DNA from: an uncultured Selenomonadales bacterium
GTDB taxonomy: Bacteria; Bacillota; Negativicutes; Acidaminococcales; Acidaminococcaceae
Length of the DNA stretch: 64,000 bases
Assembly (NCBI GenBank): GCA_900315805.1
Contig: ONAN01000004.1
Coordinates: 62,001-126,000, forward strand
Reading direction: 5' to 3'
Every line of letters begins with the position of its first letter. Within the stretch, counting starts at the first letter, position 1. The position numbers and the translations under genes are program-made. This document shows positions 1-64,000 of this stretch, one piece after another. A model generated the notes under the pieces. The model was not told where the DNA came from and did no database searches. It saw only the letters and a list, made by a program, of their open reading frames with translations.

Positions 1-210
1 GCCTGGCGGCGGGACATCGTTCCCGGAACGGGCCCGCAGGGCCTTTTTATGCCGGTAGAACAAGAGGATGGGCAGCACGGCCAGGGCGCCCAGCAGCGAC
101 CGGATGGTGATGAAGGAAAAGGTGCCGATGGTTCCCGTGCTGACGCGCTGGAAGAGGAAGGTCGTCCCCCAGATGAGGGCGGCCGTCAGCAGGCAGATAC
201 GGTTTTTCAT
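1..210 (-). CDS. EamA/DMT-family transporter, N-terminal fragment (gene runs off the window)
   Basis: The first 70 codons are present and the rest lies left of position 1. The peptide begins MKNRICLLTAALIWGTTF and continues with a second hydrophobic helix and a basic loop (FYRHKKALRARSG). A first helix carrying an IWGTTF-type motif is typical of drug/metabolite exporters of the EamA family, which are integral inner-membrane proteins of about 290-300 residues with ten helices. The ATG at 210 is preceded by a GGAG ribosome site at a good distance. The substrate cannot be told from this piece. It is divergently placed relative to the ECF operon that starts at 442. Confidence 0.75.
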   Translation of the reverse strand, partial: MKNRICLLTAALIWGTTFLFQRVSTGTIGTFSFITIRSLLGALAVLPILLFYRHKKALRARSGNDVPPPG

Positions 211-341
211 AAAACAAGGCTCCTTTTCCGCGGGATATCGCAGGATAGCGTCTGAAACATGGAAATATTATACTATATAGCAAATAAATATTCAAACGGC
301 GGCCCTGCGGGGCGCGCGGGCCTTTCCGCGCAACCTGCGGA

Positions 342-370
342 TTGACAGTGTTTTCCTATAATGGTACACT
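342..370 (+). promoter_or_regulatory. sigma-A type promoter of the ECF transporter operon
   Basis: TTGACA (342-347), a 17-bp spacer, then TACACT (365-370). It lies 71 bp upstream of the first ORF of the ECF operon. A perfect six-base-pair stem (ACAGAG at 396-401 with CTCTGT at 409-414, seven-base loop) follows in the expected leader. Confidence 0.65.
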
Positions 371-441
371 TTCCCTATATCGAAAGTACAAGCATACAGA
401 GCGTGTGACTCTGTGGATTATGTGGGAAAGCAGGCGTTTTT

Positions 442-1056
442 ATGGAACAATGGAAAGAGATGGCGGCACCGGGCGCGCCCGTGCCGCACGAAGAGACGGT
501 CCCGCCCCTGACGCGGGTGGAGGCCGGCCAGCAGGGGTACCGGTGGGTGGCCATCACGGCCATGCTGTACGCCATCGGCATCATCCTGCACACGGTCAGT
601 CCCAATGTGGGCGGTGTCACCATCAACTGGACCATCGCCATGTACTGCATCGTCATCAATTTGACCAAACCGGGCCTGAAACGGGCCATCGGCATGGGCT
701 TCATCGCGGGAATCACCCTGATTCCGTCGTCGAAATCGGCCTTCCCCCTGGGCAACCTGGCCAGCGAAATCTGCGGCGCTTCCACGTGCTGCCTGCTGCT
801 CAAGGCCATGGCCCTGGTGCGGCTCCAGGATTCGCGCCTCGCGCCGCTTGTGACGGGCTTCTGCTCGACCTTCGTGTCCGGCGGCGTGTTCACCTTCATT
901 TTGAAGCTGATCCTCGGCCTGCCGCTCGCCGTCTGGACCCATGTCATGCTGCCCGTCGTGGCCGTCGTCGGCATCCTCAACGGCGTCGTCACCTTCGGCC
1001 TCTTCGGGCCTGTCAAGAAGCTGTTCTTTGCCCAGGAAGGGGGTAAGGAACAATGA
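442..1056 (+). CDS. ECF transporter S component, TrpP-like
   Basis: A 204-residue membrane protein. A polar N-terminal tail of about 35 residues is followed by five or six hydrophobic segments. It is probably the substrate-binding S subunit of an energy-coupling-factor transporter, because two ECF ATPases and an EcfT-like subunit follow with ATGA overlaps. The segment spacing and pieces such as AIGIILHTVSPNVGG, FPLGNLASE and a final hydrophobic stretch before FGPVKKLF resemble the TrpP family of putative tryptophan S components as I recall it. Tryptophan is therefore a reasonable guess but not shown by the sequence. There is no T-box or other known riboswitch in the short leader. An S component with its own ATPase and T subunits is a group I ECF system. 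Confidence 0.7.
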   Translation: MEQWKEMAAPGAPVPHEETVPPLTRVEAGQQGYRWVAITAMLYAIGIILHTVSPNVGGVTINWTIAMYCIVINLTKPGLKRAIGMGFIAGITLIPSSKSAFPLGNLASEICGASTCCLLLKAMALVRLQDSRLAPLVTGFCSTFVSGGVFTFILKLILGLPLAVWTHVMLPVVAVVGILNGVVTFGLFGPVKKLFFAQEGGKEQ

Positions 1057-1919
1057 ATCCCGTCATCGAATTTGACCACTACTATTTCCAATACATCAAC
1101 GGGAAGGAGCCGGTCCTGCGGAACATCAACCTGCAGATTGAAAAAGGTTCCTTCACGGTCCTCATCGGGCCCAGCGGCGCCGGCAAAACGACGCTGTGCA
1201 AGTCCATGACGGGCATCCTGCCGTACTACATGGGCGGCAGCTATGCCGGCGAGGTGCGCGTCCTCGGCGCGTCGACGAAGGGCAAGAAGGTTTCGGACCT
1301 GGCCATGCAGGTCGGGTTCATGATGGAAGACTACGAAAGCCAGCTCGTCTCCCTGACGGCGGCGGAAGAAGTGGCCTTCGCCCTGGTCAACCACGGCTTC
1401 CCGCCGGAAGAGACGGGGGCACGCGTGAGCCGCGCCCTGGCCGAAGTCGGCCTGCCGGGCCGCGAAAACTACCAGCTCGACGAGCTGTCGGGCGGGCAGC
1501 GGCAGCGCCTGGCCCTGGCCTCCCTGCTGGCGGTCCATCCGGACATCATCGTCCTCGACGAACCGGTCAGCGCCATGGACCCCGACGGCGGCGAAAGCCT
1601 CTACGCCCTCATCCATAAAATCCACGAAACCCACGGCACGACCTTCATCGTCGTCGAACACCGCGTGGAATTCGTGCTGCCTTATATGACGGACCTCGTC
1701 GCCGTGCAGGATGGCCGCATCGCGGCCGCCGGCAAGTGCGAAGATGTCGTGCCCGCCCTGTACGCAAATCCCGTCCTGCGGCCCCTGCTGCCCGACCTGT
1801 GGCAGATCAAGGGCGGCCTCGAAGCCCGCACGGGCCGCCATTTCGGCTTGTGGCGCAACGTGGCCGAAGCCGTGGACGAACTGCACGCCCAGAACATCCG
1901 GAAGGAGGGGAGACCATGA
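1053..1919 (+). CDS. ECF transporter ATPase subunit 1
   Basis: A 288-residue ABC ATPase. Walker A is GPSGAGKTT (about 39-47), the signature is LSGGQRQR (about 145-152) and Walker B is IIVLDEP (about 165-171). The segment in the usual Q-loop place reads GFMMEDYESQ. It starts within the stop of the S-component gene (ATGA) and its own stop overlaps the start of the second ATPase, so the four genes are translationally coupled. It should pair with the next gene product to form the EcfA-EcfA' heterodimer that powers uptake through the T and S subunits. About 50 residues beyond the nucleotide-binding core may be a dimerisation tail. Confidence 0.88.
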   Translation: MNPVIEFDHYYFQYINGKEPVLRNINLQIEKGSFTVLIGPSGAGKTTLCKSMTGILPYYMGGSYAGEVRVLGASTKGKKVSDLAMQVGFMMEDYESQLVSLTAAEEVAFALVNHGFPPEETGARVSRALAEVGLPGRENYQLDELSGGQRQRLALASLLAVHPDIIVLDEPVSAMDPDGGESLYALIHKIHETHGTTFIVVEHRVEFVLPYMTDLVAVQDGRIAAAGKCEDVVPALYANPVLRPLLPDLWQIKGGLEARTGRHFGLWRNVAEAVDELHAQNIRKEGRP

Positions 1920-2749
1920 TTGAAGCGAAAAACATCAACTTCGCCTACCGGCGCGGCATCCCTGTCCTGACGGACATTGACTGCACTATCGGCGACGGCG
2001 AGTTCGTGGCCCTTCTGGGGCACAACGGCAGCGGCAAGACGACGCTGACGCGCCTCTTCATGGCCCTGGACCATCCCCGCAGCGGCCAGATTCTGGTCGA
2101 CGGCGAGGACATCGTCCACTACGAACCGGCCGATCTGGCCGACAAGATCGGCTACGTGTTCCAGAACCCGGACCTGCAGCTTCTGGCGGACACGGTCTAT
2201 GAAGAAGTCGCCTACGGTCCCCGCGTCAAGAAACTGCCCGAGGAAAACATCCGCACCAACGTGGACGAGGCCCTGCGCGTCATGGGCCTGACGCAGCTGA
2301 AAGACCAGTATCCCCGCCTCCTGTCCTTCGGACAGAAGCGCCGTCTCGGCGTGGCGGCGGCCCTGGCCCTGAACCCGCGCACGCTGATCCTCGACGAAAT
2401 CACGAACGGCCAGGACGCAACCGAGCAGGCCGCCATGATGGAGTACCTGAAAGCCCTGAACGAGAAGAAGGGAACGACCATCATCCTCATTACGCACGAT
2501 ATGGACATTGTGCGCCGTTACGCGAAACGGACCATCGTCCTCTGCGACGGCCGCATCGTTTTCGAAGGGACGCCGTCGGCCCTCTTCAGCAGCGGCGAAG
2601 ACCTGAAGGAATGGGGCCTGCGCCGGCCCGTCGTCTCCACCCTGTCCCTGGAGTTCGGCGTGCCCGATGTGGCGGGCTGCGCGGAATTCTGCGATGAACT
2701 GGCGGGACCGCTGGCAGCGGACGCCCCGAAGGGAGGCGCCGCTTTATGA
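1916..2749 (+). CDS. ECF transporter ATPase subunit 2
   Basis: A 277-residue ABC ATPase. I take the ATG at 1916, which overlaps the preceding stop and has a strong GGAGGGGAG site; the open frame continues further upstream but without a comparable start. Walker A is GHNGSGKTT (35-43), the Q-loop is VFQNPD, the signature is LSFGQKRR (136-143) and Walker B is TLILDE (156-161). The residue after the catalytic glutamate is Ile rather than the common Pro, and the signature has Phe in place of Gly, both minor departures. It is the second half of the ECF ATPase heterodimer. Confidence 0.88.
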   Translation: MIEAKNINFAYRRGIPVLTDIDCTIGDGEFVALLGHNGSGKTTLTRLFMALDHPRSGQILVDGEDIVHYEPADLADKIGYVFQNPDLQLLADTVYEEVAYGPRVKKLPEENIRTNVDEALRVMGLTQLKDQYPRLLSFGQKRRLGVAAALALNPRTLILDEITNGQDATEQAAMMEYLKALNEKKGTTIILITHDMDIVRRYAKRTIVLCDGRIVFEGTPSALFSSGEDLKEWGLRRPVVSTLSLEFGVPDVAGCAEFCDELAGPLAADAPKGGAAL

Positions 2750-3435
2750 AACTGAATGCCACCACGTGGATCATCGTCACCCTGGCCGTCACGGCCTGGG
2801 TCTTCATTCTGCCGGTCAAGACCGTCGCCTGCATCCTGGTCATGCAGCTCATCCTGCTGCTCTACATTAAGCGGAGCAAGACCATGCTCGCCGCCATCGG
2901 CGGCCTGTGCGTGTTCACGGGCATGATGATCGCCCTGCAGCTGCTCTTCGGCTCGCCCCTCGACGTGTCCCTCTTCGGCGGCCTGCGCATGCTCGTCATG
3001 ACCCTGGCCTTTTTGTGCATGCTGGCCACGACGAAGATCCAGAGCATCGCCAAGGCCCTCGTGGACCGCTTCCACATGCCTGTGGAATACGCCTTCATGC
3101 TGACCACGGCCCTGCGCTTCGTGCCCAACTTCCTCGAGGACAGCACGGTCACCCTGGACGCCCAGTCCTGCCGCGGCTATTCGAACCGGGGCAATGTGTT
3201 CAAGCGCCTCTGGTCGTATCTGGTCGTCATCCGGCCCCTCGTCATGCGCGCCGTCGCGAAATCGGAAACCCTGGCCCTGTCCATGGAGCTGCGCGGTTTC
3301 GGCGCCAATACCTACAAGAATATGCCGAAGGACCCCTTCCATGCAGCGGACATCGTCGTCCTGGCCATCGTCGTCATCCTGAGCACCTATCCCTTCTGGA
3401 TCAAGCGCGTCCCGGCCCTGCTGCCGTTCTTCTGA
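2746..3435 (+). CDS. ECF transporter T component (EcfT family)
   Basis: A 229-residue membrane protein, last gene of the ECF operon, starting inside the stop of the second ATPase gene. The sequence has hydrophobic segments near residues 8-40, 47-70 and 78-98, and a C-terminal helix. It has the two short x-R-G coupling motifs that T components insert into the ATPase grooves: SCRGYSNRG (about 141-149) and ELRGFG (about 181-186). It ties the S component to the ATPases. A strong terminator follows. Confidence 0.87.
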   Translation: MKLNATTWIIVTLAVTAWVFILPVKTVACILVMQLILLLYIKRSKTMLAAIGGLCVFTGMMIALQLLFGSPLDVSLFGGLRMLVMTLAFLCMLATTKIQSIAKALVDRFHMPVEYAFMLTTALRFVPNFLEDSTVTLDAQSCRGYSNRGNVFKRLWSYLVVIRPLVMRAVAKSETLALSMELRGFGANTYKNMPKDPFHAADIVVLAIVVILSTYPFWIKRVPALLPFF

Positions 3436-3454
3436 GCACGTTCCGGACCTTTCT

Positions 3455-3480
3455 GCCGGCCCCTGCGGGCCGGCTTTTTT
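3455..3480 (+). terminator. Rho-independent terminator of the ECF operon
   Basis: Perfect 8-bp stem GCCGGCCC / GGGCCGGC with a CTGC loop, followed by six T residues. Confidence 0.9.
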
Positions 3481-3496
3481 ATTGCCGGCGGAGCGG

Positions 3497-3527
3497 TTAT
3501 CCACATCTTATCCACAAGATTTCCACA
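3497..3527 (+). promoter_or_regulatory. Cluster of DnaA boxes upstream of nrdD
   Basis: Two perfect TTATCCACA nonamers (3497-3505 and 3508-3516) and a third diverged copy ATTTCCACA (3519-3527) sit on the same strand at an exact 11-bp pitch. The nonamer is the classic high-affinity DnaA box. The cluster is 50 bp upstream of the nrdD -35 element. Confidence 0.75.
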
Positions 3528-3563
3528 AGATATTGATGAAATTCCAAATTTTGCAAAGAAAAA

Positions 3564-3610
3564 CAACTAGATATAGTTGCCAAAACGGGACGGGTGTGCT
3601 AGAATAAGCT
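3564..3610 (+). promoter_or_regulatory. nrdDG promoter with NrdR boxes
   Basis: The promoter reads TTGCCA (3577-3582), 17 bp, TAGAAT (3600-3605) with an extended TG motif. A 16-bp palindrome CAACTAGATATAGTTG (3564-3579) matches the core of the NrdR box (CwATATaTwG) and overlaps the -35. A weaker box-like element CTAGAATAAG begins 32 bp downstream of the equivalent position and overlaps the -10. A box pair three helical turns apart is the usual NrdR arrangement, so dATP/ATP-responsive repression by NrdR is expected. The nrdR gene itself is not in the window. Confidence 0.7.
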
Positions 3611-3683
3611 CAGACGCATTTGTTAATAGGAATATTGCTTATTAGGAAAATGTACAAATAACGGAAGAAAGGGCGGCATCATC

Positions 3684-5819
3684 ATGAGCGTAACGAAAGT
3701 CATCAAACGGGACGGCACCATCGTCGATTTCGACCTGCAGAAGATCATCATCGCCATCGGCAAGGCCAACGCGGCTGTGGAGGAGGCGGAACGCCTGGAC
3801 GAGGACCGGGTGCGCGCCATCGCGGCGTACGTGCAGCGGCGCGACAAGAACCGCCTGCTCGTGGAAGATATCCAGGACATGGTGGAACGGCAGCTCCAGG
3901 AGGCGGGCAAGTTCGAACTGGCGAAGGCCTACATCATCTACCGCTACCGCCGGGCCCTGGTGCGCAAGTCCAACACGACGGACGAATCCATTCTCTCCCT
4001 CATCCGCAACAGCAACAAGGATGTCATGGAGGAGAACAGCAACAAGAACGCCGTCATGGCTTCGACGCAGCGCGACCTGATCGCCGGCGAGGTCTCCAAG
4101 GACCTGACGCGGCGCGTGATCCTGCCGGAAAAGATTTCCAAGGCCCATGACGAGGGCGTCCTGCATTTCCACGACATGGATTATTTCATCCAGCCCATTT
4201 TCAACTGCTGCCTCATCGATATCGGCGACATGCTGGACAACGGCACGGTCATGAATGGCAAGCTCATCGAGTCGCCGAAGAGCTTCCAGGTGGCGTGCAA
4301 CGTGATGACCCAGATCATCGCGTCCGTCGCGTCGAGCCAGTACGGCGGCCAGTCCGTCGATGTGTCCCATCTGGGCAAGTACCTGCGCCGCAGCAAGGAG
4401 AAATTCACGAAGCGGGCGTATGAGGCCCTTGGCGCCGGCGCGGATCCGGAGATCGTGCGGAAAGTCGTGGACGAGCGCCTGCGCGAGGAGCTCAAGGCGG
4501 GCGTGCAGACCATCCAGTACCAGATCAACACCCTCATGACGACGAACGGCCAGTCGCCCTTCGTGACCCTTTTCCTGTACCTGCGGGACGGCGACCCCTA
4601 TATCGAAGAGAACGCCATGATCATCGAGGAAATCATCCGCCAGCGTTACCAGGGCATCAAGAATGAAGTCGGCGTGTACGTGACGCCGGCCTTTCCGAAG
4701 CTGGTCTACGTGCTCGACGAAAACAACAACCTGACGGGCGGCAAGTACGATTACCTGACCCGCCTGGCCGTCAAGTGCAGCGCCAAGCGGATGTACCCGG
4801 ATTACATCAGCGCCAGGAAGATGCGCGAGAACTATGCGGGCAATGTCTTCAGCCCCATGGGCTGCCGCAGTTTCCTGTCCCCCTGGAAGGACAAGGACGG
4901 TAACTATAAGTTCGAAGGCCGCTTCAACCAGGGCGTCGTGTCCATCAACCTGCCGCAGATCGGCCTCATCGCCCACGGCGACGAGGACAAGTTCTGGAAA
5001 CTCTTCGACGAGCGGCTGCAGCTGTGCTTCGAAGCCCTCATGATCCGCCACAACGCCCTGCTGGGCGTGCGCAGCGACGTGAGCCCCATCCACTGGCAGT
5101 ACGGCGCCATCGCCCGCCTGCCCAAGGGAGCGAAGATCGACAAGTACCTGATGGACGGCTATTCGACCCTGTCCCTGGGCTATATCGGCCTCTACGAAGT
5201 GACCGTGGCCATGAAGGGGAAGAGCCATACGACGCCCGAAGGCAAGGAATTCGCCCTGCGCGTCATGCAGCACATGCGCGACGCCTGCGACCGCTGGAAA
5301 CGGGAAACGGGCCTGGGCTTCGCCCTCTACGGCACGCCGGCGGAATCGCTGTGCTACCGCTTCGCCCGCGTCGACAAGGAACGTTTCGGCACCATCAAGG
5401 ACATTACGGACAAGGGCTACTACACCAACTCCTACCACGTCGATGTACGCGAACCGATCGACGCCTTCTCGAAGTTCGAATTTGAAAGCGCCTTCCAGAA
5501 AATCTCGTCCGGCGGGGCCATCAGCTATGTCGAAGTCCCGAATATGGAAAAAAATCTCCAGGCGCTCGAATCTGTGGTAAAATTTATATATGACAACATT
5601 CAGTATGCCGAATTCAATACGAAGTCGGACTACTGCATGGTCTGCGGTTACGACGGCGAAATCGTCATCAACGATGACAATGAGTGGGAGTGCCCGCAGT
5701 GCCATAATAAGGATCATGCGAAGATGAACGTGACGCGCCGTACCTGCGGCTACCTGGGAGAAAACTTCTGGAACGTGGGGAAGACAAAAGAAATCAAGGC
5801 GCGCGTACTGCACTTATAA
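3684..5819 (+). CDS. nrdD: Anaerobic ribonucleoside-triphosphate reductase
   Basis: A 711-residue class III ribonucleotide reductase that converts ribonucleoside triphosphates to deoxyribonucleotides without oxygen, using a glycyl radical. An ATP-cone domain occupies about residues 1-95 (VTKVIKRDGTIVDFD). The catalytic barrel follows. A zinc site is formed by Cys651, Cys654, Cys670 and Cys673. The radical motif RTCGYLG puts the glycyl radical on Gly689. nrdG, encoding its activase, follows 55 bp downstream. The leader carries DnaA boxes and NrdR boxes. Confidence 0.97.
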   Translation: MSVTKVIKRDGTIVDFDLQKIIIAIGKANAAVEEAERLDEDRVRAIAAYVQRRDKNRLLVEDIQDMVERQLQEAGKFELAKAYIIYRYRRALVRKSNTTDESILSLIRNSNKDVMEENSNKNAVMASTQRDLIAGEVSKDLTRRVILPEKISKAHDEGVLHFHDMDYFIQPIFNCCLIDIGDMLDNGTVMNGKLIESPKSFQVACNVMTQIIASVASSQYGGQSVDVSHLGKYLRRSKEKFTKRAYEALGAGADPEIVRKVVDERLREELKAGVQTIQYQINTLMTTNGQSPFVTLFLYLRDGDPYIEENAMIIEEIIRQRYQGIKNEVGVYVTPAFPKLVYVLDENNNLTGGKYDYLTRLAVKCSAKRMYPDYISARKMRENYAGNVFSPMGCRSFLSPWKDKDGNYKFEGRFNQGVVSINLPQIGLIAHGDEDKFWKLFDERLQLCFEALMIRHNALLGVRSDVSPIHWQYGAIARLPKGAKIDKYLMDGYSTLSLGYIGLYEVTVAMKGKSHTTPEGKEFALRVMQHMRDACDRWKRETGLGFALYGTPAESLCYRFARVDKERFGTIKDITDKGYYTNSYHVDVREPIDAFSKFEFESAFQKISSGGAISYVEVPNMEKNLQALESVVKFIYDNIQYAEFNTKSDYCMVCGYDGEIVINDDNEWECPQCHNKDHAKMNVTRRTCGYLGENFWNVGKTKEIKARVLHL

Positions 5820-5873
5820 CCGGCACGTCCAACCGGGGCAGCATCGCGCGGTGGTATCGAAGGGAGTGTTATT

Positions 5874-6413
5874 TTGAACTATGCAACTTTGAAACGCCAT
5901 GATATCGCGAACGGACCCGGTGTACGCGTCTCCCTGTTTGTGAGCGGCTGCGAGCATCACTGCAAGGGCTGCTTCAACCCCGAAACCTGGGACTTTAATT
6001 ACGGAAAGCCCTTCACGGGCGACATGATGGACAAGATCGTCCGGGCCTGCAACCACGATTTCATAGCCGGCCTGAGCCTTCTGGGCGGCGAACCCATGCA
6101 TCCCGCCAACCAGGCCACGGTGCTGCGTGTCATGAAGACCTTCCGGAACGTGTTTCCCCACAAGACCATCTGGTGTTACACCGGATACCTGTTCGAGGAC
6201 CTGCGGGACGGCAAAGTCGGCGACCCTGCCGTCGTAAAGGAAATGCTCTCCCTCATCGACGTGCTCGTCGACGGCGAGTTCCACGAAGCCGAAAAGGACC
6301 TGAACCTGCGCTTCCGGGGCAGCCGGAACCAGCGCCTCATCCGCGCGGCCGATTCCCTCAAGGCAGGCACCATCCTTTTGTGGGAAGACGAAGAAACAGA
6401 AAAGAAGGATTGA
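5874..6413 (+). CDS. nrdG: Anaerobic ribonucleotide reductase activating protein (radical SAM)
   Basis: A 179-residue radical SAM activase that generates the glycyl radical on NrdD. The iron-sulfur motif is Cys26-x3-Cys30-x2-Cys33 (GCEHHCKGC). A GGE motif (SLLGGEPMHP) follows near residue 68. The start is TTG at 5874, preceded by AAGGGAG; no ATG fits the conserved N-terminus, which begins NYATLKRHDIANGPGVR. It lies just downstream of nrdD with no terminator between, so the two are one operon. The length is normal for the family. Confidence 0.95.
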   Translation: MNYATLKRHDIANGPGVRVSLFVSGCEHHCKGCFNPETWDFNYGKPFTGDMMDKIVRACNHDFIAGLSLLGGEPMHPANQATVLRVMKTFRNVFPHKTIWCYTGYLFEDLRDGKVGDPAVVKEMLSLIDVLVDGEFHEAEKDLNLRFRGSRNQRLIRAADSLKAGTILLWEDEETEKKD

Positions 6414-6419
6414 ACCATC

Positions 6420-7619
6420 ATGACGGAAAAATTGTATGAACAGGATTCCTTTCTGAAGGAATGCGAAGCGACGGTCGAAGAATGTGAAATCGCGCCGGAA
6501 GGGTATGCCATCGTGCTGGACCGTTCCGTGCTGTTCCCCGAAGGCGGCGGACAGCTGAGCGACACGGGCGCCATCAACGGAGCCCCCGTGACGGCCGTCA
6601 AGGAATGGAAAGGCAAGATCATCAACTACTGCAAGCAGGCCTTCCCGGTCGGCAGCAAAGTCAAGGTGACGCTGGACTGGAAGACGCGCCTGGACCACAT
6701 GCAGCAGCACTGCGGCGAACACATGCTGTCCTACGCGTTCTGGAAACTCTTCGGGGCCAACAACATCGGGTTCCATATGAGTGAAAACCTCGTCACCATC
6801 GACCTGGACAAGGAAGTCACCCTGGAAGAGGCCATGAAGGCCGAGGACTTCGCCAACCAGCAGGTCTGGGACAACCGTCCCATCACGGTCTGCTACAAAC
6901 CGCATACAGAAGTAGCGAAGATCCCCATGCGCAAAAAGAATGAGAAGATCACGGGCATGCTGCGCCTCGTCTCCATCGAAGGCAGCGACATCTGCACGTG
7001 CTGCGGCACTCATCCGGCCGCCACGGGCACCGTGGGCCTCATCAAGATCACCCGCATCGAAAAGCACAAGACCGGCACGCGCGTCGAATTCCTGTGCGGC
7101 CGCTGGGCCCTGGAAGACGCCCGCCGCAAGATGCTCTGGATCCAGGAGGCCAGCAACCACCTGAGCACCAGCGAAGACAAAGTCATGGCGGCCATCGAGA
7201 AGATGGAAGGCGAAATCGCCTCCCTGAAAGAGCAGCTCCGCGCCAAGATCGGCCAGCTGCAGGAAGGGGAAGTGCAGGCCCTCGCCGCCAACGCCCCGGT
7301 CAACCAGGCCGGCAGCAAAGTCCTCGTCGCCGTGGAAGACGGCTATGACCCGAAATCGGCCAAGACCCTGCTGAACAAGCTGACGGCCATCCCCGGCAGC
7401 GTCGCCGGCGTCGTGTACCATAACGGCGACCGCGTGAACTACCTGTTCGGCCTCGGCGAAGGTACCCAAGGCGACTGCAAAGCCGCCGTGCAGAAGGCCA
7501 ACGAGCTCTTCAGCGGCAAAGGCGGCGGCAAATCCGCATCCGCCCAGGGCGGCGGCACCTACAGCAAAGACTGGAAGCAGAAGGCCGAAGCGCTCATTGA
7601 AGCCTTGAAGGCTATGTAA
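6420..7619 (+). CDS. Alanyl-tRNA editing protein, AlaX-L type with DHHA1 domain
   Basis: A 399-residue free-standing homologue of the editing half of alanyl-tRNA synthetase. It should hydrolyse mischarged Ser-tRNA(Ala). The N-terminal part has the tRNA-editing FPEGGGQ segment (about 39-45). The zinc-binding HxxxH is at His97/His101 (HCGEH) and the second pair is CxxxH at Cys194/His198 (CCGTH). A coiled region around 240-280 is followed by a DHHA1 domain and a Gly/Ser-rich stretch near 365-380. It starts 6 bp after nrdG, so it is probably co-transcribed. No aminoacylation core is present, which separates it from AlaRS. Serine and alanine metabolism genes are prominent elsewhere in the window. 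Confidence 0.9.
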   Translation: MTEKLYEQDSFLKECEATVEECEIAPEGYAIVLDRSVLFPEGGGQLSDTGAINGAPVTAVKEWKGKIINYCKQAFPVGSKVKVTLDWKTRLDHMQQHCGEHMLSYAFWKLFGANNIGFHMSENLVTIDLDKEVTLEEAMKAEDFANQQVWDNRPITVCYKPHTEVAKIPMRKKNEKITGMLRLVSIEGSDICTCCGTHPAATGTVGLIKITRIEKHKTGTRVEFLCGRWALEDARRKMLWIQEASNHLSTSEDKVMAAIEKMEGEIASLKEQLRAKIGQLQEGEVQALAANAPVNQAGSKVLVAVEDGYDPKSAKTLLNKLTAIPGSVAGVVYHNGDRVNYLFGLGEGTQGDCKAAVQKANELFSGKGGGKSASAQGGGTYSKDWKQKAEALIEALKAM

Positions 7620-7644
7620 CCTGTTCGAACCATTCTTCCCAATA

Positions 7645-7682
7645 AAAATGCCGTTACCGGTTCAGGCCGGTAACGGCGTTTT
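7645..7682. terminator. Bidirectional terminator between the editing-protein gene and the DedA gene
   Basis: Perfect 11-bp stem (7650-7660 with 7667-7677) flanked by T-rich sequence on the right and A-rich on the left, so it can serve the two convergent genes. Confidence 0.85.
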
Positions 7683-7693
7683 CGCTTTCTTTA

Positions 7694-8347
7694 TTATTTT
7701 CCTTCCTTGCGGGACCGCAGCACTTCCACCACGAGGGGCAGGACGGACACGATGATGATGCCCAGGGCCACGTGGCCGAAGTTGTTCTTGACGAAGGGGA
7801 TGTTCCCGAAGAAATATCCCGCGCCGGAGAAGAGGGCGACCCAGGCCAGGCCTCCCAGGAAATTGTAGTGCAGGAACGTGCGGTAGTGCATGGTGCCGAT
7901 GCCGGCCACGAACGGCGCGAAGGTGCGCACGATGGGCACGAAGCGGCACAGGAAGATGGCTTTGTGACCGTGTTTTTCGTAGAAATGCTGTGCCTTTTCC
8001 ACGTGTTCCGGCTTGATGAGCCGGTTCTTGCTCTTCAAAATCCGCAGCCCGAACTTTTCCCCGATCCAGTAGTTGCACGTGTCCCCCAGCACGGCGGCTG
8101 CGAGACAGATGGCGAAGAAGTACCCGAAATGCAGGCTGTTGGCCGTCGCCGACAAGGCGCCGCACGCGAAAAGCAGGGAATCGCCCGGCAGGAACGGGGT
8201 GACGACGAGGCCTGTTTCGCAGAACAGAATCAGGAACAGCAGAAAATAGATCAAGGAACCGTAGGCAGCCATAATGGCCGGAATGTAGCGGTCAAAATGC
8301 ATCACGTATTCGCTGAAGAAATAGATGAGCTGGCTGAGTACATCCAT
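7694..8347 (-). CDS. DedA-family membrane protein
   Basis: A 217-residue integral membrane protein of the DedA/SNARE-associated family. These proteins are linked to envelope homeostasis and polyprenyl-phosphate or phospholipid translocation. Diagnostic pieces include FCETGLVVTPFLPGDSLLF (about 45-63), GDTCNYWIGEKFG and FCRFVPIVRTFAPFVAGIG-like segments. The start is the ATG at 8347, which has a GGAGG site 12 bp upstream. The longer open frame reaching 8446 runs through the promoter region and is not used here. It is convergent with the preceding gene. Confidence 0.9.
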   Translation of the reverse strand: MDVLSQLIYFFSEYVMHFDRYIPAIMAAYGSLIYFLLFLILFCETGLVVTPFLPGDSLLFACGALSATANSLHFGYFFAICLAAAVLGDTCNYWIGEKFGLRILKSKNRLIKPEHVEKAQHFYEKHGHKAIFLCRFVPIVRTFAPFVAGIGTMHYRTFLHYNFLGGLAWVALFSGAGYFFGNIPFVKNNFGHVALGIIIVSVLPLVVEVLRSRKEGK

Positions 8348-8421
8348 AAATGATAAAACCTCCAATTGTATTTGCGGATGTATTTTAACACAAATCGCCA
8401 AAGAATGATATAATAAATTAT

Positions 8422-8447
8422 TGTGTGAGAAAAAATGTTCACACAAC
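8422..8447. promoter_or_regulatory. Perfect inverted repeat in the dedA-map intergenic region
   Basis: TTGTGTGA (8422-8429) and TCACACAA (8440-8447) are exact 8-bp inverted arms separated by 10 bases. They lie between the divergent genes dedA and map. TATAAT-like hexamers occur on both sides (8409-8414 region and 8477-8482 region). It could be an operator or an mRNA hairpin. Confidence 0.5.
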
Positions 8448-8535
8448 GTTTGAAGTTTACCGGTTAGCGGCTGCTTATAATATAAGGGTAAAGTCCGTTA
8501 TCAGAGTAAGGTTAGTTTGGAAGAAGGAGTTCTAT

Positions 8536-9426
8536 ATGGCGGAGCAAAAAAAGAAGTTGGAAGTTACGGAAGACGGGTTGTGCTGGTGTGGCAGCGGCAA
8601 GCCCTATGAAGCATGCCACAAGGCCATTGACGACGAAATCAAGCTGCATCAGCTGGCCGGCGAAGAGGTCCCGACGCGCGACATGATCAAGTCGGCGGCC
8701 CAGATTGAAGGAATCCGCAAGGCCTGCGCCCTGAACACGGCCGTGCTGGACGAAGTGGCAAAGTATATCCGCAAGGGCATGACGACGGAAGAAATCGACC
8801 AGATCGTCTACCAGTTCACGACGAAGCACGGCGGCATCCCGGCACCCCTCCATTTCTGCGGGTTCCCGAAGAGCGTCTGCACGTCCGTCAACGACCAGGT
8901 CTGCCACGGCATTCCGGACAAGCAGGTCGTGCTGCGCAGCGGGGACATCGTCAACGTCGACGTGTCCACCATTGTGGACGGCTACTATGCCGATGCTTCG
9001 CGCATGTTCGAAATCGGTCACGTGGACAAGCGGGCCAAGGACCTGGTGGCCATCACCAAGGAATGCCTGAACCGCGGCGTGGCGGCAGCGCAGCCCTGGG
9101 CCCATCTGGGCGACGTGGGGGCGGCCTGCGAGCAGTTGGCCCACAAGCACCATTACTCCGTCGTCGAGGAATTCGGCGGCCACGGTGTCGGCGTGGAATT
9201 CCACGAAGATCCCTTCGTGGCCCATGTCGGCAAAAAGGGCAAGGGCATGCTCCTGGTGCCCGGCATGATCTTCACCATCGAGCCCATGATCAACGAGGGC
9301 CGCAAGGATGTGTTCATCGATTCGGCCAACGACTGGACGGTCTATACGGAAGACGGCAGCCTGTCGGCCCAGTGGGAACACACGATCCTGATCACGGAAA
9401 AGGGACCGGAAATCCTCACGTACTGA
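8536..9426 (+). CDS. map: Type I methionine aminopeptidase with N-terminal SEC-C zinc motif
   Basis: A 296-residue metallopeptidase that removes initiator methionine from nascent proteins. The catalytic core starts near residue 55 and has the expected metal ligands in VNVDVS and YYADASRMF (two Asp), GGHGVGVEFHE (His), IFTIEPM (Glu) and QWEHTI (Glu). Before it is a short SEC-C zinc motif, Cys16-x-Cys18-x8-Cys27-His28. This MAP-plus-SEC-C layout is known in several Firmicutes and chlamydiae and probably aids ribosome docking. The start is the ATG at 8536 behind AAGAAGGAGT. The gene stands alone, away from the secY-adk-infA cluster where map often resides. Confidence 0.95.
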   Translation: MAEQKKKLEVTEDGLCWCGSGKPYEACHKAIDDEIKLHQLAGEEVPTRDMIKSAAQIEGIRKACALNTAVLDEVAKYIRKGMTTEEIDQIVYQFTTKHGGIPAPLHFCGFPKSVCTSVNDQVCHGIPDKQVVLRSGDIVNVDVSTIVDGYYADASRMFEIGHVDKRAKDLVAITKECLNRGVAAAQPWAHLGDVGAACEQLAHKHHYSVVEEFGGHGVGVEFHEDPFVAHVGKKGKGMLLVPGMIFTIEPMINEGRKDVFIDSANDWTVYTEDGSLSAQWEHTILITEKGPEILTY

Positions 9427-9487
9427 TTGCCCTTGGAATGACACAAATTTCCGGTACGATGCAGGGCAGAAAGGGGTTGCAAACATA

Positions 9488-10096
9488 ATGAAGAAACTAT
9501 TCCTTGTGCTTACGATGCTCCTGACCGTCCTTGGCAGTACGGCGGTGCAGGCTGCGGAAACGACAGCGGCGGCAGCGGCTGCGGCAGCTGTTGCGACAGT
9601 GGATTCCTTGCCGCGGGTTGCCGTGATGATTGTGAACAACGGCAAGACGACCTACGACCAGAACATTACGGACCACGAAGAGGAATTCTTCCGGGAGGCC
9701 CTGCCGGCCGGCCGGTACCAATACATCGACGGGGCGCCGTACATTAAAAAGCTGGAAGAGATGGGAATGAGCGACCTGACCTCGGCGGAACGGTCCGACC
9801 TGATCGATGCCTTTGACGAAGGTACGGTGGACTACATCGTATTTATGGAGATTGAGCCCTTCGAGCGGAAAGAGCGGAAGCATTTCATGACCCATTCGAT
9901 TGAAATGACGACCCAGATTCCTTTCCGCATCATCGATGTGGCACGGAACAAGTACCTGTATAAGGGAAAGTTCACGGAAAAGGGCACGAACAGCACCATG
10001 CTCGGCGGCATCGGCAGCAAAGACGCGGCCCTGCAGGCCATGAACCAGGCGAACAAGAAGATCCGCACCGTGCTGGCGGAGCGGCTGCCGCAGTAA
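9488..10096 (+). CDS. Secreted protein of unknown function with an alanine tract
   Basis: I do not recognise this 202-residue protein. A clear signal peptide (MKKLFLVLTMLLTVLGSTAVQAAE) should be cleaved near residue 23. A low-complexity Ala/Thr stretch follows (about residues 24-36) and then a soluble mixed domain of about 165 residues. That domain begins LPRVAVMIVNNGKTTYDQN, has an acidic helix rich in Glu and ends in a basic amphipathic helix (ANKKIRTVLAERLPQ). No cysteine is present after the signal. The RBS is AAAGGGG. The gene is followed by a 20-bp palindrome and a terminator, so it is monocistronic. Confidence 0.8.
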   Translation: MKKLFLVLTMLLTVLGSTAVQAAETTAAAAAAAAVATVDSLPRVAVMIVNNGKTTYDQNITDHEEEFFREALPAGRYQYIDGAPYIKKLEEMGMSDLTSAERSDLIDAFDEGTVDYIVFMEIEPFERKERKHFMTHSIEMTTQIPFRIIDVARNKYLYKGKFTEKGTNSTMLGGIGSKDAALQAMNQANKKIRTVLAERLPQ

Positions 10097-10137
10097 CCGG
10101 AGCAGAAATAACTGTAATATATGTAACAAAATATTTG

Positions 10138-10157
10138 AAAAATACATATGTATTTTT
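10138..10157. repeat. Perfect 20-bp palindrome AAAAATACATATGTATTTTT
   Basis: It lies 41 bp past the stop of the secreted-protein gene and 17 bp before that gene's terminator. The centre TACATATGTA is related in composition, but not identical, to the TGTATACA palindromes of the symporter promoters. It could be a cruciform, an operator or part of the 3' end of the transcript. Confidence 0.55.
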
Positions 10158-10174
10158 GAGAAAAACGAGCCAGG

Positions 10175-10203
10175 AACCCGGACTGTAAAAAGTCCGGGTT
10201 TTC
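10175..10203 (+). terminator. Rho-independent terminator after the secreted-protein gene
   Basis: 10-bp stem AACCCGGACT / AGTCCGGGTT with a GTAAAA loop and a short T-run (TTTTCGCTTT). Confidence 0.88.
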
Positions 10204-10249
10204 GCTTTCCATGCGGGATTCCGGGGAGTCGTAAACGCTGAACCGGAAG

Positions 10250-10339
10250 TTGTATACAATATTTTTTCGTGTATCCATGTATACATGCTAAAAACGTATT
10301 GTCATCTCCTTTACAGACATTTAAAATAAAGACTGTAAT
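10250..10339 (+). promoter_or_regulatory. Operator pair and promoter of the first AGCS symporter gene
   Basis: Two TGTATACA-centred palindromes, TTGTATACAA (10250-10259) and CATGTATACATG (10276-10287), stand 27 bp apart. A likely promoter follows: TTTACA (10310-10315), 18 bp, TGTAAT (10334-10339). The same core recurs at the next symporter promoter (11947-11962) and at 50027-50034. Palindromes of this type are commonly bound by GntR-family regulators; that link is inference. Confidence 0.6.
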
Positions 10340-10417
10340 TTATTTTTATTTGTCACATGGCAGGGCGGGAACCAACAAGGCGCCTGCCACCGTCATGGCT
10401 TTTGGAGGGTACATACG

Positions 10418-11818
10418 ATGTTCACGGAAATCCTGAATCAGATTGACAGTTATGTCTGGGGCCTGCCCCTGATCGTCCTGTTGCTGGGGACGGGCATTAT
10501 GCTCACGTTCCGCCTGCGCCTGCTGCAGGTGTGGAAACTGCCTAAGGCCCTGGCCCTGATTTTTACGGCCCGCAATGGCGGGGGCGGTGACGTGAACAGC
10601 TTCAAGGCCCTTTGCACGGCCCTGGCCGCCACGGTCGGCACGGGCAACATCGTCGGTGTGGCGACGGCTGTCAAGGCCGGCGGCCCCGGCGCCCTGTTCT
10701 GGATGTGGATTGCGGCCTTCTTCGGCATGGCGACCAAGTACGCCGAATGCCTGCTGGCCGTCCGCTACCGCACGACGGACGCCAACGGCGAAATTTCCGG
10801 CGGCCCCATGCACTACATCGAAGCCGGCCTGGGACCGAAGTTCAAACCCCTGGCCGTGATGTTCGCCGCGTTCGGCGTGGCCACGGCCTGCCTGGGCAGC
10901 GGCACCTTCACGCAGGTGAACGCCATTTCTGAAATCACGAACCTGACCTTCGGTATCGATCCGCTGTACACGTCCCTCTTCCTGGCAGTCCTGACGGGTG
11001 CCATCGTCTGGGGCGGCCTCAAGAGCATCGCCAGCGTGTCCAGCAAGGTCGTGCCGTTCATGGCCGTCGTCTATATCTGCATTACGGCGGGCGTGCTCAT
11101 CGCCTTCCGCGACCAGCTGCCCGCGGCCATCGCCTTGGTCCTCCATGATGCCTTCAATCCGACGGCTGCGGCCGGCGGTTTCCTCGGCGCCACCGTGGCT
11201 GTGGCTATGCGCTCCGGCATCGCCCGCGGCATCTTCTCCAACGAAGCCGGCCTGGGCTCCGCCCCGATTGTGGCGGCAGCCGCCAAGACGAAATGGGCGG
11301 CGGAACAGGGCCTGGTCTCCATGACGGGCACCTTCATCGATACCATCATCATCTGCACCATGACGGGCCTGTGCCTCGTCGTGACCGGGGTCTACACGGG
11401 CCCGACCAACGGTGCCGTCATGACGGCGGGCGCCCTGGGCATGGTCTTCCCGAACACGGCCAAATACCTGCTGTTCGTCGGCCTGACCCTCTTCGCTTTC
11501 TCCACCATCCTGGGCTGGAACTATTACGGCGAACGCTGCATCGAATACCTGCTGGGCACGAAGGCCATCCGTCCGTACCGCATCGTCTTCACGCTCATCA
11601 TCGCATCGGCCAGCTTCCTGAAGCTGGAATCCATCTGGGCACTGGCCGATATTTCCAACGGCCTCATGGCCTTCCCGAACCTGATCGCCCTGGTGCTGCT
11701 GTCCCCGGTCGTCGTCAAGGAAACGAAGATGTACTTCGCCCACCTCGACGCCGTGGAAGAACGGCGCAGGGGCATCGCCTCCGTCCGCGCTGCTGAAAAC
11801 GCCGGCTCCGGGGACTGA
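10418..11818 (+). CDS. Alanine/glycine:cation symporter (AGCS family), copy 1
   Basis: A 466-residue membrane carrier of the AGCS (sodium:alanine symporter) family. It imports alanine or glycine with Na+ or H+. Family landmarks are the N-terminal ILNQIDSYVWGLPLIVLLL helix, TVGTGNIVGVATAVKAGGPG (about residues 70-89), GGPMHYIEAGLG and the signature GIARGIFSNEAGLGSAP (about 267-283). About ten hydrophobic segments are present. The gene has its own promoter with two palindromic operators and a terminator after it. A paralogue starts about 250 bp downstream. Confidence 0.95.
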   Translation: MFTEILNQIDSYVWGLPLIVLLLGTGIMLTFRLRLLQVWKLPKALALIFTARNGGGGDVNSFKALCTALAATVGTGNIVGVATAVKAGGPGALFWMWIAAFFGMATKYAECLLAVRYRTTDANGEISGGPMHYIEAGLGPKFKPLAVMFAAFGVATACLGSGTFTQVNAISEITNLTFGIDPLYTSLFLAVLTGAIVWGGLKSIASVSSKVVPFMAVVYICITAGVLIAFRDQLPAAIALVLHDAFNPTAAAGGFLGATVAVAMRSGIARGIFSNEAGLGSAPIVAAAAKTKWAAEQGLVSMTGTFIDTIIICTMTGLCLVVTGVYTGPTNGAVMTAGALGMVFPNTAKYLLFVGLTLFAFSTILGWNYYGERCIEYLLGTKAIRPYRIVFTLIIASASFLKLESIWALADISNGLMAFPNLIALVLLSPVVVKETKMYFAHLDAVEERRRGIASVRAAENAGSGD

Positions 11819-11888
11819 GCCTGGTGCCGGAGCCGCCCGGGGCGGGCCTTCCGGCACATACAGAAAAACTGAAGAACGACATCCATCA

Positions 11889-11915
11889 GGGACTGCTGCG
11901 GCAGTCCCTTTTGTC
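11889..11915 (+). terminator. Terminator after AGCS copy 1
   Basis: Perfect 9-bp stem AGGGACTGC / GCAGTCCCT with a TGCG loop and TTTTG after the stem. A second GC-rich hairpin without a T-run lies just upstream (about 11823-11857). Confidence 0.8.
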
Positions 11916-11946
11916 TACCTGTAAAACAAAAACGTTTACGATAAAA

Positions 11947-12003
11947 GTATACATGTATACATTGACTAAATGAATTGATTTATGATTTACAAAAGAATAT
12001 AAT
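11947..12003 (+). promoter_or_regulatory. Operator and promoter of the second AGCS symporter gene
   Basis: GTATACATGTATAC (11947-11960) is a perfect 14-bp palindrome, overlapped by ATGTATACAT (11953-11962). The promoter immediately follows: TTGATT (11975-11980), 17 bp, TATAAT (11998-12003). The operator sits just upstream of the -35. Confidence 0.65.
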
Positions 12004-12073
12004 ACAACCATAAAGTTATTGTGAGTTGTAACTTACAATAATCTACAATTCTGTTTTATTAAGAGGGGTGAAA

Positions 12074-13528
12074 ATGATGGACATCAACCAAATCGTAAAT
12101 GACATTGACAGTTTCGTTTGGGGTCCCGTAATGTTGGTACTGCTGGTAGGCACCGGCGTATTCCTGACATTCAAACTGCGGTTCCTGACGTGGCGCAACC
12201 TGCCGTATGCCCTGAAGAAGGTGCTTGGCCGCGAAGCCCGTTCGAAATCGCTCGGCGAAGGGGACGTGTCCCCGTTTTCCGCCCTGATGACGGCCCTGGC
12301 GGCCACCATCGGCACGGGCAACATCGTCGGCGTGGCGACGGCCATGTTCTCCGGCGGTCCCGGCGCCCTGGTCTGGATGTGGATTTCCGCCTGCTTCGGC
12401 CTGACGAGCAAGTTCAGCGAATGCATGCTCGCCATCAAGTACCGGGAAGTCAACGTCGACGGCGAAATGACCGGCGGTCCCATGTACACCATGAAGAACG
12501 GCTTCAAGAACAAGAACGCCGGCAAGATACTGGGTTTCCTGTTCGCCCTCTTCACCGTACTGGCTTCCTTCGGTATCGGCAACCTGACCCAGGCCAACTC
12601 CATTTCTTCCGCCCTGGATCAGACCTTTGAAATTCCCATCATGGTCACCGGCGTGGGCCTGGCTGTCCTGTCCCTGATCATCATTTTAGGCGGCATCAAG
12701 TCCATTTCCCGCGTATCGTCCGTCCTGGTCCCCGGCATGGCCGTCCTCTACGTGGTATGCGGCCTGGCCGGCATCCTCGGCAACGCGTCTGCCATTCCCC
12801 ATGGCCTGTACCAGATTTTCGTCATGGCCTTTGATCCCGAAGCGGTCGGCGGCGGTGTCCTGGGTACCATCACCGTCAGCGTCATGAATTCCATCCGCTA
12901 CGGCGTCGCCCGCGGCTGCTTCTCCAACGAAGCCGGCATGGGTTCCGCGGCCATCACGGCTGCTGCGGCCCACACCGATGACCCTGTCCGTCAGGGCTAC
13001 ATCAACATGACCGGTACCTTTTTCGATACCATCATCGTCTGCTCCATTACGGGCCTGGTCATCGCCTCGTCCGGCGTCCTGGGCGTCACCGATGCCAACG
13101 GCGTGCCCCTGAAAGGCATCGCCCTGACCATCGCGGCGTTTGAACGCTTCATCGGCCCCATGGGCGGCTATGTGGTCACCATCGGCATCATGCTGTTCGC
13201 CTATTCCACCATTCTCGGCTGGGAATATCACGGCGAAAAGGCCTTTGAATACCTGTTTGATTCTCCGAAATACAACATCATCTACCGCGTCGTGTTCTCC
13301 CTGATCGCGTACGTCGGCGCGACGCAGACCCTGGAACTGGTCTGGAACATCGCCGATATCTTCAACGCCCTGATGGCGATCCCGAACCTGATCAGCCTGA
13401 TTGTCCTGTCCGGTGTCGTCAAGAGCGAAGTCCTGCGCTTCGAAGAACACCGCAAAAAGGAAAAGGCGGCCGGCCATACCATCCTTTCCGATGTCTACAC
13501 CGCCGTTTCCCCGACCCACGGTGACTGA
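12074..13528 (+). CDS. Alanine/glycine:cation symporter (AGCS family), copy 2
   Basis: A 484-residue paralogue of the preceding gene. It has ATIGTGNIVGVATAMFSGGPG near residue 76, GGPMYTMKNGF and the signature GVARGCFSNEAGMGSAA. AGAGGGG precedes two adjacent ATG codons (12074 and 12077); either could be the start, and a GTG at 12068 overlaps the ribosome site and is unlikely. The loop before the second helix is longer and more charged than in copy 1 (LGREARSKSLGEGD). It is probably a Na+/alanine or glycine importer under the same regulator as copy 1. Confidence 0.95.
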   Translation: MMDINQIVNDIDSFVWGPVMLVLLVGTGVFLTFKLRFLTWRNLPYALKKVLGREARSKSLGEGDVSPFSALMTALAATIGTGNIVGVATAMFSGGPGALVWMWISACFGLTSKFSECMLAIKYREVNVDGEMTGGPMYTMKNGFKNKNAGKILGFLFALFTVLASFGIGNLTQANSISSALDQTFEIPIMVTGVGLAVLSLIIILGGIKSISRVSSVLVPGMAVLYVVCGLAGILGNASAIPHGLYQIFVMAFDPEAVGGGVLGTITVSVMNSIRYGVARGCFSNEAGMGSAAITAAAAHTDDPVRQGYINMTGTFFDTIIVCSITGLVIASSGVLGVTDANGVPLKGIALTIAAFERFIGPMGGYVVTIGIMLFAYSTILGWEYHGEKAFEYLFDSPKYNIIYRVVFSLIAYVGATQTLELVWNIADIFNALMAIPNLISLIVLSGVVKSEVLRFEEHRKKEKAAGHTILSDVYTAVSPTHGD

Positions 13529-13544
13529 TTCGCCGTAATCCTGT

Positions 13545-13573
13545 GCCCGCCGGTATGCCGGCGGGCATTTTTA
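13545..13573 (+). terminator. Terminator after AGCS copy 2
   Basis: Perfect 9-bp stem GCCCGCCGG / CCGGCGGGC with a TATG loop, followed by ATTTTTA. Confidence 0.9.
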
Positions 13574-13590
13574 TGTTTTCCGGCACAGGG

Positions 13591-13680
13591 ACGGTGTTAA
13601 AAAGTGTGAAATCGGCATGAAAAATGGTGTTAAAAAATGTGCCTTTGCGCTGCAAAACGGTGTTAACGCAAATTTCATAC
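13591..13680 (+). repeat. Three direct repeats at exact 33-bp pitch upstream of pcrA
   Basis: GGTGTTAA occurs at 13593, 13626 and 13659. The first two units share a longer version, AYGGTGTTAAAAARTGTG. The array ends about 60 bp before the pcrA start and overlaps or abuts its promoter region. See findings. Confidence 0.6.
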
Positions 13681-13733
13681 CTCCTGGCCCGTTGATATGA
13701 TAAAATAGTACGTATGTAAACAGGAGGTTTCCC

Positions 13734-16016
13734 ATGGATAGTTTTGCAAGTCTGAACCCGCAGCAAAAAGAAGCGGTAAACCATACAGAAGGCGCCATGC
13801 TCATTTTGGCCGGCGCCGGCAGCGGCAAGACCAAGGTGCTTACGTGCCGCATCGCCCATCTGCTCGACCTGGGCGTCGCGCCCTGGAAGATCCTGGCCAT
13901 CACCTTTACGAACAAGGCGGCCCGGGAGATGCGTACCCGCGTCGATGACATGGCCGGAGCGGCCGCCAAGGACGTGTGGCTTTCGACGTTCCATTCCTTC
14001 TGCGCGCGCATCCTGCGCCGCGAGGTGGAAGTGACAGGCCTGTACCGCCGCAATTTCGCCATTTACGACGCGTCGGACCAGAAGGCGCTCCTCAAGCGTA
14101 TCCTCAAGGACATGAACCTGGACGAGAAGCGCTATCCCGTGCCCTACGTGCAGAATGCCATTTCCAATGCCAAGGATGCGCTCCAGGATGCCGCCGCTTT
14201 CGGTAAGATGGTGACGGACCTGCACGGCCAGAAAATATACGAAATTTACAAGGAATACGAGAAGCGCCTCCGGGCCAACAACGCCATGGACTTCGACGAC
14301 CTGCTCATGGTCGCCGTGGAAATGCTGCAGCAGTTCCCGGATGTGCGCAAAAAGTACCAGGACCAGTTCTCGTACATCATGATTGACGAATACCAGGACA
14401 CGAACCGTACGCAGTACCTGCTCACGCGGCTGCTGGCGGGGGAGCGGGGCAACCTGTGCGTCGTCGGCGACGCCGACCAGAGCATTTACGGCTGGCGCGG
14501 CGCCGATATCCGCAACATCCTCGATTTCGAGAAGGATTACCCCGACGCGATGGTGCTGAAACTGGAACAGAACTACCGTTCCACGGGCACGATCCTGGCG
14601 GCGGCCAACGCGGTCATCGTCAACAACACGGAGCGTAAGCCCAATAACCTGTGGACGCAGAATCCCGCAGGGAAGCAGATCGTCTATTACCAGGCGCAGG
14701 ACGAACGCGACGAGGCGCGCTTCGTCGTGGAACAGGCCCAGGGCCTGCTGCGGCAGGGGCTGCACTACGGCGACATGGCCGTGCTGTACCGCCTCAACAC
14801 CCAGTCCCGCGTCTTCGAAGAAATCCTGAACAAGAGCGGCATCGCCTACACCATGGTCGGCGGCGTCAAATTCTACGACCGCCGCGAAATCCGCGATGCC
14901 ATGGCCTACCTGAAGGTGCTCTACAACCCGTACGACACGATGAGCCTGCAGCGCGTCATCAACGTGCCGAAACGGGGCATCGGCGCCACCACCCTGGCCA
15001 AGCTGAATGATTACGCGGCGGCGCAGAACGCCAGCCTTTTCGAAATCGTGACGAACGCGGCCCAGGTGCCGGGTATTTCGGCCCGGACGGCGGCGAAACT
15101 GGAACAGTTCAGCACGCTGCTCTTTGAGCTGATGGGCGAAGTGGACCAGGTGCCCATCGAGGACCTGATCTTCGACGTCATCCACAAGACGGGCTATATC
15201 GACGAGCTGCTGGCCGAGCGCACGCCGGAGGCGGAAAGCCGGGCGGCGAACCTGGAAGAGCTCCAGTCCGTGGCCAAGGACTTCGTGTACGAAGAAGGCG
15301 AGGAAAAGACCCTGGCCTCCTTCCTGGAACACGTCGCCCTCGTGTCGGACATCGACGACGCGGACATCGACGAGAACCGCATCACCCTCATGACGCTCCA
15401 TTCGGCCAAGGGCCTCGAATTCCCCGTCGTGTTCCTCGTGGGCATGGAAGAGGGCCTGTTCCCCCATTCCCGCAGCCTGGCGGACGAACACGAGCTGGAA
15501 GAGGAACGGCGCCTGTGCTACGTGGGCATCACGCGGGCGAAAAAATACCTGTTCCTGAGCAGCGCCGCCCAGCGCACGCTCTACGGGAACACGCAGGAGA
15601 ACCTGGAATCCCGGTTCCTGGCGGAAATCCCGGCCCGTCTGGTCCATACGTACGAGCGGCCGGACGGCGATTCCTACGGGTACGGCGACAATTACCGGAA
15701 CATGTACGGACTGCGCAGCCGCGGCGGGGCGGGCCGGGAAGACCGGGTGTCCCGTTCCTTCAGCGACCGCTTCCGGGAAGAAAGCAAAAAGACGCAGGGC
15801 CTGTTCAGCAAAATCCATACGGATTATGTGCCGCCCCGTGCCGACGGGACCGGCGATACGTTCAAGGCCGGCGACCGGGTCCTGCATAAGAAATTCGGCG
15901 AAGGCACCGTGGTCAGCGTCAAGCAGACCGCCGACGGGCAGGAAGTCAAAGTGGCTTTTGCGGGCGGCGGTATCCGGAGCCTTCTTACGAAATATGCCGT
16001 TTTGAAGAAGCTTTGA
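13734..16016 (+). CDS. pcrA: ATP-dependent DNA helicase PcrA (UvrD/Rep family, superfamily 1)
   Basis: A 760-residue 3'-5' helicase for repair, plasmid replication and removal of stalled RNA polymerase or RecA. Motif I is AGAGSGKT (about 26-33), Ia is ITFTNKAAREMR, II is IMIDEYQDTN, III is VGDADQSIYGWRGAD, IV is LEQNYRSTG, V is ITLMTLHSAKGLEF and VI is CYVGITRAKK. A C-terminal Tudor-like domain (KAGDRVLHKKFGEG, about 702-715) is the region that contacts RNA polymerase in PcrA. ligA follows 15 bp later, the conserved pcrA-ligA pair of Firmicutes. Confidence 0.97.
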   Translation: MDSFASLNPQQKEAVNHTEGAMLILAGAGSGKTKVLTCRIAHLLDLGVAPWKILAITFTNKAAREMRTRVDDMAGAAAKDVWLSTFHSFCARILRREVEVTGLYRRNFAIYDASDQKALLKRILKDMNLDEKRYPVPYVQNAISNAKDALQDAAAFGKMVTDLHGQKIYEIYKEYEKRLRANNAMDFDDLLMVAVEMLQQFPDVRKKYQDQFSYIMIDEYQDTNRTQYLLTRLLAGERGNLCVVGDADQSIYGWRGADIRNILDFEKDYPDAMVLKLEQNYRSTGTILAAANAVIVNNTERKPNNLWTQNPAGKQIVYYQAQDERDEARFVVEQAQGLLRQGLHYGDMAVLYRLNTQSRVFEEILNKSGIAYTMVGGVKFYDRREIRDAMAYLKVLYNPYDTMSLQRVINVPKRGIGATTLAKLNDYAAAQNASLFEIVTNAAQVPGISARTAAKLEQFSTLLFELMGEVDQVPIEDLIFDVIHKTGYIDELLAERTPEAESRAANLEELQSVAKDFVYEEGEEKTLASFLEHVALVSDIDDADIDENRITLMTLHSAKGLEFPVVFLVGMEEGLFPHSRSLADEHELEEERRLCYVGITRAKKYLFLSSAAQRTLYGNTQENLESRFLAEIPARLVHTYERPDGDSYGYGDNYRNMYGLRSRGGAGREDRVSRSFSDRFREESKKTQGLFSKIHTDYVPPRADGTGDTFKAGDRVLHKKFGEGTVVSVKQTADGQEVKVAFAGGGIRSLLTKYAVLKKL

Positions 16017-18194
<2,178 letters not shown>

Positions 18195-18217
18195 AGGTAC
18201 TAAGGAAGGAGCAGATC

Positions 18218-18712
18218 ATGAAATTACGCCGTTGGCCCGTTCTGCTGGCCGTCTTCTTCGTGTTGGCGGTCCTGACGGGCTGTTCCCTCTTACAGGCCGT
18301 GCAGGATCCCTTCGCGGGAAAATGGATCGGCATCGTGAAGGTGCCCCTCATGGGACGGTCCGTCGTGCAGGCGGATATCCGGCCCGTGGAAGGGGAGAAG
18401 GGACGCTACCATGTGGACATGGCGGCGGAACAGTATGTCCCGTCGGAAGCGGACCCGAACGTGTACCTGTGGCAGCGCGGCGCCGCGCTCAAGTTCACGG
18501 GAAATCTGGATGGCGACGAGCTGAACCTGAATTCCATGGTGAAGGTCACCTTCGTGGCCGGCAAAGTGACGGGCACAATCCGTCTGAAGGACGGGACGGT
18601 GCTGCACCAGGATACGGGCAAAGAAAAGGAAGGCCTGAAACAGGAAATGGCGGAGGACATCCGCAAGGAACATCCCGGCGCGGTTTTCCGGGACGCTCCG
18701 CCAGCACCGTAA
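18218..18712 (+). CDS. Putative lipoprotein of unknown function
   Basis: A 164-residue protein starting at an ATG behind AAGGAAGGAG, 24 bp after ligA. It has a lipoprotein signal peptide with lipobox LTGC (Cys22). The mature part begins AVQDPFAGKWIGIVKVPLMG and is rich in beta-forming segments with a central LKFTGNLDGDELNLNS stretch. This looks like a small beta-barrel or lipocalin-like solute-binding fold, but I cannot assign a family. The C-terminus is charged and ends in Pro/Ala. Co-transcription with pcrA-ligA is likely. Confidence 0.8.
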   Translation: MKLRRWPVLLAVFFVLAVLTGCSLLQAVQDPFAGKWIGIVKVPLMGRSVVQADIRPVEGEKGRYHVDMAAEQYVPSEADPNVYLWQRGAALKFTGNLDGDELNLNSMVKVTFVAGKVTGTIRLKDGTVLHQDTGKEKEGLKQEMAEDIRKEHPGAVFRDAPPAP

Positions 18713-18812
18713 GGGCGTCGGGACAATGTTTGGTAGTCCTTGCCTTTTGTGTTATAATATAGGGTGTTATTTTGGGCGCTGTGCCCGCCAATGATTTTAC
18801 AGGGGTGAAAAC

Positions 18813-19100
18813 ATGAAAGTAACGGAAAAAGATGTACGCTACATTGCCGAACTCTCCCGCCTGGAAATTTCCGAAGAGGAAATGCCCATGTTCACGGAAC
18901 AGTTCAACCAGATCCTGGAATATGCGGATATTCTGGAAAAGGTCGATACGACCGGTATCGAACCCACCTTCAGTATCCTTCCGCTTTACAATGTGATGCG
19001 CGAAGACGAAGTGAAACCGGGTGTCAGCCACGAAGAGGCCATGAAGAATGCGCCGGCCGTGCATAACGACGGATTCAAAGTTCCGCGCGTAATTGAATAA
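18813..19100 (+). CDS. gatC: Asp/Glu-tRNA amidotransferase subunit C
   Basis: A 95-residue subunit that bridges GatA and GatB in the tRNA-dependent amidotransferase. The opening [21 protein letters not shown] and the ending [19 protein letters not shown] are family hallmarks. The RBS is AGGGG. A TATAAT hexamer at 18752-18757 is a likely -10, so gatCAB starts its own transcript. The enzyme converts Glu-tRNA(Gln) to Gln-tRNA(Gln) and, where needed, Asp-tRNA(Asn). A tRNA-Gln gene is present at 49.7 kb. Confidence 0.96.
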
Positions 19101-19116
19101 GAAGGGAGATACGACG

Positions 19117-20583
19117 GTGAATTTATATGATAAGACCGTTCATGAACTCCATGAACAGCTGAAAAAGAAGGAAATCAGCTCCGTTGAGCTGACCAACGCG
19201 TTATATGACCGCATCGGCGCCGTGGAAGACAAGGTTGCCGCGTATGTGACGCTCGATAAGGAAAACGCCCTGAAACAGGCCGCCAAGGTCGACGAAATGA
19301 TCGCCGCCGGCCAGGACATCAAGCCGCTGGCAGGCATTCCGGGCGCCATCAAGGACAACATCAGCACGAAGGGACTGCGCACGACCTGCTCGTCCCATAT
19401 CCTGGACAACTTCATTCCCGTGTACGATGCCCATGTCATTGAAAACCTGCGCAAGGATGAGACGATCTTCCTGGGCAAGACGAACATGGACGAATTCGCC
19501 ATGGGTTCCACGACGAAGACTTCCTATTTCAAAATGACCCACAACGCCTGGAACCTGAACCGCGTACCGGGCGGTTCCTCCGGCGGCAGTGCCGCTGCCG
19601 TGTCGGCCGGTGAAGCCATCTGGGCCCTGGGCTCCGATACGGGCGGATCCATCCGCCAGCCGGCATCCTTCAACGGCATCGTCGGCATCAAGCCGACCTA
19701 CGGCCGCGTTTCCCGTTACGGCTGCGTCGCCTTCGCGTCCTCCCTGGACCAGATCGGACCGCTGACGCGCGACGTGACCGACGCCGCCCTCGTCCTGAAC
19801 ACCATCTGCGGCGTCGACGCCCACGATTCCACGTCCCTGCCGGTGGATGTGCCTGATTTCACGAAGGCCCTGCGCCAGGACGTGAAAGGCCTGCGCATCG
19901 GCCTGCCGAAGGAATTCTTCGGCAAAGGCACGGATCCGAAGGTCAAGGAACAGATCATGCTGGCCGCGGAAAAATACAAGGAACTGGGTGCGGAAGTCAT
20001 GGAAGTCTCCCTGCCCCATACGGAATACGCCGTCATCACGTACTACATCATCGCCCCGGCCGAAGCATCGGCCAACCTGGCCCGCTTCGACGGCGTGCGT
20101 TACGGCTACCGCAACAAGCTCGCCACGAGCGCTCCGGAAATGACGAAGAAGAGCCGCAGCGAAGGCTTCGGCGCCGAAGTCAAACGTCGTATCATGCTGG
20201 GCACGTACGTACTGAGCTCCGGTTATTACGATGCCTACTACAAGAAGGCCATGCAGGTCCGCACGCTGATCAAGCGCGACTTTGACGAAGTGTTCAAGAA
20301 ATGCGACGTCCTGCTGACCCCGACTTCCCCTGTCGTGGCTTATTCCCTGGACGAGAAGATGGATCCCCTGACGATCTACATGCTCGATGTCACGACCATT
20401 CCCGTCAACATGGCCGGCCTGCCCGGTATCTCCATCCCCTGCGGCTTCGCGGACGGCATGCCTGTGGGCATGCAGCTCATCGGCAAAGCCCTGGACGAAG
20501 AGACCATTCTGCGCGCCGCCTACACCTTTGAACAGGCGACGGAATTCCACAAGGCATATGCACCGCTGGGAGGGGACAAATAA
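19117..20583 (+). CDS. gatA: Asp/Glu-tRNA amidotransferase subunit A
   Basis: A 488-residue amidase subunit that releases ammonia from glutamine. The amidase signature ([16 protein letters not shown], about 157-172) includes the catalytic serine region, with the Lys of GAIKDNIS (about 76-83) and the Ser of [12 protein letters not shown] completing the Ser-cisSer-Lys triad. I chose the GTG at 19117 behind AAGGGAG, giving the usual N-terminus [14 protein letters not shown]. The upstream in-frame ATG at 19093 lies within gatC and would add eight unusual residues. Its last base overlaps the start of gatB. Confidence 0.96.
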
Positions 20584-22031
20584 TGAAGAACTATATCACT
20601 GTTGTCGGCCTGGAAGTCCATGCCGAATTGAAGACGAAGACGAAGGCCTTCTGCTCCTGCTCCACGGAGTTCGGTGCAGAACCGAACACGCACGTCTGCC
20701 CGGTCTGCCTCGGCATGCCCGGCGCCCTGCCCGTGCTGAACAAGAAGGTCGTGGAATATGCGGTCCTGGCCGGCCTGGCCCTGAACTGCGAAATCCAGAA
20801 ATTCAACAAGTTCGACCGTAAGAACTATTTCTATCCCGACCTGGCGAAAAACTACCAGATTTCCCAGTGGGATCAGCCAATCTGCCTGAACGGCCACATC
20901 GACATCAACGTCAACGGCGAAAAGAAACGCATCGGCATCACCCGTATCCACATGGAAGAAGACGCCGGCAAGCTGGTTCATTCCGGCCTGACCATCAGCA
21001 CGTCCGATTTCTCCGCTGTCGACTACAACCGTGCCGGCGTGCCCCTGATTGAAATCGTGTCCGAACCGGATATGCGCAGCGCCCAGGAAGCCCGCGCCTA
21101 CATGGAACAGCTGAAGGCCATCCTGGAATACACCGATGTCAGCGACTGCAAGATGCAGGAAGGCAGCCTCCGCTGCGACGCCAACATTTCCGTCATGCCC
21201 GAAGGGGCCACGGAATTCGGCACCCGTGCGGAAATCAAGAACCTGAACTCCTTCCGCGCCCTGGAGCGCGCCATCGAATACGAAACGGAACGCCAGATCG
21301 AACTGATCGAAGACGGCGGCCACGTAGTGCAGGAAACGCGCACCTGGGACGACATCAACGGCGTCACCCTGTCCATGCGTTCCAAGGAAGAAGCCCACGA
21401 TTACCGCTACTTCCCGGAACCGGACCTGGTGCCCATCAACCTGGACGACGCCTGGATCGACAAGATCCGCGAAGAACTGCCGGAGCTGCCGGCCCAGCGC
21501 AAGGAACGCCTCCTGAAGGAAGACGTGCCGGAAGAAAGCGCCGACCTGATCGTGTCCAACAAGAAGATGGCCGATTACTTTGACGAAGGCGCCAAGGGAA
21601 CGAAGAACCTGAAAGCCCTGGCCAACTGGCTGCTGGGCGATGTGAGCGCCTTCCTGAATGCCGAAGGCGTCGAAATCGACGACCCGGCCTTCAAGATCAC
21701 GCCGGACCATGTGGCCGGCCTGGTCAACCTGATTGACAAGGGCGTCCTTTCCAGCAAGCTGGCGAAGAAGGTCTTCGCGGAAATGCTGAAGGACAACGAG
21801 GCGCCGGAAGTGCTCGTCAAGAAGCTGGGCCTGGAACAGGTCAGCGACGCCGGCGAGCTGGGCAAGATGGTCGACGAAGTCATTGCCGCCAACCCGCAGT
21901 CCGTTGCGGACTTCAAGGCCGGCAAGAAGAAGGCCATCGGCTTCCTCGTAGGCCAGATCATGAAACAGACGCATGGCAAAGCCAACCCGGGCATGGTCAA
22001 CAAGATGCTGACGGAGAAGCTGAGCCAGTAA
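20583..22031 (+). CDS. gatB: Asp/Glu-tRNA amidotransferase subunit B
   Basis: A 482-residue subunit that binds the mischarged tRNA and performs kinase and transamidase chemistry. It opens with [20 protein letters not shown], carries Cys-x(n)-Cys zinc ligands (CSCS and CPVCLG) and includes the signature [15 protein letters not shown] (about 80-94). A helical cradle and YqeY-like tail (about 300-482) end the protein. The start codon shares one base with the gatA stop. alr follows 35 bp downstream. Confidence 0.97.
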
Positions 22032-22066
22032 TGAATTTTGCAATGTGACAGAGGGGGTCACCAGTT

Positions 22067-23206
22067 ATGGAAGTGGAACGCGGTGCCTGGGCGGAAATCA
22101 ATTTGGACGCTGTGGCGAATAATGTGCGGGAGGCGAAACGCCTCCTGAAGCCGACGACGAAGCTCTGTGCCGTCGTCAAGGCGGATGCCTACGGCCATGG
22201 TGCCGTACCTGTCGCCACCGAGGCCGTGCGCAACGGGGCGGACTTTTTCGCCGTCGCCCTGTCGCAGGAAGGCATCGAGCTGCGCAACGCGGGCATTGAC
22301 AAACCCATCCTGATTCTGGGGCCCATGCCGATTATGCCCGGCGTGGCGGACAACATCGTCCGCTATGAGCTGAGCCAGGCCGTGTTCGATGTGCGGCGCC
22401 TGGAGATCCTGAACCAGGCGGCGGAGACAGCGGGCAAGAAGGCCCGGGTCCACATCGCCGTCGATACGGGTATGAGCCGCATCGGCGTCCAGGTGGACGA
22501 AGCGGCGGACTTTGCCAAAAAGGTCGTGGCCTATCCCGGCATCGAGCTGGAAGGGATTTTTTCCCACTTCTGCTCGGCCGACGAGCAGGACAAGGACTTT
22601 ACGGAACTGCAGTACGAGCGCTTCGAGAAGGCGGTCCGTTCCATTGAGAACGAAGGCATCCACATCCCTGTCAAGCATATCGCCAACAGCGCGGGCCTGT
22701 CCGAGCTGACGCAGTACCAGTGGGACATGAGCCGCCAGGGCATCACGCTCTACGGCATGCGTCCTTCCAGTGCCGTCGAAGGGTACGATGAATGTTACGA
22801 TTCCTTCCGGCCGGTCATGACCGTCAAGACCCAGATCGGCTTCGTGAAGGACCTGCCGGCGGGCCGCACCGTCGGGTACGGACGGACCTGGACGGCGAAG
22901 CGGCCGACGCGGCTGGCCACGGTGCTGATCGGCTATGCCGACGGCCTCAACCGCCTGCTTTCCAACCGGGGGTACATGATCGTCCACGGCAGACAGGCGC
23001 CCATCGTGGGCCGCATCTGTATGGACCAGGCCATGCTCGATGTCACGGATATTCCCGATGTCAAAGTCGGCGACGAAGTCATCGTTTTCGGCGGCAAGGA
23101 ACTGCCTTTCGAAAAGGCGGCGCAGTGGGCCGAAACAATCTGTTACGAACTGACCTGCAATATCAGCAAGCGGGTCCCCCGTATCTATGTGCGGGACAAG
23201 AAATGA
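22067..23206 (+). CDS. alr: Alanine racemase
   Basis: A 379-residue PLP enzyme that interconverts L- and D-alanine for peptidoglycan. The PLP lysine is Lys38 in VVKADAYGHG. The second catalytic base lies in TVGYGRTW (Tyr near 271). The N-terminal TIM barrel and C-terminal beta domain (IVGRICMDQAMLDVT) are complete. It starts 35 bp after gatB behind GAGGGGG and ends at a strong terminator. Besides cell wall supply, it would fit an alanine-using physiology given the four AGCS importers. Confidence 0.96.
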   Translation: MEVERGAWAEINLDAVANNVREAKRLLKPTTKLCAVVKADAYGHGAVPVATEAVRNGADFFAVALSQEGIELRNAGIDKPILILGPMPIMPGVADNIVRYELSQAVFDVRRLEILNQAAETAGKKARVHIAVDTGMSRIGVQVDEAADFAKKVVAYPGIELEGIFSHFCSADEQDKDFTELQYERFEKAVRSIENEGIHIPVKHIANSAGLSELTQYQWDMSRQGITLYGMRPSSAVEGYDECYDSFRPVMTVKTQIGFVKDLPAGRTVGYGRTWTAKRPTRLATVLIGYADGLNRLLSNRGYMIVHGRQAPIVGRICMDQAMLDVTDIPDVKVGDEVIVFGGKELPFEKAAQWAETICYELTCNISKRVPRIYVRDKK

Positions 23207-23211
23207 CGACG

Positions 23212-23242
23212 AAGGCCGGCGAACTGTTCGCCGGCCTTTTTT
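23212..23242 (+). terminator. Terminator of the gatCAB-alr operon
   Basis: Long stem AAGGCCGGCGAA / TTCGCCGGCCTT with six T residues at the end. Confidence 0.92.
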
Positions 23243-23325
23243 GCGTACAGCCTGCCTTCCGGGTGGTTTTGCGGAAGGCCGGGCAGTACATCGTATGGTG
23301 AATCGGAACTGAGGTGATTCGATTG

Positions 23326-24102
23326 ATGAAGGATATTGAAGATAAGGAATGGCAGGGCTACGTGGTCAAGTGCACCACCGGCGAGTGGCCTGTGCCGGCC
23401 GGTTTCGTGAGTGACAAGAACAACTGGGTGTGCCGCGCCATCGTGGGCCGCGTGCTCTATTTCATCAAGGACCTGGAAGGGGCCCTGACGGTGCTGAGCA
23501 CCATTGTGAACGATGTGACGCCCGACCCGGACGACCATCCTGCCGAGGGTATGTGCGAGTCGGAACATTTCGTCCTGAGCCTGCGCGACATTTCGGAAAT
23601 CATCTGGAACCTGACGAAGAACGGCGACGCGACGCTCCAGTACCTGGACAAGGCGTTCAAGATCTGCCGCGCTTTCCCGTACCGGTTCCACACGGAAGCC
23701 CGCGGGGATATCTGGTACCGCCGGCTGAACGTGCTGGCGGAAAGCGGCCGCCGCGACGAGGCCATTGCGGACGCGAAGCGCATGGTGGAGGAAGAGAAGA
23801 AGGAAAGCCACGCGCCGGAACCGATCATTCCGGATCCCCTGTATGACAAGGTCAATCCCTATATTTTCTACAGCCTGCGTTTTCTGGCGGAACAGGCTTA
23901 CAAGGACGGCAAGGTGGCGGACGCCTGCGCCCTCCTGGACGATGCCTACGCCTATTTCCCCCTGTCCCAGGCCGGTATCCGCGATGTGAAGAAGGCCCGG
24001 GCCACGACGGACCCGGAAGAGCGCTGGAAGGCCTGGCAGTTCTGCCTGTCCAACCAGTACCTGCCCTGGGAGAAGCAGCCCATCGTCAAGCTGCGCGACT
24101 GA
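23326..24102 (+). CDS. Hypothetical protein, helical, TPR-like
   Basis: I do not recognise a family for this 258-residue protein. It has no signal peptide or membrane segment. Repeating helical pairs with alanine at packing positions (ILYFIKDLEGALTVLS-type, DATLQYLDKAFKICRAFPY, GRRDEAIADAKRMVEEEKK, DGKVADACALLDDAYAYFP) look like tetratricopeptide-type repeats. The N-terminal part carries several Trp residues and two Cys. I chose the ATG at 23326; GTG at 23314 and TTG at 23323 are in frame but overlap or crowd the GAGGTGA site. It stands between an operon terminator and the next gene's own promoter. Confidence 0.75.
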   Translation: MKDIEDKEWQGYVVKCTTGEWPVPAGFVSDKNNWVCRAIVGRVLYFIKDLEGALTVLSTIVNDVTPDPDDHPAEGMCESEHFVLSLRDISEIIWNLTKNGDATLQYLDKAFKICRAFPYRFHTEARGDIWYRRLNVLAESGRRDEAIADAKRMVEEEKKESHAPEPIIPDPLYDKVNPYIFYSLRFLAEQAYKDGKVADACALLDDAYAYFPLSQAGIRDVKKARATTDPEERWKAWQFCLSNQYLPWEKQPIVKLRD

Positions 24103-24210
24103 GCAGGCGGCCGGGCGCGCAGCGTATTGCGCGGCTGGCTGTGCAGGGGCGGACGGCGTGACGGAGGGCGCCGTTCGTGTTATAATGTCAAAAACAGGGA
24201 GGGTGATTCC

Positions 24211-25005
24211 ATGGCACGCATATTCTATTTCAGCGGCACGGGCAACAGCCTGGCCATCGCGAAACGGCTGGCAGAAGGACTGGAAGCCCGTCTGTGCAGC
24301 ATTCCCGCCTATCTGGAGCACCCTTATCTGGTCAACGATGCCGTCGTCGGCTTCGTGAGCCCCGTCCACTGCACGGAGCTGCCGCCCCTGGTGGAGCAGT
24401 TCCTGAAGACGGTCCGCTTCGGCACGGGCACGGAATACCTGTTCGGCGTCGTCGATGCCGGTTCCATTACGGGTGATGCCCTGGGCGAAGCGGGCAACAT
24501 CATCGCCAAGCGGCGCCTGCCGCAGCTGGTGATGAGCGCCGGCTTTCAGATCCTGCTGCCCGACGGGAGCATTTTGTTCACGACGCCGGGCAAGCGGCAG
24601 CAGCAGATGCTCGACGCCCTGGACGGACAGATTGCGGACATCGTGGCCACGGTGCAGCGCCGCGGGCTGAACGACAAGCACTGGGAACGCAATCCTGTCT
24701 GGATGCTGGGGAAGAAGCTCGGCTGGCCCGTCCTGTACGACTTTTTCCACGTCAAGGAACGGCACGTCGACGCGTCCCGCTGCGTGGGCTGCGGCACCTG
24801 CGTCCAGATCTGCCCTGTCCATTGTATTTCCCTGGAAAACCGCCTGCCCGTTTTCGGCGCGGGCTGTGTCAGCTGCTTCGGCTGCGCCCAGTGGTGCCCT
24901 AAACAGGCCATCGGCCTGGGACGCCTGCGTCCGTCGGCGGACAAGCAGTACCATAATCCCCTGGTCACGGCCTCGGAAATGGAAGAGGCCGCGCGCAGAG
25001 GGTGA
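24211..25005 (+). CDS. EFR1-type flavodoxin-ferredoxin fusion protein
   Basis: A 264-residue fusion of an N-terminal flavodoxin-like domain and a C-terminal 2[4Fe-4S] ferredoxin. The first starts MARIFYFSGTGNS, the FMN phosphate loop. The second has two clusters, CVGCGTCVQICPVHC (about 191-205) and CVSCFGCAQWCPKQA (about 221-235). EFR1-family proteins are found in anaerobes and are thought to shuttle electrons; the partner is unknown. A TATAAT at 24181-24186 lies 24 bp before the ATG, with AGGGAGGGTGA as RBS. The GlcD-type oxidase gene follows 75 bp later, which suggests but does not prove a shared redox role. Confidence 0.88.
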   Translation: MARIFYFSGTGNSLAIAKRLAEGLEARLCSIPAYLEHPYLVNDAVVGFVSPVHCTELPPLVEQFLKTVRFGTGTEYLFGVVDAGSITGDALGEAGNIIAKRRLPQLVMSAGFQILLPDGSILFTTPGKRQQQMLDALDGQIADIVATVQRRGLNDKHWERNPVWMLGKKLGWPVLYDFFHVKERHVDASRCVGCGTCVQICPVHCISLENRLPVFGAGCVSCFGCAQWCPKQAIGLGRLRPSADKQYHNPLVTASEMEEAARRG

Positions 25006-25080
25006 CTTTCCATTATAGTTCAGAACCCCAATCCCAATACATCTTTAGCAAAAATCTTTAGAGGAAGGAAGCCAATCAAC

Positions 25081-26487
25081 ATGAGCAAGTACAATCCCGT
25101 AACTCCGGAAGTGCTGGAAGAGTTGAAGAAGATCGTCGGGGAAAAGAATGTCAAGACCGACGAGGAAACGCTGGAACATTACAAGACCGACGAGGAAACG
25201 GACCCGAAGCTGATGCATCGTCCGGAAGTCGTCGTCTGGGCGGAATCGACGGAACAGGTGGCCGCCGTCATGAAGCTGGCCAACAAGTACGTGATTCCGG
25301 TGACGCCGCGCAGCGCCGGCACCAGCGTGTCCGACGGTGCCATTCCCACTCTGGGCGGCATTGTGCTGAGCCTGGAAAAGATGGATAAGATCCTCGAAAT
25401 CAATGCCGATGCCATGTACGCCGTCGTCGAAGCCGGCGCCCGCACCATCGACATCCAGCAGGCGGCCCACGACAAGGGCATGCTCTATGCCGGCGACCCC
25501 TGCAGCGCCGAAAGCTGCCTGATCGGCGGCAACATCGCCACCAACGCCGGCGGCAACAAGGCCGTCCGCTACGGCACGACGCGCGACCAGATCTACGCCG
25601 TCGAAGTCGTCACCCCGACGGGCGATATCACGAACCTGGGCGCCCGCCTGAAGAAGAAGACCACGGGTTACTGCCTGGAACAGCTCATCATGGGCTCCGA
25701 AGGAACCCTGGGCATCATCACGAAAGCGACGCTGAAGCTGCTGCCCCTGGCTCCCTACAAAGTCGACGTGGCCGCGGTGTACGATGACCTGGACAAGGCC
25801 GTCACCCTGGTACCGAGCCTGCTGAAGGCCGGCCTGGAACCGACGAGCGTCGAATTCATGGACCACAACTTCCTGAAGAGCTCCTGCGATTATTCCGAAA
25901 TCAAGCTGCCCCATTACGAAAACGAGAACGCCTGCTACCTGATCGTCAGCATGGAGACGTTCAGCGAAGACGACGCGGACAACAAGATGGAAAAACTGGC
26001 CGAAATCTGCGAAAACTCCGGCGCCATCGATGTCCTCGAAGCCGATGACCGCGTCTGGACGGTCCGCAAGAACTGCCTGGAATCGACCCGCTCCCTGAGC
26101 AAGGTGGCCCAGTCCGACGACCTGGTCGTGCCGGTGGACAAACTGGCCCAGTGCATCGAGCACCTCATGGAAGAAGCCAAAAAGTTCGACTTCACCATGT
26201 TCTGCCTGGCCCATGCCGGCGACGGCAACCTGCATTTCCTGCACATGAAGGGCGACATGTCCGATGAAGAGTGGGTGAAGCAGGAAGCGGCCTTCCACGC
26301 CATCGCCTATCCGTACGTGTACAGCCTGGGCGGCCGTATTTCCGGCGAACACGGCATCGGCGCCAAGAAGGTCGACGCCCTGGAAACCTACACCGACCCG
26401 GTGGAACTGAAGATGATGAAGGACATCAAGAAGGCCCTGGATCCTCTGGATATCCTGAACCCGGGCAAAGTCCTCAAAACGTACTGA
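25081..26487 (+). CDS. FAD-linked 2-hydroxyacid dehydrogenase (GlcD/LDH-D type)
   Basis: A 468-residue FAD enzyme of the glycolate oxidase GlcD / D-lactate dehydrogenase family. The FAD-binding domain contains PVTPRSAGTSVSDGAIP (about 78-94) and SCLIGGNIATNAGGNKAVRYG (about 144-164). The C-terminal cap has FCLAHAGDGNLHF and ISGEHGIGAKK, which bind substrate and flavin. In lactate-using anaerobes such proteins work with EtfAB or GlcEF partners, but none are adjacent. D-lactate or 2-hydroxyglutarate is a plausible substrate. The RBS is GAGGAAGGAAG. A universal stress protein gene follows 22 bp downstream. Confidence 0.9.
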   Translation: MSKYNPVTPEVLEELKKIVGEKNVKTDEETLEHYKTDEETDPKLMHRPEVVVWAESTEQVAAVMKLANKYVIPVTPRSAGTSVSDGAIPTLGGIVLSLEKMDKILEINADAMYAVVEAGARTIDIQQAAHDKGMLYAGDPCSAESCLIGGNIATNAGGNKAVRYGTTRDQIYAVEVVTPTGDITNLGARLKKKTTGYCLEQLIMGSEGTLGIITKATLKLLPLAPYKVDVAAVYDDLDKAVTLVPSLLKAGLEPTSVEFMDHNFLKSSCDYSEIKLPHYENENACYLIVSMETFSEDDADNKMEKLAEICENSGAIDVLEADDRVWTVRKNCLESTRSLSKVAQSDDLVVPVDKLAQCIEHLMEEAKKFDFTMFCLAHAGDGNLHFLHMKGDMSDEEWVKQEAAFHAIAYPYVYSLGGRISGEHGIGAKKVDALETYTDPVELKMMKDIKKALDPLDILNPGKVLKTY

Positions 26488-26509
26488 GCAACCTGCAGAG
26501 GAGTCGCGT

Positions 26510-27346
26510 ATGTTTAACAAAGTGCTGCTGGTCATGAGCCTGACGGATAAGACGGACCGCATGCTGGACGCGTTGTACAGCATCTGCTCCAATCCGGCGA
26601 CCGAAGTGTGGCTCCTCCATGTCATGGAGGACGCGGCCCAGGCCAATCCGAACGGGGCGTACTACAAGCGCGTGAAACACCGCCTGGAAGACTACGCCAG
26701 GGAAATCCGGAATGCCGGCTACGACCATGTGCAGGTCCTGCTGCACCGCCACCTGAATGTGACGAACGATGTGCAGGACACGGTGGACGAACTCGATATC
26801 GATTTCGTCATCATGGGCTCCCACGACCGGGGCTTCCTGGAAGGCACCTTCCGCGGCAGCAACGTCTTCAACGCCGTCCGCAACGTCGATGTGCCGACGC
26901 TCATCGTGAAGGGGGACTACGACTGCAAGGATTTCCTGCGCCGCGTCCTTTTGCCGACGGATTTCTCCCGCGCCTCCCTGAACGCGCTCCGGATTTTGCG
27001 CAACCTGCGGGAGCAGGTGGGCGAGGTCATTTTCGTCCATGTCATTGAGGACCCCCGCGACCGCGACATCCGCGAGGACCGCGAAGTGGCCGAGGATATG
27101 CTGGAAGAGCTGCAGACGGAAATGCAGGACTTCGGCATCCGGGCGCGCTACGAGATCGTGCGGGGCCACGCCGCCTCCCACGAGGTCTGCCGCATCGCCG
27201 AAGAGGAAGACTGCAGTTTGATCTTTACGGGCGAAACGGGCCTGAGCCCCGTGCGCGGCATGCTGCGGCACAGCACGGCCCAGAACATCGTCCTGCACGC
27301 CACGCGGGCCCTGTGGATCATTCCCGACGAGGACAGCGACGACTGA
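26510..27346 (+). CDS. Universal stress protein with two UspA domains
   Basis: A 278-residue protein made of two UspA folds in tandem. The first (about 1-135) has a diverged nucleotide loop GSHDRGFLEGTFRGS. The second (about 143-270) starts RVLLPTDFSRASLNAL and has GETGLSPVRGMLRHS. Domains of this type bind ATP or AMP and modulate stress survival. It lies 22 bp after the FAD-linked dehydrogenase with an AGAGGAG site and is probably in the same operon. Two single-domain paralogues occur at 60.0-61.0 kb. Confidence 0.9.
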   Translation: MFNKVLLVMSLTDKTDRMLDALYSICSNPATEVWLLHVMEDAAQANPNGAYYKRVKHRLEDYAREIRNAGYDHVQVLLHRHLNVTNDVQDTVDELDIDFVIMGSHDRGFLEGTFRGSNVFNAVRNVDVPTLIVKGDYDCKDFLRRVLLPTDFSRASLNALRILRNLREQVGEVIFVHVIEDPRDRDIREDREVAEDMLEELQTEMQDFGIRARYEIVRGHAASHEVCRIAEEEDCSLIFTGETGLSPVRGMLRHSTAQNIVLHATRALWIIPDEDSDD

Positions 27347-27410
27347 GGGCTGCCCCGGACGGCCTGGCAGCATCTTTGTCCGCATGGTGCTGACAGAACG
27401 GCCCTTTTAG

Positions 27411-27548
27411 TTGATTTTTCGTACAATTGTATATATAATGTTATTAGTGTATGGTGAAAGGTGTTACACCGGTTTTGCATGTTACCGTGCATTGATAACA
27501 GGGTAGCAAACAAAATCTCCTCCTGCCGCAAGGCGGGGGAGATTTTTT
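27411..27548 (+). ncRNA. Putative orphan small RNA (promoter to terminator, about 100 nt)
   Basis: A near-consensus promoter, TTGATT (27411-27416), 17 bp, TATAAT (27434-27439), is followed about 75 bp after the -10 by a strong terminator (27513-27548, stem closing AATCTCC with GGAGATT, then T6). No credible ORF lies between them. The enclosed sequence can form local stems, for example TGTTA...TAACA around 27480-27500. I could not match it to 6S, tmRNA, RNase P or a riboswitch. The limits given include the promoter; the transcript would start near 27446. Confidence 0.55.
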
Positions 27549-27601
27549 GCTTGTATGGGCAATATAGAGAAGATATTACAAATAATGCCTAGATAAAAAG
27601 T

Positions 27602-27905
27602 GTGGCAGATTATGAAAGTGACCTGGACCAGGCCATTACAGACACCATCGACAATTTCGACAAAACAATGACCCATGAGCAGATGTTCAACGAGCTCATG
27701 CAGGCCCTGAGTGAAAACATCGGCGGCATCCTACCTGACCGGCGTCAACGCGGCCATCCAGGCCAAAGGCTGTATTTCCATCGGACAGACCAAGAACATC
27801 GTCCTGTCCCGGTTGAAAGACGCCATTTGCAAAAAACCGGCGGCTTTTGCCAAGTTTTTCCTTGACATCGCCGCCGGAAATCCTTATAATAATTTACGTG
27901 ACTGA
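27602..27905 (+). pseudogene. Small hypothetical gene split by a frameshift
   Basis: The frame opened by GTG at 27602 encodes ADYESDLDQAITDTIDNFDK and on through MQALSENIGG. Near 27725 the sensible reading moves to the +1 frame and continues ASYLTGVNAAIQAKGC to the stop at 27905 (ending AGNPYNNLRD). Codon use and composition stay protein-like on both sides of the break, so one ancestral ORF of about 100 codons is likely. No good ribosome site precedes the GTG. A consensus promoter for the downstream tRNA lies inside its last codons. It may be a decaying gene, a sequencing error or, less likely, programmed frameshifting. Confidence 0.5.
27862..27890 (+). promoter_or_regulatory. Consensus promoter for tRNA-Ser and probably the SRP RNA
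   Basis: TTGACA (27862-27867), 17 bp, TATAAT (27885-27890): a perfect sigma-A promoter 60 bp upstream of the tRNA. Confidence 0.85.
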
Positions 27906-27949
27906 AACAAGTCGCGCTAAAACTTCAAATTCCTTTAATTCCTACAACC

Positions 27950-28036
27950 GGAGAGATGACCGAGCGGTTGAAGGTGCACGCCTGGAAAGCGTGTGTACGG
28001 GAAACCGTACCGAGGGTTCGAATCCCTCTCTCTCCG
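27950..28036 (+). tRNA. tRNA-Ser (anticodon GGA)
   Basis: A class II tRNA with acceptor GGAGAGA / TCTCTCC, a D-loop, an anticodon loop containing CTGGAAA (anticodon GGA), a long variable arm (GTACGGGAAACCGTAC region) and the T-loop GGTTCGAATCC. CCA is not encoded. It is followed 8 bp later by the SRP RNA. Confidence 0.95.
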
Positions 28037-28044
28037 TTGTAAAA

Positions 28045-28153
28045 CTGCAGGGGCAGGTCCTGCGCAATGGCGGCCTGTGAACCGTGTCAGGACCGGAAGG
28101 TAGCAGCACTAAGCGGATACCGTCATGTGCCGCGGGGGTGCCTGCTTCTGCAG
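28045..28153 (+). ncRNA. ffs: Signal recognition particle RNA, small bacterial type (4.5S)
   Basis: The conserved helix-8 motif GTGTCAGGACCGGAAGGTAG with the following CAGCACTAAG is present at about 28084-28113. The ends CTGCAG (28045-28050) and CTGCAG (28148-28153) pair to close a long hairpin, as expected for the short SRP RNA. It acts with Ffh in co-translational membrane targeting. A terminator follows. The neighbour dnaX is a common partner of ffs in Firmicutes. Confidence 0.92.
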
Positions 28154-28172
28154 CTTTACAAGGAAATCGGCG

Positions 28173-28203
28173 GCAGCCCGGATTGCTCCGGGCTGCTTTT
28201 TTA
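28173..28203 (+). terminator. Terminator of the tRNA-Ser/SRP RNA transcript
   Basis: 10-bp stem GCAGCCCGGA / TCCGGGCTGC with a TTGC loop and a T-run. Confidence 0.92.
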
Positions 28204-28241
28204 TTGCGGCGGACCCGCGGCAGCGGCGGCGTCTGCCTTTA

Positions 28242-28270
28242 TTGCGGCGGGACTGGAATTCCTGTATAAT
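28242..28270 (+). promoter_or_regulatory. Promoter of dnaX
   Basis: TTGCGG (28242-28247), 17 bp, TATAAT (28265-28270), 34 bp before the dnaX start. Confidence 0.65.
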
Positions 28271-28304
28271 AGTAAGGTAATGTAACATAGGGCAGGTATG
28301 CATT

Positions 28305-30143
28305 ATGGAAGAAAACGCAAAAGAATACAAAACATTATATCTGCGGTGGCGCCCGGACACGTTCGAGAAGATCGTCGGGCAGGAACCGGTCAAGAAGGCC
28401 CTGGTGAACGCCCTGACGACGGGGCGCATCGGCCACGCCTACCTGTTTTCCGGCCCCCGCGGCACGGGCAAGACGACGACGGCCCGCATCTTCGCGAAGG
28501 CCCTGAACTGTGAGCACGGGCCGACGGGACACCCCTGCGGCGTCTGCGAAAACTGCCGGGCCATTGCCGAGGGCCGTTCCCTCGACGTCCTGGAGATGGA
28601 CGCGGCGTCGAACCGCAGCGTGGAAGACATCAAGAACCTGAACAAGAGCGTCGACTTTGCCCCGGCCAGCTGCCGCTACAAAGTCTACATCATCGACGAA
28701 GCCCACATGCTCTCGACCGATGCCTGGAACGCTTTGCTGAAGACCCTGGAAGAGCCGCCGGAACACGTCGTGTTCATCCTGGCGACGACGGAACCGGAAA
28801 AGGTGCTGCCCACGATTCATTCGCGGTGCCAGCGCTTTGACTTCCATCCCATCACGCTGGACGAAATCGCGGCCCATCTGCGCATGGTCGCCGACCAGAG
28901 CGGCATCAAGGCCGACGACGAGGCCCTGCGCCTGATTGCGGCGGCTTCCGAAGGCGGCATGCGCGACGCCCTGAGCCTGCTGGAACAGTGCAGCGTCATG
29001 GCCGACACGGTGACGGCCGACGTGGTGCGCTTCGCCCGCGGCGCCATCGGGCAGGAGGACATGCGCACCCTGGTCCGGGCCGTCGGCACGCGGGACATCA
29101 CCTCCGCCCTGGAGACCCTGGACCGCCTCATCGGCAACGGCAAGGATGTGCGGCAGATCCTGCGGGAACTGTCCGTCTATTACCGGGCCCTGCTGCTTTA
29201 CAAGGCGGACCCGGAGTACAAGGCCATCTACGTGACGGACACGGCGGAAGCCCTGGAAGCGGCGAGCCCTCTGTACACAGGCGGGCGGATCCTGGAAATC
29301 CAGGATATCCTGCGCCGCGCCCTGATTGAACTCACGGCGCCGACCCGCAGCCGCGTGACGGCGGAAATGTGCCTGTACCAGATGTGCGACACGGCACCGG
29401 CCAACCTGCGGGCCCTGGCGGAACGCGTCGTGGCCCTGGAGCAGACCGTGGCAACCCTGCAGCAGGCCTTGCAGAACGGGACCCCTGTCCCGGCCCGTCC
29501 GGCCGTGCAGGCCCCCAAGCCCGCGCCGGCACCGAAACAGGCTCTGCAGCCCGTCACACCGCCGCCTGTCACGCAACCGGCGGCACCGGTTCCCAAACCC
29601 GCCCCGGCACCGGCCGCGGCAGCACCTGGACCGGCGGCTCCCGCCCCCGCGCGGGCACCGAAACCGGCCGCACCGGCTCCGCAGGCAGCCCCGGCACCCA
29701 AACCGGCAGCTCCCGCACCGGCACCCGCCCCGGACGCCTGCGCGACCATCGAACCGTACAGCGGCGACTGGGCTGAAGGGGACGAACTGTGGGGCAAGGC
29801 CCTGCAGCTCCTCAAAGACGAAAAGAAGCTGGCCATCGAATCCTGCGCCCGCAACGGCCAGGTCCTGGCCATGGAAGGCGGCGTTCTCACGGTCTCGTAT
29901 AAGAGCAAATTCCTGCGGGACCGCGTCATGCGCGACGATTACCGCACCGTGCTGGAAGAAGCGCTGCTGCGCCTGGCCAAACGGTCCATCAGACTGAACG
30001 GCATCGTCGGCACCGGCCGTCCGGCGGCGCCCCGCAAGGAACGGGCCGCCAAACCGGCGGACGACGCCCTGTCCCCGGACAGCGTGCCCGAAAACGTGCG
30101 CAAAGCGGCCCAGGCCTTCGGCGGCACCATCCACAAGGCCTGA
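28305..30143 (+). CDS. dnaX: DNA polymerase III subunit tau (gamma/tau)
   Basis: A 612-residue clamp-loader ATPase and replisome organiser. The AAA+ module holds Walker A GPRGTGKTT (about 48-56), a four-Cys zinc module (CEHGPTGHPCGVCENC, about 68-83), Walker B VYIIDEAHML and the SRC motif IHSRCQRF. A proline/alanine-rich linker (about 395-480) made of PAP/KPAAPAP repeats joins to a C-terminal domain that should contact the polymerase alpha subunit. I see no A-rich slippery site of the kind E. coli uses to make gamma, so only tau may be produced. It is followed by ybaB and recR, the conserved dnaX-ybaB-recR cluster. Confidence 0.96.
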   Translation: MEENAKEYKTLYLRWRPDTFEKIVGQEPVKKALVNALTTGRIGHAYLFSGPRGTGKTTTARIFAKALNCEHGPTGHPCGVCENCRAIAEGRSLDVLEMDAASNRSVEDIKNLNKSVDFAPASCRYKVYIIDEAHMLSTDAWNALLKTLEEPPEHVVFILATTEPEKVLPTIHSRCQRFDFHPITLDEIAAHLRMVADQSGIKADDEALRLIAAASEGGMRDALSLLEQCSVMADTVTADVVRFARGAIGQEDMRTLVRAVGTRDITSALETLDRLIGNGKDVRQILRELSVYYRALLLYKADPEYKAIYVTDTAEALEAASPLYTGGRILEIQDILRRALIELTAPTRSRVTAEMCLYQMCDTAPANLRALAERVVALEQTVATLQQALQNGTPVPARPAVQAPKPAPAPKQALQPVTPPPVTQPAAPVPKPAPAPAAAAPGPAAPAPARAPKPAAPAPQAAPAPKPAAPAPAPAPDACATIEPYSGDWAEGDELWGKALQLLKDEKKLAIESCARNGQVLAMEGGVLTVSYKSKFLRDRVMRDDYRTVLEEALLRLAKRSIRLNGIVGTGRPAAPRKERAAKPADDALSPDSVPENVRKAAQAFGGTIHKA

Positions 30144-30195
30144 ACGCAGACAGCGGCACAGCGCGAAAAGTTCGCAAAATCTTAACAAACCGCGG

Positions 30196-30224
30196 TTGAC
30201 AACAGCCGCGCGATATACTATTTT
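30196..30224 (+). promoter_or_regulatory. Promoter of ybaB-recR
   Basis: TTGACA (30196-30201), 17 bp, TATTTT (30219-30224), in the 133-bp gap after dnaX. It allows expression of the downstream genes apart from dnaX. Confidence 0.65.
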
Positions 30225-30276
30225 GTAGCAGGAAATAAGAAAAAGACCGGCCATGCCGGTCACAGGAGGTATAGAT

Positions 30277-30627
30277 ATGAGCAAAGGTATGAGAGGCGGT
30301 TTCCCCGGTATGGGCGGTTTAGGCAACATGCAGGGCATGCTGCAGAAAGTCCAGAAGATGCAGGCCCAGATGCAGAAGGCCCAGGAGGAACTGCAGGCCC
30401 GCACGTTTGAAACGACGGCCGGCGGCGGTGCCGTCAAAGTCGTCGTGACCGGCAAAAAGGAAATGCAGTCCATCACCATCGACCCCCAGGTCGTGGACCC
30501 GGACGATGTGGAAATGCTGCAGGACCTGATTGTGGCCGCCGTCAACGAAGCCATGAAGGAAGTGGACCGCGTCAGTGAAGAAGAAATGGGCAAGATCACG
30601 GGCGGCGTAAAACTTCCGGGCATGTGA
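30277..30627 (+). CDS. YbaB/EbfC-family nucleoid-associated protein
   Basis: A 116-residue small DNA-binding protein. The Met/Gln-rich helix (MLQKVQKMQAQMQKAQEEL, about 21-39) and the following GGGAVKVVVTGKKEMQSITID strand region are typical of the dimeric YbaB tweezer fold. The start is the ATG at 30277 behind AGGAGG. It lies between dnaX and recR as in most bacteria; its precise role in recombination or nucleoid structure is not settled. Confidence 0.95.
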   Translation: MSKGMRGGFPGMGGLGNMQGMLQKVQKMQAQMQKAQEELQARTFETTAGGGAVKVVVTGKKEMQSITIDPQVVDPDDVEMLQDLIVAAVNEAMKEVDRVSEEEMGKITGGVKLPGM

Positions 30628-30628
30628 A

Positions 30629-31228
30629 ATGGCCGGCCTCATCAAGCCGCTCAACAATGTCTATGACCAGCTGCGCCGCCTGCCGGGCGTGGGCAATAAA
30701 TCCGCCCTGCGGCTGGCGTACCATATCATCGATATGAAAGAGGAAGACGTCCGTCGTCTGGCCGAAACATTGGTGGCGGCAAAACAGAACGTCCGCCTGT
30801 GCAAGACCTGTTTCAACCTGACGGACGGGGAGACCTGCAGCGTGTGCGCCGATGAGAAACGGGACCACGGCACCATCTGCGTCGTCGAACAGCCCCAGGA
30901 TGTCATGGCCATGGAACGCAGCCACGGCTACCAGGGCGTCTACCACGTGCTGCACGGGTGCCTGTCGCCCCTGGACGGCATCGGTCCCGAAAACCTGAAA
31001 GTGAAGGAACTGATCCGCCGCGTCGAGACGGGCCGCGTGCAGGAAGTCATCCTGGCGACGAACAGCGACGTGGAAGGTGAAACCACGGCCGCCTATCTCG
31101 CCCAGCTCCTGCGTCCCCTCAACGTCCGCGTCAGCCGCATCGCCCAGGGCCTGCCCATGGGCGGCGATTTGGAATACGCCGACGAGGTCACCCTCGCCAA
31201 AGCACTGGAAAACCGCACGGAACTGTAA
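30629..31228 (+). CDS. recR: Recombination mediator protein RecR
   Basis: A 199-residue protein that with RecF/RecO loads RecA on gapped DNA. It has a helix-hairpin-helix (LRRLPGVGNKSALRLAYHI), a zinc finger with Cys58, Cys61, Cys70 and Cys73, and a Toprim domain (ICVVEQPQDVMAME onward). The Walker-like ending HAP-type region LNVRVSRIAQGLPMGGDLEYAD is conserved. It starts one base after the ybaB stop. A BofA-like gene follows. Confidence 0.97.
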   Translation: MAGLIKPLNNVYDQLRRLPGVGNKSALRLAYHIIDMKEEDVRRLAETLVAAKQNVRLCKTCFNLTDGETCSVCADEKRDHGTICVVEQPQDVMAMERSHGYQGVYHVLHGCLSPLDGIGPENLKVKELIRRVETGRVQEVILATNSDVEGETTAAYLAQLLRPLNVRVSRIAQGLPMGGDLEYADEVTLAKALENRTEL

Positions 31229-31279
31229 GATGTCCCGTCCGCTATATCCGGCAATTCGTCCGGGAAAGGAGGCTCCGCT

Positions 31280-31525
31280 ATGGAAGTCCTGTTATATCTG
31301 ATTTGTGCCGTCGTCATTTTGTTCATCATCGTGAAACTGCTCACGCTGCCCTTCAAACTGGTTTGGAACGGCATTCTCGGGGCCATCATCCTGTGGCTCT
31401 TCAACCTGGTGGGCGGCCTCTTCCACGTGGCCGTGCACATTACGGTCCTCAAAGCGCTGATTGCCGGCTTCTTCGGCATTCCCGGCGCGGTGGTCGTCAT
31501 CCTGTGGGAATTGTTCGCCAAGTGA
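31280..31525 (+). CDS. BofA-like small membrane protein
   Basis: An 81-residue, almost wholly hydrophobic protein with two or three membrane segments. The middle part (NGILGAIILWLFNLVGG) and the end (FGIPGAVVVILWELF) match the pro-sigma-K processing inhibitor BofA family, whose final segment characteristically has a GIPG/A motif. In Bacillus bofA lies just downstream of recR, and the same order is kept here, which supports the call. In sporulators BofA restrains the SpoIVFB protease. Whether this host sporulates cannot be told from the window; the family also occurs in non-sporulating Negativicutes. Confidence 0.75.
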   Translation: MEVLLYLICAVVILFIIVKLLTLPFKLVWNGILGAIILWLFNLVGGLFHVAVHITVLKALIAGFFGIPGAVVVILWELFAK

Positions 31526-31543
31526 CAAAGGACTATACCAAAT

Positions 31544-32269
31544 ATGGCATATACTGATTTAGATGCAATGGCCCAATGGCTGAAGCAGGAAATGGGAACC
31601 CGCAAACCACGGCTGGACAATGTCGGCGTGGTCTCGCGGGTTGCTTCCGTTTTGCTCCTTTTTCTGCCGGGACCCGAAGGACCGGAGCTTGTATTCGAAG
31701 TGCGGTCCAGCAAATTGAACTGGCAGCCCGGGGACATCAGCTTCCCCGGCGGCAGCCGCGAGAACGGCGACCGCAACTTCGCCGAAGCGGCCGTCCGCGA
31801 AGCCATGGAGGAGCTGGGCGTGCGCCCCGCGGATATCCGCCTCTGCGGCACCCTGGACTTTTTCGCCGCCCACAACACTTTCATGATCTACCCCTTCGTC
31901 GGCGTGTGGCAGCCCGGCCAGAAAGGCTGCCGCCTGGACCTGGCGGAAGGCCGGGACTTCCCCCGGGGGGACCATCCCGACTTCCAGCACTGGCACTACA
32001 ACCGCGACGAAGTGGCGGAACTCTTTACGGTGCCCCTGCGTCATCTGCTGAACCAGCAGCCGCGGGTGGCCACCTCCGTCGTGACCATGACCCATACGGA
32101 CGATTTCCCCTACGACCTGCTGCCGGGGACAAAACCCGACTGGTCGCGCGTGCGGAAATATCCGATTTACTTTTACACATACCAGGACCACGTCATCTGG
32201 GGCATCACCGCCGCCATCCTGCATGGCTTCCTGGAACGTTTCCGGAAGGGACTGGTGAAGTTTGCATAA
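31544..32269 (+). CDS. Nudix hydrolase, CoA pyrophosphatase-like
   Basis: A 241-residue Nudix protein. The box GGSRENGDRNFAEAAVREAM followed by EELG (about 69-92) has the REAMEELG core but not the glutamate of the canonical GX5E part, which is also seen in the NudL/CoA-hydrolysing subgroup. The upstream FPGG and downstream TFMIYPFVGVW segments fit that subgroup. It would split CoA or a related nucleotide diphosphate to 3',5'-ADP and phosphopantetheine. The last codons overlap the TTG start of the LCP gene by 8 bp. Confidence 0.85.
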   Translation: MAYTDLDAMAQWLKQEMGTRKPRLDNVGVVSRVASVLLLFLPGPEGPELVFEVRSSKLNWQPGDISFPGGSRENGDRNFAEAAVREAMEELGVRPADIRLCGTLDFFAAHNTFMIYPFVGVWQPGQKGCRLDLAEGRDFPRGDHPDFQHWHYNRDEVAELFTVPLRHLLNQQPRVATSVVTMTHTDDFPYDLLPGTKPDWSRVRKYPIYFYTYQDHVIWGITAAILHGFLERFRKGLVKFA

Positions 32270-33548
32270 AATCATCGCACTGCTGATCGTGGTGCTCGCC
32301 GTGTTGGGCTGGGGGCTGCGGTCGTTCTTCAACGACACGCCCGACGGCCTGATCTCGGGCAAAAAGAACATCGTCGTCATGGGCTGCGACTCCCGCAAAG
32401 GGGATACCGGCCGCAGCGACACCCTGTTCGTGGTCATGATGGACCCGGACAACAAAGGGGCGGCCCTGCTCTCCATTCCCCGTGACACGCGCGTCAAAAT
32501 CAAAGGCCACGGCTGGGACAAAATCAACTCCGCCTACGCCTACGGCGGCCACGAACTGACGCAGAAGACCGTCCGCGACCTGCTGGGTATCAAGATCGAC
32601 AACTACGTCGTCATCGACTTCCAGGGCTTCAAAGACCTGGTCGACGTCATCGGCGGCATCGACATCAACGTGGAAAAGCGGATGTATTATTACGATCCGT
32701 ACGACAACTTCAAGATCGACCTGCATCCCGGCATGCAGCACATGGACGGCAAAACGGCCATCCAGTATGTGCGTTACCGCGATGCCGAAGGGGATATAGG
32801 CCGTATCCGCCGCCAGCAGAAATTCATCCTGGCGATGTATAAGAAAATCACGTCCGCCAACATGCTGGTCCGCATTCCGAGCCTGGCCAAACAGATCATG
32901 TCCATGATCAAGACGGACATGAGCATGAAGGACATGCTGGAAATGGGCAAGGCCCTCCATGACATGATGGAAGCCGGCGGCCTCAAGATGGCCATGGTGC
33001 CAGGCACGCCGAAATACATCGGCGGCATCAGCTACTGGCTGCCGGATATCCCGAAAATGCGCCGGCTCATGGCCCAGATGCAGGATGTCAAGATGAATGA
33101 TAAGTTCCGTGCCAACACGGAAGCGCTGGAACGCGTCTACAACGAGCCGGAGGCTGTCACCGACAAGGACGCCGAAGCCGAAAAGGCCAAAGCCGACAAG
33201 GAAAAGGCGGAAAAGGAAGCCAAAGAGAAGAAGGCCAAAGAAGAAGCTGCCAAAAAGCAGAAGGCCGCCGGCGAAATGCAGGCGACCCGCATCGTCCACC
33301 TCGTCAACTGCACGGGGAAGGACGCCCTGGGCGATAAAGCCAAGCGCCAGCTCGAACGGGCCGGCTTCCGCGTCATCATGCAGGGTACCGGCAGCACCCG
33401 GTCCCGCACGATGGTCGAAGGCAACAGCACCGGCAACGCCGTAGCGGACTCCCTGCGCCGCATTCCCTTCGACCACGTGACCCATTCCCGCGATGTGAAA
33501 GGCGCTGGCTTCGACGGCACCATTTTCCTCGGGAAAGACTTCCATTAA
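32262..33548 (+). CDS. LytR-CpsA-Psr (LCP) family protein with C-terminal LytR_C domain
   Basis: A 428-residue membrane-anchored enzyme that attaches glycopolymers to peptidoglycan. One N-terminal membrane helix (about 2-18) is followed by the LCP domain (about 35-200). That domain has DSRKGDTGRSDTLFVVMMDP, IPRDTRV and GRIRRQQKFI, whose Arg and Asp residues bind the polyprenyl pyrophosphate. A Lys/Glu/Ala coiled linker (about 305-342) joins to a LytR_C domain (about 347-428). The start is TTG at 32262, inside the Nudix gene, and the operon probably runs from ybaB. Confidence 0.9.
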   Translation: MHKIIALLIVVLAVLGWGLRSFFNDTPDGLISGKKNIVVMGCDSRKGDTGRSDTLFVVMMDPDNKGAALLSIPRDTRVKIKGHGWDKINSAYAYGGHELTQKTVRDLLGIKIDNYVVIDFQGFKDLVDVIGGIDINVEKRMYYYDPYDNFKIDLHPGMQHMDGKTAIQYVRYRDAEGDIGRIRRQQKFILAMYKKITSANMLVRIPSLAKQIMSMIKTDMSMKDMLEMGKALHDMMEAGGLKMAMVPGTPKYIGGISYWLPDIPKMRRLMAQMQDVKMNDKFRANTEALERVYNEPEAVTDKDAEAEKAKADKEKAEKEAKEKKAKEEAAKKQKAAGEMQATRIVHLVNCTGKDALGDKAKRQLERAGFRVIMQGTGSTRSRTMVEGNSTGNAVADSLRRIPFDHVTHSRDVKGAGFDGTIFLGKDFH

Positions 33549-33577
33549 TGGTCTTTCCGGGACCTCTGAAAACGCCG

Positions 33578-33669
33578 CTGAATTGTCTTGATTTGCACGC
33601 ATTCCGGGACAATTCAGCCCCTATTGAAAAGAACACCGGAATCCGCTCCCAGAGCCGAATCCGGTGTTC
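33578..33669 (+). other. Two large hairpins downstream of the LCP gene
   Basis: CTGAATTGTC (33578-33587) pairs exactly with GACAATTCAG (33608-33617). A second hairpin pairs GAACACCGGA (33631-33640) with TCCGGTGTTC (33660-33669). Neither has a proper T-run, so they may be RNA-stabilising 3' ends, a Rho-associated end or a structured RNA. Confidence 0.6.
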
Positions 33670-33702
33670 ACAAATCCTTCATAATTTACCCTTGTTTCGG
33701 GA

Positions 33703-33785
33703 TTGCATTTTGTATACAGTCATGTTATAGTAAGAGTGTAATAAATCAGCCCCTCATTTGGCCCTTTTCGAAGGGCTTTTTTTTT
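33703..33785 (+). other. Promoter directly followed by a terminator
   Basis: TTGCAT (33703-33708), 17 bp, TATAGT (33726-33731) forms a good promoter whose spacer contains TGTATACA (33711-33718). A strong terminator follows at once: GCCCTT TTCG AAGGGC (33761-33776) and nine T residues. Any transcript would be about 50 nt. The terminator stem may instead serve the LCP operon. Confidence 0.55.
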
Positions 33786-33802
33786 GCCCTTTTTACCGGG
33801 CC

Positions 33803-36052
33803 TCAGCCCTTCTTCGGCACCCGCTTCAGCGACAGGCCGATGCGGTTGCGGGCTTCGTCGATGCTGATGATCATGACGTCGACGATATCCCCTGTGCTGA
33901 CGACATCGAGGGGGTGTTTGATGCGGCGGTCCGTCAGTTCCGAGCGGTGGACCAGGCCGTTGACTTTCAGGCCGATGTCCACGAAGCAGCCGAAGTCCAC
34001 GACGTTGCGGACCGTGCCTTTGACGATGGAGCCGATCTGCAGGTCGCTCAGTTTGGCGACGTGGCGGCGGCTCATGGGGGCCGGGGAGTCCTCGCGGGGA
34101 TCGCGGCCCGGCCGGGACAGGGCCTGGAGGATGTCCGTGACGGTGGGCACGCCGGCGCCGAGGCGGGCGGCAATGCGTTCGGGATCCGCTTTGGCGGCAG
34201 CCAGCTGGACGGCCGCGCTGTCGGAGTTCCCTTTCGGGCAGCCCAGCTCCTGGAGGATCTGCTCCGTCAGGGCGTAGCTTTCGGGATGGACGGGTGTGTT
34301 GTCCAACGGTTCCGTGCCGCCCTTGATGCGCAGGAACCCGGCGGACTGCGTGAAAGCCGCCGGTCCCAGGCGGGGCACCTTCAACAGCTCTTTCCGGTTC
34401 CGGAAGGGGCCGTTTTCATTGCGGTACGCGATGATGTTCCGGGCGATGGTGCCGTTGATGCCGGACACATAGCCCAGGAGGGCCGGCGAGGCCGTGTTGA
34501 GTTCGACGCCGACGTGGTTGACGCACGATTCGACGACATCCGTCAGGGCTTTGCCGAGCTCCTTCTGGTCTACATCGTGCTGGTATTGGCCGACGCCGAT
34601 GGCCTTCGGCTCGATTTTGACGAGTTCCGCCAGGGGGTCTTCGATGCGGCGGGCGATGGAGACGGCGCCGCGGAGGGAGACGTTCAGGTCCGGCAGTTCG
34701 TCCCGGGCCAGTTCCGAGGCGGAGTAGACCGAGGCGCCGGCTTCGCTGGTAATGACATATTTCAGGTCCAGTTTGTATTTGGCGATGAGGCGGGACGTGA
34801 ATTCCTCCGTCTCATAGGAAGCCGTGCCGTTGCCGATGGACACGAGGGTTGCGCCATAGCGGCGGACCAGGTCCATGAAATGCGCTTCCGCTTCCTCCTG
34901 CTGGTGCCGGCTGCCCGTCAGGTAGAGCGTGTCCGTGGCGAGCACCTTGCCCCGGGCGTCGATGACGGCGGTCTTGCAGCCCGTGCGGTAGCCCGGGTCG
35001 AGGCCGATGATGGTGTGCCCGGCGATGGGCTGCTGCAGGAGCAGCTGGCGCAGGTTGGCGCTGAACACGGAAATGGCCTGCTTGTCCGCCTTTTCCGTCA
35101 GTTCGTTGCGGATTTCCCGTTCCAGGGACGGAAAGATCAGGCGCTTGTAGGCGTCGGCTGCGGCCAGACGGTACCACAGGGCGTACAGGTCATGCGGCGC
35201 GAGGCCGGCCAGGGCGGGGGCGTCCAGCCGCACTTTGGCGGCCGCCGCGCGGGCTTCGTCCGTGGCCGCGGCGGGGGACAGGTGATGCACGTGCAGGGCC
35301 TGGCAGAGGCGGCGGACCATGGCCTCTTCGTCGTACACGAGGGACACTTTCAGGTATTTCAGCCGTTCCCCGCGGTTCAGGGCCAGGATGCGGTGGGGCG
35401 GAATCTGGCGCACGGCCTCGCTGTACTCCTTGTACATGAGGAAATCCTTGCCCGTTTCCTCGTCCGTCACCAGTTCCGCCGTGAGCCGGGCCCCGTCCCA
35501 CAGCGCTTTGCGGGCCAGGGCGCGCAGGGACGCCTCGTCGGCGATATCTTCCGCCACAATCCAGAGCGCTCCCTGCCAGGCGGCCGCCGCGTCGGGGACA
35601 TCCTTTTCGGGGTTCACGTAAGACGCGGCCAGGGCGGCCGGCGTCTCCTTCGTATCCTGTTGGAATACGATGTAGTTGGCCAGCGGTTCCAACCCTCTCT
35701 GGCGGGCCAGCTGGGCCTTGGTCTGCTTTTTGGGCCGGTAGGGCAGGTACAGGTCTTCCAGTTCCTGCATCTTTGTGGCCTGCTGCAGCTGCTGTTCCAG
35801 TTCGGGCGTCAGTTTTTCCTGGCCGGCAATGGACGCGAGGATTTCGGCGCGCCGTTCTTCCAGTTTGCGTAAATACTGCGCCCGCGCTTCGACCTGGCGG
35901 ATCTGTTCCTCGTCGAGGGACCCGGTCATCTCTTTGCGGTACCGCGCGATGAACGGCACCGTGTTGCCGCCGTCGAGCAGTTCCAGGGTGACTTCGGCCT
36001 GCCGGGGCCGTATGTGGAGCTCCTTCGCGAGGAGCGAAACAATGGTATCCAT
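33803..36052 (-). CDS. tex: Tex-family RNA-binding transcription accessory protein
   Basis: A 749-residue protein of the Tex/Spt6-like family. The order is an N-terminal helical region, a YqgF/RNase H-like domain (TIIGLDPGYRTGCKTAVID, about 345-363) and helix-hairpin-helix repeats (GKALTDVVESCVNHVGVEL and after, about 500-560). A C-terminal S1 domain (LQIGSIVKGTVRNVVDFGCF, about 660-679) ends the protein. It binds nucleic acids and affects transcription. The strong SD lies 25 bases before the ATG with a perfect hairpin between them (see findings). It is the only minus-strand gene between 8.4 and 48.6 kb. Confidence 0.93.
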   Translation of the reverse strand: MDTIVSLLAKELHIRPRQAEVTLELLDGGNTVPFIARYRKEMTGSLDEEQIRQVEARAQYLRKLEERRAEILASIAGQEKLTPELEQQLQQATKMQELEDLYLPYRPKKQTKAQLARQRGLEPLANYIVFQQDTKETPAALAASYVNPEKDVPDAAAAWQGALWIVAEDIADEASLRALARKALWDGARLTAELVTDEETGKDFLMYKEYSEAVRQIPPHRILALNRGERLKYLKVSLVYDEEAMVRRLCQALHVHHLSPAAATDEARAAAAKVRLDAPALAGLAPHDLYALWYRLAAADAYKRLIFPSLEREIRNELTEKADKQAISVFSANLRQLLLQQPIAGHTIIGLDPGYRTGCKTAVIDARGKVLATDTLYLTGSRHQQEEAEAHFMDLVRRYGATLVSIGNGTASYETEEFTSRLIAKYKLDLKYVITSEAGASVYSASELARDELPDLNVSLRGAVSIARRIEDPLAELVKIEPKAIGVGQYQHDVDQKELGKALTDVVESCVNHVGVELNTASPALLGYVSGINGTIARNIIAYRNENGPFRNRKELLKVPRLGPAAFTQSAGFLRIKGGTEPLDNTPVHPESYALTEQILQELGCPKGNSDSAAVQLAAAKADPERIAARLGAGVPTVTDILQALSRPGRDPREDSPAPMSRRHVAKLSDLQIGSIVKGTVRNVVDFGCFVDIGLKVNGLVHRSELTDRRIKHPLDVVSTGDIVDVMIISIDEARNRIGLSLKRVPKKG

Positions 36053-36062
36053 AGTATAGTGC

Positions 36063-36083
36063 GCCGCAGGGTGCGGCTCCTCC
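36063..36083 (-). promoter_or_regulatory. Hairpin between Shine-Dalgarno and start codon of tex
   Basis: On the minus strand the SD AGGAGG (36083-36078) is followed by GCCGCA CCC TGCGGC (36077-36063), a perfect 6-bp stem, and then ten bases before the ATG at 36052. Without folding, the SD is too far (about 25 bases); with the stem formed the effective gap is normal. Confidence 0.5.
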
Positions 36084-36138
36084 TTTCGCCAGTCAGACTG
36101 TCCTCATTATACCACATCGGGCTGGTTTGCTGACGGGA

Positions 36139-36191
36139 TTGGAAAATATATCTTATTTTGACGAACTATATACATAATAAATATTTTCCAA
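36139..36191. repeat. 11-bp inverted repeat in the tex-perR intergenic region
   Basis: TTGGAAAATAT (36139-36149) and ATATTTTCCAA (36181-36191) are exact inverted copies separated by 31 bp of very AT-rich DNA. This lies between two divergent genes and upstream of the perR-like promoter. Confidence 0.6.
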
Positions 36192-36219
36192 AAAAATTCG
36201 TTTAAAATTAAAAACGCTA

Positions 36220-36248
36220 TTTACTTTTAGTACTAAAAGAAATATAAT
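36220..36248 (+). promoter_or_regulatory. Promoter of the perR-like gene with a palindromic operator in the spacer
   Basis: TTTACT (36220-36225), 17 bp, TATAAT (36243-36248). The 16-bp perfect palindrome CTTTTAGTACTAAAAG (36224-36239) fills the spacer, an ideal site for repression and probably for autoregulation by the Fur/PerR-family product. Confidence 0.7.
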
Positions 36249-36340
36249 AGGTGTGGCAGATTAAAACCGTAGGGGGTTTTATGGGACGATGTATTTACTG
36301 GAAGTCGCGTTCCAAGGTTCTGCCGGAAAAGGAGGCAGGT

Positions 36341-36769
36341 ATGTTTAGTGGTATGGAAGTAGCCAAGATATTAAGAGATAACGGCTACAAAGTGACGCCT
36401 CAGCGCCTCGCGGTTTATGATTGTCTTGCTCACACCAAGAGCCATCCCAATGCCGAGATGCTGTACCGGGCTTTACAGCCCCAGTTCCCGAGCATGAGCT
36501 TTGCAACGGTGTACAAGAGCATTGAAATCCTGAACCGCTTGAACCTGGTCAAAGTATTGAATACGGGTGAAGAAAGCTTCCGTTATGATGCGGATATCAG
36601 CAATCACCAGCATATTCAATGCGTACGCTGCGGTCGTGTGGATGATCTTCGTATGGACGCTTCGGCTTTTGTCGACGAAGCCGAAAAGGAAAGCGGCTAC
36701 GAAGTCAAGGGTGAAGAAGCCTACTTCTTTGGCATTTGCCCTGAGTGCCGTAAAAAATCGGCGAATTGA
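36341..36769 (+). CDS. Fur-family transcriptional regulator, PerR-like
   Basis: A 142-residue winged-helix repressor. The DNA-binding part (about 1-80) has KVTPQRLAVYDCL and SFATVYKSIEIL. Structural zinc is held by Cys94/Cys97 and Cys133/Cys136. The regulatory site RYDADISNHQHIQC places Asp83, His89 and His91 where PerR has its metal and peroxide-sensing residues, rather than the HHHDH run of Fur. With His35 (SHPNAE) this favours a PerR role in peroxide response. I chose the ATG at 36341, with AAGGAGG just upstream; the frame extends to 36251 but without a good start. Confidence 0.88.
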   Translation: MFSGMEVAKILRDNGYKVTPQRLAVYDCLAHTKSHPNAEMLYRALQPQFPSMSFATVYKSIEILNRLNLVKVLNTGEESFRYDADISNHQHIQCVRCGRVDDLRMDASAFVDEAEKESGYEVKGEEAYFFGICPECRKKSAN

Positions 36770-36807
36770 TCCGCATTGACGCAGGTCCGGCCTGTCCAGG
36801 CAATGAA

Positions 36808-36839
36808 AAAGCGCCTTTCGCAAAGAGGGGCGCTTTTTT
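36808..36839 (+). terminator. Terminator of the perR-like gene
   Basis: Stem AAGCGCC / GGGCGCTT (with flanking pairs) and TTTTTT. Confidence 0.85.
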
Positions 36840-36969
36840 CGCGCCCAAAACGGCCTGCGGCCGCCCGGCGGCGTGAAATTTGCGTGAAATATGGCGGCCG
36901 GCCCTGTTAAAACAATGGGACTTTGATATAATGTCCTTATACGGAAAAACCTGTTAGGAGGCATTGTCC

Positions 36970-37644
36970 ATGGCATTGCGTGAACATATCGAGCATACGC
37001 TGCTCAAACCGGAGGCACAGGTCCGGGATATCGAAAAACTCTGTGCGGAAGCGAAAGAACATCATCTGCTGGGCGTCTGCGTCAACCCCTGCTACGTGTC
37101 GATGGCGTCGCGGCTGCTGACCGGTACGGACGTAAAAGTGGTGACGGTGATCGGGTTCCCCCTGGGGCAGAACGAAAGCTTCGTGAAGGGCCTGGAAGCC
37201 CGCCGCGCCGTGGAAAACGGGGCGGACGAGGTGGACATGGTCCTCAATGTGGGGGCCCTGAAAGACCACAACGACGCCTATGTGGTGGAAGATATCCGCG
37301 AAGTCGTCATGGCGGCGACGCCGGCCGACGTGAAGGTCATCCTCGAGACGTGCCTGCTGACGGACGAGGAAAAGGTGCGTGCCTGCCATCTGGCCGCCAA
37401 GGCGGGAGCGAAGTTCGTCAAGACGAGCACGGGCTTCAGCAAGGGCGGCGCCACGGTGGACGATGTGGCCCTGATGGCGAAGGAGGCCGGTCCGCTGGGC
37501 CTGCAGGTGAAGGCCTCCGGCGGCATCCGCACGCTGGAAGCGGCCCGGGCCATGCTGGCTGCGGGCGCCGCGCGCATCGGCTGCAGCGCCGGTGCGAAAC
37601 TGGCTGCGGAAGACGAAGCCGACGCCAAGGCAGGCAAGGCATGA
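36970..37644 (+). CDS. deoC: Deoxyribose-phosphate aldolase
   Basis: A 224-residue class I aldolase that splits 2-deoxyribose 5-phosphate to acetaldehyde and glyceraldehyde 3-phosphate. Family marks are EHTLLKPEA, VCVNPCYV, VVTVIGFPLGQ, ADEVDMVLNVG (first catalytic Lys/Asp region), KVILETCLL and the Schiff-base lysine in AKFVKTSTGFSKGGAT (about 150-165). The ATG at 36970 follows AGGAGG by seven bases. Its stop overlaps the start of the MBL hydrolase gene (ATGA). Confidence 0.96.
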   Translation: MALREHIEHTLLKPEAQVRDIEKLCAEAKEHHLLGVCVNPCYVSMASRLLTGTDVKVVTVIGFPLGQNESFVKGLEARRAVENGADEVDMVLNVGALKDHNDAYVVEDIREVVMAATPADVKVILETCLLTDEEKVRACHLAAKAGAKFVKTSTGFSKGGATVDDVALMAKEAGPLGLQVKASGGIRTLEAARAMLAAGAARIGCSAGAKLAAEDEADAKAGKA

Positions 37645-38465
37645 CGCCCAGCGTGTTCCAGGTAGCGGTGCTGGCCAGCGGCAGCAAAGGCAATGCCACG
37701 CTGGTGCGCTGCGCGTCGGGCTCGTTCCTCATCGATATGGGGATTTCCTGCACGCGGGTGAAACAGGCCCTGCAGAGCCTGCACCTGCGCATGGAGGAGC
37801 TGACGGCCGTCTTCCTGACCCATGAACACATCGACCATGTGCGGGGGCTGCCGACCTTCTGCAAACATTACGACATCCCGGTTTTCGCGAGCCGGGGCAC
37901 CTGGCAGGGGACCGGTTCGACGTGCCGCATGGACATTTCCCGCGTGGCGGCGGAGATCCTCAACCCCGGCGAGAGCGCCGTCTTTCACGGTTTGCGCGTC
38001 GAAAGTTTCCCTACATCGCACGATGCGCTGCAGCCGTCCGGCTATGTGTTCCACCTGGGGGACCACCGCTTCGGCTACCTGACGGACACGGGCTATGTGA
38101 GCGACCAGGCGCGGCGCTCCCTCGACGGGGCCGAAGTCCTGGTGCTGGAGAGCAATCACGACACGGTGATGCTGAAGAACGGCCCGTATCCGCTGCCTTT
38201 GAAGAAACGGATTTTGAGCGCCCGGGGTCATTTAGCCAATGACGCCGCGGCGAATTTCCTCGCTTCGCTCGACCAGATGCCGCGCGAAGTGTTCCTGGCC
38301 CATCTGAGTCAGGAGAATAATACGCCGCAAGTGGCCCTTGCCACGGTGCAGGGCCTGGTGAAGCAGCAGCGGCCTGCTTCGGATGTGCAGTTCTTCGTCA
38401 CTTCGCAGGATGCGGTGACGGAGAATGAGGAATGGAGGGTAACCTATGAACCATCCTTGTTTTGA
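37641..38465 (+). CDS. MBL-fold metallo-hydrolase, WalJ/YycJ-like
   Basis: A 274-residue metallo-beta-lactamase-fold hydrolase. It opens QVAVLASGSKGNATLV, typical of the YycJ/WalJ group, and has the metal motif HEHIDH (about 56-61) with later His and Asp ligands in PTSHDALQPSGY, YLTDTGYV and LESNHD. WalJ is a 5'-exonuclease-like protein that usually lies with walRK and htrA. Here the two-component genes are absent but an htrA gene follows and overlaps by 20 bp, then rlmH, so the tail of that classic walJ-htrA-rlmH cluster is kept. Confidence 0.9.
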   Translation: MTPSVFQVAVLASGSKGNATLVRCASGSFLIDMGISCTRVKQALQSLHLRMEELTAVFLTHEHIDHVRGLPTFCKHYDIPVFASRGTWQGTGSTCRMDISRVAAEILNPGESAVFHGLRVESFPTSHDALQPSGYVFHLGDHRFGYLTDTGYVSDQARRSLDGAEVLVLESNHDTVMLKNGPYPLPLKKRILSARGHLANDAAANFLASLDQMPREVFLAHLSQENNTPQVALATVQGLVKQQRPASDVQFFVTSQDAVTENEEWRVTYEPSLF

Positions 38466-39594
38466 GAAGAATAAGGGCCGGAACCTGCCGAAAAAGGCGG
38501 CCGGCCTGTTGATGACGTTCGTGTTCCTGTTCTCCCTGGCCCTGACGGGCTGCGGCTCGGCTCAGAACAAGCAGCCGTCCCAGCCTGCCCAGTCCCAGAT
38601 GACGGAACAGCAGCAGCAGGCCAAGACGGCCCAGGAAAATGAAAAGAACATGTCCGGCGCGCGCAACACGCCCATCGTGAAGGCGGCGCGCATGGTCGGC
38701 CCGGCCGTGGTCGGCATTACGAACAAGGCCTATGTGCGCGATTTCTTCAACCGCGTGCAGCTGGCCGAACGGGGCACGGGCTCCGGCGTCATTTATGACA
38801 AGTCCGGCCTCATTGTGACGAACAACCACGTCGTCGAAGGCGCGTCGGAAATCGTCGTGAGCCTGTCCGACGGCACGAGCGTGCCCGGCAAGATCCTCGG
38901 CACGGACCCGGCCACGGACCTGGCCGTCGTCAAGATTGACGCGCAGAACCTGCCCGTGGCGGAATTCGGGGATTCGTCCGACATCCAGGTCGGCGAACCG
39001 GCCATCGCCATCGGTAACCCGCTGGGCCTGGAATTCCGCGGGAGCGTGACCGTGGGCGTCATTTCCGCCCTGAACCGCTCCGTCCAGGTCGGCGAACGGA
39101 ATTTCAACCTGATCCAGACCGACGCGGCCATCAACCCCGGCAACTCCGGCGGCGCCCTGGTCAATGCCGACGGCAAGGTCATCGGCATCAACAGCGCCAA
39201 GATCGCCGTTTCCAGCGTTGAAGGCATCGGCTTCGCCATCCCCATCAATTCCGTGAAACCCATCATCAAGGAACTGGCGGAAAAGGGCAAGGTGGCCCAT
39301 CCGTACGTCGGCGCGTCCCTCATTGACAAGACCATTGCCGAACATTACGGCTTTGACGCGGACCTGAAGGGCGGCCTGCTCATCATGAAGCTGGCCAAGA
39401 ACGGACCGCTGGCATTGGCGGGCGCCCATACGGGCGACATCATCCTTGCCTTTGACGGCAAGAAGACGTCCAGCGTGGCGGACCTGCGCGACGAGATCAA
39501 CAAGCACAAGGCAGGGGACAACGTGACCGTGACGATCCTGCGCAACGAGCGCGAAATCACCTTGTCCGTCACCCTGCAGGAATACCCCGGCTGA
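38446..39594 (+). CDS. HtrA/DegP-type serine protease, lipoprotein form
   Basis: A 382-residue S1C protease for envelope quality control. A lipoprotein signal peptide ends at lipobox LTGC (Cys36), followed by a Gln-rich linker. The catalytic triad is His128 (TNNHVVEG), Asp158 (ATDLAVVK) and Ser234 (GNSGGALV). One PDZ domain covers about 285-378. Lipid anchoring instead of a transmembrane helix is less usual for Firmicute HtrA. It overlaps the end of the WalJ-like gene, and rlmH follows. Confidence 0.94.
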   Translation: MNHPCFEKNKGRNLPKKAAGLLMTFVFLFSLALTGCGSAQNKQPSQPAQSQMTEQQQQAKTAQENEKNMSGARNTPIVKAARMVGPAVVGITNKAYVRDFFNRVQLAERGTGSGVIYDKSGLIVTNNHVVEGASEIVVSLSDGTSVPGKILGTDPATDLAVVKIDAQNLPVAEFGDSSDIQVGEPAIAIGNPLGLEFRGSVTVGVISALNRSVQVGERNFNLIQTDAAINPGNSGGALVNADGKVIGINSAKIAVSSVEGIGFAIPINSVKPIIKELAEKGKVAHPYVGASLIDKTIAEHYGFDADLKGGLLIMKLAKNGPLALAGAHTGDIILAFDGKKTSSVADLRDEINKHKAGDNVTVTILRNEREITLSVTLQEYPG

Positions 39595-39621
39595 TAGAAG
39601 ACCGGGAAAGGAGGCGCGCGT

Positions 39622-40101
39622 ATGCGGATCACCATCGCCTGCGTGGGCAAGCTGAAGGAAAAGTACCTGACGGCCGGCGTGGAGGAGTACGCCAAGCGGC
39701 TCCAGCCCTTCTGCAAATTCGAAATCGTCTCCATCAATGAGGAAAAGATGCCCCAGGATCCGTCGGACGCGGAAAAGGAACAGGTGCTGGAAAAGGAGAC
39801 GGAGCGGCTGCTCAAGATCATTCCGGACAATTCCTACGTCATCCTGCTCGACCTGCAGGGCCGGCAGCTGACGTCGCCGGAACTGGCCGGCGTCTTCGAC
39901 AACCTGGCCCTCCACGGCGTGAGCCACATCACCTTCGTCATCGGCGGGGCCTTCGGCTACACGGACGCCCTGCGCGAGCGGGCCGATTTCCGCTGGTCCT
40001 TCTCGAAGCTGACCTTTACGCACCAGATGATCCGCCTTATGCTGACGGAGCAGATTTACCGGGCCTTTAAGATCAGCCGGGGCGAAAAGTACCACTGGTG
40101 A
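39622..40101 (+). CDS. rlmH: 23S rRNA (pseudouridine1915-N3)-methyltransferase
   Basis: A 159-residue SPOUT methyltransferase that modifies pseudouridine 1915 of 23S rRNA. Family landmarks are ITIACVGKLKEKYL at the start, VILLDLQGRQLTSPE, FVIGGAFGY (the trefoil-knot SAM loop, about 111-119) and the ending KLTFTHQMIRLMLTEQIYRA with KISRGEKYHW. The length is exactly the family norm. It ends the walJ-htrA-rlmH group. Confidence 0.97.
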   Translation: MRITIACVGKLKEKYLTAGVEEYAKRLQPFCKFEIVSINEEKMPQDPSDAEKEQVLEKETERLLKIIPDNSYVILLDLQGRQLTSPELAGVFDNLALHGVSHITFVIGGAFGYTDALRERADFRWSFSKLTFTHQMIRLMLTEQIYRAFKISRGEKYHW

Positions 40102-40206
40102 AACAGGGGCTGGGGGCCGGTTCGGCAGCTTCCTCGAAAAAATTCACAAATTGGGTCTGTACAGATTCAACTTTTTCTGATAATATAATGCCGTAAATTG
40201 AATAAA

Positions 40207-40312
40207 CGTGCTGCGGGACCTGACGGATCAGTGGAATCAACCACGTGGACCGGAGCATAATGAATCAGCCGACCGTCTGGGCATAAGTGATTGCCCGGAC
40301 GGTCGTTTTTTT
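40207..40312 (+). promoter_or_regulatory. ZTP (pfl-motif) riboswitch with transcription terminator
   Basis: A leader of about 100 nt with features of the ZTP/ZMP aptamer. Outer stem GTGCT (40208-40212) pairs with AGCAT (40254-40258). Within it, CTGACGG (about 40220-40226) precedes a GTGG...CCAC hairpin and a CCGGAGC segment. The 3' part ends in CCGTCTGGGCA (40273-40283). ACGG and CCGT can form the expected pseudoknot. The pseudoknot strand is also the left arm of a strong terminator (GACCGTCTGGGCA with TGCCCGGACGGTC, then T7), so ligand binding should prevent termination. A TATAAT lies at 40184-40189. Motif recognition is from memory. Confidence 0.78.
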
Positions 40313-40341
40313 CGTCCGCCCGGTGCAAAGGAGGACTCACT

Positions 40342-41673
40342 ATGAAGAACAAGTGGCTCATCGCGTTGTCTGCCGTCGGTATCCATATCTGCATCGGCAG
40401 CGTCTATGCCTGGAGCGTCCTCACGCGCCCCATTATGGCGTCCATGGGTTTTTCCCAGAAAGAGGTGACGTGGATCTTCTCCATCGCCATCCTGTTCCTG
40501 GGCCTGTCCGCCGGTTTCCTCGGAGACTACGTGGAAAAGTACGGACCCCGTAAAAGCGGCCTGGCGGCAGCGTGCTTCTTCGGCACGGGCATGCTCGGCA
40601 GCGCCCTGGCCTTGCACCTGCACAGCCTCGTTTTACTCTACCTGTTCTATGGCGTCATCGGCGGCATCGGCCTCGGCATCGGCTATATCACGCCCGTTTC
40701 CACGCTCGTGAAATGGTTCCCGAAACACCGCGGCTTCGCCACGGGCCTCGCCATCATGGGCTTCGGCTTCGCCGCCCTCATCGCCGGTCCGCTCATGCAG
40801 CGCATTGTGGCGACCCTGGGCCTGATTCCGAACTTTCTGATCCTGGGCTGCGCCTACATCGTCATCATTTCCGCGTCGGCCCTCTACCTGGCACCCCCGC
40901 CGGACGAATTCCTGAAGGCCAACGGCCTGCCGGTCGCGTCCCACGGGAACGATGTACAGGACCGCAAGGCCGGCAAACTGGACAAGCTGAAGACCGTAGC
41001 CGTCAAGCTGGCGGACCACCCGAAAATGGGGAAGATGCTTCCCTGCGTGGACGCCTTCAGCGCCAAGGAAGCCCTGCAGACCTGGCATTTCTACGCCCTG
41101 TGGTGGATCTTCTTCATCAACATTTCCTGCGGCATCGCCCTGCTGGCCGTGGCTTCGCCCATGGGCCAGGAAGTGGTCGGCATGACACCCGCCCAGGCAG
41201 CGTCCATGGTCGGCATCATCGGCCTCGTCAACGGCGGCGGCCGCATCATCTGGTCCACCGTGTCCGATTATCTCGGCCGGCGCAACGTCTATGTACTCTT
41301 CTTCCTGATTGAGATCGGCGCGTTCTACGCGCTGGCTTCCACGACGGACAGCTTCCTGTTCCAGGCGCTGGTCCTGCTCATCATCTCCTGCTACGGCGGC
41401 GGCTTCTCCTGCATGCCCGCCTACCTGTCGGACCTGTTCAGCACGAAGGAACTGAGCGCCATCCACGGCAAAATCCTCACGGCGTGGGGCATTGCCGGCA
41501 TCATGGGCCCCCTGGCCCTGTCCGTCATTTACGAAAACACGCACAGCTATTCGCTGACGCTGTACTTTTTCTCCGGGTGCTTCGTCCTGAACCTCGTCAT
41601 CGCCCTGGTTCTCAAGTGGCGTACTTCGCACCATGTCATCCTGCAGATGATGCGCGAACAAAGTAACGCATGA
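40342..41673 (+). CDS. OFA-family MFS transporter (oxalate/formate antiporter-like)
   Basis: A 443-residue carrier with twelve predicted membrane segments. The start NKWLIALSAVGIHICIGSVYAWSV and the GIGYITPVSTLVKWFPKHRGFATG loop are typical of the OFA (OxlT-like) family, which moves small carboxylates such as oxalate, formate or lactate. A central polar loop spans about residues 185-235. The ATG at 40342 follows AAAGGAGG. The gene is preceded by a ZTP-type riboswitch, which would tie its expression to one-carbon/folate shortage. That suggests a formate or glycine-related substrate, but this is inference. Confidence 0.88.
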   Translation: MKNKWLIALSAVGIHICIGSVYAWSVLTRPIMASMGFSQKEVTWIFSIAILFLGLSAGFLGDYVEKYGPRKSGLAAACFFGTGMLGSALALHLHSLVLLYLFYGVIGGIGLGIGYITPVSTLVKWFPKHRGFATGLAIMGFGFAALIAGPLMQRIVATLGLIPNFLILGCAYIVIISASALYLAPPPDEFLKANGLPVASHGNDVQDRKAGKLDKLKTVAVKLADHPKMGKMLPCVDAFSAKEALQTWHFYALWWIFFINISCGIALLAVASPMGQEVVGMTPAQAASMVGIIGLVNGGGRIIWSTVSDYLGRRNVYVLFFLIEIGAFYALASTTDSFLFQALVLLIISCYGGGFSCMPAYLSDLFSTKELSAIHGKILTAWGIAGIMGPLALSVIYENTHSYSLTLYFFSGCFVLNLVIALVLKWRTSHHVILQMMREQSNA

Positions 41674-41717
41674 TCTATATAATATCCATACCACACTCAC
41701 ATACTTTGTCTTGCTTT

Positions 41718-41746
41718 GCGGTCTTCCAGCAGACCGCTATTTTTTT
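41718..41746 (+). terminator. Terminator after the OFA carrier gene
   Basis: 7-bp stem GCGGTCT / AGACCGC with a TCCAGC loop, then TATTTTTTT. Confidence 0.88.
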
Positions 41747-41844
41747 GCACTTTTGCGCCGTTATAGTATAATAAGACGTATCGTGTCCGGACGGCGCCGC
41801 GCGGCACCGTCCCGGACGAAACCTGAATTTCCGGAGGCACAGAC

Positions 41845-43851
41845 ATGCTGCTTCTTACTATTGAAGGGCTGGCGCACAGCTACGGCGTGCGCACCCTGTT
41901 CAAAGATGTCAATTTCAATATCAGTACCGGTGACAAGATCGGCGTCATCGGCGTGAACGGCACGGGCAAATCCACCCTGCTGCGCCATATCGCCACCCTG
42001 GACGGCGGACGCGACGGGGACACGGGCGTGCCGGGGAAGATCACGCCGAACGGGCGGTGCGTCATCGAGTACCTGCCCCAGTATCCGCCCTACGACCCGC
42101 AGGCGACGGTCATGGAACAGATCTTCCGGGGCAATTCGCCCATGATGGTGCTCCTGCGCCGCTACAAGAAGGTCCTGCAGGAGACGGCGGACCACCCCGA
42201 GGACAAGGGCGTCCAGCGGCGCCTCCTCGAAGTGCAGCAGGAAATGGACCGCAACTTCGCCTGGCAGCTGGAAAGCGAGGCCCGGGCCGTGCTGACGCGC
42301 CTGGGCATCACGGACATGGACCAGCCCGTCGGGGAACTGTCCGTGGGGCAGCGCAAGCGCGTCGCCCTGGCGGGGGTGCTGGTGCGTCCGTCGGACCTGC
42401 TGATCCTCGACGAACCGACGAACCACATGGACAGCGCCACCGTGGCTTGGCTGGAGGGCGAGCTGGCGAAGCGCAAGGGAGCCCTGCTCATGGTCACCCA
42501 CGACCGCTACTTTTTCGACCGCGTCGTGAACCGCACGCTGGAACTGGACAACGGCCGCGCGTACCTGTATAAGGCGAATTACACGGGCTTTCTGGAAAAG
42601 CGGGCCGAACGGCGCCAGCAGGAGTCGGCGGCGTACCGCAAACTGCAGAACATCTACCGCCGCGAACTGGCCTGGATCCAGCGCGGGGCCGAAGCGCGCC
42701 GCACGAAGAAGAAGGACCGCGTGGAACGCTTCCAGGATATCGAGGCCGCGGCCAAAGAGAAGGTCGTGAACCGCGAGCTGGAAATTTCTTCCGCCGCGTC
42801 TCGCCTGGGCAGGACGGTCATCGAACTGGACCGGGTCAGCGCGCAGTACGACGGCCATTATTATATCCGCGATTTCAGCTATATCCTGCTGCGCAACGAC
42901 CGCGTGGGCATCGTGGGCCCCAACGGGGCGGGGAAGACGACCCTCATGGACATGATCGCCGGCCGGCGGGAACCGGACGGCGGCACCATCAAACGGGGCC
43001 AGACCGTCAAAATCGGCTATTTCTCCCAGACGAGCGAATTTCCCGACCCGAAGGAAAAAGTGCTGGAGTACATCCGCGACGCCGGGGACTACGTGCTGAC
43101 GGCCGACGGGGAGCGGATCAGCGCCGCCATGATGCTGGAACGCTTCCTGTTCCCGCCGGAACTGCAGTGGGTGCCCGTGGGCAGCATCAGCGGCGGCGAG
43201 CAGCGGCGCCTCTTCCTGCTGCGCATCCTCATGGAGGCGCCGAACGTGCTGCTGCTGGACGAACCGACGAACGACCTCGACATTCCCACCCTGTCCGTCT
43301 TGGAAGAGTATCTGGACAGCTTCCCCGGCGCCGTCATCGCCGTGTCCCACGACCGCTATTTCCTGGACCGCTTTGCCCGGAAGATTTTCGCCGTCGGGGC
43401 GGACGGGCGCCTGACCCAGTATCCCGGCGGCTACAGCGACTACGAGGCCGCGGTCCGCGGCACGGAGCCCGAACCGGACCTGCACGGCCAGGTCCTGTGG
43501 CAGGCCGCGGACGAGGCACCGGCCCGGGACGGGGCGTCCCGCCGGGAGACCCCGCGGGAAACTGCCCGGGAAGAAAATCCGGACGAGGCCGCCCGGAGCG
43601 GCGGAACGGAAGCCGCGGCGGCCGAAGGCCCGCGGAAGATCACCTTCAGCGAAAAGGTGGAACGGGACAATCTGGAAGAGAAAATCGCGGAGCAGGACGC
43701 CATCCTGAAGATGCTGAACCTGCAGATCGAGCAGGCCGGCGGCGATTTTGAGAAACTGGCCGGCCTGACGAAACAACTGGAAGAGGCGCAGCGCAAGGAA
43801 GACGCCATGATGGAACGCTGGGCGTACCTGAGTGAACTGGCGGAGTCCTGA
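41845..43851 (+). CDS. ABC-F family ATPase (Uup-like)
   Basis: A 668-residue protein with two ABC cassettes and no membrane segments. Walker A motifs are GVNGTGKST (about 34-42) and GPNGAGKTT (about 358-366). The signatures are LSVGQRKR and ISGGEQRR. The linker between the cassettes is rich in Arg/Lys/Glu (about 240-300). A C-terminal acidic linker and coiled-coil (about 555-668) match the Uup-type tail that binds DNA or ribosome. ABC-F proteins act on the ribosome in translation or antibiotic protection. A TATAAT-type -10 lies near 41766-41773. It has an unusually GC-rich 3' part. Confidence 0.92.
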   Translation: MLLLTIEGLAHSYGVRTLFKDVNFNISTGDKIGVIGVNGTGKSTLLRHIATLDGGRDGDTGVPGKITPNGRCVIEYLPQYPPYDPQATVMEQIFRGNSPMMVLLRRYKKVLQETADHPEDKGVQRRLLEVQQEMDRNFAWQLESEARAVLTRLGITDMDQPVGELSVGQRKRVALAGVLVRPSDLLILDEPTNHMDSATVAWLEGELAKRKGALLMVTHDRYFFDRVVNRTLELDNGRAYLYKANYTGFLEKRAERRQQESAAYRKLQNIYRRELAWIQRGAEARRTKKKDRVERFQDIEAAAKEKVVNRELEISSAASRLGRTVIELDRVSAQYDGHYYIRDFSYILLRNDRVGIVGPNGAGKTTLMDMIAGRREPDGGTIKRGQTVKIGYFSQTSEFPDPKEKVLEYIRDAGDYVLTADGERISAAMMLERFLFPPELQWVPVGSISGGEQRRLFLLRILMEAPNVLLLDEPTNDLDIPTLSVLEEYLDSFPGAVIAVSHDRYFLDRFARKIFAVGADGRLTQYPGGYSDYEAAVRGTEPEPDLHGQVLWQAADEAPARDGASRRETPRETAREENPDEAARSGGTEAAAAEGPRKITFSEKVERDNLEEKIAEQDAILKMLNLQIEQAGGDFEKLAGLTKQLEEAQRKEDAMMERWAYLSELAES

Positions 43852-43892
43852 CCCCTGCGTGCCTGCTTCCCTGACATTTGTATGAGTTTGCC

Positions 43893-45266
43893 ATGAACCT
43901 GAAAGAAAGACTTTTCGGAACGGACGTGCGCGCCAAGTACCGGCGCTTCTTCAGCGTCATGATTCCGATCTTCATTACGCAGACCGCCATCATCGGCATG
44001 AACTTCTGCGACACCGTCATGAGCGGCCACGCCGGCGCATCCCAGCTGGCGGGCACGTCCATCGGCGGCAATATCTGGATGCCCGTCTTCACGACCCTGA
44101 ACGGCATCCTGACGGCGGCCATGCCCATTACGGCGCAGCTGCTGGGCGCCGGGCGGCGCGACGGCATCGGGCGCGTCATCCGCCACGGCCTGTGGCTGGC
44201 CCTGGCCCTGGCGGCGCTCTGCTATGCCGCCGGCTGGCTCTTCCTGACGCCCATCGTGCAGCACTTGGGCGTCGAGGCCGAAGTGGCCCGCGTGGCCGTG
44301 TGGTACCTGGCCGGCATCGGCATCGGCCTCGTGCCCTTCTTCCTCAACAACGTGCTGCGTTCCCTCATCGATACCCTGGGTGGCACGCATCTCACGATGA
44401 TGGTCTTCCTGACGACGCTGCCCGTCAACGTGTGCCTGAACTACGTGCTCATTTACGGCAAGCTGGGCCTGCCGGCCCTGGGCGGCGTCGGCGCCGGCAT
44501 CGCCACGGGCCTGACGAACTGGTTCGTCTTCGCCTTCTTCTGCCTGATTTTGCGAAAGGACGCGCGCTACAGGGACATCCGCATCCTGGAGCGGCCGCTG
44601 CTGCCGGATCTGTCCCTTATTGCGGAATTTTTGCGCATCGGCGTGCCCATCGGCCTCTCCATTTTCGTGGAGACGAGCATTTTCGGCGCCATCGCCTTCC
44701 TCGTCGCCAAATTCGGCACGGAGACCATTGCGGCGTCCCAGGCGGCCATGAGCTTCACGAGCCTCGTCTACATGATCCCCCTGAGCGTGTCCCTGAGCAT
44801 GACCATCCTCGTCGGCATCGAAGCAGGGGCCCGGCGCTGGCTCGGCGCAGAGCACTACGGCAACGTGGGCCTGTCCTTCAACTGGACCTGCGCCCTCATC
44901 ATCCCGAGCCTCATCTACCTGGGCCGCGACGGCATTGCGGCCCTCTACCTGGACGAACCGGAGGCGCGGGCCATCTGTGCCGCGTTTATGGCCTACGGCA
45001 GCCTCTTCGTCATGGGCGACGCCGTGGCAGCCCCCATCCAGGGCATCCTGCGCGGGTACAAGGAAGTCCGCTTTCCCTTTTACTCGGCCGTCGTCGCCTA
45101 CTGGGTCATCTGCGCCCCCGTGGGCCTCTTTTTTGACTACTGCCTGGGCCACGGCGCCGCGTCCTACTGGCAGAGCCTCGACTTCGGCCTGGCCGCGTCG
45201 GCGCTGCTCCTGCTGGGACGGCTGATCCTGGTGCGCCGCCGGTACCGTACGATGTCCCGTCCGTGA
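43893..45266 (+). CDS. MATE-family efflux transporter
   Basis: A 457-residue, twelve-helix transporter of the MATE family. It opens LKERLFGTDVRAKYRRFFSVMIPIFITQ and has the typical NFCDTVMSGHAGASQLAGTS (about 40-59) and the repeat-related segment FVETSIFGAIAFLVAKFGTE. It exports drugs or metabolites using Na+ or H+. I chose the ATG at 43893; an in-frame TTG at 43878 is possible and neither has a clear ribosome site. It lies 41 bp after the ABC-F gene, so both may be transcribed together. Confidence 0.92.
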   Translation: MNLKERLFGTDVRAKYRRFFSVMIPIFITQTAIIGMNFCDTVMSGHAGASQLAGTSIGGNIWMPVFTTLNGILTAAMPITAQLLGAGRRDGIGRVIRHGLWLALALAALCYAAGWLFLTPIVQHLGVEAEVARVAVWYLAGIGIGLVPFFLNNVLRSLIDTLGGTHLTMMVFLTTLPVNVCLNYVLIYGKLGLPALGGVGAGIATGLTNWFVFAFFCLILRKDARYRDIRILERPLLPDLSLIAEFLRIGVPIGLSIFVETSIFGAIAFLVAKFGTETIAASQAAMSFTSLVYMIPLSVSLSMTILVGIEAGARRWLGAEHYGNVGLSFNWTCALIIPSLIYLGRDGIAALYLDEPEARAICAAFMAYGSLFVMGDAVAAPIQGILRGYKEVRFPFYSAVVAYWVICAPVGLFFDYCLGHGAASYWQSLDFGLAASALLLLGRLILVRRRYRTMSRP

Positions 45267-45339
45267 GGCCGCAAAGGGGCCCCGCAGGGCAGGGCGGGGG
45301 ACGGCCGGGAAAAAAGATGAAAATTTTTCTATTTACACC

Positions 45340-45368
45340 TTTACAAGTTTAGCATGATAAAGTATAAT
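45340..45368 (+). promoter_or_regulatory. Promoter of the amino acid ABC transporter operon
   Basis: TTTACA (45340-45345), 17 bp, TATAAT (45363-45368), about 80 bp before the first gene. No T-box or known riboswitch is visible in the leader. Confidence 0.75.
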
Positions 45369-45448
45369 AAGGACAAGCTCACGAAAAGAGGACGCCCTTC
45401 CCCCGGGAAGACGGCCCCGAAGAGAAACTTACTTGGAGAGGTGCAATC

Positions 45449-46216
45449 ATGAAAAAGTTACTGGTTCTCGTACTGTCCTTACTGACGATCCTGGCCCTGT
45501 CCGGCTGCGGCGGCAGCGGCCCCAAGAAAATGGTCATCGGCCTGGATGACAACTTTGCCCCCATGGGCTTCCGCGACAAAGACAACAAAATTGTCGGCTT
45601 CGACATCGACATGGCCCGCGAGGCCTGCAAGCGCGCCGGCATGGAAGTTGAATTCAAGCCCATCGACTGGAGCGCCAAGGAAGCCGAACTGAACGGCAAA
45701 CGCATTGACGCCATCTGGAACTGCTTCACCATCAACCCGGAACGTGAAAAGGTCATCCACTTCTCCAAACCCTATATCAACAACGCCCAGGTTGTGGCCG
45801 TTCCGACCGCTTCCCCCATCAAGACCCTGGCGGACCTGAAAGGCAAGACCGTCGGCGTGCAGGACGACTCCACCGGCAGCTACCTGCTGGACGGCAAGTT
45901 CTCCGACCTGCGCAAAGGCCTGAAGGAATACAAAAAGTATCCTGACTTCGCAGCCGCTTTCCTCGACATCGACTCCGGCCGTCTGGACGCCCTCGTGGTC
46001 GACGAAATCCTGGCCCGTTACTACATGAAGAAGGCCCCCGGCAAATACAGACTGCTGGACGAAGGCCTGGGTAAAGAAGTCGTCGGCGTCGGCTTCCGCA
46101 AGAACGACAAGGAATTTGCGGACCGCATCGACAAGGCATTGGATGAAATGAAGAAGGACGGCACTGCCAAGAAGATTTCCCAGCAGTGGTTCGGTTCCGA
46201 CATCATCCACTATTAA
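45449..46216 (+). CDS. Amino acid ABC transporter substrate-binding lipoprotein
   Basis: A 255-residue periplasmic-binding-type lipoprotein (SBP family 3). The signal peptide ends at lipobox LSGC (Cys20). The mature domain has MVIGLDDNFAPMGFRDKDNKIVGFDIDMARE, with the DxxFxPxxF.D...GFDID pattern of polar amino acid binders, and WNCFTINPEREK. The permease and ATPase genes follow. Cystine, glutamine or arginine-type substrates are all possible. A hairpin between this gene and the permease gene may raise its share of the transcript. Confidence 0.93.
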   Translation: MKKLLVLVLSLLTILALSGCGGSGPKKMVIGLDDNFAPMGFRDKDNKIVGFDIDMAREACKRAGMEVEFKPIDWSAKEAELNGKRIDAIWNCFTINPEREKVIHFSKPYINNAQVVAVPTASPIKTLADLKGKTVGVQDDSTGSYLLDGKFSDLRKGLKEYKKYPDFAAAFLDIDSGRLDALVVDEILARYYMKKAPGKYRLLDEGLGKEVVGVGFRKNDKEFADRIDKALDEMKKDGTAKKISQQWFGSDIIHY

Positions 46217-46225
46217 TTCCAGCTT

Positions 46226-46257
46226 AAAAGGCCGGTGGCATTTACCATCGGCCTTTT
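46226..46257 (+). terminator. Intra-operon hairpin/terminator after the binding-protein gene
   Basis: AAAAGGCCGGTGG (46226-46238) pairs with CCATCGGCCTTTT (46245-46257) with one mismatch. It lies 10 bp after the binding-protein stop and 22 bp before the permease gene. Likely a partial terminator that sets binding protein above permease. Confidence 0.75.
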
Positions 46258-46279
46258 CGGCGTGATTTGAGGTTATTCT

Positions 46280-46930
46280 ATGGATTACGTTATTTCGATT
46301 CTCCCGCAGATGCTCCACGGCACCATGGACACCCTGCGCCTGTTCTTCATCACCATCGTGCTGTCCATTCCCCTGGGCATCGTGCTGGCCTTCGCCCGCG
46401 TCTCCGGGTTCGGCTGGCTCCGCAAGATCGTGGCGGCCTACGTGTACGTGCTGCGCGGCACCCCCCTGATGCTGCAGCTGCTCTTCGTGTACTTCGGCCT
46501 GCCGTTCCTGCCGTACATCGGCATGCGTCTCGACGACTTTCCCGCGGCGGTCCTGGCCTTCGTGCTGAACTACGCCGCCTATTTCTGCGAAATCTTCCGC
46601 GCCGGCATCCAGGCCATCCCCAAGGGCCAGTACGAAGCCGCCAAGACCCTCGGCATGAACTACATCCAGACCATGCGCCGCATCATCCTGCCGCAGGTCA
46701 TCAAGATCATTCTGCCGCCTATCAGCAATGAAACCATCACCCTCGTCAAGGATACGTCGTTGATCTACATTCTGGCCATGAACGACCTGCTGCGCACGAC
46801 CCGCAACCTCGTGCAGCGCGACTTCAACATCATGCCGTTCCTCGTGGCCGGCGTGTTCTACCTGATCATGACCCTCATCTTGACGGCCGGGTTCAACAGA
46901 CTGGAAAAGCACTACGCGAAATGGGATTGA
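46280..46930 (+). CDS. Amino acid ABC transporter permease
   Basis: A 216-residue permease of the His/Glu/Gln/Arg family with about five membrane segments. The ATPase-contact loop EIFRAGIQAIPKGQYEAAKTLG (about 109-130) is the EAA motif of these systems. It has VYVLRGTPLMLQLLF near residues 53-67. The RBS is GAGG. It pairs with the next gene's ATPase and the preceding binding protein. Confidence 0.94.
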   Translation: MDYVISILPQMLHGTMDTLRLFFITIVLSIPLGIVLAFARVSGFGWLRKIVAAYVYVLRGTPLMLQLLFVYFGLPFLPYIGMRLDDFPAAVLAFVLNYAAYFCEIFRAGIQAIPKGQYEAAKTLGMNYIQTMRRIILPQVIKIILPPISNETITLVKDTSLIYILAMNDLLRTTRNLVQRDFNIMPFLVAGVFYLIMTLILTAGFNRLEKHYAKWD

Positions 46931-46967
46931 CGCGTACCGATAAGATGTAGAGAGACAGAGGAAGCAA

Positions 46968-47723
46968 ATGGAAAAGATTGTAGCGAAAAACATCAAGAAA
47001 AGCTTCGACGACCTGGACGTGCTCAAGGGCATCGACCTGGAGGTCGGCGAAGGCGAAGTGGTGGCCATCATCGGCCCTTCCGGCGGCGGCAAGAGCACGC
47101 TGCTGCGCTGCCTGAACAAATTGGAAACCATCGACGGCGGCAGCATCGTCATCGAAGGGGAGACCCTGGCGGAGACGACGCCCGACGGCGAAGTCAAATA
47201 CAGTCCCGACGCCTCGCGCATTGCCTGCAAAATGGGCATGGTCTTCCAGCAGTTCAACCTGTTCCCCCACATGACGGTGCTCCAGAACCTGATGGAGGCG
47301 CCCGTGCGCGTCCAGCACCGGCCTGTCGAAGAAGTGCGCCAGGAGGCCCTGGCCCTGCTGCGCAAGGTCGGCCTGGAAGACAAGCAGGACCAGTATCCGC
47401 GCCGCCTGTCCGGCGGCCAGCAGCAGCGCGTGGCCATTGCCCGCGCCCTGTGCAACAAACCGAACATCATGCTCTTCGACGAACCCACGTCGTCCCTGGA
47501 TCCGGAACTGACGGGCGAAGTGCTCAAGACCATGCGCAACCTGGCCGAAGACCACATGACCATGGTCGTCGTCACCCATGAAATGGGCTTTGCCCGCGAA
47601 GTGGCGACGAAAGTGCTCTTCATGTGCGACGGCATCGTGCAGGAACAGGGCACGCCGGAAGAGATTTTCGGCCATCCGAAGAACGAACGCCTGCGGAGTT
47701 TCCTGCAAAGCATCCTCAAGTAA
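46968..47723 (+). CDS. Amino acid ABC transporter ATP-binding protein (GlnQ type)
   Basis: A 251-residue ATPase. Walker A is GPSGGGKST (about 37-45), the signature is [15 protein letters not shown] (about 145-159) and Walker B is [15 protein letters not shown]. An insert after strand 3 ([18 protein letters not shown]) distinguishes it from the shortest family members. It completes the polar amino acid importer. larE begins 16 bp after its stop. Confidence 0.95.
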
Positions 47724-47738
47724 GGGACGGTGATTTCC

Positions 47739-48599
47739 ATGCCTACCATGCCAAGCGTGACAGCCAAACGCAAACTGAAATACGACGCCCTGCACAAGAA
47801 GGAACTGAAACTGCGGGAAATCCTCGGCGAAATGGGCAACGTGGCCGTCGCCCTGAGCGGCGGCGCCGATTCGGCCTTCCTGCTGGCCGAGGCGGCCCAC
47901 GTGAACTCCATGAAGGTCATGGCCGTGACCGTCACGTCCATCAGCTATGCTGAAAAGGAAAAGCGGGACGCGGCCAAACTGGTCAGCCTCTTCGGGGTGC
48001 GCCACCGCTATCTGGAAGTGGACCAGATGGAGATTCCCGAATTCGTGGCCAACCAGCCCGACCGCTGCTATTACTGCAAAAAGGCCATCTTCAGCGCCAT
48101 CCAGACCGTGGCGGCCCAGGATGGGTTTACGCATGTCGTGGACGGCGGCAACATGGACGACCTGAAGGAATACCGCCCGGGTGCCAAGGCCCTGGAGGAA
48201 CTGGGCATCCGCAGCCCCATGCAGGAAGCGGGGCTGACGAAGGAAGATATCCGCGCCCTGTCCCGGGAAATCGGCCTCTTCACGGCTTCCAAACCGTCGT
48301 ACGCCTGCCTGGCGAGCCGCATTCCCTACGGGGAACCCATTACGCCGGAAAAGCTGGCCCGCGTCGAGGCGGCGGAAACCTATTTGTCCGAACTGGGCTT
48401 TGACCTTATCCGCGTCCGGGCCCACGGCAACCTGGCCCGCATCGAAGTGGACCCGCACCAGATCACGCTCTTGACGCAGGAACGCACCCGGTCGCGCATC
48501 ATCGACCGCTTTAAGGAACTGGGCTTCCAATACGTGGCGGCGGATCTGCAGGGATTCCGCAGCGGCAGCCTCGATGAAGGGCTGGACAAGCAGCAGTGA
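47739..48599 (+). CDS. larE: ATP-dependent sulfur transferase LarE (three-cysteine form)
   Basis: A 286-residue PP-loop enzyme that inserts sulfur into the nickel-pincer nucleotide cofactor of lactate racemase. The PP-loop is LSGGADSAF (about 39-47). Cysteines at 110, 113 (RCYYCK) and 190 (YACLASR) give the three-Cys pattern reported for LarE proteins that bind a [4Fe-4S] cluster, rather than the single sacrificial Cys of the Lactobacillus enzyme. The ATG at 47739 follows AAGGGACGGTGA. larA, larB and larC are not in the window. Placement directly after an amino acid transporter operon may be incidental. Confidence 0.88.
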   Translation: MPTMPSVTAKRKLKYDALHKKELKLREILGEMGNVAVALSGGADSAFLLAEAAHVNSMKVMAVTVTSISYAEKEKRDAAKLVSLFGVRHRYLEVDQMEIPEFVANQPDRCYYCKKAIFSAIQTVAAQDGFTHVVDGGNMDDLKEYRPGAKALEELGIRSPMQEAGLTKEDIRALSREIGLFTASKPSYACLASRIPYGEPITPEKLARVEAAETYLSELGFDLIRVRAHGNLARIEVDPHQITLLTQERTRSRIIDRFKELGFQYVAADLQGFRSGSLDEGLDKQQ

Positions 48600-48620
48600 C
48601 AGCTGCGGCAGCATAAAATA

Positions 48621-48672
48621 AACCCCCCGGAAACCGGGCCTCCTTCAGGAGACAGCCGGTTTTCGGGGGTTG
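48621..48672. terminator. Bidirectional terminator between larE and lgt
   Basis: A long interrupted hairpin: AACCCCC(C)GGAAACCGG on the left pairs with CCGGTTTTCGGGGGTT on the right, with an inner CTCCTTCAGGAG stem. T-rich flanks exist on both strands, suiting the convergent genes. Confidence 0.85.
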
Positions 48673-48677
48673 TTCGT

Positions 48678-49580
48678 TTAATTGCGTTTTTTGCGGTGCT
48701 TTTTTGCGTCCCGGCCGGACAGGACATCGGTTGGGGATTCGGCAGGGTCCGTTTCCGTGTCGTCCTCGGAGACGATGACGGCGGCACCGGGCTGCATGAT
48801 GGCTTCGGGATGGCGCCGGCCGTACCAGGCGGCGTAGAGGAAGAAGGCGGCGCAGACAATCATGAAGAAGAGGCTCGTGGACTGGGCGCTCGTCAGGCCG
48901 AAGAGCCACGGTTCCGCGTAGTCGCCGCGCAGAAATTCCAGGCAGAAGCGTTCCAGGGAGTACAGGAAGCCGTACAGGCAGAGCGTCTGGCCTTTCGTGT
49001 GGCGGAAGGAGCGGAAGAGGAGCAGGAGGGCGAAGATGACGACGTCGATCTGGCCTTCCCACACTTCGGCCGGCCACAGGGGCTGGCTGCCGTAAGTGGC
49101 GCGGGCGAGGGTGCCTTCGGGGTAGAGGATGCCGAAATTGCCGCCCGTCGGGGCACCGAAGGCATCGCCGTTCAGCAGGTTCGCCATGCGGCCGATGGCC
49201 TGCCCCAGGATCATGGCCGGGCAGGTGATGTCGGCCAGGGCGATCCAGTCGATGCGGTGCCGCTTGCAGTACCAGATGCCCGCGGCCAGGCCGGCGAGCA
49301 TACCGCCCTGGACGGCCATGCCGCCCTGCCAGACGAAGGGGATTTCCAGCAGGTGGTCCTGGTAATAGGACCAGTCGAAGAAGAACACGTCCCACAGGCG
49401 GGCGCCGATGAGGCCGGCAAAGCCGCCGTAAATGCCCAGGTCCAGCACGTATCGGTGCCAGCGGCCGTCCTGGCGGGCCAGGAAATAGGCCGTCGCCGTC
49501 GCCATGAAGATGGCCAGGCAGAGCATGAGGCCGTACATGCGGATGGGAAAATCGCCGATGAAGGTCAGATATTGATGCAT
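48678..49580 (-). CDS. lgt: Prolipoprotein diacylglyceryl transferase
   Basis: A 300-residue membrane enzyme that transfers diacylglycerol to the lipobox cysteine of prolipoproteins. It begins MHQYLTFIGDFPIRMYGLML and has the family segments GARLWDVFFF, the HGG-type WQGGMAVQGGMLAG (about 93-106) and the signature GRMANLLNGDAFGAPT (about 130-145). A charged cytoplasmic tail (about 265-300) is longer than usual. The HGG motif, normally carrying a conserved His, reads WQGG here, a variant also known in other lineages. Several lipoproteins in the window are its clients. Confidence 0.93.
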   Translation of the reverse strand: MHQYLTFIGDFPIRMYGLMLCLAIFMATATAYFLARQDGRWHRYVLDLGIYGGFAGLIGARLWDVFFFDWSYYQDHLLEIPFVWQGGMAVQGGMLAGLAAGIWYCKRHRIDWIALADITCPAMILGQAIGRMANLLNGDAFGAPTGGNFGILYPEGTLARATYGSQPLWPAEVWEGQIDVVIFALLLLFRSFRHTKGQTLCLYGFLYSLERFCLEFLRGDYAEPWLFGLTSAQSTSLFFMIVCAAFFLYAAWYGRRHPEAIMQPGAAVIVSEDDTETDPAESPTDVLSGRDAKKHRKKRN

Positions 49581-49669
49581 AGGATTCCTCTTTCCATAAC
49601 GTTTTACAATGATGTACCCTCATTTTAGCACAAATTTTTCCGCCGTTGAAAGTTTTTTTGAAAAACCTC

Positions 49670-49698
49670 TTGACAGATTTACGCCGAGGGTTTACTAT
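49670..49698 (+). promoter_or_regulatory. Promoter of the tRNA-Gln gene
   Basis: TTGACA (49670-49675), 17 bp, TACTAT (49693-49698), 16 bp before the tRNA. A second TATAAT (49831-49836) precedes tRNA-Glu. Confidence 0.75.
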
Positions 49699-49714
49699 AT
49701 ACGAGTAACGTCAC

Positions 49715-49788
49715 TCCGGGATGGTGTAATGGTAGCACAGGAGATTCTGGATCTTCTTGTCTGGGTTCGAGCCCTAGTCCCGGAGCCA
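49715..49788 (+). tRNA. tRNA-Gln (anticodon CTG)
   Basis: Acceptor TCCGGGA / TCCCGGA, anticodon stem GGAGA / TCTTC with loop TTCTGGA (anticodon CTG), T-loop GGTTCGAGCCC and encoded CCA. Its charging would go through GluRS and GatCAB if no GlnRS exists. Confidence 0.92.
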
Positions 49789-49854
49789 TTTTTTTTGCCC
49801 GTATGATTTCCCAAAGGGCAGAAAATGTAGTATAATGGTTACACAATTCCACAT

Positions 49855-49929
49855 GGCGCCATGGTCAAGAGGCTAAGACGTCGCCCTCTCAAGGCGAAAT
49901 CATGGGTTCGATCCCCATTGGCGCTGCCA
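49855..49929 (+). tRNA. tRNA-Glu (anticodon CTC)
   Basis: Acceptor GGCGCCA / TGGCGCT, anticodon loop CCTCTCAA (anticodon CTC), T-loop GGTTCGATCCC and encoded CCA. It lies 66 bp after tRNA-Gln. Confidence 0.92.
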
Positions 49930-49939
49930 CGAAACAACG

Positions 49940-49968
49940 GCCTTCCGTGCAAGCGGAAGGCTTTTTTT
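49940..49968 (+). terminator. Terminator after tRNA-Glu
   Basis: 8-bp stem GCCTTCCG / CGGAAGGC with a six-base loop and seven T residues. Confidence 0.92.
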
Positions 49969-50026
49969 GTGCCTGCGGCGGGGCGGATGGCGGCGCCGCA
50001 GTGTTCAAAAATTAGCAGAATGACTG

Positions 50027-50034
50027 TGTATACA
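50027..50034. promoter_or_regulatory. TGTATACA operator half of the third AGCS symporter gene
   Basis: TGTATACA (within GTGTATACAT) about 145 bp upstream of the symporter start. It is the same core as at 10250-10287 and 11947-11962. Confidence 0.5.
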
Positions 50035-50178
50035 TTATATTTGCGACATTTTCGCCGTTTTCCGTGTTCGGACTGTTAACATTTATTTCCAAATGTACTA
50101 TAATGAACAAAAATTATATGCAGTTTCCGTTGGATTTCTCCTGCCCGCCGTGGCAGGACTGCAGAGAGGGGTATTTTC

Positions 50179-51711
50179 ATGAAAGAGTTGTTTGAGAGTG
50201 TCAACAGCATTTTGACATTCGTCGGCCCTTTGTCGGATTTCTTCTGGGATTTCCCGACAAACTTCGCGTTTTATAAGGCCATTCCGATCCTGGGGAATTT
50301 CTCCCTGGCGGTCATCGTGCTTTTCGGCGCCGGCATCTACTTCAGCCTGCGCCTGGGCTTCATCCAGGTGACGCACTTCAAGAGCGGCATCAAGATGATG
50401 GTCCACCGCCGCACGGCCAAAACGGGTATTTCCCCGCTGGCGGCCTTCTTCCTGTCCTCGGCCATGCGCGTCGGCCCCGGCAATATCCTGGGCGTCACCG
50501 GCGCCATTTCCGTCGGCGGCCCCGGCGCCCTCTTCTGGATGTGGGTTTCGGCCTTCTTCGGCATGGCCGTGGCCTACACCGAAGCCACCATGGCCCAGCT
50601 CTTCAAGGAAAAGAAGGATGACGAGTTCGTCGGCGGCCTGCCGTTCTACGGCCGCCGCCTCCTGGGCAACAAAGTCTGGGTGGGCGTCCTCCTCTCCTGC
50701 GTCTACATTTTCTACGCCCTCATGTGCCTGCCGGCCCAGGGCTTCAACGTCGTGTCCTCCGTGGGGGCCATGGCGGAAATCCTGACGGGCGGCAAAATCG
50801 CGACGACGTCCGCCCTGTACTGGATCGTGGCGGCCATCGTGGTCATCGGCACGGGCGTCATCGCCTTCGGCGGCATCAAGAAAGTCACGAAAGTCACGGA
50901 CCGCATGGTTCCGGTCATGGCCGTCGTCTATTGCGCCACGGTCATCGTCCTGATCCTGGCCAACGTGGACAGCGTACCGTACTTCTTCCGTTCCGTCTTC
51001 TCCGGTGCCTTCACGCCGGAAGCCGTCTTCGGCGGCGCCTTCGGCACGGCGCTGGTACAGGGCGTGAAACGCGGCCTCATGAGTAACGAAGCCGGCCAGG
51101 GCACCATCACCATGGCCGCTGCCGCAGCCGATGCCAAGCATCCCTGCGAACAGGGCATCGTCGCCGCTCTGGGCGTCTTCCTGGATACGCACATCATCTG
51201 CACCATGACGGGCTTCATCGTCGTCATGGCCCATGCCTGGACCACGAACTTCGCCGCCTGGGACAAGGCGGGCAAACTGCCGAAGTTCCTCATGAGCGTC
51301 CAGCAGATGACGCCGGCACCGAGCTTCCACACGGTGGTGCTCTTCCTGCTGACCCTGTGCTTCTGCCTGTTCGCCTACACCTGCCTGCTGGGTATGATTT
51401 CCTATTCTGAAATCGCCGGCAACCGCATCAGCCGGAACGCCAGCTTCATCAACCTGATCCGCGTGGTCGGCCTCATCGTGGCCGCCTTCGGCATCCTCGT
51501 CAACATCGCCGGCTACGACCTGGGCAACCTGTGGGCCTTCTCCGACCTGGCGAACATCATCATCGTCTACTTCAACGTGCCGCTGCTCTTCATCGGCGCG
51601 CATTACGTCCTCAAAGCGACGGAACACTATAAACGGACCGGCGGCGAAAGCTTCACCGGCTCCGTCGTCGGCATCGAACGCGAGTACTGGGACGGCAAAG
51701 ACAAGGACTGA
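50179..51711 (+). CDS. Alanine/glycine:cation symporter (AGCS family), copy 3
   Basis: A 510-residue AGCS carrier, the longest of the four. The N-terminus has an extra segment (VNSILTFVGPLSDFFWDFPT) before the first core helix. Core marks are SSAMRVGPGNILGVTGAISVGGPG (about 93-116), the signature GVKRGLMSNEAGQGTITMA (about 295-313) and a C-terminal polar tail. In the position where copies 1 and 2 have ATVGTGNI it has MRVGPGNI, so substrate preference may differ. It has its own upstream TGTATACA site, and a DUF218-like gene follows 27 bp later. Confidence 0.94.
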   Translation: MKELFESVNSILTFVGPLSDFFWDFPTNFAFYKAIPILGNFSLAVIVLFGAGIYFSLRLGFIQVTHFKSGIKMMVHRRTAKTGISPLAAFFLSSAMRVGPGNILGVTGAISVGGPGALFWMWVSAFFGMAVAYTEATMAQLFKEKKDDEFVGGLPFYGRRLLGNKVWVGVLLSCVYIFYALMCLPAQGFNVVSSVGAMAEILTGGKIATTSALYWIVAAIVVIGTGVIAFGGIKKVTKVTDRMVPVMAVVYCATVIVLILANVDSVPYFFRSVFSGAFTPEAVFGGAFGTALVQGVKRGLMSNEAGQGTITMAAAAADAKHPCEQGIVAALGVFLDTHIICTMTGFIVVMAHAWTTNFAAWDKAGKLPKFLMSVQQMTPAPSFHTVVLFLLTLCFCLFAYTCLLGMISYSEIAGNRISRNASFINLIRVVGLIVAAFGILVNIAGYDLGNLWAFSDLANIIIVYFNVPLLFIGAHYVLKATEHYKRTGGESFTGSVVGIEREYWDGKDKD

Positions 51712-51738
51712 CTGCCTCCTGTGGAATGAGGTGACCGT

Positions 51739-52335
51739 ATGGGGCTCCTGAACGGCCTCTATCAGGCGTTTTCCCCCTTGTGGGATAGTTTATACGGGAA
51801 ACGGCGGAACGCTGCGGAGAAACGGATTCTGCCCTTTTCCGGGCTGTCCGGATACCGGTACTGCCTCGTGCGCTGCGTCCGGGAGGACGGGGGCCCCGGC
51901 CGGGAGCTGGAGCACCGCCTCGACCTGGTGATGCAGCTGGCCGCGGCCTGTCCGGACATGGTCTTCGTCCTTTCCGGCCGCCCTGCCGTCAAGCCGCGCG
52001 AAGGCTCGGAGCGCAAGCCCCGGCCCGCCGACCCGGATTTGGCGGCGCAGTACCTGGAACGACAGGGCCTGCCGGCCCGCCGCATCGTCCTGGACGACCA
52101 GGGCTGGAGCGTGTTCCGCAGCATCCTGTCGTGGCAGCACCTGAAACTGCCCGCCCGCTACGTGATCCTGGCGGAACCGTCCGAACTGGTGCGGGCCTTC
52201 CACTGCGCCCGCCACCTCGGCATGGATCCGTCCCTGTTGACGGACCCGGCGGGTACGATGTCCCTGCCGCCTGCGGACGCAAAAGAAAAGGCGGCCTTCG
52301 CGGCCGACGTGCTGCAGTGCCTCTTCAACATCTGA
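51739..52335 (+). CDS. DUF218 (YdcF/ElyC-like) domain protein
   Basis: A 198-residue protein. The core pattern fits the DUF218 Rossmann-like fold: MVFVLSGRPAV (about 74-84), AAQYLERQGLPARRIVLDDQGWS (about 103-125), and YVILAEPSELVRAFHCARHLGM (about 141-162). Members are linked to envelope polysaccharide or vancomycin-resistance-like functions. No signal peptide or membrane helix is visible, unlike SanA or ElyC. The family call is by pattern only. It lies directly after AGCS copy 3 and before a terminator. Confidence 0.55.
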   Translation: MGLLNGLYQAFSPLWDSLYGKRRNAAEKRILPFSGLSGYRYCLVRCVREDGGPGRELEHRLDLVMQLAAACPDMVFVLSGRPAVKPREGSERKPRPADPDLAAQYLERQGLPARRIVLDDQGWSVFRSILSWQHLKLPARYVILAEPSELVRAFHCARHLGMDPSLLTDPAGTMSLPPADAKEKAAFAADVLQCLFNI

Positions 52336-52350
52336 ATCAAAGTAAAAAAC

Positions 52351-52389
52351 AATGCCTGCCCCGGAACAATTTCCGGGACAGGCATTTTG
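52351..52389. terminator. Bidirectional terminator between the DUF218-like gene and AGCS copy 4
   Basis: AATGCCTGCCCCGGAA (52351-52366) pairs with TTCCGGGACAGGCATT (52371-52386) with one mismatch; T-runs on both sides. Confidence 0.88.
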
Positions 52390-52403
52390 TTGCATCGTAT
52401 GGA

Positions 52404-53819
52404 TTAGTTGTCTTTGTCGACGCCCCAGGCATGGATGCCGTCCATATCGGGCATGATGTGCGGGTCGAAGACGGGGTCCTTGCCTTCGCGGCGCTGTTTC
52501 ATGTAGTCCGCGAGGGCTATCTTGGCGCGCGGGAAGAGGCGGGCGATGGCGTAGAGGTTCGTCGTGGCCAGGAAGGCCATGAACAGGTCGGCCATGTCCC
52601 AGACCAGCGGCAGGGATGCGATGGAACCGAACATGACCATGCCGACGGTGCAGGCGCGCAGGATATACAGGGCGATCTTCTTTTCGGAGATGACGTTGAT
52701 GTTGATTTCGCCGTAGTAGTAATTGCCTACGAGGGAGCTGAAGGCGAAGAGGGTGATCATGAGGGCGATGAAGTAGACGGCCCAGCCGCCGACTTCGCTG
52801 GACAGGCATTTCTGTACCAGGGCGATGCCCGTGACCTTGCCGCCGATTTCATAGACGCCGGACAGCAGGACCAGGAAGGCCGATGCGGAGCAGATGATCA
52901 GCGTGTCCACATAGACGCCGAAAGCCTGGGTCAGGCCCTGTTTGACAGGATGGCTGACTTTGGCCGTGGCAGCGGCGTTCGGGACGGAGCCTTCACCGGC
53001 TTCGTTGGAGAACAGGCCGCGCTTGATGCCGTTCATGATGCAGGCGCCGAAGCCGCCGGCCACAGCGGCCTGCGGGGCAAAGGCGTTCGAGAAGATGAGG
53101 CCGATGACGGCCGGCAGTTTGTCCAGATTCAGGAAGATGACGACGACCGTGATCAGCAGGTAGATGCCGGCCATGACAGGCACGAGCATTTCCGCGACTT
53201 TGGCGACGACCTGGGCACCGCCGCAGATGATGATGGCCACCAGGATGGCGATGACGGCGCCGACGAGGGCACGGTCCCAGCCAAGGGAGGCTTCCAGGGA
53301 CAGGGTGATGGTGTTGGCCTGCAGGGAGTTGTAAACCAGCGAGAAGGTAGCCATCAGCAGGATGGAGAACAGTTTCGCCAGTTTCGGCATATGCAGGACG
53401 TTTTCAATGTAGTAGGCAGGGCCGCCGTGGAAGGCGCCTTCGCCTTTCGGAATCTTGTAGATCTGGGCCAGCGTGCTTTCCACGAAACCCGTGGCGCTGC
53501 CGATGATGGCGACGACCCACATCCAGAAGATGGCACCGGGTCCGCCGAGGACGATGGCGATGGCCACGCCGGCGATGTTGCCGACGCCGACACGGGACGC
53601 CGTGCTGACGCAGAAGGCCTGGAAGGACGAAATTTCCTTGCCTTCCGATTTGACGCCGACGCCTTCGAGCAGGCAGCGCCACATTTCACGCAGGCAGCGG
53701 ATCTGCACGAAGCCCGTGCGGAACGTGAAATAGAGGCCCAGGCCTAACAGGATGACGATCAGGAATTTGGACCATAGAAAACCATTGATTGTGTTGATGA
53801 CAGCATCTACTGCATCCAC
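52404..53819 (-). CDS. Alanine/glycine:cation symporter (AGCS family), copy 4
   Basis: A 471-residue AGCS carrier on the minus strand. It opens VDAVINTINGFLWSKFLIVILLG, has SRVGVGNIAGVAIAIVLGGPG (about 75-95) and the signature GIKRGLFSNEAGEGSVPNAAA (about 262-282). The SRVGVGNIAG segment differs from the ATxGTGNIVG of copies 1 and 2. The gene stands alone between terminators and I see no TGTATACA palindrome in its upstream region (53820-53921), so it may escape the regulator of the other copies. Confidence 0.94.
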   Translation of the reverse strand: MDAVDAVINTINGFLWSKFLIVILLGLGLYFTFRTGFVQIRCLREMWRCLLEGVGVKSEGKEISSFQAFCVSTASRVGVGNIAGVAIAIVLGGPGAIFWMWVVAIIGSATGFVESTLAQIYKIPKGEGAFHGGPAYYIENVLHMPKLAKLFSILLMATFSLVYNSLQANTITLSLEASLGWDRALVGAVIAILVAIIICGGAQVVAKVAEMLVPVMAGIYLLITVVVIFLNLDKLPAVIGLIFSNAFAPQAAVAGGFGACIMNGIKRGLFSNEAGEGSVPNAAATAKVSHPVKQGLTQAFGVYVDTLIICSASAFLVLLSGVYEIGGKVTGIALVQKCLSSEVGGWAVYFIALMITLFAFSSLVGNYYYGEININVISEKKIALYILRACTVGMVMFGSIASLPLVWDMADLFMAFLATTNLYAIARLFPRAKIALADYMKQRREGKDPVFDPHIMPDMDGIHAWGVDKDN

Positions 53820-53921
53820 TGAAATCCCCTCCTATGTACTCACAGATTGCAGGTCCCCATGGACCGGCACAAATTTGTGTTCATTATATCACAGAAATTT
53901 TACAATTGGAACGCAGGGTTA

Positions 53922-53951
53922 CAAAAAAGGCGGTCCGCAGGGACCGCCTTT
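53922..53951 (-). terminator. Terminator of the peptidase-dcuC operon
   Basis: Read on the minus strand: stem GGCGGTCC / GGACCGCC with CTGC loop, then six T residues. It lies 55 bp past the dcuC stop. Confidence 0.88.
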
Positions 53952-54005
53952 CCGTTTATTGTTTTGTTTGCTTTCGTCTGCTGCAGACCTTCGGGCCGCC
54001 GCGGG

Positions 54006-55382
54006 TCAGCCGCGGTAGTAATAGAAGAAGGTCATGGCGATGTTGACGACCATGGCGCCGCACATGGGGATGAACGTACGCTTGACCAGGTCAAAGGGCG
54101 ATACGTTGCCCATGCCGCTCGATACGACGATGACGGCCGTGATCGGGGAGCACGTACGGGCGATGGAAGCTGCGAAATGCATGGGCAGCAGGAAGAGCAC
54201 AGGGGCGATGCCGCTGGCCTGTGCCACGGCCGGCGTGAGCGCGGCGAACGCGAAGAAGGGGGCGTTGCCGGAACCCATGACGATGGCGGACACGGAAATG
54301 ATGGCGACCATGACGATCATCATCAGCATGGGGCTGAAGCCCGCCTTCTGGCTGCTCTTGATCAGGGTGTCGATGACGCCCATGCTCATGAGGCCCTGGG
54401 CGAAGACCTGGCCGGCTACGATCAGGGTGACGACGTTGGCCATCTGCAGGCCCATGCCGTCAAAGAATGCCTGTACACCGGCGAAGACTTCCTTCAGGTT
54501 GCGGGAGCGGATGTATTCGGCGATCATGCCGACAGCCAGGCCGATCATCATGGCGTTGATGATGTTGACCTTGATCCACGTGATCCACAGGGGGCTGAAG
54601 CAGAGGATCAGCGCCAGGGGAACGACGGGGAGCAGGGCGTAGATGGCCGGCGCGTGGTCGCGCGGATCATCGGACGTTTCCTGGGAATCCACGTCGACGG
54701 GTTTCACCACGTGGCCCGCCTTTTTATCCATGTACTTCTGGGAGAAGTAGAACAGGGCGGACACGACGAAGAAAGCCACGATGACGATGGGGACCTGGTA
54801 ATCCGTCCAGTAGATGACGGGGTCAATGCCGGCCGTTTCGGCCGACAGGATGGTGCCCGTGTCACTGGGGCTCCAGTCGAAGCACAGGGTCGAGGCGACG
54901 GCTGCGGTCGCGGCCAGACGGCTGACACCCAGGCCGACCAGGATCGGGAAGACCGTGACCATGAGCAGCATGGCCAGGCCCGAAGCGGAGTTGATGCACA
55001 GGCCGATGACGAGGCCCAGGATCCAGGACAGGGCCAGGACCAGATAGGGCGATTTGAGTTTTAGCAGCGGTTTGATGGTCATGCGGACCAGGGCGCGGGA
55101 AGCGCCGATGGCGTCCATGTATTTGGCGAAGGCGCCGACGCACATGATGTTCAGGCCCAGTTTCGCCGCGCGGCTCGACAGGGTCATGGACATGAACTGG
55201 AACGTATCGAAGAGGATGGTGCCCGTACTTGCTTTGGGCGCCACGATTTTACCGTAGCCCATGATGACGGCGATATACATGAGGATGAAACCGCCGACGA
55301 CCAGGACCGGCTGGGGTTTGTATTTTTTATAGATCAGGTAACCTACCCACAAGGTTACGACCAGGGCAATTGTCAAAGCCAT
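54006..55382 (-). CDS. DcuC/YfcC-type dicarboxylate or peptide-product carrier
   Basis: A 458-residue membrane protein with about twelve hydrophobic segments. Its layout and motifs (MCVGAFAKYMDAIGASRALV, SASGLAMLLMVTVFPILVGLGVS, CFDWSPSDTGTILSAE, FFAFAALTPAVAQASG) match the DcuC family of anaerobic C4-dicarboxylate carriers. Such carriers exchange or expel succinate. It starts 29 bp after the stop of a PepT-like peptidase gene, an arrangement suggesting that it may instead handle peptides or amino acids. The substrate is unresolved. Confidence 0.85.
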   Translation of the reverse strand: MALTIALVVTLWVGYLIYKKYKPQPVLVVGGFILMYIAVIMGYGKIVAPKASTGTILFDTFQFMSMTLSSRAAKLGLNIMCVGAFAKYMDAIGASRALVRMTIKPLLKLKSPYLVLALSWILGLVIGLCINSASGLAMLLMVTVFPILVGLGVSRLAATAAVASTLCFDWSPSDTGTILSAETAGIDPVIYWTDYQVPIVIVAFFVVSALFYFSQKYMDKKAGHVVKPVDVDSQETSDDPRDHAPAIYALLPVVPLALILCFSPLWITWIKVNIINAMMIGLAVGMIAEYIRSRNLKEVFAGVQAFFDGMGLQMANVVTLIVAGQVFAQGLMSMGVIDTLIKSSQKAGFSPMLMMIVMVAIISVSAIVMGSGNAPFFAFAALTPAVAQASGIAPVLFLLPMHFAASIARTCSPITAVIVVSSGMGNVSPFDLVKRTFIPMCGAMVVNIAMTFFYYYRG

Positions 55383-55411
55383 AAGCTATTCCTCCGAGGC
55401 TGGATTGTCGT

Positions 55412-56536
55412 TTATTTCGCGTTGTCGGCCACGATGGCCAGGGTCCACTCGCAGATGTCGTACAGGTCCTTTTCCAACAGGATCTCTTCCACGGTGTGGA
55501 CGTTCGTCATGCCCGTACCCAGGACGGTGCAGGGCACGCCGAAAGCATTGAAGTGGCTGCTGTCGCTGCCGCCGCCGGTCGCCGCGATGTCGACCGTCAG
55601 GCCCAGCTCTTCGGCCGCTTTGGCCGCCAGCACGATGCACTTGCTGTCCTTCGGCAGTTCGTACGGTTTATAGGAAGGACGCACTTCCACGTCGACCTTG
55701 ACGCCGGCCTTTTTGCCGCCTTCCTTGTAGGCGGTGACGATGCGCTCCGTCAGGGCCTCGAGTTTCTGCAGGTTGCGGCTGCGGCAGTCCATGGCGATTT
55801 CCACCAGGTCCGGCACGATGTTGGTGGCCGTGCCGCCGTTGATGATGCCGATGTTGCAGGTCGTTTCCTCGTCAATGCGGGCCGTGGGGACATCCATGAG
55901 GATTTCCGCCGCCTTCTTGATGGCGTTGATGCCCTTTTCCGGCGCGATGCCGCCGTGGGCCGTTTTGCCGTGGACTTTCGTGAAGATCTTGTTCTGGCCC
56001 GGTGCGGCGAAGATGATCTTGCCGGGGTGGCCGCTCGAATCGAGGCAGTAACCGAAGTCGGCGTGCAGCAGGGTCGGGTCCATGTTGCGCGAACCGGCGA
56101 CGCCCTGTTCCTCGCAGACCGTGAAGACTACCTGCAGCGGGCCGTGGGGAATGTTCTGTTCCTTCAGGCAGCGCAGGGTTTCCATGATGGCCACGACGCC
56201 GCTCTTGTCATCGCCGCCCAGGATCGTGGTGCCGTCGGAACGGAACACGCCGTCCTTCAGGGTCGCCTTGATGCCCGTGCAGGGATTGACGCAGTCCAGA
56301 TGGGACGACAGCAGGATGGTCGGCGCACCGCTTACAGTGCCGGGGAAGGACGCGACCAGATTGCCCGTCGTGCCGCCCAGCTTCTCGGCCGAAGCCTTGT
56401 CTTCAACGACCGTGCCGCCCAGTTCCTGCAACTCCTTGATCAGGACATCGGCCACCTGCCGTTCCTGCGTGGACGGACAGGGAATGCCGATCAGTTCATA
56501 GAACTGGTTCAAAACTCTTTCTTTATTGATTCTCAA
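55412..56536 (-). CDS. PepT-like M20 family peptidase
   Basis: A 374-residue metallopeptidase of the M20/tripeptidase type. Metal-site motifs are LLSSHLDCV (about 74-82), GGDDKSGV (about 108-115), EEQGVAGSR (catalytic Glu pair, about 143-151) and a final His near GGSDSSHFN. I chose the TTG start at 56536 because AAGGAGGAG sits just upstream; the ATG at 56578 has no ribosome site and would add 14 odd residues (KIKLPREERRRS). It should release amino acids from di- or tripeptides. dcuC follows in the same operon. Confidence 0.9.
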   Translation of the reverse strand: MRINKERVLNQFYELIGIPCPSTQERQVADVLIKELQELGGTVVEDKASAEKLGGTTGNLVASFPGTVSGAPTILLSSHLDCVNPCTGIKATLKDGVFRSDGTTILGGDDKSGVVAIMETLRCLKEQNIPHGPLQVVFTVCEEQGVAGSRNMDPTLLHADFGYCLDSSGHPGKIIFAAPGQNKIFTKVHGKTAHGGIAPEKGINAIKKAAEILMDVPTARIDEETTCNIGIINGGTATNIVPDLVEIAMDCRSRNLQKLEALTERIVTAYKEGGKKAGVKVDVEVRPSYKPYELPKDSKCIVLAAKAAEELGLTVDIAATGGGSDSSHFNAFGVPCTVLGTGMTNVHTVEEILLEKDLYDICEWTLAIVADNAK

Positions 56537-56633
56537 AATACTCCTCCTTCTCTCCTCTCGCGGGAGCTTGATTTTCACATTGGTGCTTCCATTTTATCAT
56601 ATTTCCGCCATTAAAAAAACAGAAAATTTCAGT

Positions 56634-56666
56634 TAATAAAAATCACCCTGCCATTGCGACAGGGTG
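56634..56666 (-). terminator. Terminator after the pentapeptide-repeat gene
   Basis: On the minus strand, CACCCTG and CAGGGTG form a 7-bp stem followed by a T-rich stretch (ATTTTTATT). Confidence 0.8.
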
Positions 56667-56725
56667 TAACAAACGGTTTGCCATACCTTATAAGATGTAG
56701 ATAATTGTCCGCCCGCAAAGAACTT

Positions 56726-57502
56726 TCAGAAGCGGGCTCCCCGCAGGAACGCCGTGCCCCACTGGACATCCTTCAGCTTGGCGTTTTTCAGGTTCGTGCG
56801 GGTCAGGACGGCGTTCTCCATGACGGAACCCGTCAGGTCCGCGCCGGACAGGTCGGCGTTGCTCAGCGTGGCGCTCGTGAAATCCGCGCCGGACGCCTTC
56901 AGCCCGCGGCCGTCCGTGGCGTACAGGTTCACGCTGTTCAGCGTGGTGCCGGACAAATCGGCCTGGTACATCCACGTGTAGGAGAAGTTGGCGAAGGAGT
57001 AGGTGCCGCCGGACAGGTCGGCCTGGTCGAAGGAAGCCTCCTGGAAACGGGCACCGCGGCCCCAGACGCCCTGCAGCTTCGCGCCGCGGAAATCGGCGCG
57101 GTAGAAGTTGGCGCCGGACAGGTCGGCCTTATTTAAGGAAGCCTTGCCGAAAAAGGCATAGGGCCCGTCGGCATTGGCCAGTTTCGCGCCGTCCAGGACG
57201 GCTTCGGAAAAGACGGCCCGTTTCAGGTTCGTCCCCGACAGGTCCGCGCCGGACAAGTCGGCCTTTTCGAGGCGCGCGCCGAGCAGGCTGGCACCGGACA
57301 GGTCGGCCTGTTTCAAATTGAGGCCCGTCAGGTCGGCACCGGACAGATCCGCGCCGGACAGGTCCGCACCGGGTGCGTCGGACCCGGCCAGGACGGCATC
57401 CAGGTCGGCACCGCTGTAGGCAAAGGCCTGGCCGCCCAGGGCCAGGGCGGCTGTCAGGGCCAGGGCCGCCGTGCGCCGTAACAGAGATTTTTTCGCTTTC
57501 AT
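56726..57502 (-). CDS. Secreted pentapeptide-repeat protein
   Basis: A 258-residue exported protein. A signal peptide (KKSLLRRTAALALTAALALGGQAFA) ends near residue 28. From about residue 44 to the end it is built of A(D/N)LxG-type pentapeptide repeats (PGADLSGADLSGADLTGLNL and onward), predicted to form a right-handed quadrilateral beta-helix. Aromatic breaks occur near 150-180. Most pentapeptide proteins such as the gyrase-protecting Qnr types are cytoplasmic, so export is notable. Its ATG overlaps the stop of the HAD gene (ATGA), so the two are co-translated. Function unknown. Confidence 0.88.
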   Translation of the reverse strand: MKAKKSLLRRTAALALTAALALGGQAFAYSGADLDAVLAGSDAPGADLSGADLSGADLTGLNLKQADLSGASLLGARLEKADLSGADLSGTNLKRAVFSEAVLDGAKLANADGPYAFFGKASLNKADLSGANFYRADFRGAKLQGVWGRGARFQEASFDQADLSGGTYSFANFSYTWMYQADLSGTTLNSVNLYATDGRGLKASGADFTSATLSNADLSGADLTGSVMENAVLTRTNLKNAKLKDVQWGTAFLRGARF

Positions 57503-58221
57503 GATTCCTTTCCTTTCGCAGGAACCGGTTCCGTCACGAGACGGTACAAGTCTTCCGGATCGTCGGGCAGCTTGTCCAGCAGGTGCCAGGGAGCGGCTTC
57601 GCCCGTGAAATCGTCCCGCTTGAATTCGCTGCCGTCGAGCACGATGATGCAGCGAGACCCGATGGCCGCGGCGCACTGCACGTCGCGCGGCGTGTCGCCG
57701 ATGAGGATGATTTCGTCCGGCCCCTGGATGAGGCCGTCGTTGTAGAGCCGCGTGTAGAGGATGCGGGCCACGTCGCCCCGGTCTTCCGCCAGGTCGCCGT
57801 AGCCGCCGTGGCGGAAATCAAAATACGGCGCGATGCCGTATTCCACCACTTTGTCATGGGCTCCTTCCGTCGTGTTGCCCGTCATGAGGGTCAGGCCGAT
57901 TTCCGGATGGTGTTCCTTAAAATAGCGCAGGGTCTGTTCCACATTGGTCATCAGATGGCCCTTGTGTTCCCGCAGCCGCTGCTTGAGCCGCATTTCGTAG
58001 GTCAGCATGAGGCCGGCCGCCCAGCCGCTCGTGCAGCGTCCCCGCACGTCCGTGATGATTTCCTTGATGATGCCCGAATCGGTACGTCCCGCCAGGGTCC
58101 CCTTGAACTGATAGGGTTCCTTGAGGCGCAGGTAGTCGCGGATGGCGTCGTCCAGCGCCGCGTACCCGGCATGGTTCGTCAAAAGCAGGGTACCGTCGAT
58201 ATCCCAGGCCAGATAAAGCAT
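57499..58221 (-). CDS. HAD-superfamily hydrolase
   Basis: A 240-residue haloacid-dehalogenase-like phosphatase. Motif I is WDIDGTLLLTN (Asp7 nucleophile, Asp9 acid/base), motif II is LTLMTGNT, motif III lysine lies after the helical cap (KVVEYGIAPYFDFRHGG) and motif IV is ILIGDTPRDVQCA. The cap between residues 20 and 90 is helical, as in phosphoglycolate phosphatase or beta-phosphoglucomutase types. The substrate cannot be assigned. It is the first gene of a two-gene operon with the secreted pentapeptide protein. Confidence 0.9.
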   Translation of the reverse strand: MLYLAWDIDGTLLLTNHAGYAALDDAIRDYLRLKEPYQFKGTLAGRTDSGIIKEIITDVRGRCTSGWAAGLMLTYEMRLKQRLREHKGHLMTNVEQTLRYFKEHHPEIGLTLMTGNTTEGAHDKVVEYGIAPYFDFRHGGYGDLAEDRGDVARILYTRLYNDGLIQGPDEIILIGDTPRDVQCAAAIGSRCIIVLDGSEFKRDDFTGEAAPWHLLDKLPDDPEDLYRLVTEPVPAKGKES

Positions 58222-58363
58222 GTTGAAACCTCCAACTCATTCAGATTCCTCTTTTTCTTCCCCATTATACCATATCGGGCGGGCGGGGCGGACGGAAATC
58301 GGCCCTTCCGTTCCGCCGTCATAAAAAAATCCGCCTTCCTTCACTAAGAATCCGATTTCCATG

Positions 58364-58512
58364 TTATAATAAAGTCAGGAAAAGATGTCCTTCTCTTCGG
58401 CAGGCAACCTTTCCGCCCCGCGGCGGAACCTTGGCTGCGTTCTTCAGTGAAGACGGGGAAGGCCCCTTTCCTTCGGCCGGTACGCCGGCTGTCTTTCGCG
58501 CGAGGTGTTAAC
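58364..58512 (+). promoter_or_regulatory. Promoter and structured leader of the DUF190 gene
   Basis: TATAAT at 58364-58369 is followed by about 130 nt of leader. It contains a perfect hairpin TTCCGCC CCGC GGCGGAA (about 58410-58427) flanked by direct repeats of ACCTT, and a GC-rich stem with GGCCGGTACGCCGGC near 58474-58489. I could not match it to fluoride or other known riboswitch consensus. Confidence 0.45.
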
Positions 58513-58923
58513 ATGAAATTCGTCAAACTCTGGTCTTTGAAGATTTTTACCGCGGAGGATGTCGTATGCGGGGACAAGCCGTTTTACCGCTGCATCCTGG
58601 AGGAAGCGCGGGAACAAGACATCGCTGGCGGAACCCTGATCCGGGCTGAAGAAGGCTACGGCACGGAAATCCGCGGCCTCGACGACACGGTGCGCAGCAT
58701 CGTGTTCAGCGGCTCCTACAACCTGCCCGTCATCGTGGAAATCGTCGATACCTACGAAAAACTGTCGCGTATCTTCCCCTTCCTGGAAGAACACGGCGAC
58801 CTGCATTTCCTGGCCGTCATTGAAATGAAGCATGCGCTCTTCACCAAGTACATCCAGGAAAATGCCGCGCGTATGCACCGCGAGAACGAAGTCCATCTGC
58901 TGGACAAGCCGGAAGGCGCCTGA
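58513..58923 (+). CDS. DUF190 (PII-like) protein
   Basis: A 136-residue protein whose pattern (LKIFTAEDVVCGDKPFYRCILEEAREQDIAGGTLIRAEEGYG) is that of the DUF190 family, with a PII-type ferredoxin-like fold. The second half has LPVIVEIVDTYEKLSRIFPFLEE. These proteins are often near CrcB fluoride channels or bind nucleotides; no crcB is visible here. I chose the ATG at 58513 behind GAGGTG; the frame is open to 58447. A 58-bp gap follows before a small membrane-protein gene. Confidence 0.85.
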   Translation: MKFVKLWSLKIFTAEDVVCGDKPFYRCILEEAREQDIAGGTLIRAEEGYGTEIRGLDDTVRSIVFSGSYNLPVIVEIVDTYEKLSRIFPFLEEHGDLHFLAVIEMKHALFTKYIQENAARMHRENEVHLLDKPEGA

Positions 58924-58996
58924 CGGAACCGCGGCCTGCCGGCAGCATCTTTAAAAAATTCATTCAGGCCCCACGGGGCCGGGAAAGGAAGAAGAC

Positions 58997-59482
58997 ATGG
59001 ACGAAGAAACGAAAGTGACTGTCATTGACGACCGGGCCCGCGAAGAAGAAGCCCTGTCCCTGTGCAAATGGGCGGCGGCCCGCGCCGGCGCCATCGTCGT
59101 AATCCCCGGCCTGGGCACCCTGTCCACCGTGGCAAACGACGTCTACATGATCATGAAGATTGGCAAAGTCTATGAGCAGGACATCACCGAAAAAGCAGCT
59201 GTCAGCCTGCTCGGCTCCATGGGTACGGTCTTCGTGGGCGGCAAGATCGCCACGCTGATTCCCTTTGCACCGCTGCAGATTCCGCTGGCCATCGGCATGA
59301 CCTACGGCCTGGGCCGCGTCGTCATGGAATGGCTCAAAGCGGGGAAACCGAAGGACATGAGCGCCTTCAAGAAAGTCTACCAGGATGGCGTCAAATACGC
59401 CAAGGAAAACATCAACCTCTTCAAGAATGACCCGAAGAAGGACGAACCCCTGGGAGATGAGAAAAAGAAATTCGACGTATAA
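58997..59482 (+). CDS. Small membrane protein, DUF697-like (unassigned)
   Basis: A 161-residue protein with two hydrophobic segments (about residues 28-48 and 70-105) containing GAIVVIPGLGTLSTVANDVYMI and GKIATLIPFAPLQIPLAIGMTYG. The glycine/proline pattern is like the YcjF/DUF697 group, but this is weak. The C-terminal 45 residues are strongly charged and Lys-rich. It has a GGAAAGGAAG site and is followed after 26 bp by another small membrane-protein gene, then two UspA genes. Confidence 0.65.
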   Translation: MDEETKVTVIDDRAREEEALSLCKWAAARAGAIVVIPGLGTLSTVANDVYMIMKIGKVYEQDITEKAAVSLLGSMGTVFVGGKIATLIPFAPLQIPLAIGMTYGLGRVVMEWLKAGKPKDMSAFKKVYQDGVKYAKENINLFKNDPKKDEPLGDEKKKFDV

Positions 59483-59508
59483 CGCACTGATTTGGAGGAC
59501 TGTTAAAT

Positions 59509-59898
59509 TTGGAAGCATTTCTGTACTTGTTGTTCATGGTATTCGTATCCTTTGCCGTCGGCACCATCGTCTGGGTGCTGGTCTCGAAGTTCTTCGGCCG
59601 GGGCACGACGAATGCCAAAATCTTCAACTTCATCCTGATTCCCATCTGCGTCCTGGGCATGGATTTCCTCATCATCCTGTCCGGCCGCTGGGGCTATCTG
59701 GTCGGAGCCATTCCGCTGTTCCTGATTGCCGGCTACTGCCTGTACTACCGCTTCGGTCACAGCGGCGCCTATTTCGACGCGCCGGAACCCGGTGACTTCA
59801 AACGGGCGGAAAGCAAAAAATCGCGCCGCATCCGCGAAGCCCGCGAAAAACGGCATCAGCAGCACGAATACCATAAGGAAAAAGAAGGACAGAAATAA
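59509..59898 (+). CDS. Small membrane protein of unknown function
   Basis: A 129-residue protein with a TTG start behind TTTGGAGGAC (eight-base gap). Three hydrophobic segments (about 2-22, 34-51 and 58-80) precede a very basic, Arg/Lys/Glu-rich tail (ESKKSRRIREAREKRHQQ), probably cytoplasmic. No family recognised. It may be translated with the preceding gene, and the tail could bind nucleic acid or lipid. Confidence 0.65.
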   Translation: MEAFLYLLFMVFVSFAVGTIVWVLVSKFFGRGTTNAKIFNFILIPICVLGMDFLIILSGRWGYLVGAIPLFLIAGYCLYYRFGHSGAYFDAPEPGDFKRAESKKSRRIREAREKRHQQHEYHKEKEGQK

Positions 59899-59994
59899 GT
59901 CCATCCTGCAATTTACCCATTCGATGTATAAAGCAGCCTGGCCCGCCAACCGGAATGCGGACCGGCGGGGAAAGTCTGAAAGGAGATGTCCTGT

Positions 59995-60438
59995 ATGTTT
60001 AAGAAAATCCTGGTTCCTGTAGATGGTTCTGAAAGTGCATGGCGTGCCCTGGATCAGGGCCTGGTACTGGCGGACAAGTTCGGCGGTGAAATCACCGTGC
60101 TGACCGTCATCCAGCCGTACAACAACGCCGCTTTGCTGGCGGTGCCTCTGGACCACAACATCATCAGCCAGAGCAACAACGATTTGAAACAGGTCGGCGA
60201 CGAAGTGCTGCACCGCGCGGAAGAGCGCGTCAAAGCCGCCAAGTATGACGGGAAGGTCAGCTACGAAATGGAAGTCGGCCATCCGTCCGAACGGATCCTG
60301 GCAGCCGCCAAGGAAAACGACGCCGACGCCATCGTCCTCGGCAGCCGCGGCCTGTCCGGCATTGCGGAATTCTTCCTGGGCAGTGTCAGCTCCAAGATCG
60401 CCCAGTACGCCACCATTCCGGTCCTGATCGTAAAGTAA
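59995..60438 (+). CDS. Universal stress protein, UspA family (ATP-binding type)
   Basis: A 147-residue single-domain protein. It opens FKKILVPVDGSESAWRALDQG and has the nucleotide loop GSRGLSGIAEFFLGSVSS (about 117-134), which matches the Gx2Gx9G(S/T) ATP-binding pattern. The ATG at 59995 follows AAAGGAG. A second UspA gene starts 55 bp downstream. UspA proteins act as stress-linked, adenine-nucleotide-dependent dimers. Confidence 0.94.
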   Translation: MFKKILVPVDGSESAWRALDQGLVLADKFGGEITVLTVIQPYNNAALLAVPLDHNIISQSNNDLKQVGDEVLHRAEERVKAAKYDGKVSYEMEVGHPSERILAAAKENDADAIVLGSRGLSGIAEFFLGSVSSKIAQYATIPVLIVK

Positions 60439-60493
60439 GGCCGGCTCTGCGGCAATTCCTTCGCAACAAGGCTCAAGTAAAGGCTGTGCAATC

Positions 60494-60955
60494 ATGGCAA
60501 TCTTAAAGAAGATCCTGGTTCCCATTGACGGGACGGAATATTCCTGGCGCGCCCTGGAATACGCCGCCGACCTGGCTTCCCTGTCGGGAGGCGGCCTTTG
60601 CGTCGTGACCGTGGTGAACAACGAAGGCGGGTCCCCGTCCCACAGCGCTCCCCTGCGGACAGGGGAGGAACGGGACAACGATGCAGGCGACGAAACGACG
60701 GTCATGCAGATCGGCAACGATGTGCTCGACGCCGCCCGGGTCCTGCTGGATGCCCATCCCGAAGTAGTCTGCGACTACATCCTCATGCGGGACGAAGATG
60801 TGCCGACGGCCATCCTCGAGGCACTGGACGTCAACAACTGCGATGCCGTCGTGCTCGGCTGCCGCAGCAAGAGTTTCTTCAAGCAGCTCCTGCGGCGCAG
60901 TGTGAGCCAGTCCGTGCTGGAACTGTCCGATGTTCCCGTCATCGTCGTGAAATGA
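60494..60955 (+). CDS. Universal stress protein, UspA family (diverged nucleotide loop)
   Basis: A 153-residue paralogue of the previous gene (opening LKKILVPIDGTEYSWRALEYA). Where the neighbour has a canonical ATP loop, this one has GCRSKSFFKQLLRRSVSQS, which lacks the first glycine spacing and has extra bulky residues, so it may not bind ATP. An inserted acidic stretch (TGEERDNDAGDETTV, about 55-69) is unusual. The two could form hetero-oligomers. A large terminator follows. Confidence 0.9.
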   Translation: MAILKKILVPIDGTEYSWRALEYAADLASLSGGGLCVVTVVNNEGGSPSHSAPLRTGEERDNDAGDETTVMQIGNDVLDAARVLLDAHPEVVCDYILMRDEDVPTAILEALDVNNCDAVVLGCRSKSFFKQLLRRSVSQSVLELSDVPVIVVK

Positions 60956-60984
60956 CGGAAGGAACCGGAAAACCAAACAAACAA

Positions 60985-61046
60985 AAAACTGCCGCTTTCC
61001 CCGGCAGCCTGCACTGGCAGGGCGGGGAAGGCGGCAGTCTGTTTTT
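60985..61046. terminator. Bidirectional terminator between the UspA gene and corA
   Basis: Long stem ACTGCCGC(C)TTCCCC / GGGGAAGGCGGCAGT with an inner CCTGC...GCAGG element, flanked by A-rich (left) and T-rich (right) sequence. Confidence 0.85.
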
Positions 61047-61056
61047 GGAACGGCTG

Positions 61057-62007
61057 TCAGAACATGTGCTTCTTCCACAGGGCCGACGCGGCGACGGCGC
61101 TGAAGACGATGGCGATGACGATGACCAGCCAGAAGCCGAAAGGATTCTCGGCGAACGGCACGGGCACGTTCATGCCCCAGAGGCTGAAGAACAACGTCGG
61201 GATGGCCAGGATGATCGTGATGCTGGCCAAAAACCGCATGACGATGTTCAGGTTGTTGCTGATGATGGAAGCGAACATCTCCATGGTGCTGTTGACGATG
61301 TGGCTGTACATTTCCACCATTTCAATGGCCTGCTTGTATTCGATGATGACATCTTCCAGCAGGTCCTCGTCCTCTTCGTACATTTTGACGAGCTTCTGGG
61401 CCGACGAAACGCTCCGCAGGCGCAGCAGCTTTTCCGTCACCATGTAGTTGCTCTTCAGGGACGTCGTGAAGTAGGTCAGGGATTTCTGCAGGTCCAGCAT
61501 GCTGAACAGCTTGGAGTTTTCCATGGCCTGGCGCAGATGGTGTTCCAAATCGTCCGTACGGCGGATGATGTTGCGAATGTACTTCAAGTACAGCGTCGCG
61601 GACTTGTACAGGATCTGGAACAGGAAACGGGTCTTCTTATAGGTGCTGAAAGTCTTGTACGTGCCGGCGTTGAAAGCGGCCGTCACGGCGTTGGCTTCCA
61701 GGCAGACCGTCATAATGTAGTCCTGCGTCAGGATGATGCCCAGAGGCATGGTGTCGTAGTCCTTGTTGCTGCGCAGGAACGGAATGTCGATGACGACGAG
61801 GAGCTGGTCCTCGTCCACTTCCGTACGGGATTTTTCTTCGCTGTCCAGGGACGCCGTGAGGAAATCCCGCTGGATCTTCGTCGCCTTGACCAGCGTGTCG
61901 ATTTCCGCGGGAGTGGGGGCCACCACGTCAATCCAGCAGCCGCGTTCCAGCTGGTCGATATCGTATTCATCCACGCCGGTGCCGGCGCTCATCAGGATCT
62001 TGTACAT
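61057..62007 (-). CDS. CorA-family divalent cation transporter
   Basis: A 316-residue CorA-type channel for Mg2+ (or Co2+/Ni2+). The large cytoplasmic N-terminal domain (about 1-245) ends in the long stalk helix. Two C-terminal membrane segments flank the conserved GMN motif (FSLWGMNVPVPF, about 276-287). The final cytoplasmic tail WKKHMF is basic. The start is the ATG at 62007 behind GGAGGGAG. The open frame reaching 62421 runs through the promoter region. The distance between the GMN motif and the C-terminus is typical. Confidence 0.92.
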   Translation of the reverse strand: MYKILMSAGTGVDEYDIDQLERGCWIDVVAPTPAEIDTLVKATKIQRDFLTASLDSEEKSRTEVDEDQLLVVIDIPFLRSNKDYDTMPLGIILTQDYIMTVCLEANAVTAAFNAGTYKTFSTYKKTRFLFQILYKSATLYLKYIRNIIRRTDDLEHHLRQAMENSKLFSMLDLQKSLTYFTTSLKSNYMVTEKLLRLRSVSSAQKLVKMYEEDEDLLEDVIIEYKQAIEMVEMYSHIVNSTMEMFASIISNNLNIVMRFLASITIILAIPTLFFSLWGMNVPVPFAENPFGFWLVIVIAIVFSAVAASALWKKHMF

Positions 62008-62250
62008 GGGACTCCCTCCTTTCCTCGGGCAACACTCTCCCTTTATAACGCATATATTATAGCTGATTCTTCCTGAAAATACTAGTAGTTTGCCACGAAA
62101 AACGCCGAAAAACGTAAAAAAATCGTAAAATGACATTGTCCGTCCGGAAAATCGGCGGTGGCAGACATATTTGGGGACCGTTGTGCCGAGAGGGACTTTT
62201 TGCAGGAAAAATGGGAAAAGACGATGGAAAAACAGGAATGGCACCGGACG

Positions 62251-62275
62251 GCATGGTATAATAAGCCGTATACAG
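62251..62275 (+). promoter_or_regulatory. Promoter of the sdaAB-sdaAA operon
   Basis: Extended -10 TGGTATAAT (62254-62262) with no good -35. CGTATACAG overlaps the expected transcription start, a diverged form of the TGTATACA core. Confidence 0.5.
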
Positions 62276-62296
62276 TGAGATTTCAGAGGGGTTGCT

Positions 62297-62962
62297 ATGA
62301 ACTTATTCGACATCATCGGCCCGGTCATGATCGGGCCTTCGAGCTCCCATACGGCCGGCGCCTGCCGGCTGGGACTGCTGGCTGCGGCCATTCTGGGGCA
62401 GAAACCCGTGAAGGCGGACATCCTGCTCCACGGGTCCTTCGCCCATACCTACAAGGGGCACGGCACGGACCGCGCCCTGGCAGCGGGACTCATGGGCTGG
62501 GCGCCGGACGACGTGCGCATTCCCAAAGCCCTGTCCATTGCCAGAAAGGAAGGCTATGACTTCACGTTCCATCCGGGGGATTTGGGCGACATGGTCCATC
62601 CCAACACGGCCAGCTTCCACCTGACCGGCGCGGACGGCAGCACGTGCGATGTCATCGGCTCTTCCATCGGCGGCGGCCAGGTCAAGGTGACCTCCATCGA
62701 CGGCTTCACGGTGGAACTGACAGGCGTCCTGCCGGCCCTGCTGATTCCCCACCGCGACCAGCCCGGCGTCATTGCCCTGGTCAGCAGCATCCTGGCCATG
62801 CACCAGGTGAACATCGCCTCCATGCGCGTCTTCCGCAATAACAAGGGCGGCCTGGCGACCATGGTCCTCGAATGCGACGAAATCGTGGCACCCGACGTGG
62901 TGCACCAGCTGGAACACCTGGATCCTGTCCGGGCGGTCCGTTTCGTGAACCGTGTGGCCTGA
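62297..62962 (+). CDS. sdaAB: L-serine dehydratase, beta subunit
   Basis: A 221-residue beta subunit of the iron-sulfur L-serine deaminase, which turns serine into pyruvate and ammonia. It opens NLFDIIGPVMIGPSSSHTAG and ends in an ACT regulatory domain (about 145-221: GVIALVSSILAMHQVNIASMRVF). The alpha-subunit gene follows 18 bp downstream. Two-subunit enzymes of this sort are typical of amino-acid-fermenting anaerobes. Confidence 0.96.
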   Translation: MNLFDIIGPVMIGPSSSHTAGACRLGLLAAAILGQKPVKADILLHGSFAHTYKGHGTDRALAAGLMGWAPDDVRIPKALSIARKEGYDFTFHPGDLGDMVHPNTASFHLTGADGSTCDVIGSSIGGGQVKVTSIDGFTVELTGVLPALLIPHRDQPGVIALVSSILAMHQVNIASMRVFRNNKGGLATMVLECDEIVAPDVVHQLEHLDPVRAVRFVNRVA

Positions 62963-62980
62963 GCCGGGAGGAGGAAACCC

Positions 62981-63874
62981 ATGAGACTGGATAAATTGGC
63001 CTGGGCGGAATTCGTCCGGGAAGCGGAAAAAGAGCACACCGGCTTGTTCGACTGCCTGCTGAACCACGAGGCGGCACAGCTGGAAATGGACAAGGCCGCC
63101 GTCCTGGCGCGCCTGTCGTCCCTGCTCGATATTATGGAAGAATCGGCCCGCTACGGCCTGACGGGAGTCCGCTCCAACAGCGGGCTGACCGGCGGCAGCG
63201 CCAAACAGATGGCCGAAGCCTTTGCGAAGGAAGAAAATAAAAAGTACACGGCCCTCCTCGGCCCCCTGGCCGGCGACGCCGTCCTGTACGCCACGGCCGT
63301 GGCCGAATGCAATGCCGCCATGGGCCGTATCGTGGCAGCTCCCACGGCCGGTGCCAGCGGCATCGTGCCCGGCGTCCTCCTGGCCCTGAAGAAGCATTAT
63401 AACCTGGGCCGGGCGGCTTTGGCCGAAGGACTGCTGGTGGCCGGCGTCATCGGCGAAGTCATTGCCGACCGGGCGACCCTGGCTGGCGCGACGGGCGGCT
63501 GTCAGGCCGAATGCGGCAGCGGCGCCGCCATGGCTGCCGGTGCTGCCGTGTACCTGCTGGGCGGCGACGGCAGACAGATCGATACGGCCATCTCCATCGT
63601 CTTCAAGAACGTGCTGGGCCTCGTCTGCGATCCCGTGGCAGGCCTCGTCGAGGTACCCTGCATCAAGCGCAACGCCGGCTGCACCGTCCAGGCCCTGCTG
63701 GCGGCACAAATGGCCCTGCTCGGCATTACGAGCTTCATTCCGGCCGACGAAGCCATCGACGCCATGGAACGGGTCGGCCGCTCCCTGCCGCACGGCCTGC
63801 GCGAAACAGCCGAAGGCGGCATGGCCATGACGCCGACGGCGCAGGCCTGGGCCAAAAAATATTTTGGCAAATAA
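62981..63874 (+). CDS. sdaAA: L-serine dehydratase, alpha subunit (iron-sulfur)
   Basis: A 297-residue alpha subunit. Cluster ligands are in GGCQAECGSG (about 166-175) and PCIKRNAGC (about 223-231), as expected for the catalytic [4Fe-4S] centre. VRSNSGLTGGSAKQM (about 64-78) and the Ala/Gly-rich helices are typical. The RBS is GGAGGAGG. It should work with SdaAB to deaminate serine; with AGCS importers and alanine racemase it fits the amino-acid-using lifestyle of the region. Confidence 0.96.
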   Translation: MRLDKLAWAEFVREAEKEHTGLFDCLLNHEAAQLEMDKAAVLARLSSLLDIMEESARYGLTGVRSNSGLTGGSAKQMAEAFAKEENKKYTALLGPLAGDAVLYATAVAECNAAMGRIVAAPTAGASGIVPGVLLALKKHYNLGRAALAEGLLVAGVIGEVIADRATLAGATGGCQAECGSGAAMAAGAAVYLLGGDGRQIDTAISIVFKNVLGLVCDPVAGLVEVPCIKRNAGCTVQALLAAQMALLGITSFIPADEAIDAMERVGRSLPHGLRETAEGGMAMTPTAQAWAKKYFGK

Positions 63875-63922
63875 CGAACGGAGGCCGCCGCAGGCACGTC
63901 TCCGGCACTGCCATAAAATCAT

Positions 63923-63951
63923 TTGACAGAGCCAGAACGCTATGTTATAAT
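63923..63951 (+). promoter_or_regulatory. Consensus promoter for the terminal tRNA
   Basis: TTGACA (63923-63928), 17 bp, TATAAT (63946-63951), with TG at the extended -10 position. A perfect sigma-A promoter. Confidence 0.88.
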
Positions 63952-63978
63952 GATTTTCGTCTTAAGCAGTGCTTGACA

Positions 63979-64000
63979 TGGTGGGTGTGGTGAAGCGGTT
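63979..64000 (+). tRNA. tRNA gene, 5' fragment (probably tRNA-His)
   Basis: The window ends inside GGTGGGTGTGGTGAAGCGGT (from about 63980) and one more T. Acceptor and D-arm sequence of this kind are common in tRNA-His, but the anticodon lies outside the window. The consensus promoter just upstream supports a stable RNA. Confidence 0.6.

Follow-up and report, generated by a model that had tools for sequence, protein, structure and literature searches.

Within the window, the whole 64,000-nucleotide stretch of DNA that was analysed, a structured leader stands directly ahead of a gene for an MFS carrier of 443 amino acids (P0001; 40342..41673), assigned as a carrier by its Pfam and NCBIfam matches and putatively to formate by its neighbourhood and its pocket residues. 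All features of the locus lie on the forward strand. The leader comprises a ZMP/ZTP riboswitch aptamer (pfl motif, RF01750) at 40205..40289, within which the pseudoknot strands GACGG (40222..40226) and CCGTC (40273..40277) are found, and an intrinsic terminator at 40271..40312, recovered by a terminator search and made up of a 13-bp stem (40271-40283/40292-40304) and a T-tract (40306-40312). A Shine-Dalgarno sequence, AAAGGAGG, occupies 40327..40334, 7 nt before the carrier ATG at 40342, and the stretch first annotated ends at 40341, the base just before this codon. A consensus scan of the leader region found no sigma-70 promoter, so that TATAAT at 40184..40189, which has no good -35 partner, is to be read as a possible -10 element. 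Elsewhere in the window, a bacterial small SRP RNA (28051-28150) lies beside a tRNA gene (27950-28036).

The first-pass annotation had proposed a ZTP aptamer in this leader, and the Rfam covariance model bears this out: RF01750 matches over its whole length (1-86) with 47.8 bits, the gathering score being 39 bits, and the match was repeated in a full-window scan. A genome-wide search found this element to be the sole ZTP switch of the window's genome. The parts that had been named are all present, including the outer stem GTGCT/AGCAT, which corresponds to P1, the GTGG/CCAC hairpin and the conserved CCGACCGTCTGGGC end, while the proposed ACGG/CCGT pseudoknot, which joins the J1/2 strand to the P3 loop, is present and one pair longer (GACGG/CCGTC). 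Since the free energy of the aptamer alone is ordinary (z 0.18), it is the covariance model that decides its identity. In an alignment of 26 carrier leaders, the pairs of P1, P2, the pseudoknot and P3 are kept in 96% of cells, and pairing falls to only ~31-41% when the partner is slid by 1-3 bases. Two-sided changes occur in 10 of the 21 aptamer pairs, a level equalled by none of 500 shuffles; nine of the ten belong to P1, so that every P1 pair tested changes on both sides. The pseudoknot is paired in 26/26 aligned carrier leaders, and across 102 leaders GACGG/CCGTC occurs in 97, a compensated GGCGG/CCGCC in three and a G-U pair in one. The earlier expectation for orthologous leaders thus stood as regards pairing, conserved or compensated; the pseudoknot is so nearly invariant in the 26-leader alignment that it offers little covariation power, and we set its covariation aside as proof. 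By its sequence, the leader at 40205-40289 is an ordinary new member of the known ZMP/ZTP riboswitch class, and its binding of ZMP/ZTP would follow from membership of that class.

The terminator was found independently of the aptamer model. Its stem, which reaches 14 pairs if the closing C-G pair 40270/40305 is counted, has a free energy of -26.2 kcal/mol and is followed by seven T. The 112-nt leader as a whole folds at -50.4 kcal/mol (z -4.36), with none of 200 shuffles as good, and this excess stability is due mostly to the terminator. Across the 26 leaders the stem pairs are kept in 92.9% of cells, and covariation is hardly above that of shuffles; the comparison therefore supports pairing, and terminator covariation was rejected as a line of evidence. 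Because the 5' arm of the terminator contains the 3' strand of the pseudoknot, the docked aptamer and the terminator are mutually exclusive. This is the ON-switch design that had been read from the single sequence, and the overlap recurs in 24/26 carrier leaders of the family and 13/19 carrier leaders of the class. By a simple test, the pseudoknot strand falls within a terminator stem in only 8/54 non-carrier ZTP leaders, as opposed to 24/26 carrier leaders. Two expression-platform designs are thus seen in the window's family, the non-carrier type being exemplified by leaders of AICAR transformylase genes (L057, L060). ZTP switches of Thermosinus carboxydivorans and Clostridium beijerinckii have the same fold, the same competition between pseudoknot and terminator, and ON logic, in which the ligand-stabilised pseudoknot precludes the terminator and the gene is on (PMC7337938). 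By comparison with these switches and by class membership, ligand binding would permit read-through here as well; their targets are pfl or purine and folate enzymes, whereas here the target is an MFS carrier.

The pairing of switch and carrier is conserved. A search of the window's family recovered 82 ZTP switches in 57/59 genomes, 26 of which precede this MFS carrier; the others precede AICAR transformylase (44), formate-tetrahydrofolate ligase (fhs, 5) or PFL or its activase (pfl/pflA, 3), and four run off a contig. Sampling of seven further Negativicutes families gave a ZTP switch at 20/20 carrier loci, and one was likewise present at 11/11 named Negativicutes carrier loci, among them loci of Megasphaera, Dialister, Veillonella, Pectinatus, Anaerovibrio and Acidaminococcus. 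No ZTP switch was found before the carrier in the nine non-Negativicutes orthologues tested, nor before three divergent carriers of the family (G010, G022, G043). In a Sporomusaceae MAG, tandem ZTP aptamers (L203:2732-2814 and 2849-2931) lie directly upstream of the carrier gene, and a second tandem pair (G164:C1:487200-487451) was observed in another Negativicutes family.

Evidence for the substrate comes from the neighbourhoods of orthologous carriers. Genes lying up to 3 kb from 80 such carriers were all clustered before any naming. Among the non-Negativicutes orthologues, which are 48-56% identical to the window carrier, a formate or one-carbon gene adjoins the carrier in 39/46 loci. These genes encode formate dehydrogenase alpha or FdhD in 25 loci (the alpha subunit in 24, FdhD in 15), PurT, the formate-dependent GAR transformylase, in 10, PFL with its activase (PFLA) directly upstream of the carrier in three Verrucomicrobia-type loci, and GcvPB in one. 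The assignments score above the cut-offs of their models: 811 bits for the formate dehydrogenase alpha neighbour (TIGR01591, cut-off 666), 575 for PurT (TIGR01142, cut-off 502) and 1130 for PFL (TIGR01255, cut-off 994). An MpsC-domain protein occurs near the carrier in 12 non-Negativicutes loci and a DUF1641 protein in five; in L169, L178, L184 and nine Bacilli loci like them, the MpsC-domain protein (PF10057) in most cases separates the carrier from formate dehydrogenase. The first-pass annotation had offered a formate carrier as a guess, and genomic context now supports it strongly, making formate the likely substrate.

Gene content points the same way in the window's genome, where Fhs is present and searches found neither a PFL-like enzyme of any kind nor a FocA-type channel. 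FocA/FNT channels (PF01226) have the same inferred role, moving formate across the membrane, in an unrelated fold, and in the window's genus they replace rather than resemble the carrier: a FocA-type gene is absent from 3/3 carrier genomes and present in 11/11 others. In Acidaminococcus (g2), the sole two carrier genomes are the sole two without PFL (2 vs 7). These same two genomes have an FNT-like gene at ~2 kb or less from fhs (G003:C15:23014-27019, L222; G006:C1:929507-933670, L221). Within the family, carrier and PFL appear to exclude one another (PFL in 0/25 vs 10/34 genomes, P 0.003), a contrast that we do not take as main evidence because 350 Negativicutes genomes show no such relation (49 hold both; Fisher P 0.22), and the class-wide form of the claim was dropped. 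Avoidance between carrier and FNT is modest across the same 350 genomes (odds 0.47, P 0.002). All of these tests ignore phylogeny, so that the family and genus contrasts may represent few events. The window genome's own AICAR transformylase gene has no hidden ZTP switch before it. This gene (G000:C2:28799-29575, L217) and that of the nearest relative (G053:C28, L218) are both without one, and a ZTP switch is found at the AICAR transformylase gene in the 11 congeners that lack the carrier.

An alternative is that the ZTP ON-switch controls a carrier of L-lactate (or pyruvate), in keeping with the NCBI name, and that the cell meets one-carbon stress with an imported carbon source that is turned into serine, glycine or formate. 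P0001 matches Pfam MFS_1 at 152.6 bits and passes the NCBIfam model for the L-lactate transporter SfMCT (NF049980) at 374.2 bits, with a cut-off of 320, and it shares with SfMCT (PDB 6g9x) the MFS fold family and the residues that anchor the carboxylate. Its R301, N297 and Y115 correspond to SfMCT R280, N276 and Y119, each indispensable to transport by that protein (PMC6573034), and the equivalents of Y331 and F335 are also kept. The pocket signature is common to the window protein, other Negativicutes carriers and the non-Negativicutes orthologues: every aligned clade member has Y115, F141, N297, R301, Y351, F355 and L379, and all except one gapped row have W382. However, identity to SfMCT is just 27.8%, and the full substrate and proton site of that protein is not reproduced. 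Throughout the clade, F141, L379 and W382 stand in place of SfMCT L145, F359 and C362, and each member has V, A or L where SfMCT has the proton-site residue H250, V270 being the one in P0001. To compete significantly for SfMCT, an acid needs three or more carbons in its chain (PMC6573034). The replacements in the clade could plausibly make the pocket narrower and suit it to a smaller acid. The orthologues, moreover, adjoin FDH/FdhD, PurT and PFL, and no lactate enzyme is found among the conserved neighbour clusters. NCBIfam gives the name L-lactate transporter to the formate-linked orthologues too. Taken together, we consider a lactate carrier unlikely.

It is less probable still that formate travels chiefly outward through the carrier, or both ways, with ZTP induction serving balance rather than uptake. 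The association with PFL and FDH leaves the direction of transport unfixed, and an exporter would fit those loci too; the three PFL-PFLA-carrier operons and the 49 class genomes in which carrier and PFL occur together agree with export. ZMP/ZTP builds up when 10-formyl-tetrahydrofolate is short, and ZTP is a signal of formyl-group shortage, which argues against export, while the PurT-linked orthologues and the PFL-less window genome are hard to explain by it. On this context, inward transport of formate is most likely.

An oxalate:formate exchanger of the OxlT type is very improbable, despite OxlT (PDB 8hpj) being homologous and, with SfMCT, the nearest solved structure, and despite the TM8 arginine and asparagine being kept: identity is 28.0%, the matches to TIGR00890 (195.1 bits, cut-off 374.85) and TIGR04259 (139.3 bits, cut-off 335) are weak and far under threshold, and the column of the OxlT lysine, which we take to bind the second carboxylate, is W382 throughout the clade. 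The earlier label of an OFA-family carrier is accordingly loose; with both oxalate/formate models failed, the SfMCT model passed and ~28% identity to either protein, ‘L-lactate’ is in turn an unproven transfer of function.

On the observed aptamer, terminator overlap, conserved linkage to the carrier, neighbourhoods and gene content, we think it likely that the leader is a ZTP-sensing transcriptional ON-switch that drives a formate-importing MFS carrier in a cell devoid of PFL and FocA. We propose that a shortage of 10-formyl-tetrahydrofolate would cause ZMP/ZTP to accumulate and stabilise the GACGG/CCGTC pseudoknot. The stabilised pseudoknot would hold the 5' arm of the terminator, allowing RNA polymerase to read through into the carrier gene. 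Without ligand, the 13-bp terminator would form and the gene would be off. Formate brought in by the carrier could then be converted by Fhs to 10-formyl-tetrahydrofolate for purine synthesis. With somewhat less assurance, we favour a broader reading, in which the MFS clade named L-lactate transporter consists of formate carriers that are under ZTP control in Negativicutes and replace FocA or PFL in some lineages.

The riboswitch class itself is already known, and published summaries give enzymes of purine and folate metabolism as its regulon (PMC2864571, PMC7266159). Neither the link between ZTP switch and carrier nor a case for renaming the clade was found in the literature searched, and an earlier mention in the founding paper (Kim et al. 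2015) or in supplementary tables is possible.

The host of this switch is a gut bacterium, and its carrier goes by the name of a lactate or oxalate/formate transporter in databases. Our analysis suggests that the curated name L-lactate transporter is probably wrong for the carrier clade, and that a ZTP switch may predict the substrate of a clade that spans Bacilli to Verrucomicrobia. The protein offers a directly testable candidate for a formate transporter that is unlike FocA. Since the carrier is under a ZTP switch in Negativicutes, the 10-formyl-tetrahydrofolate alarm would act directly on formate uptake, and the ZTP regulon would extend to the transport of a one-carbon donor.
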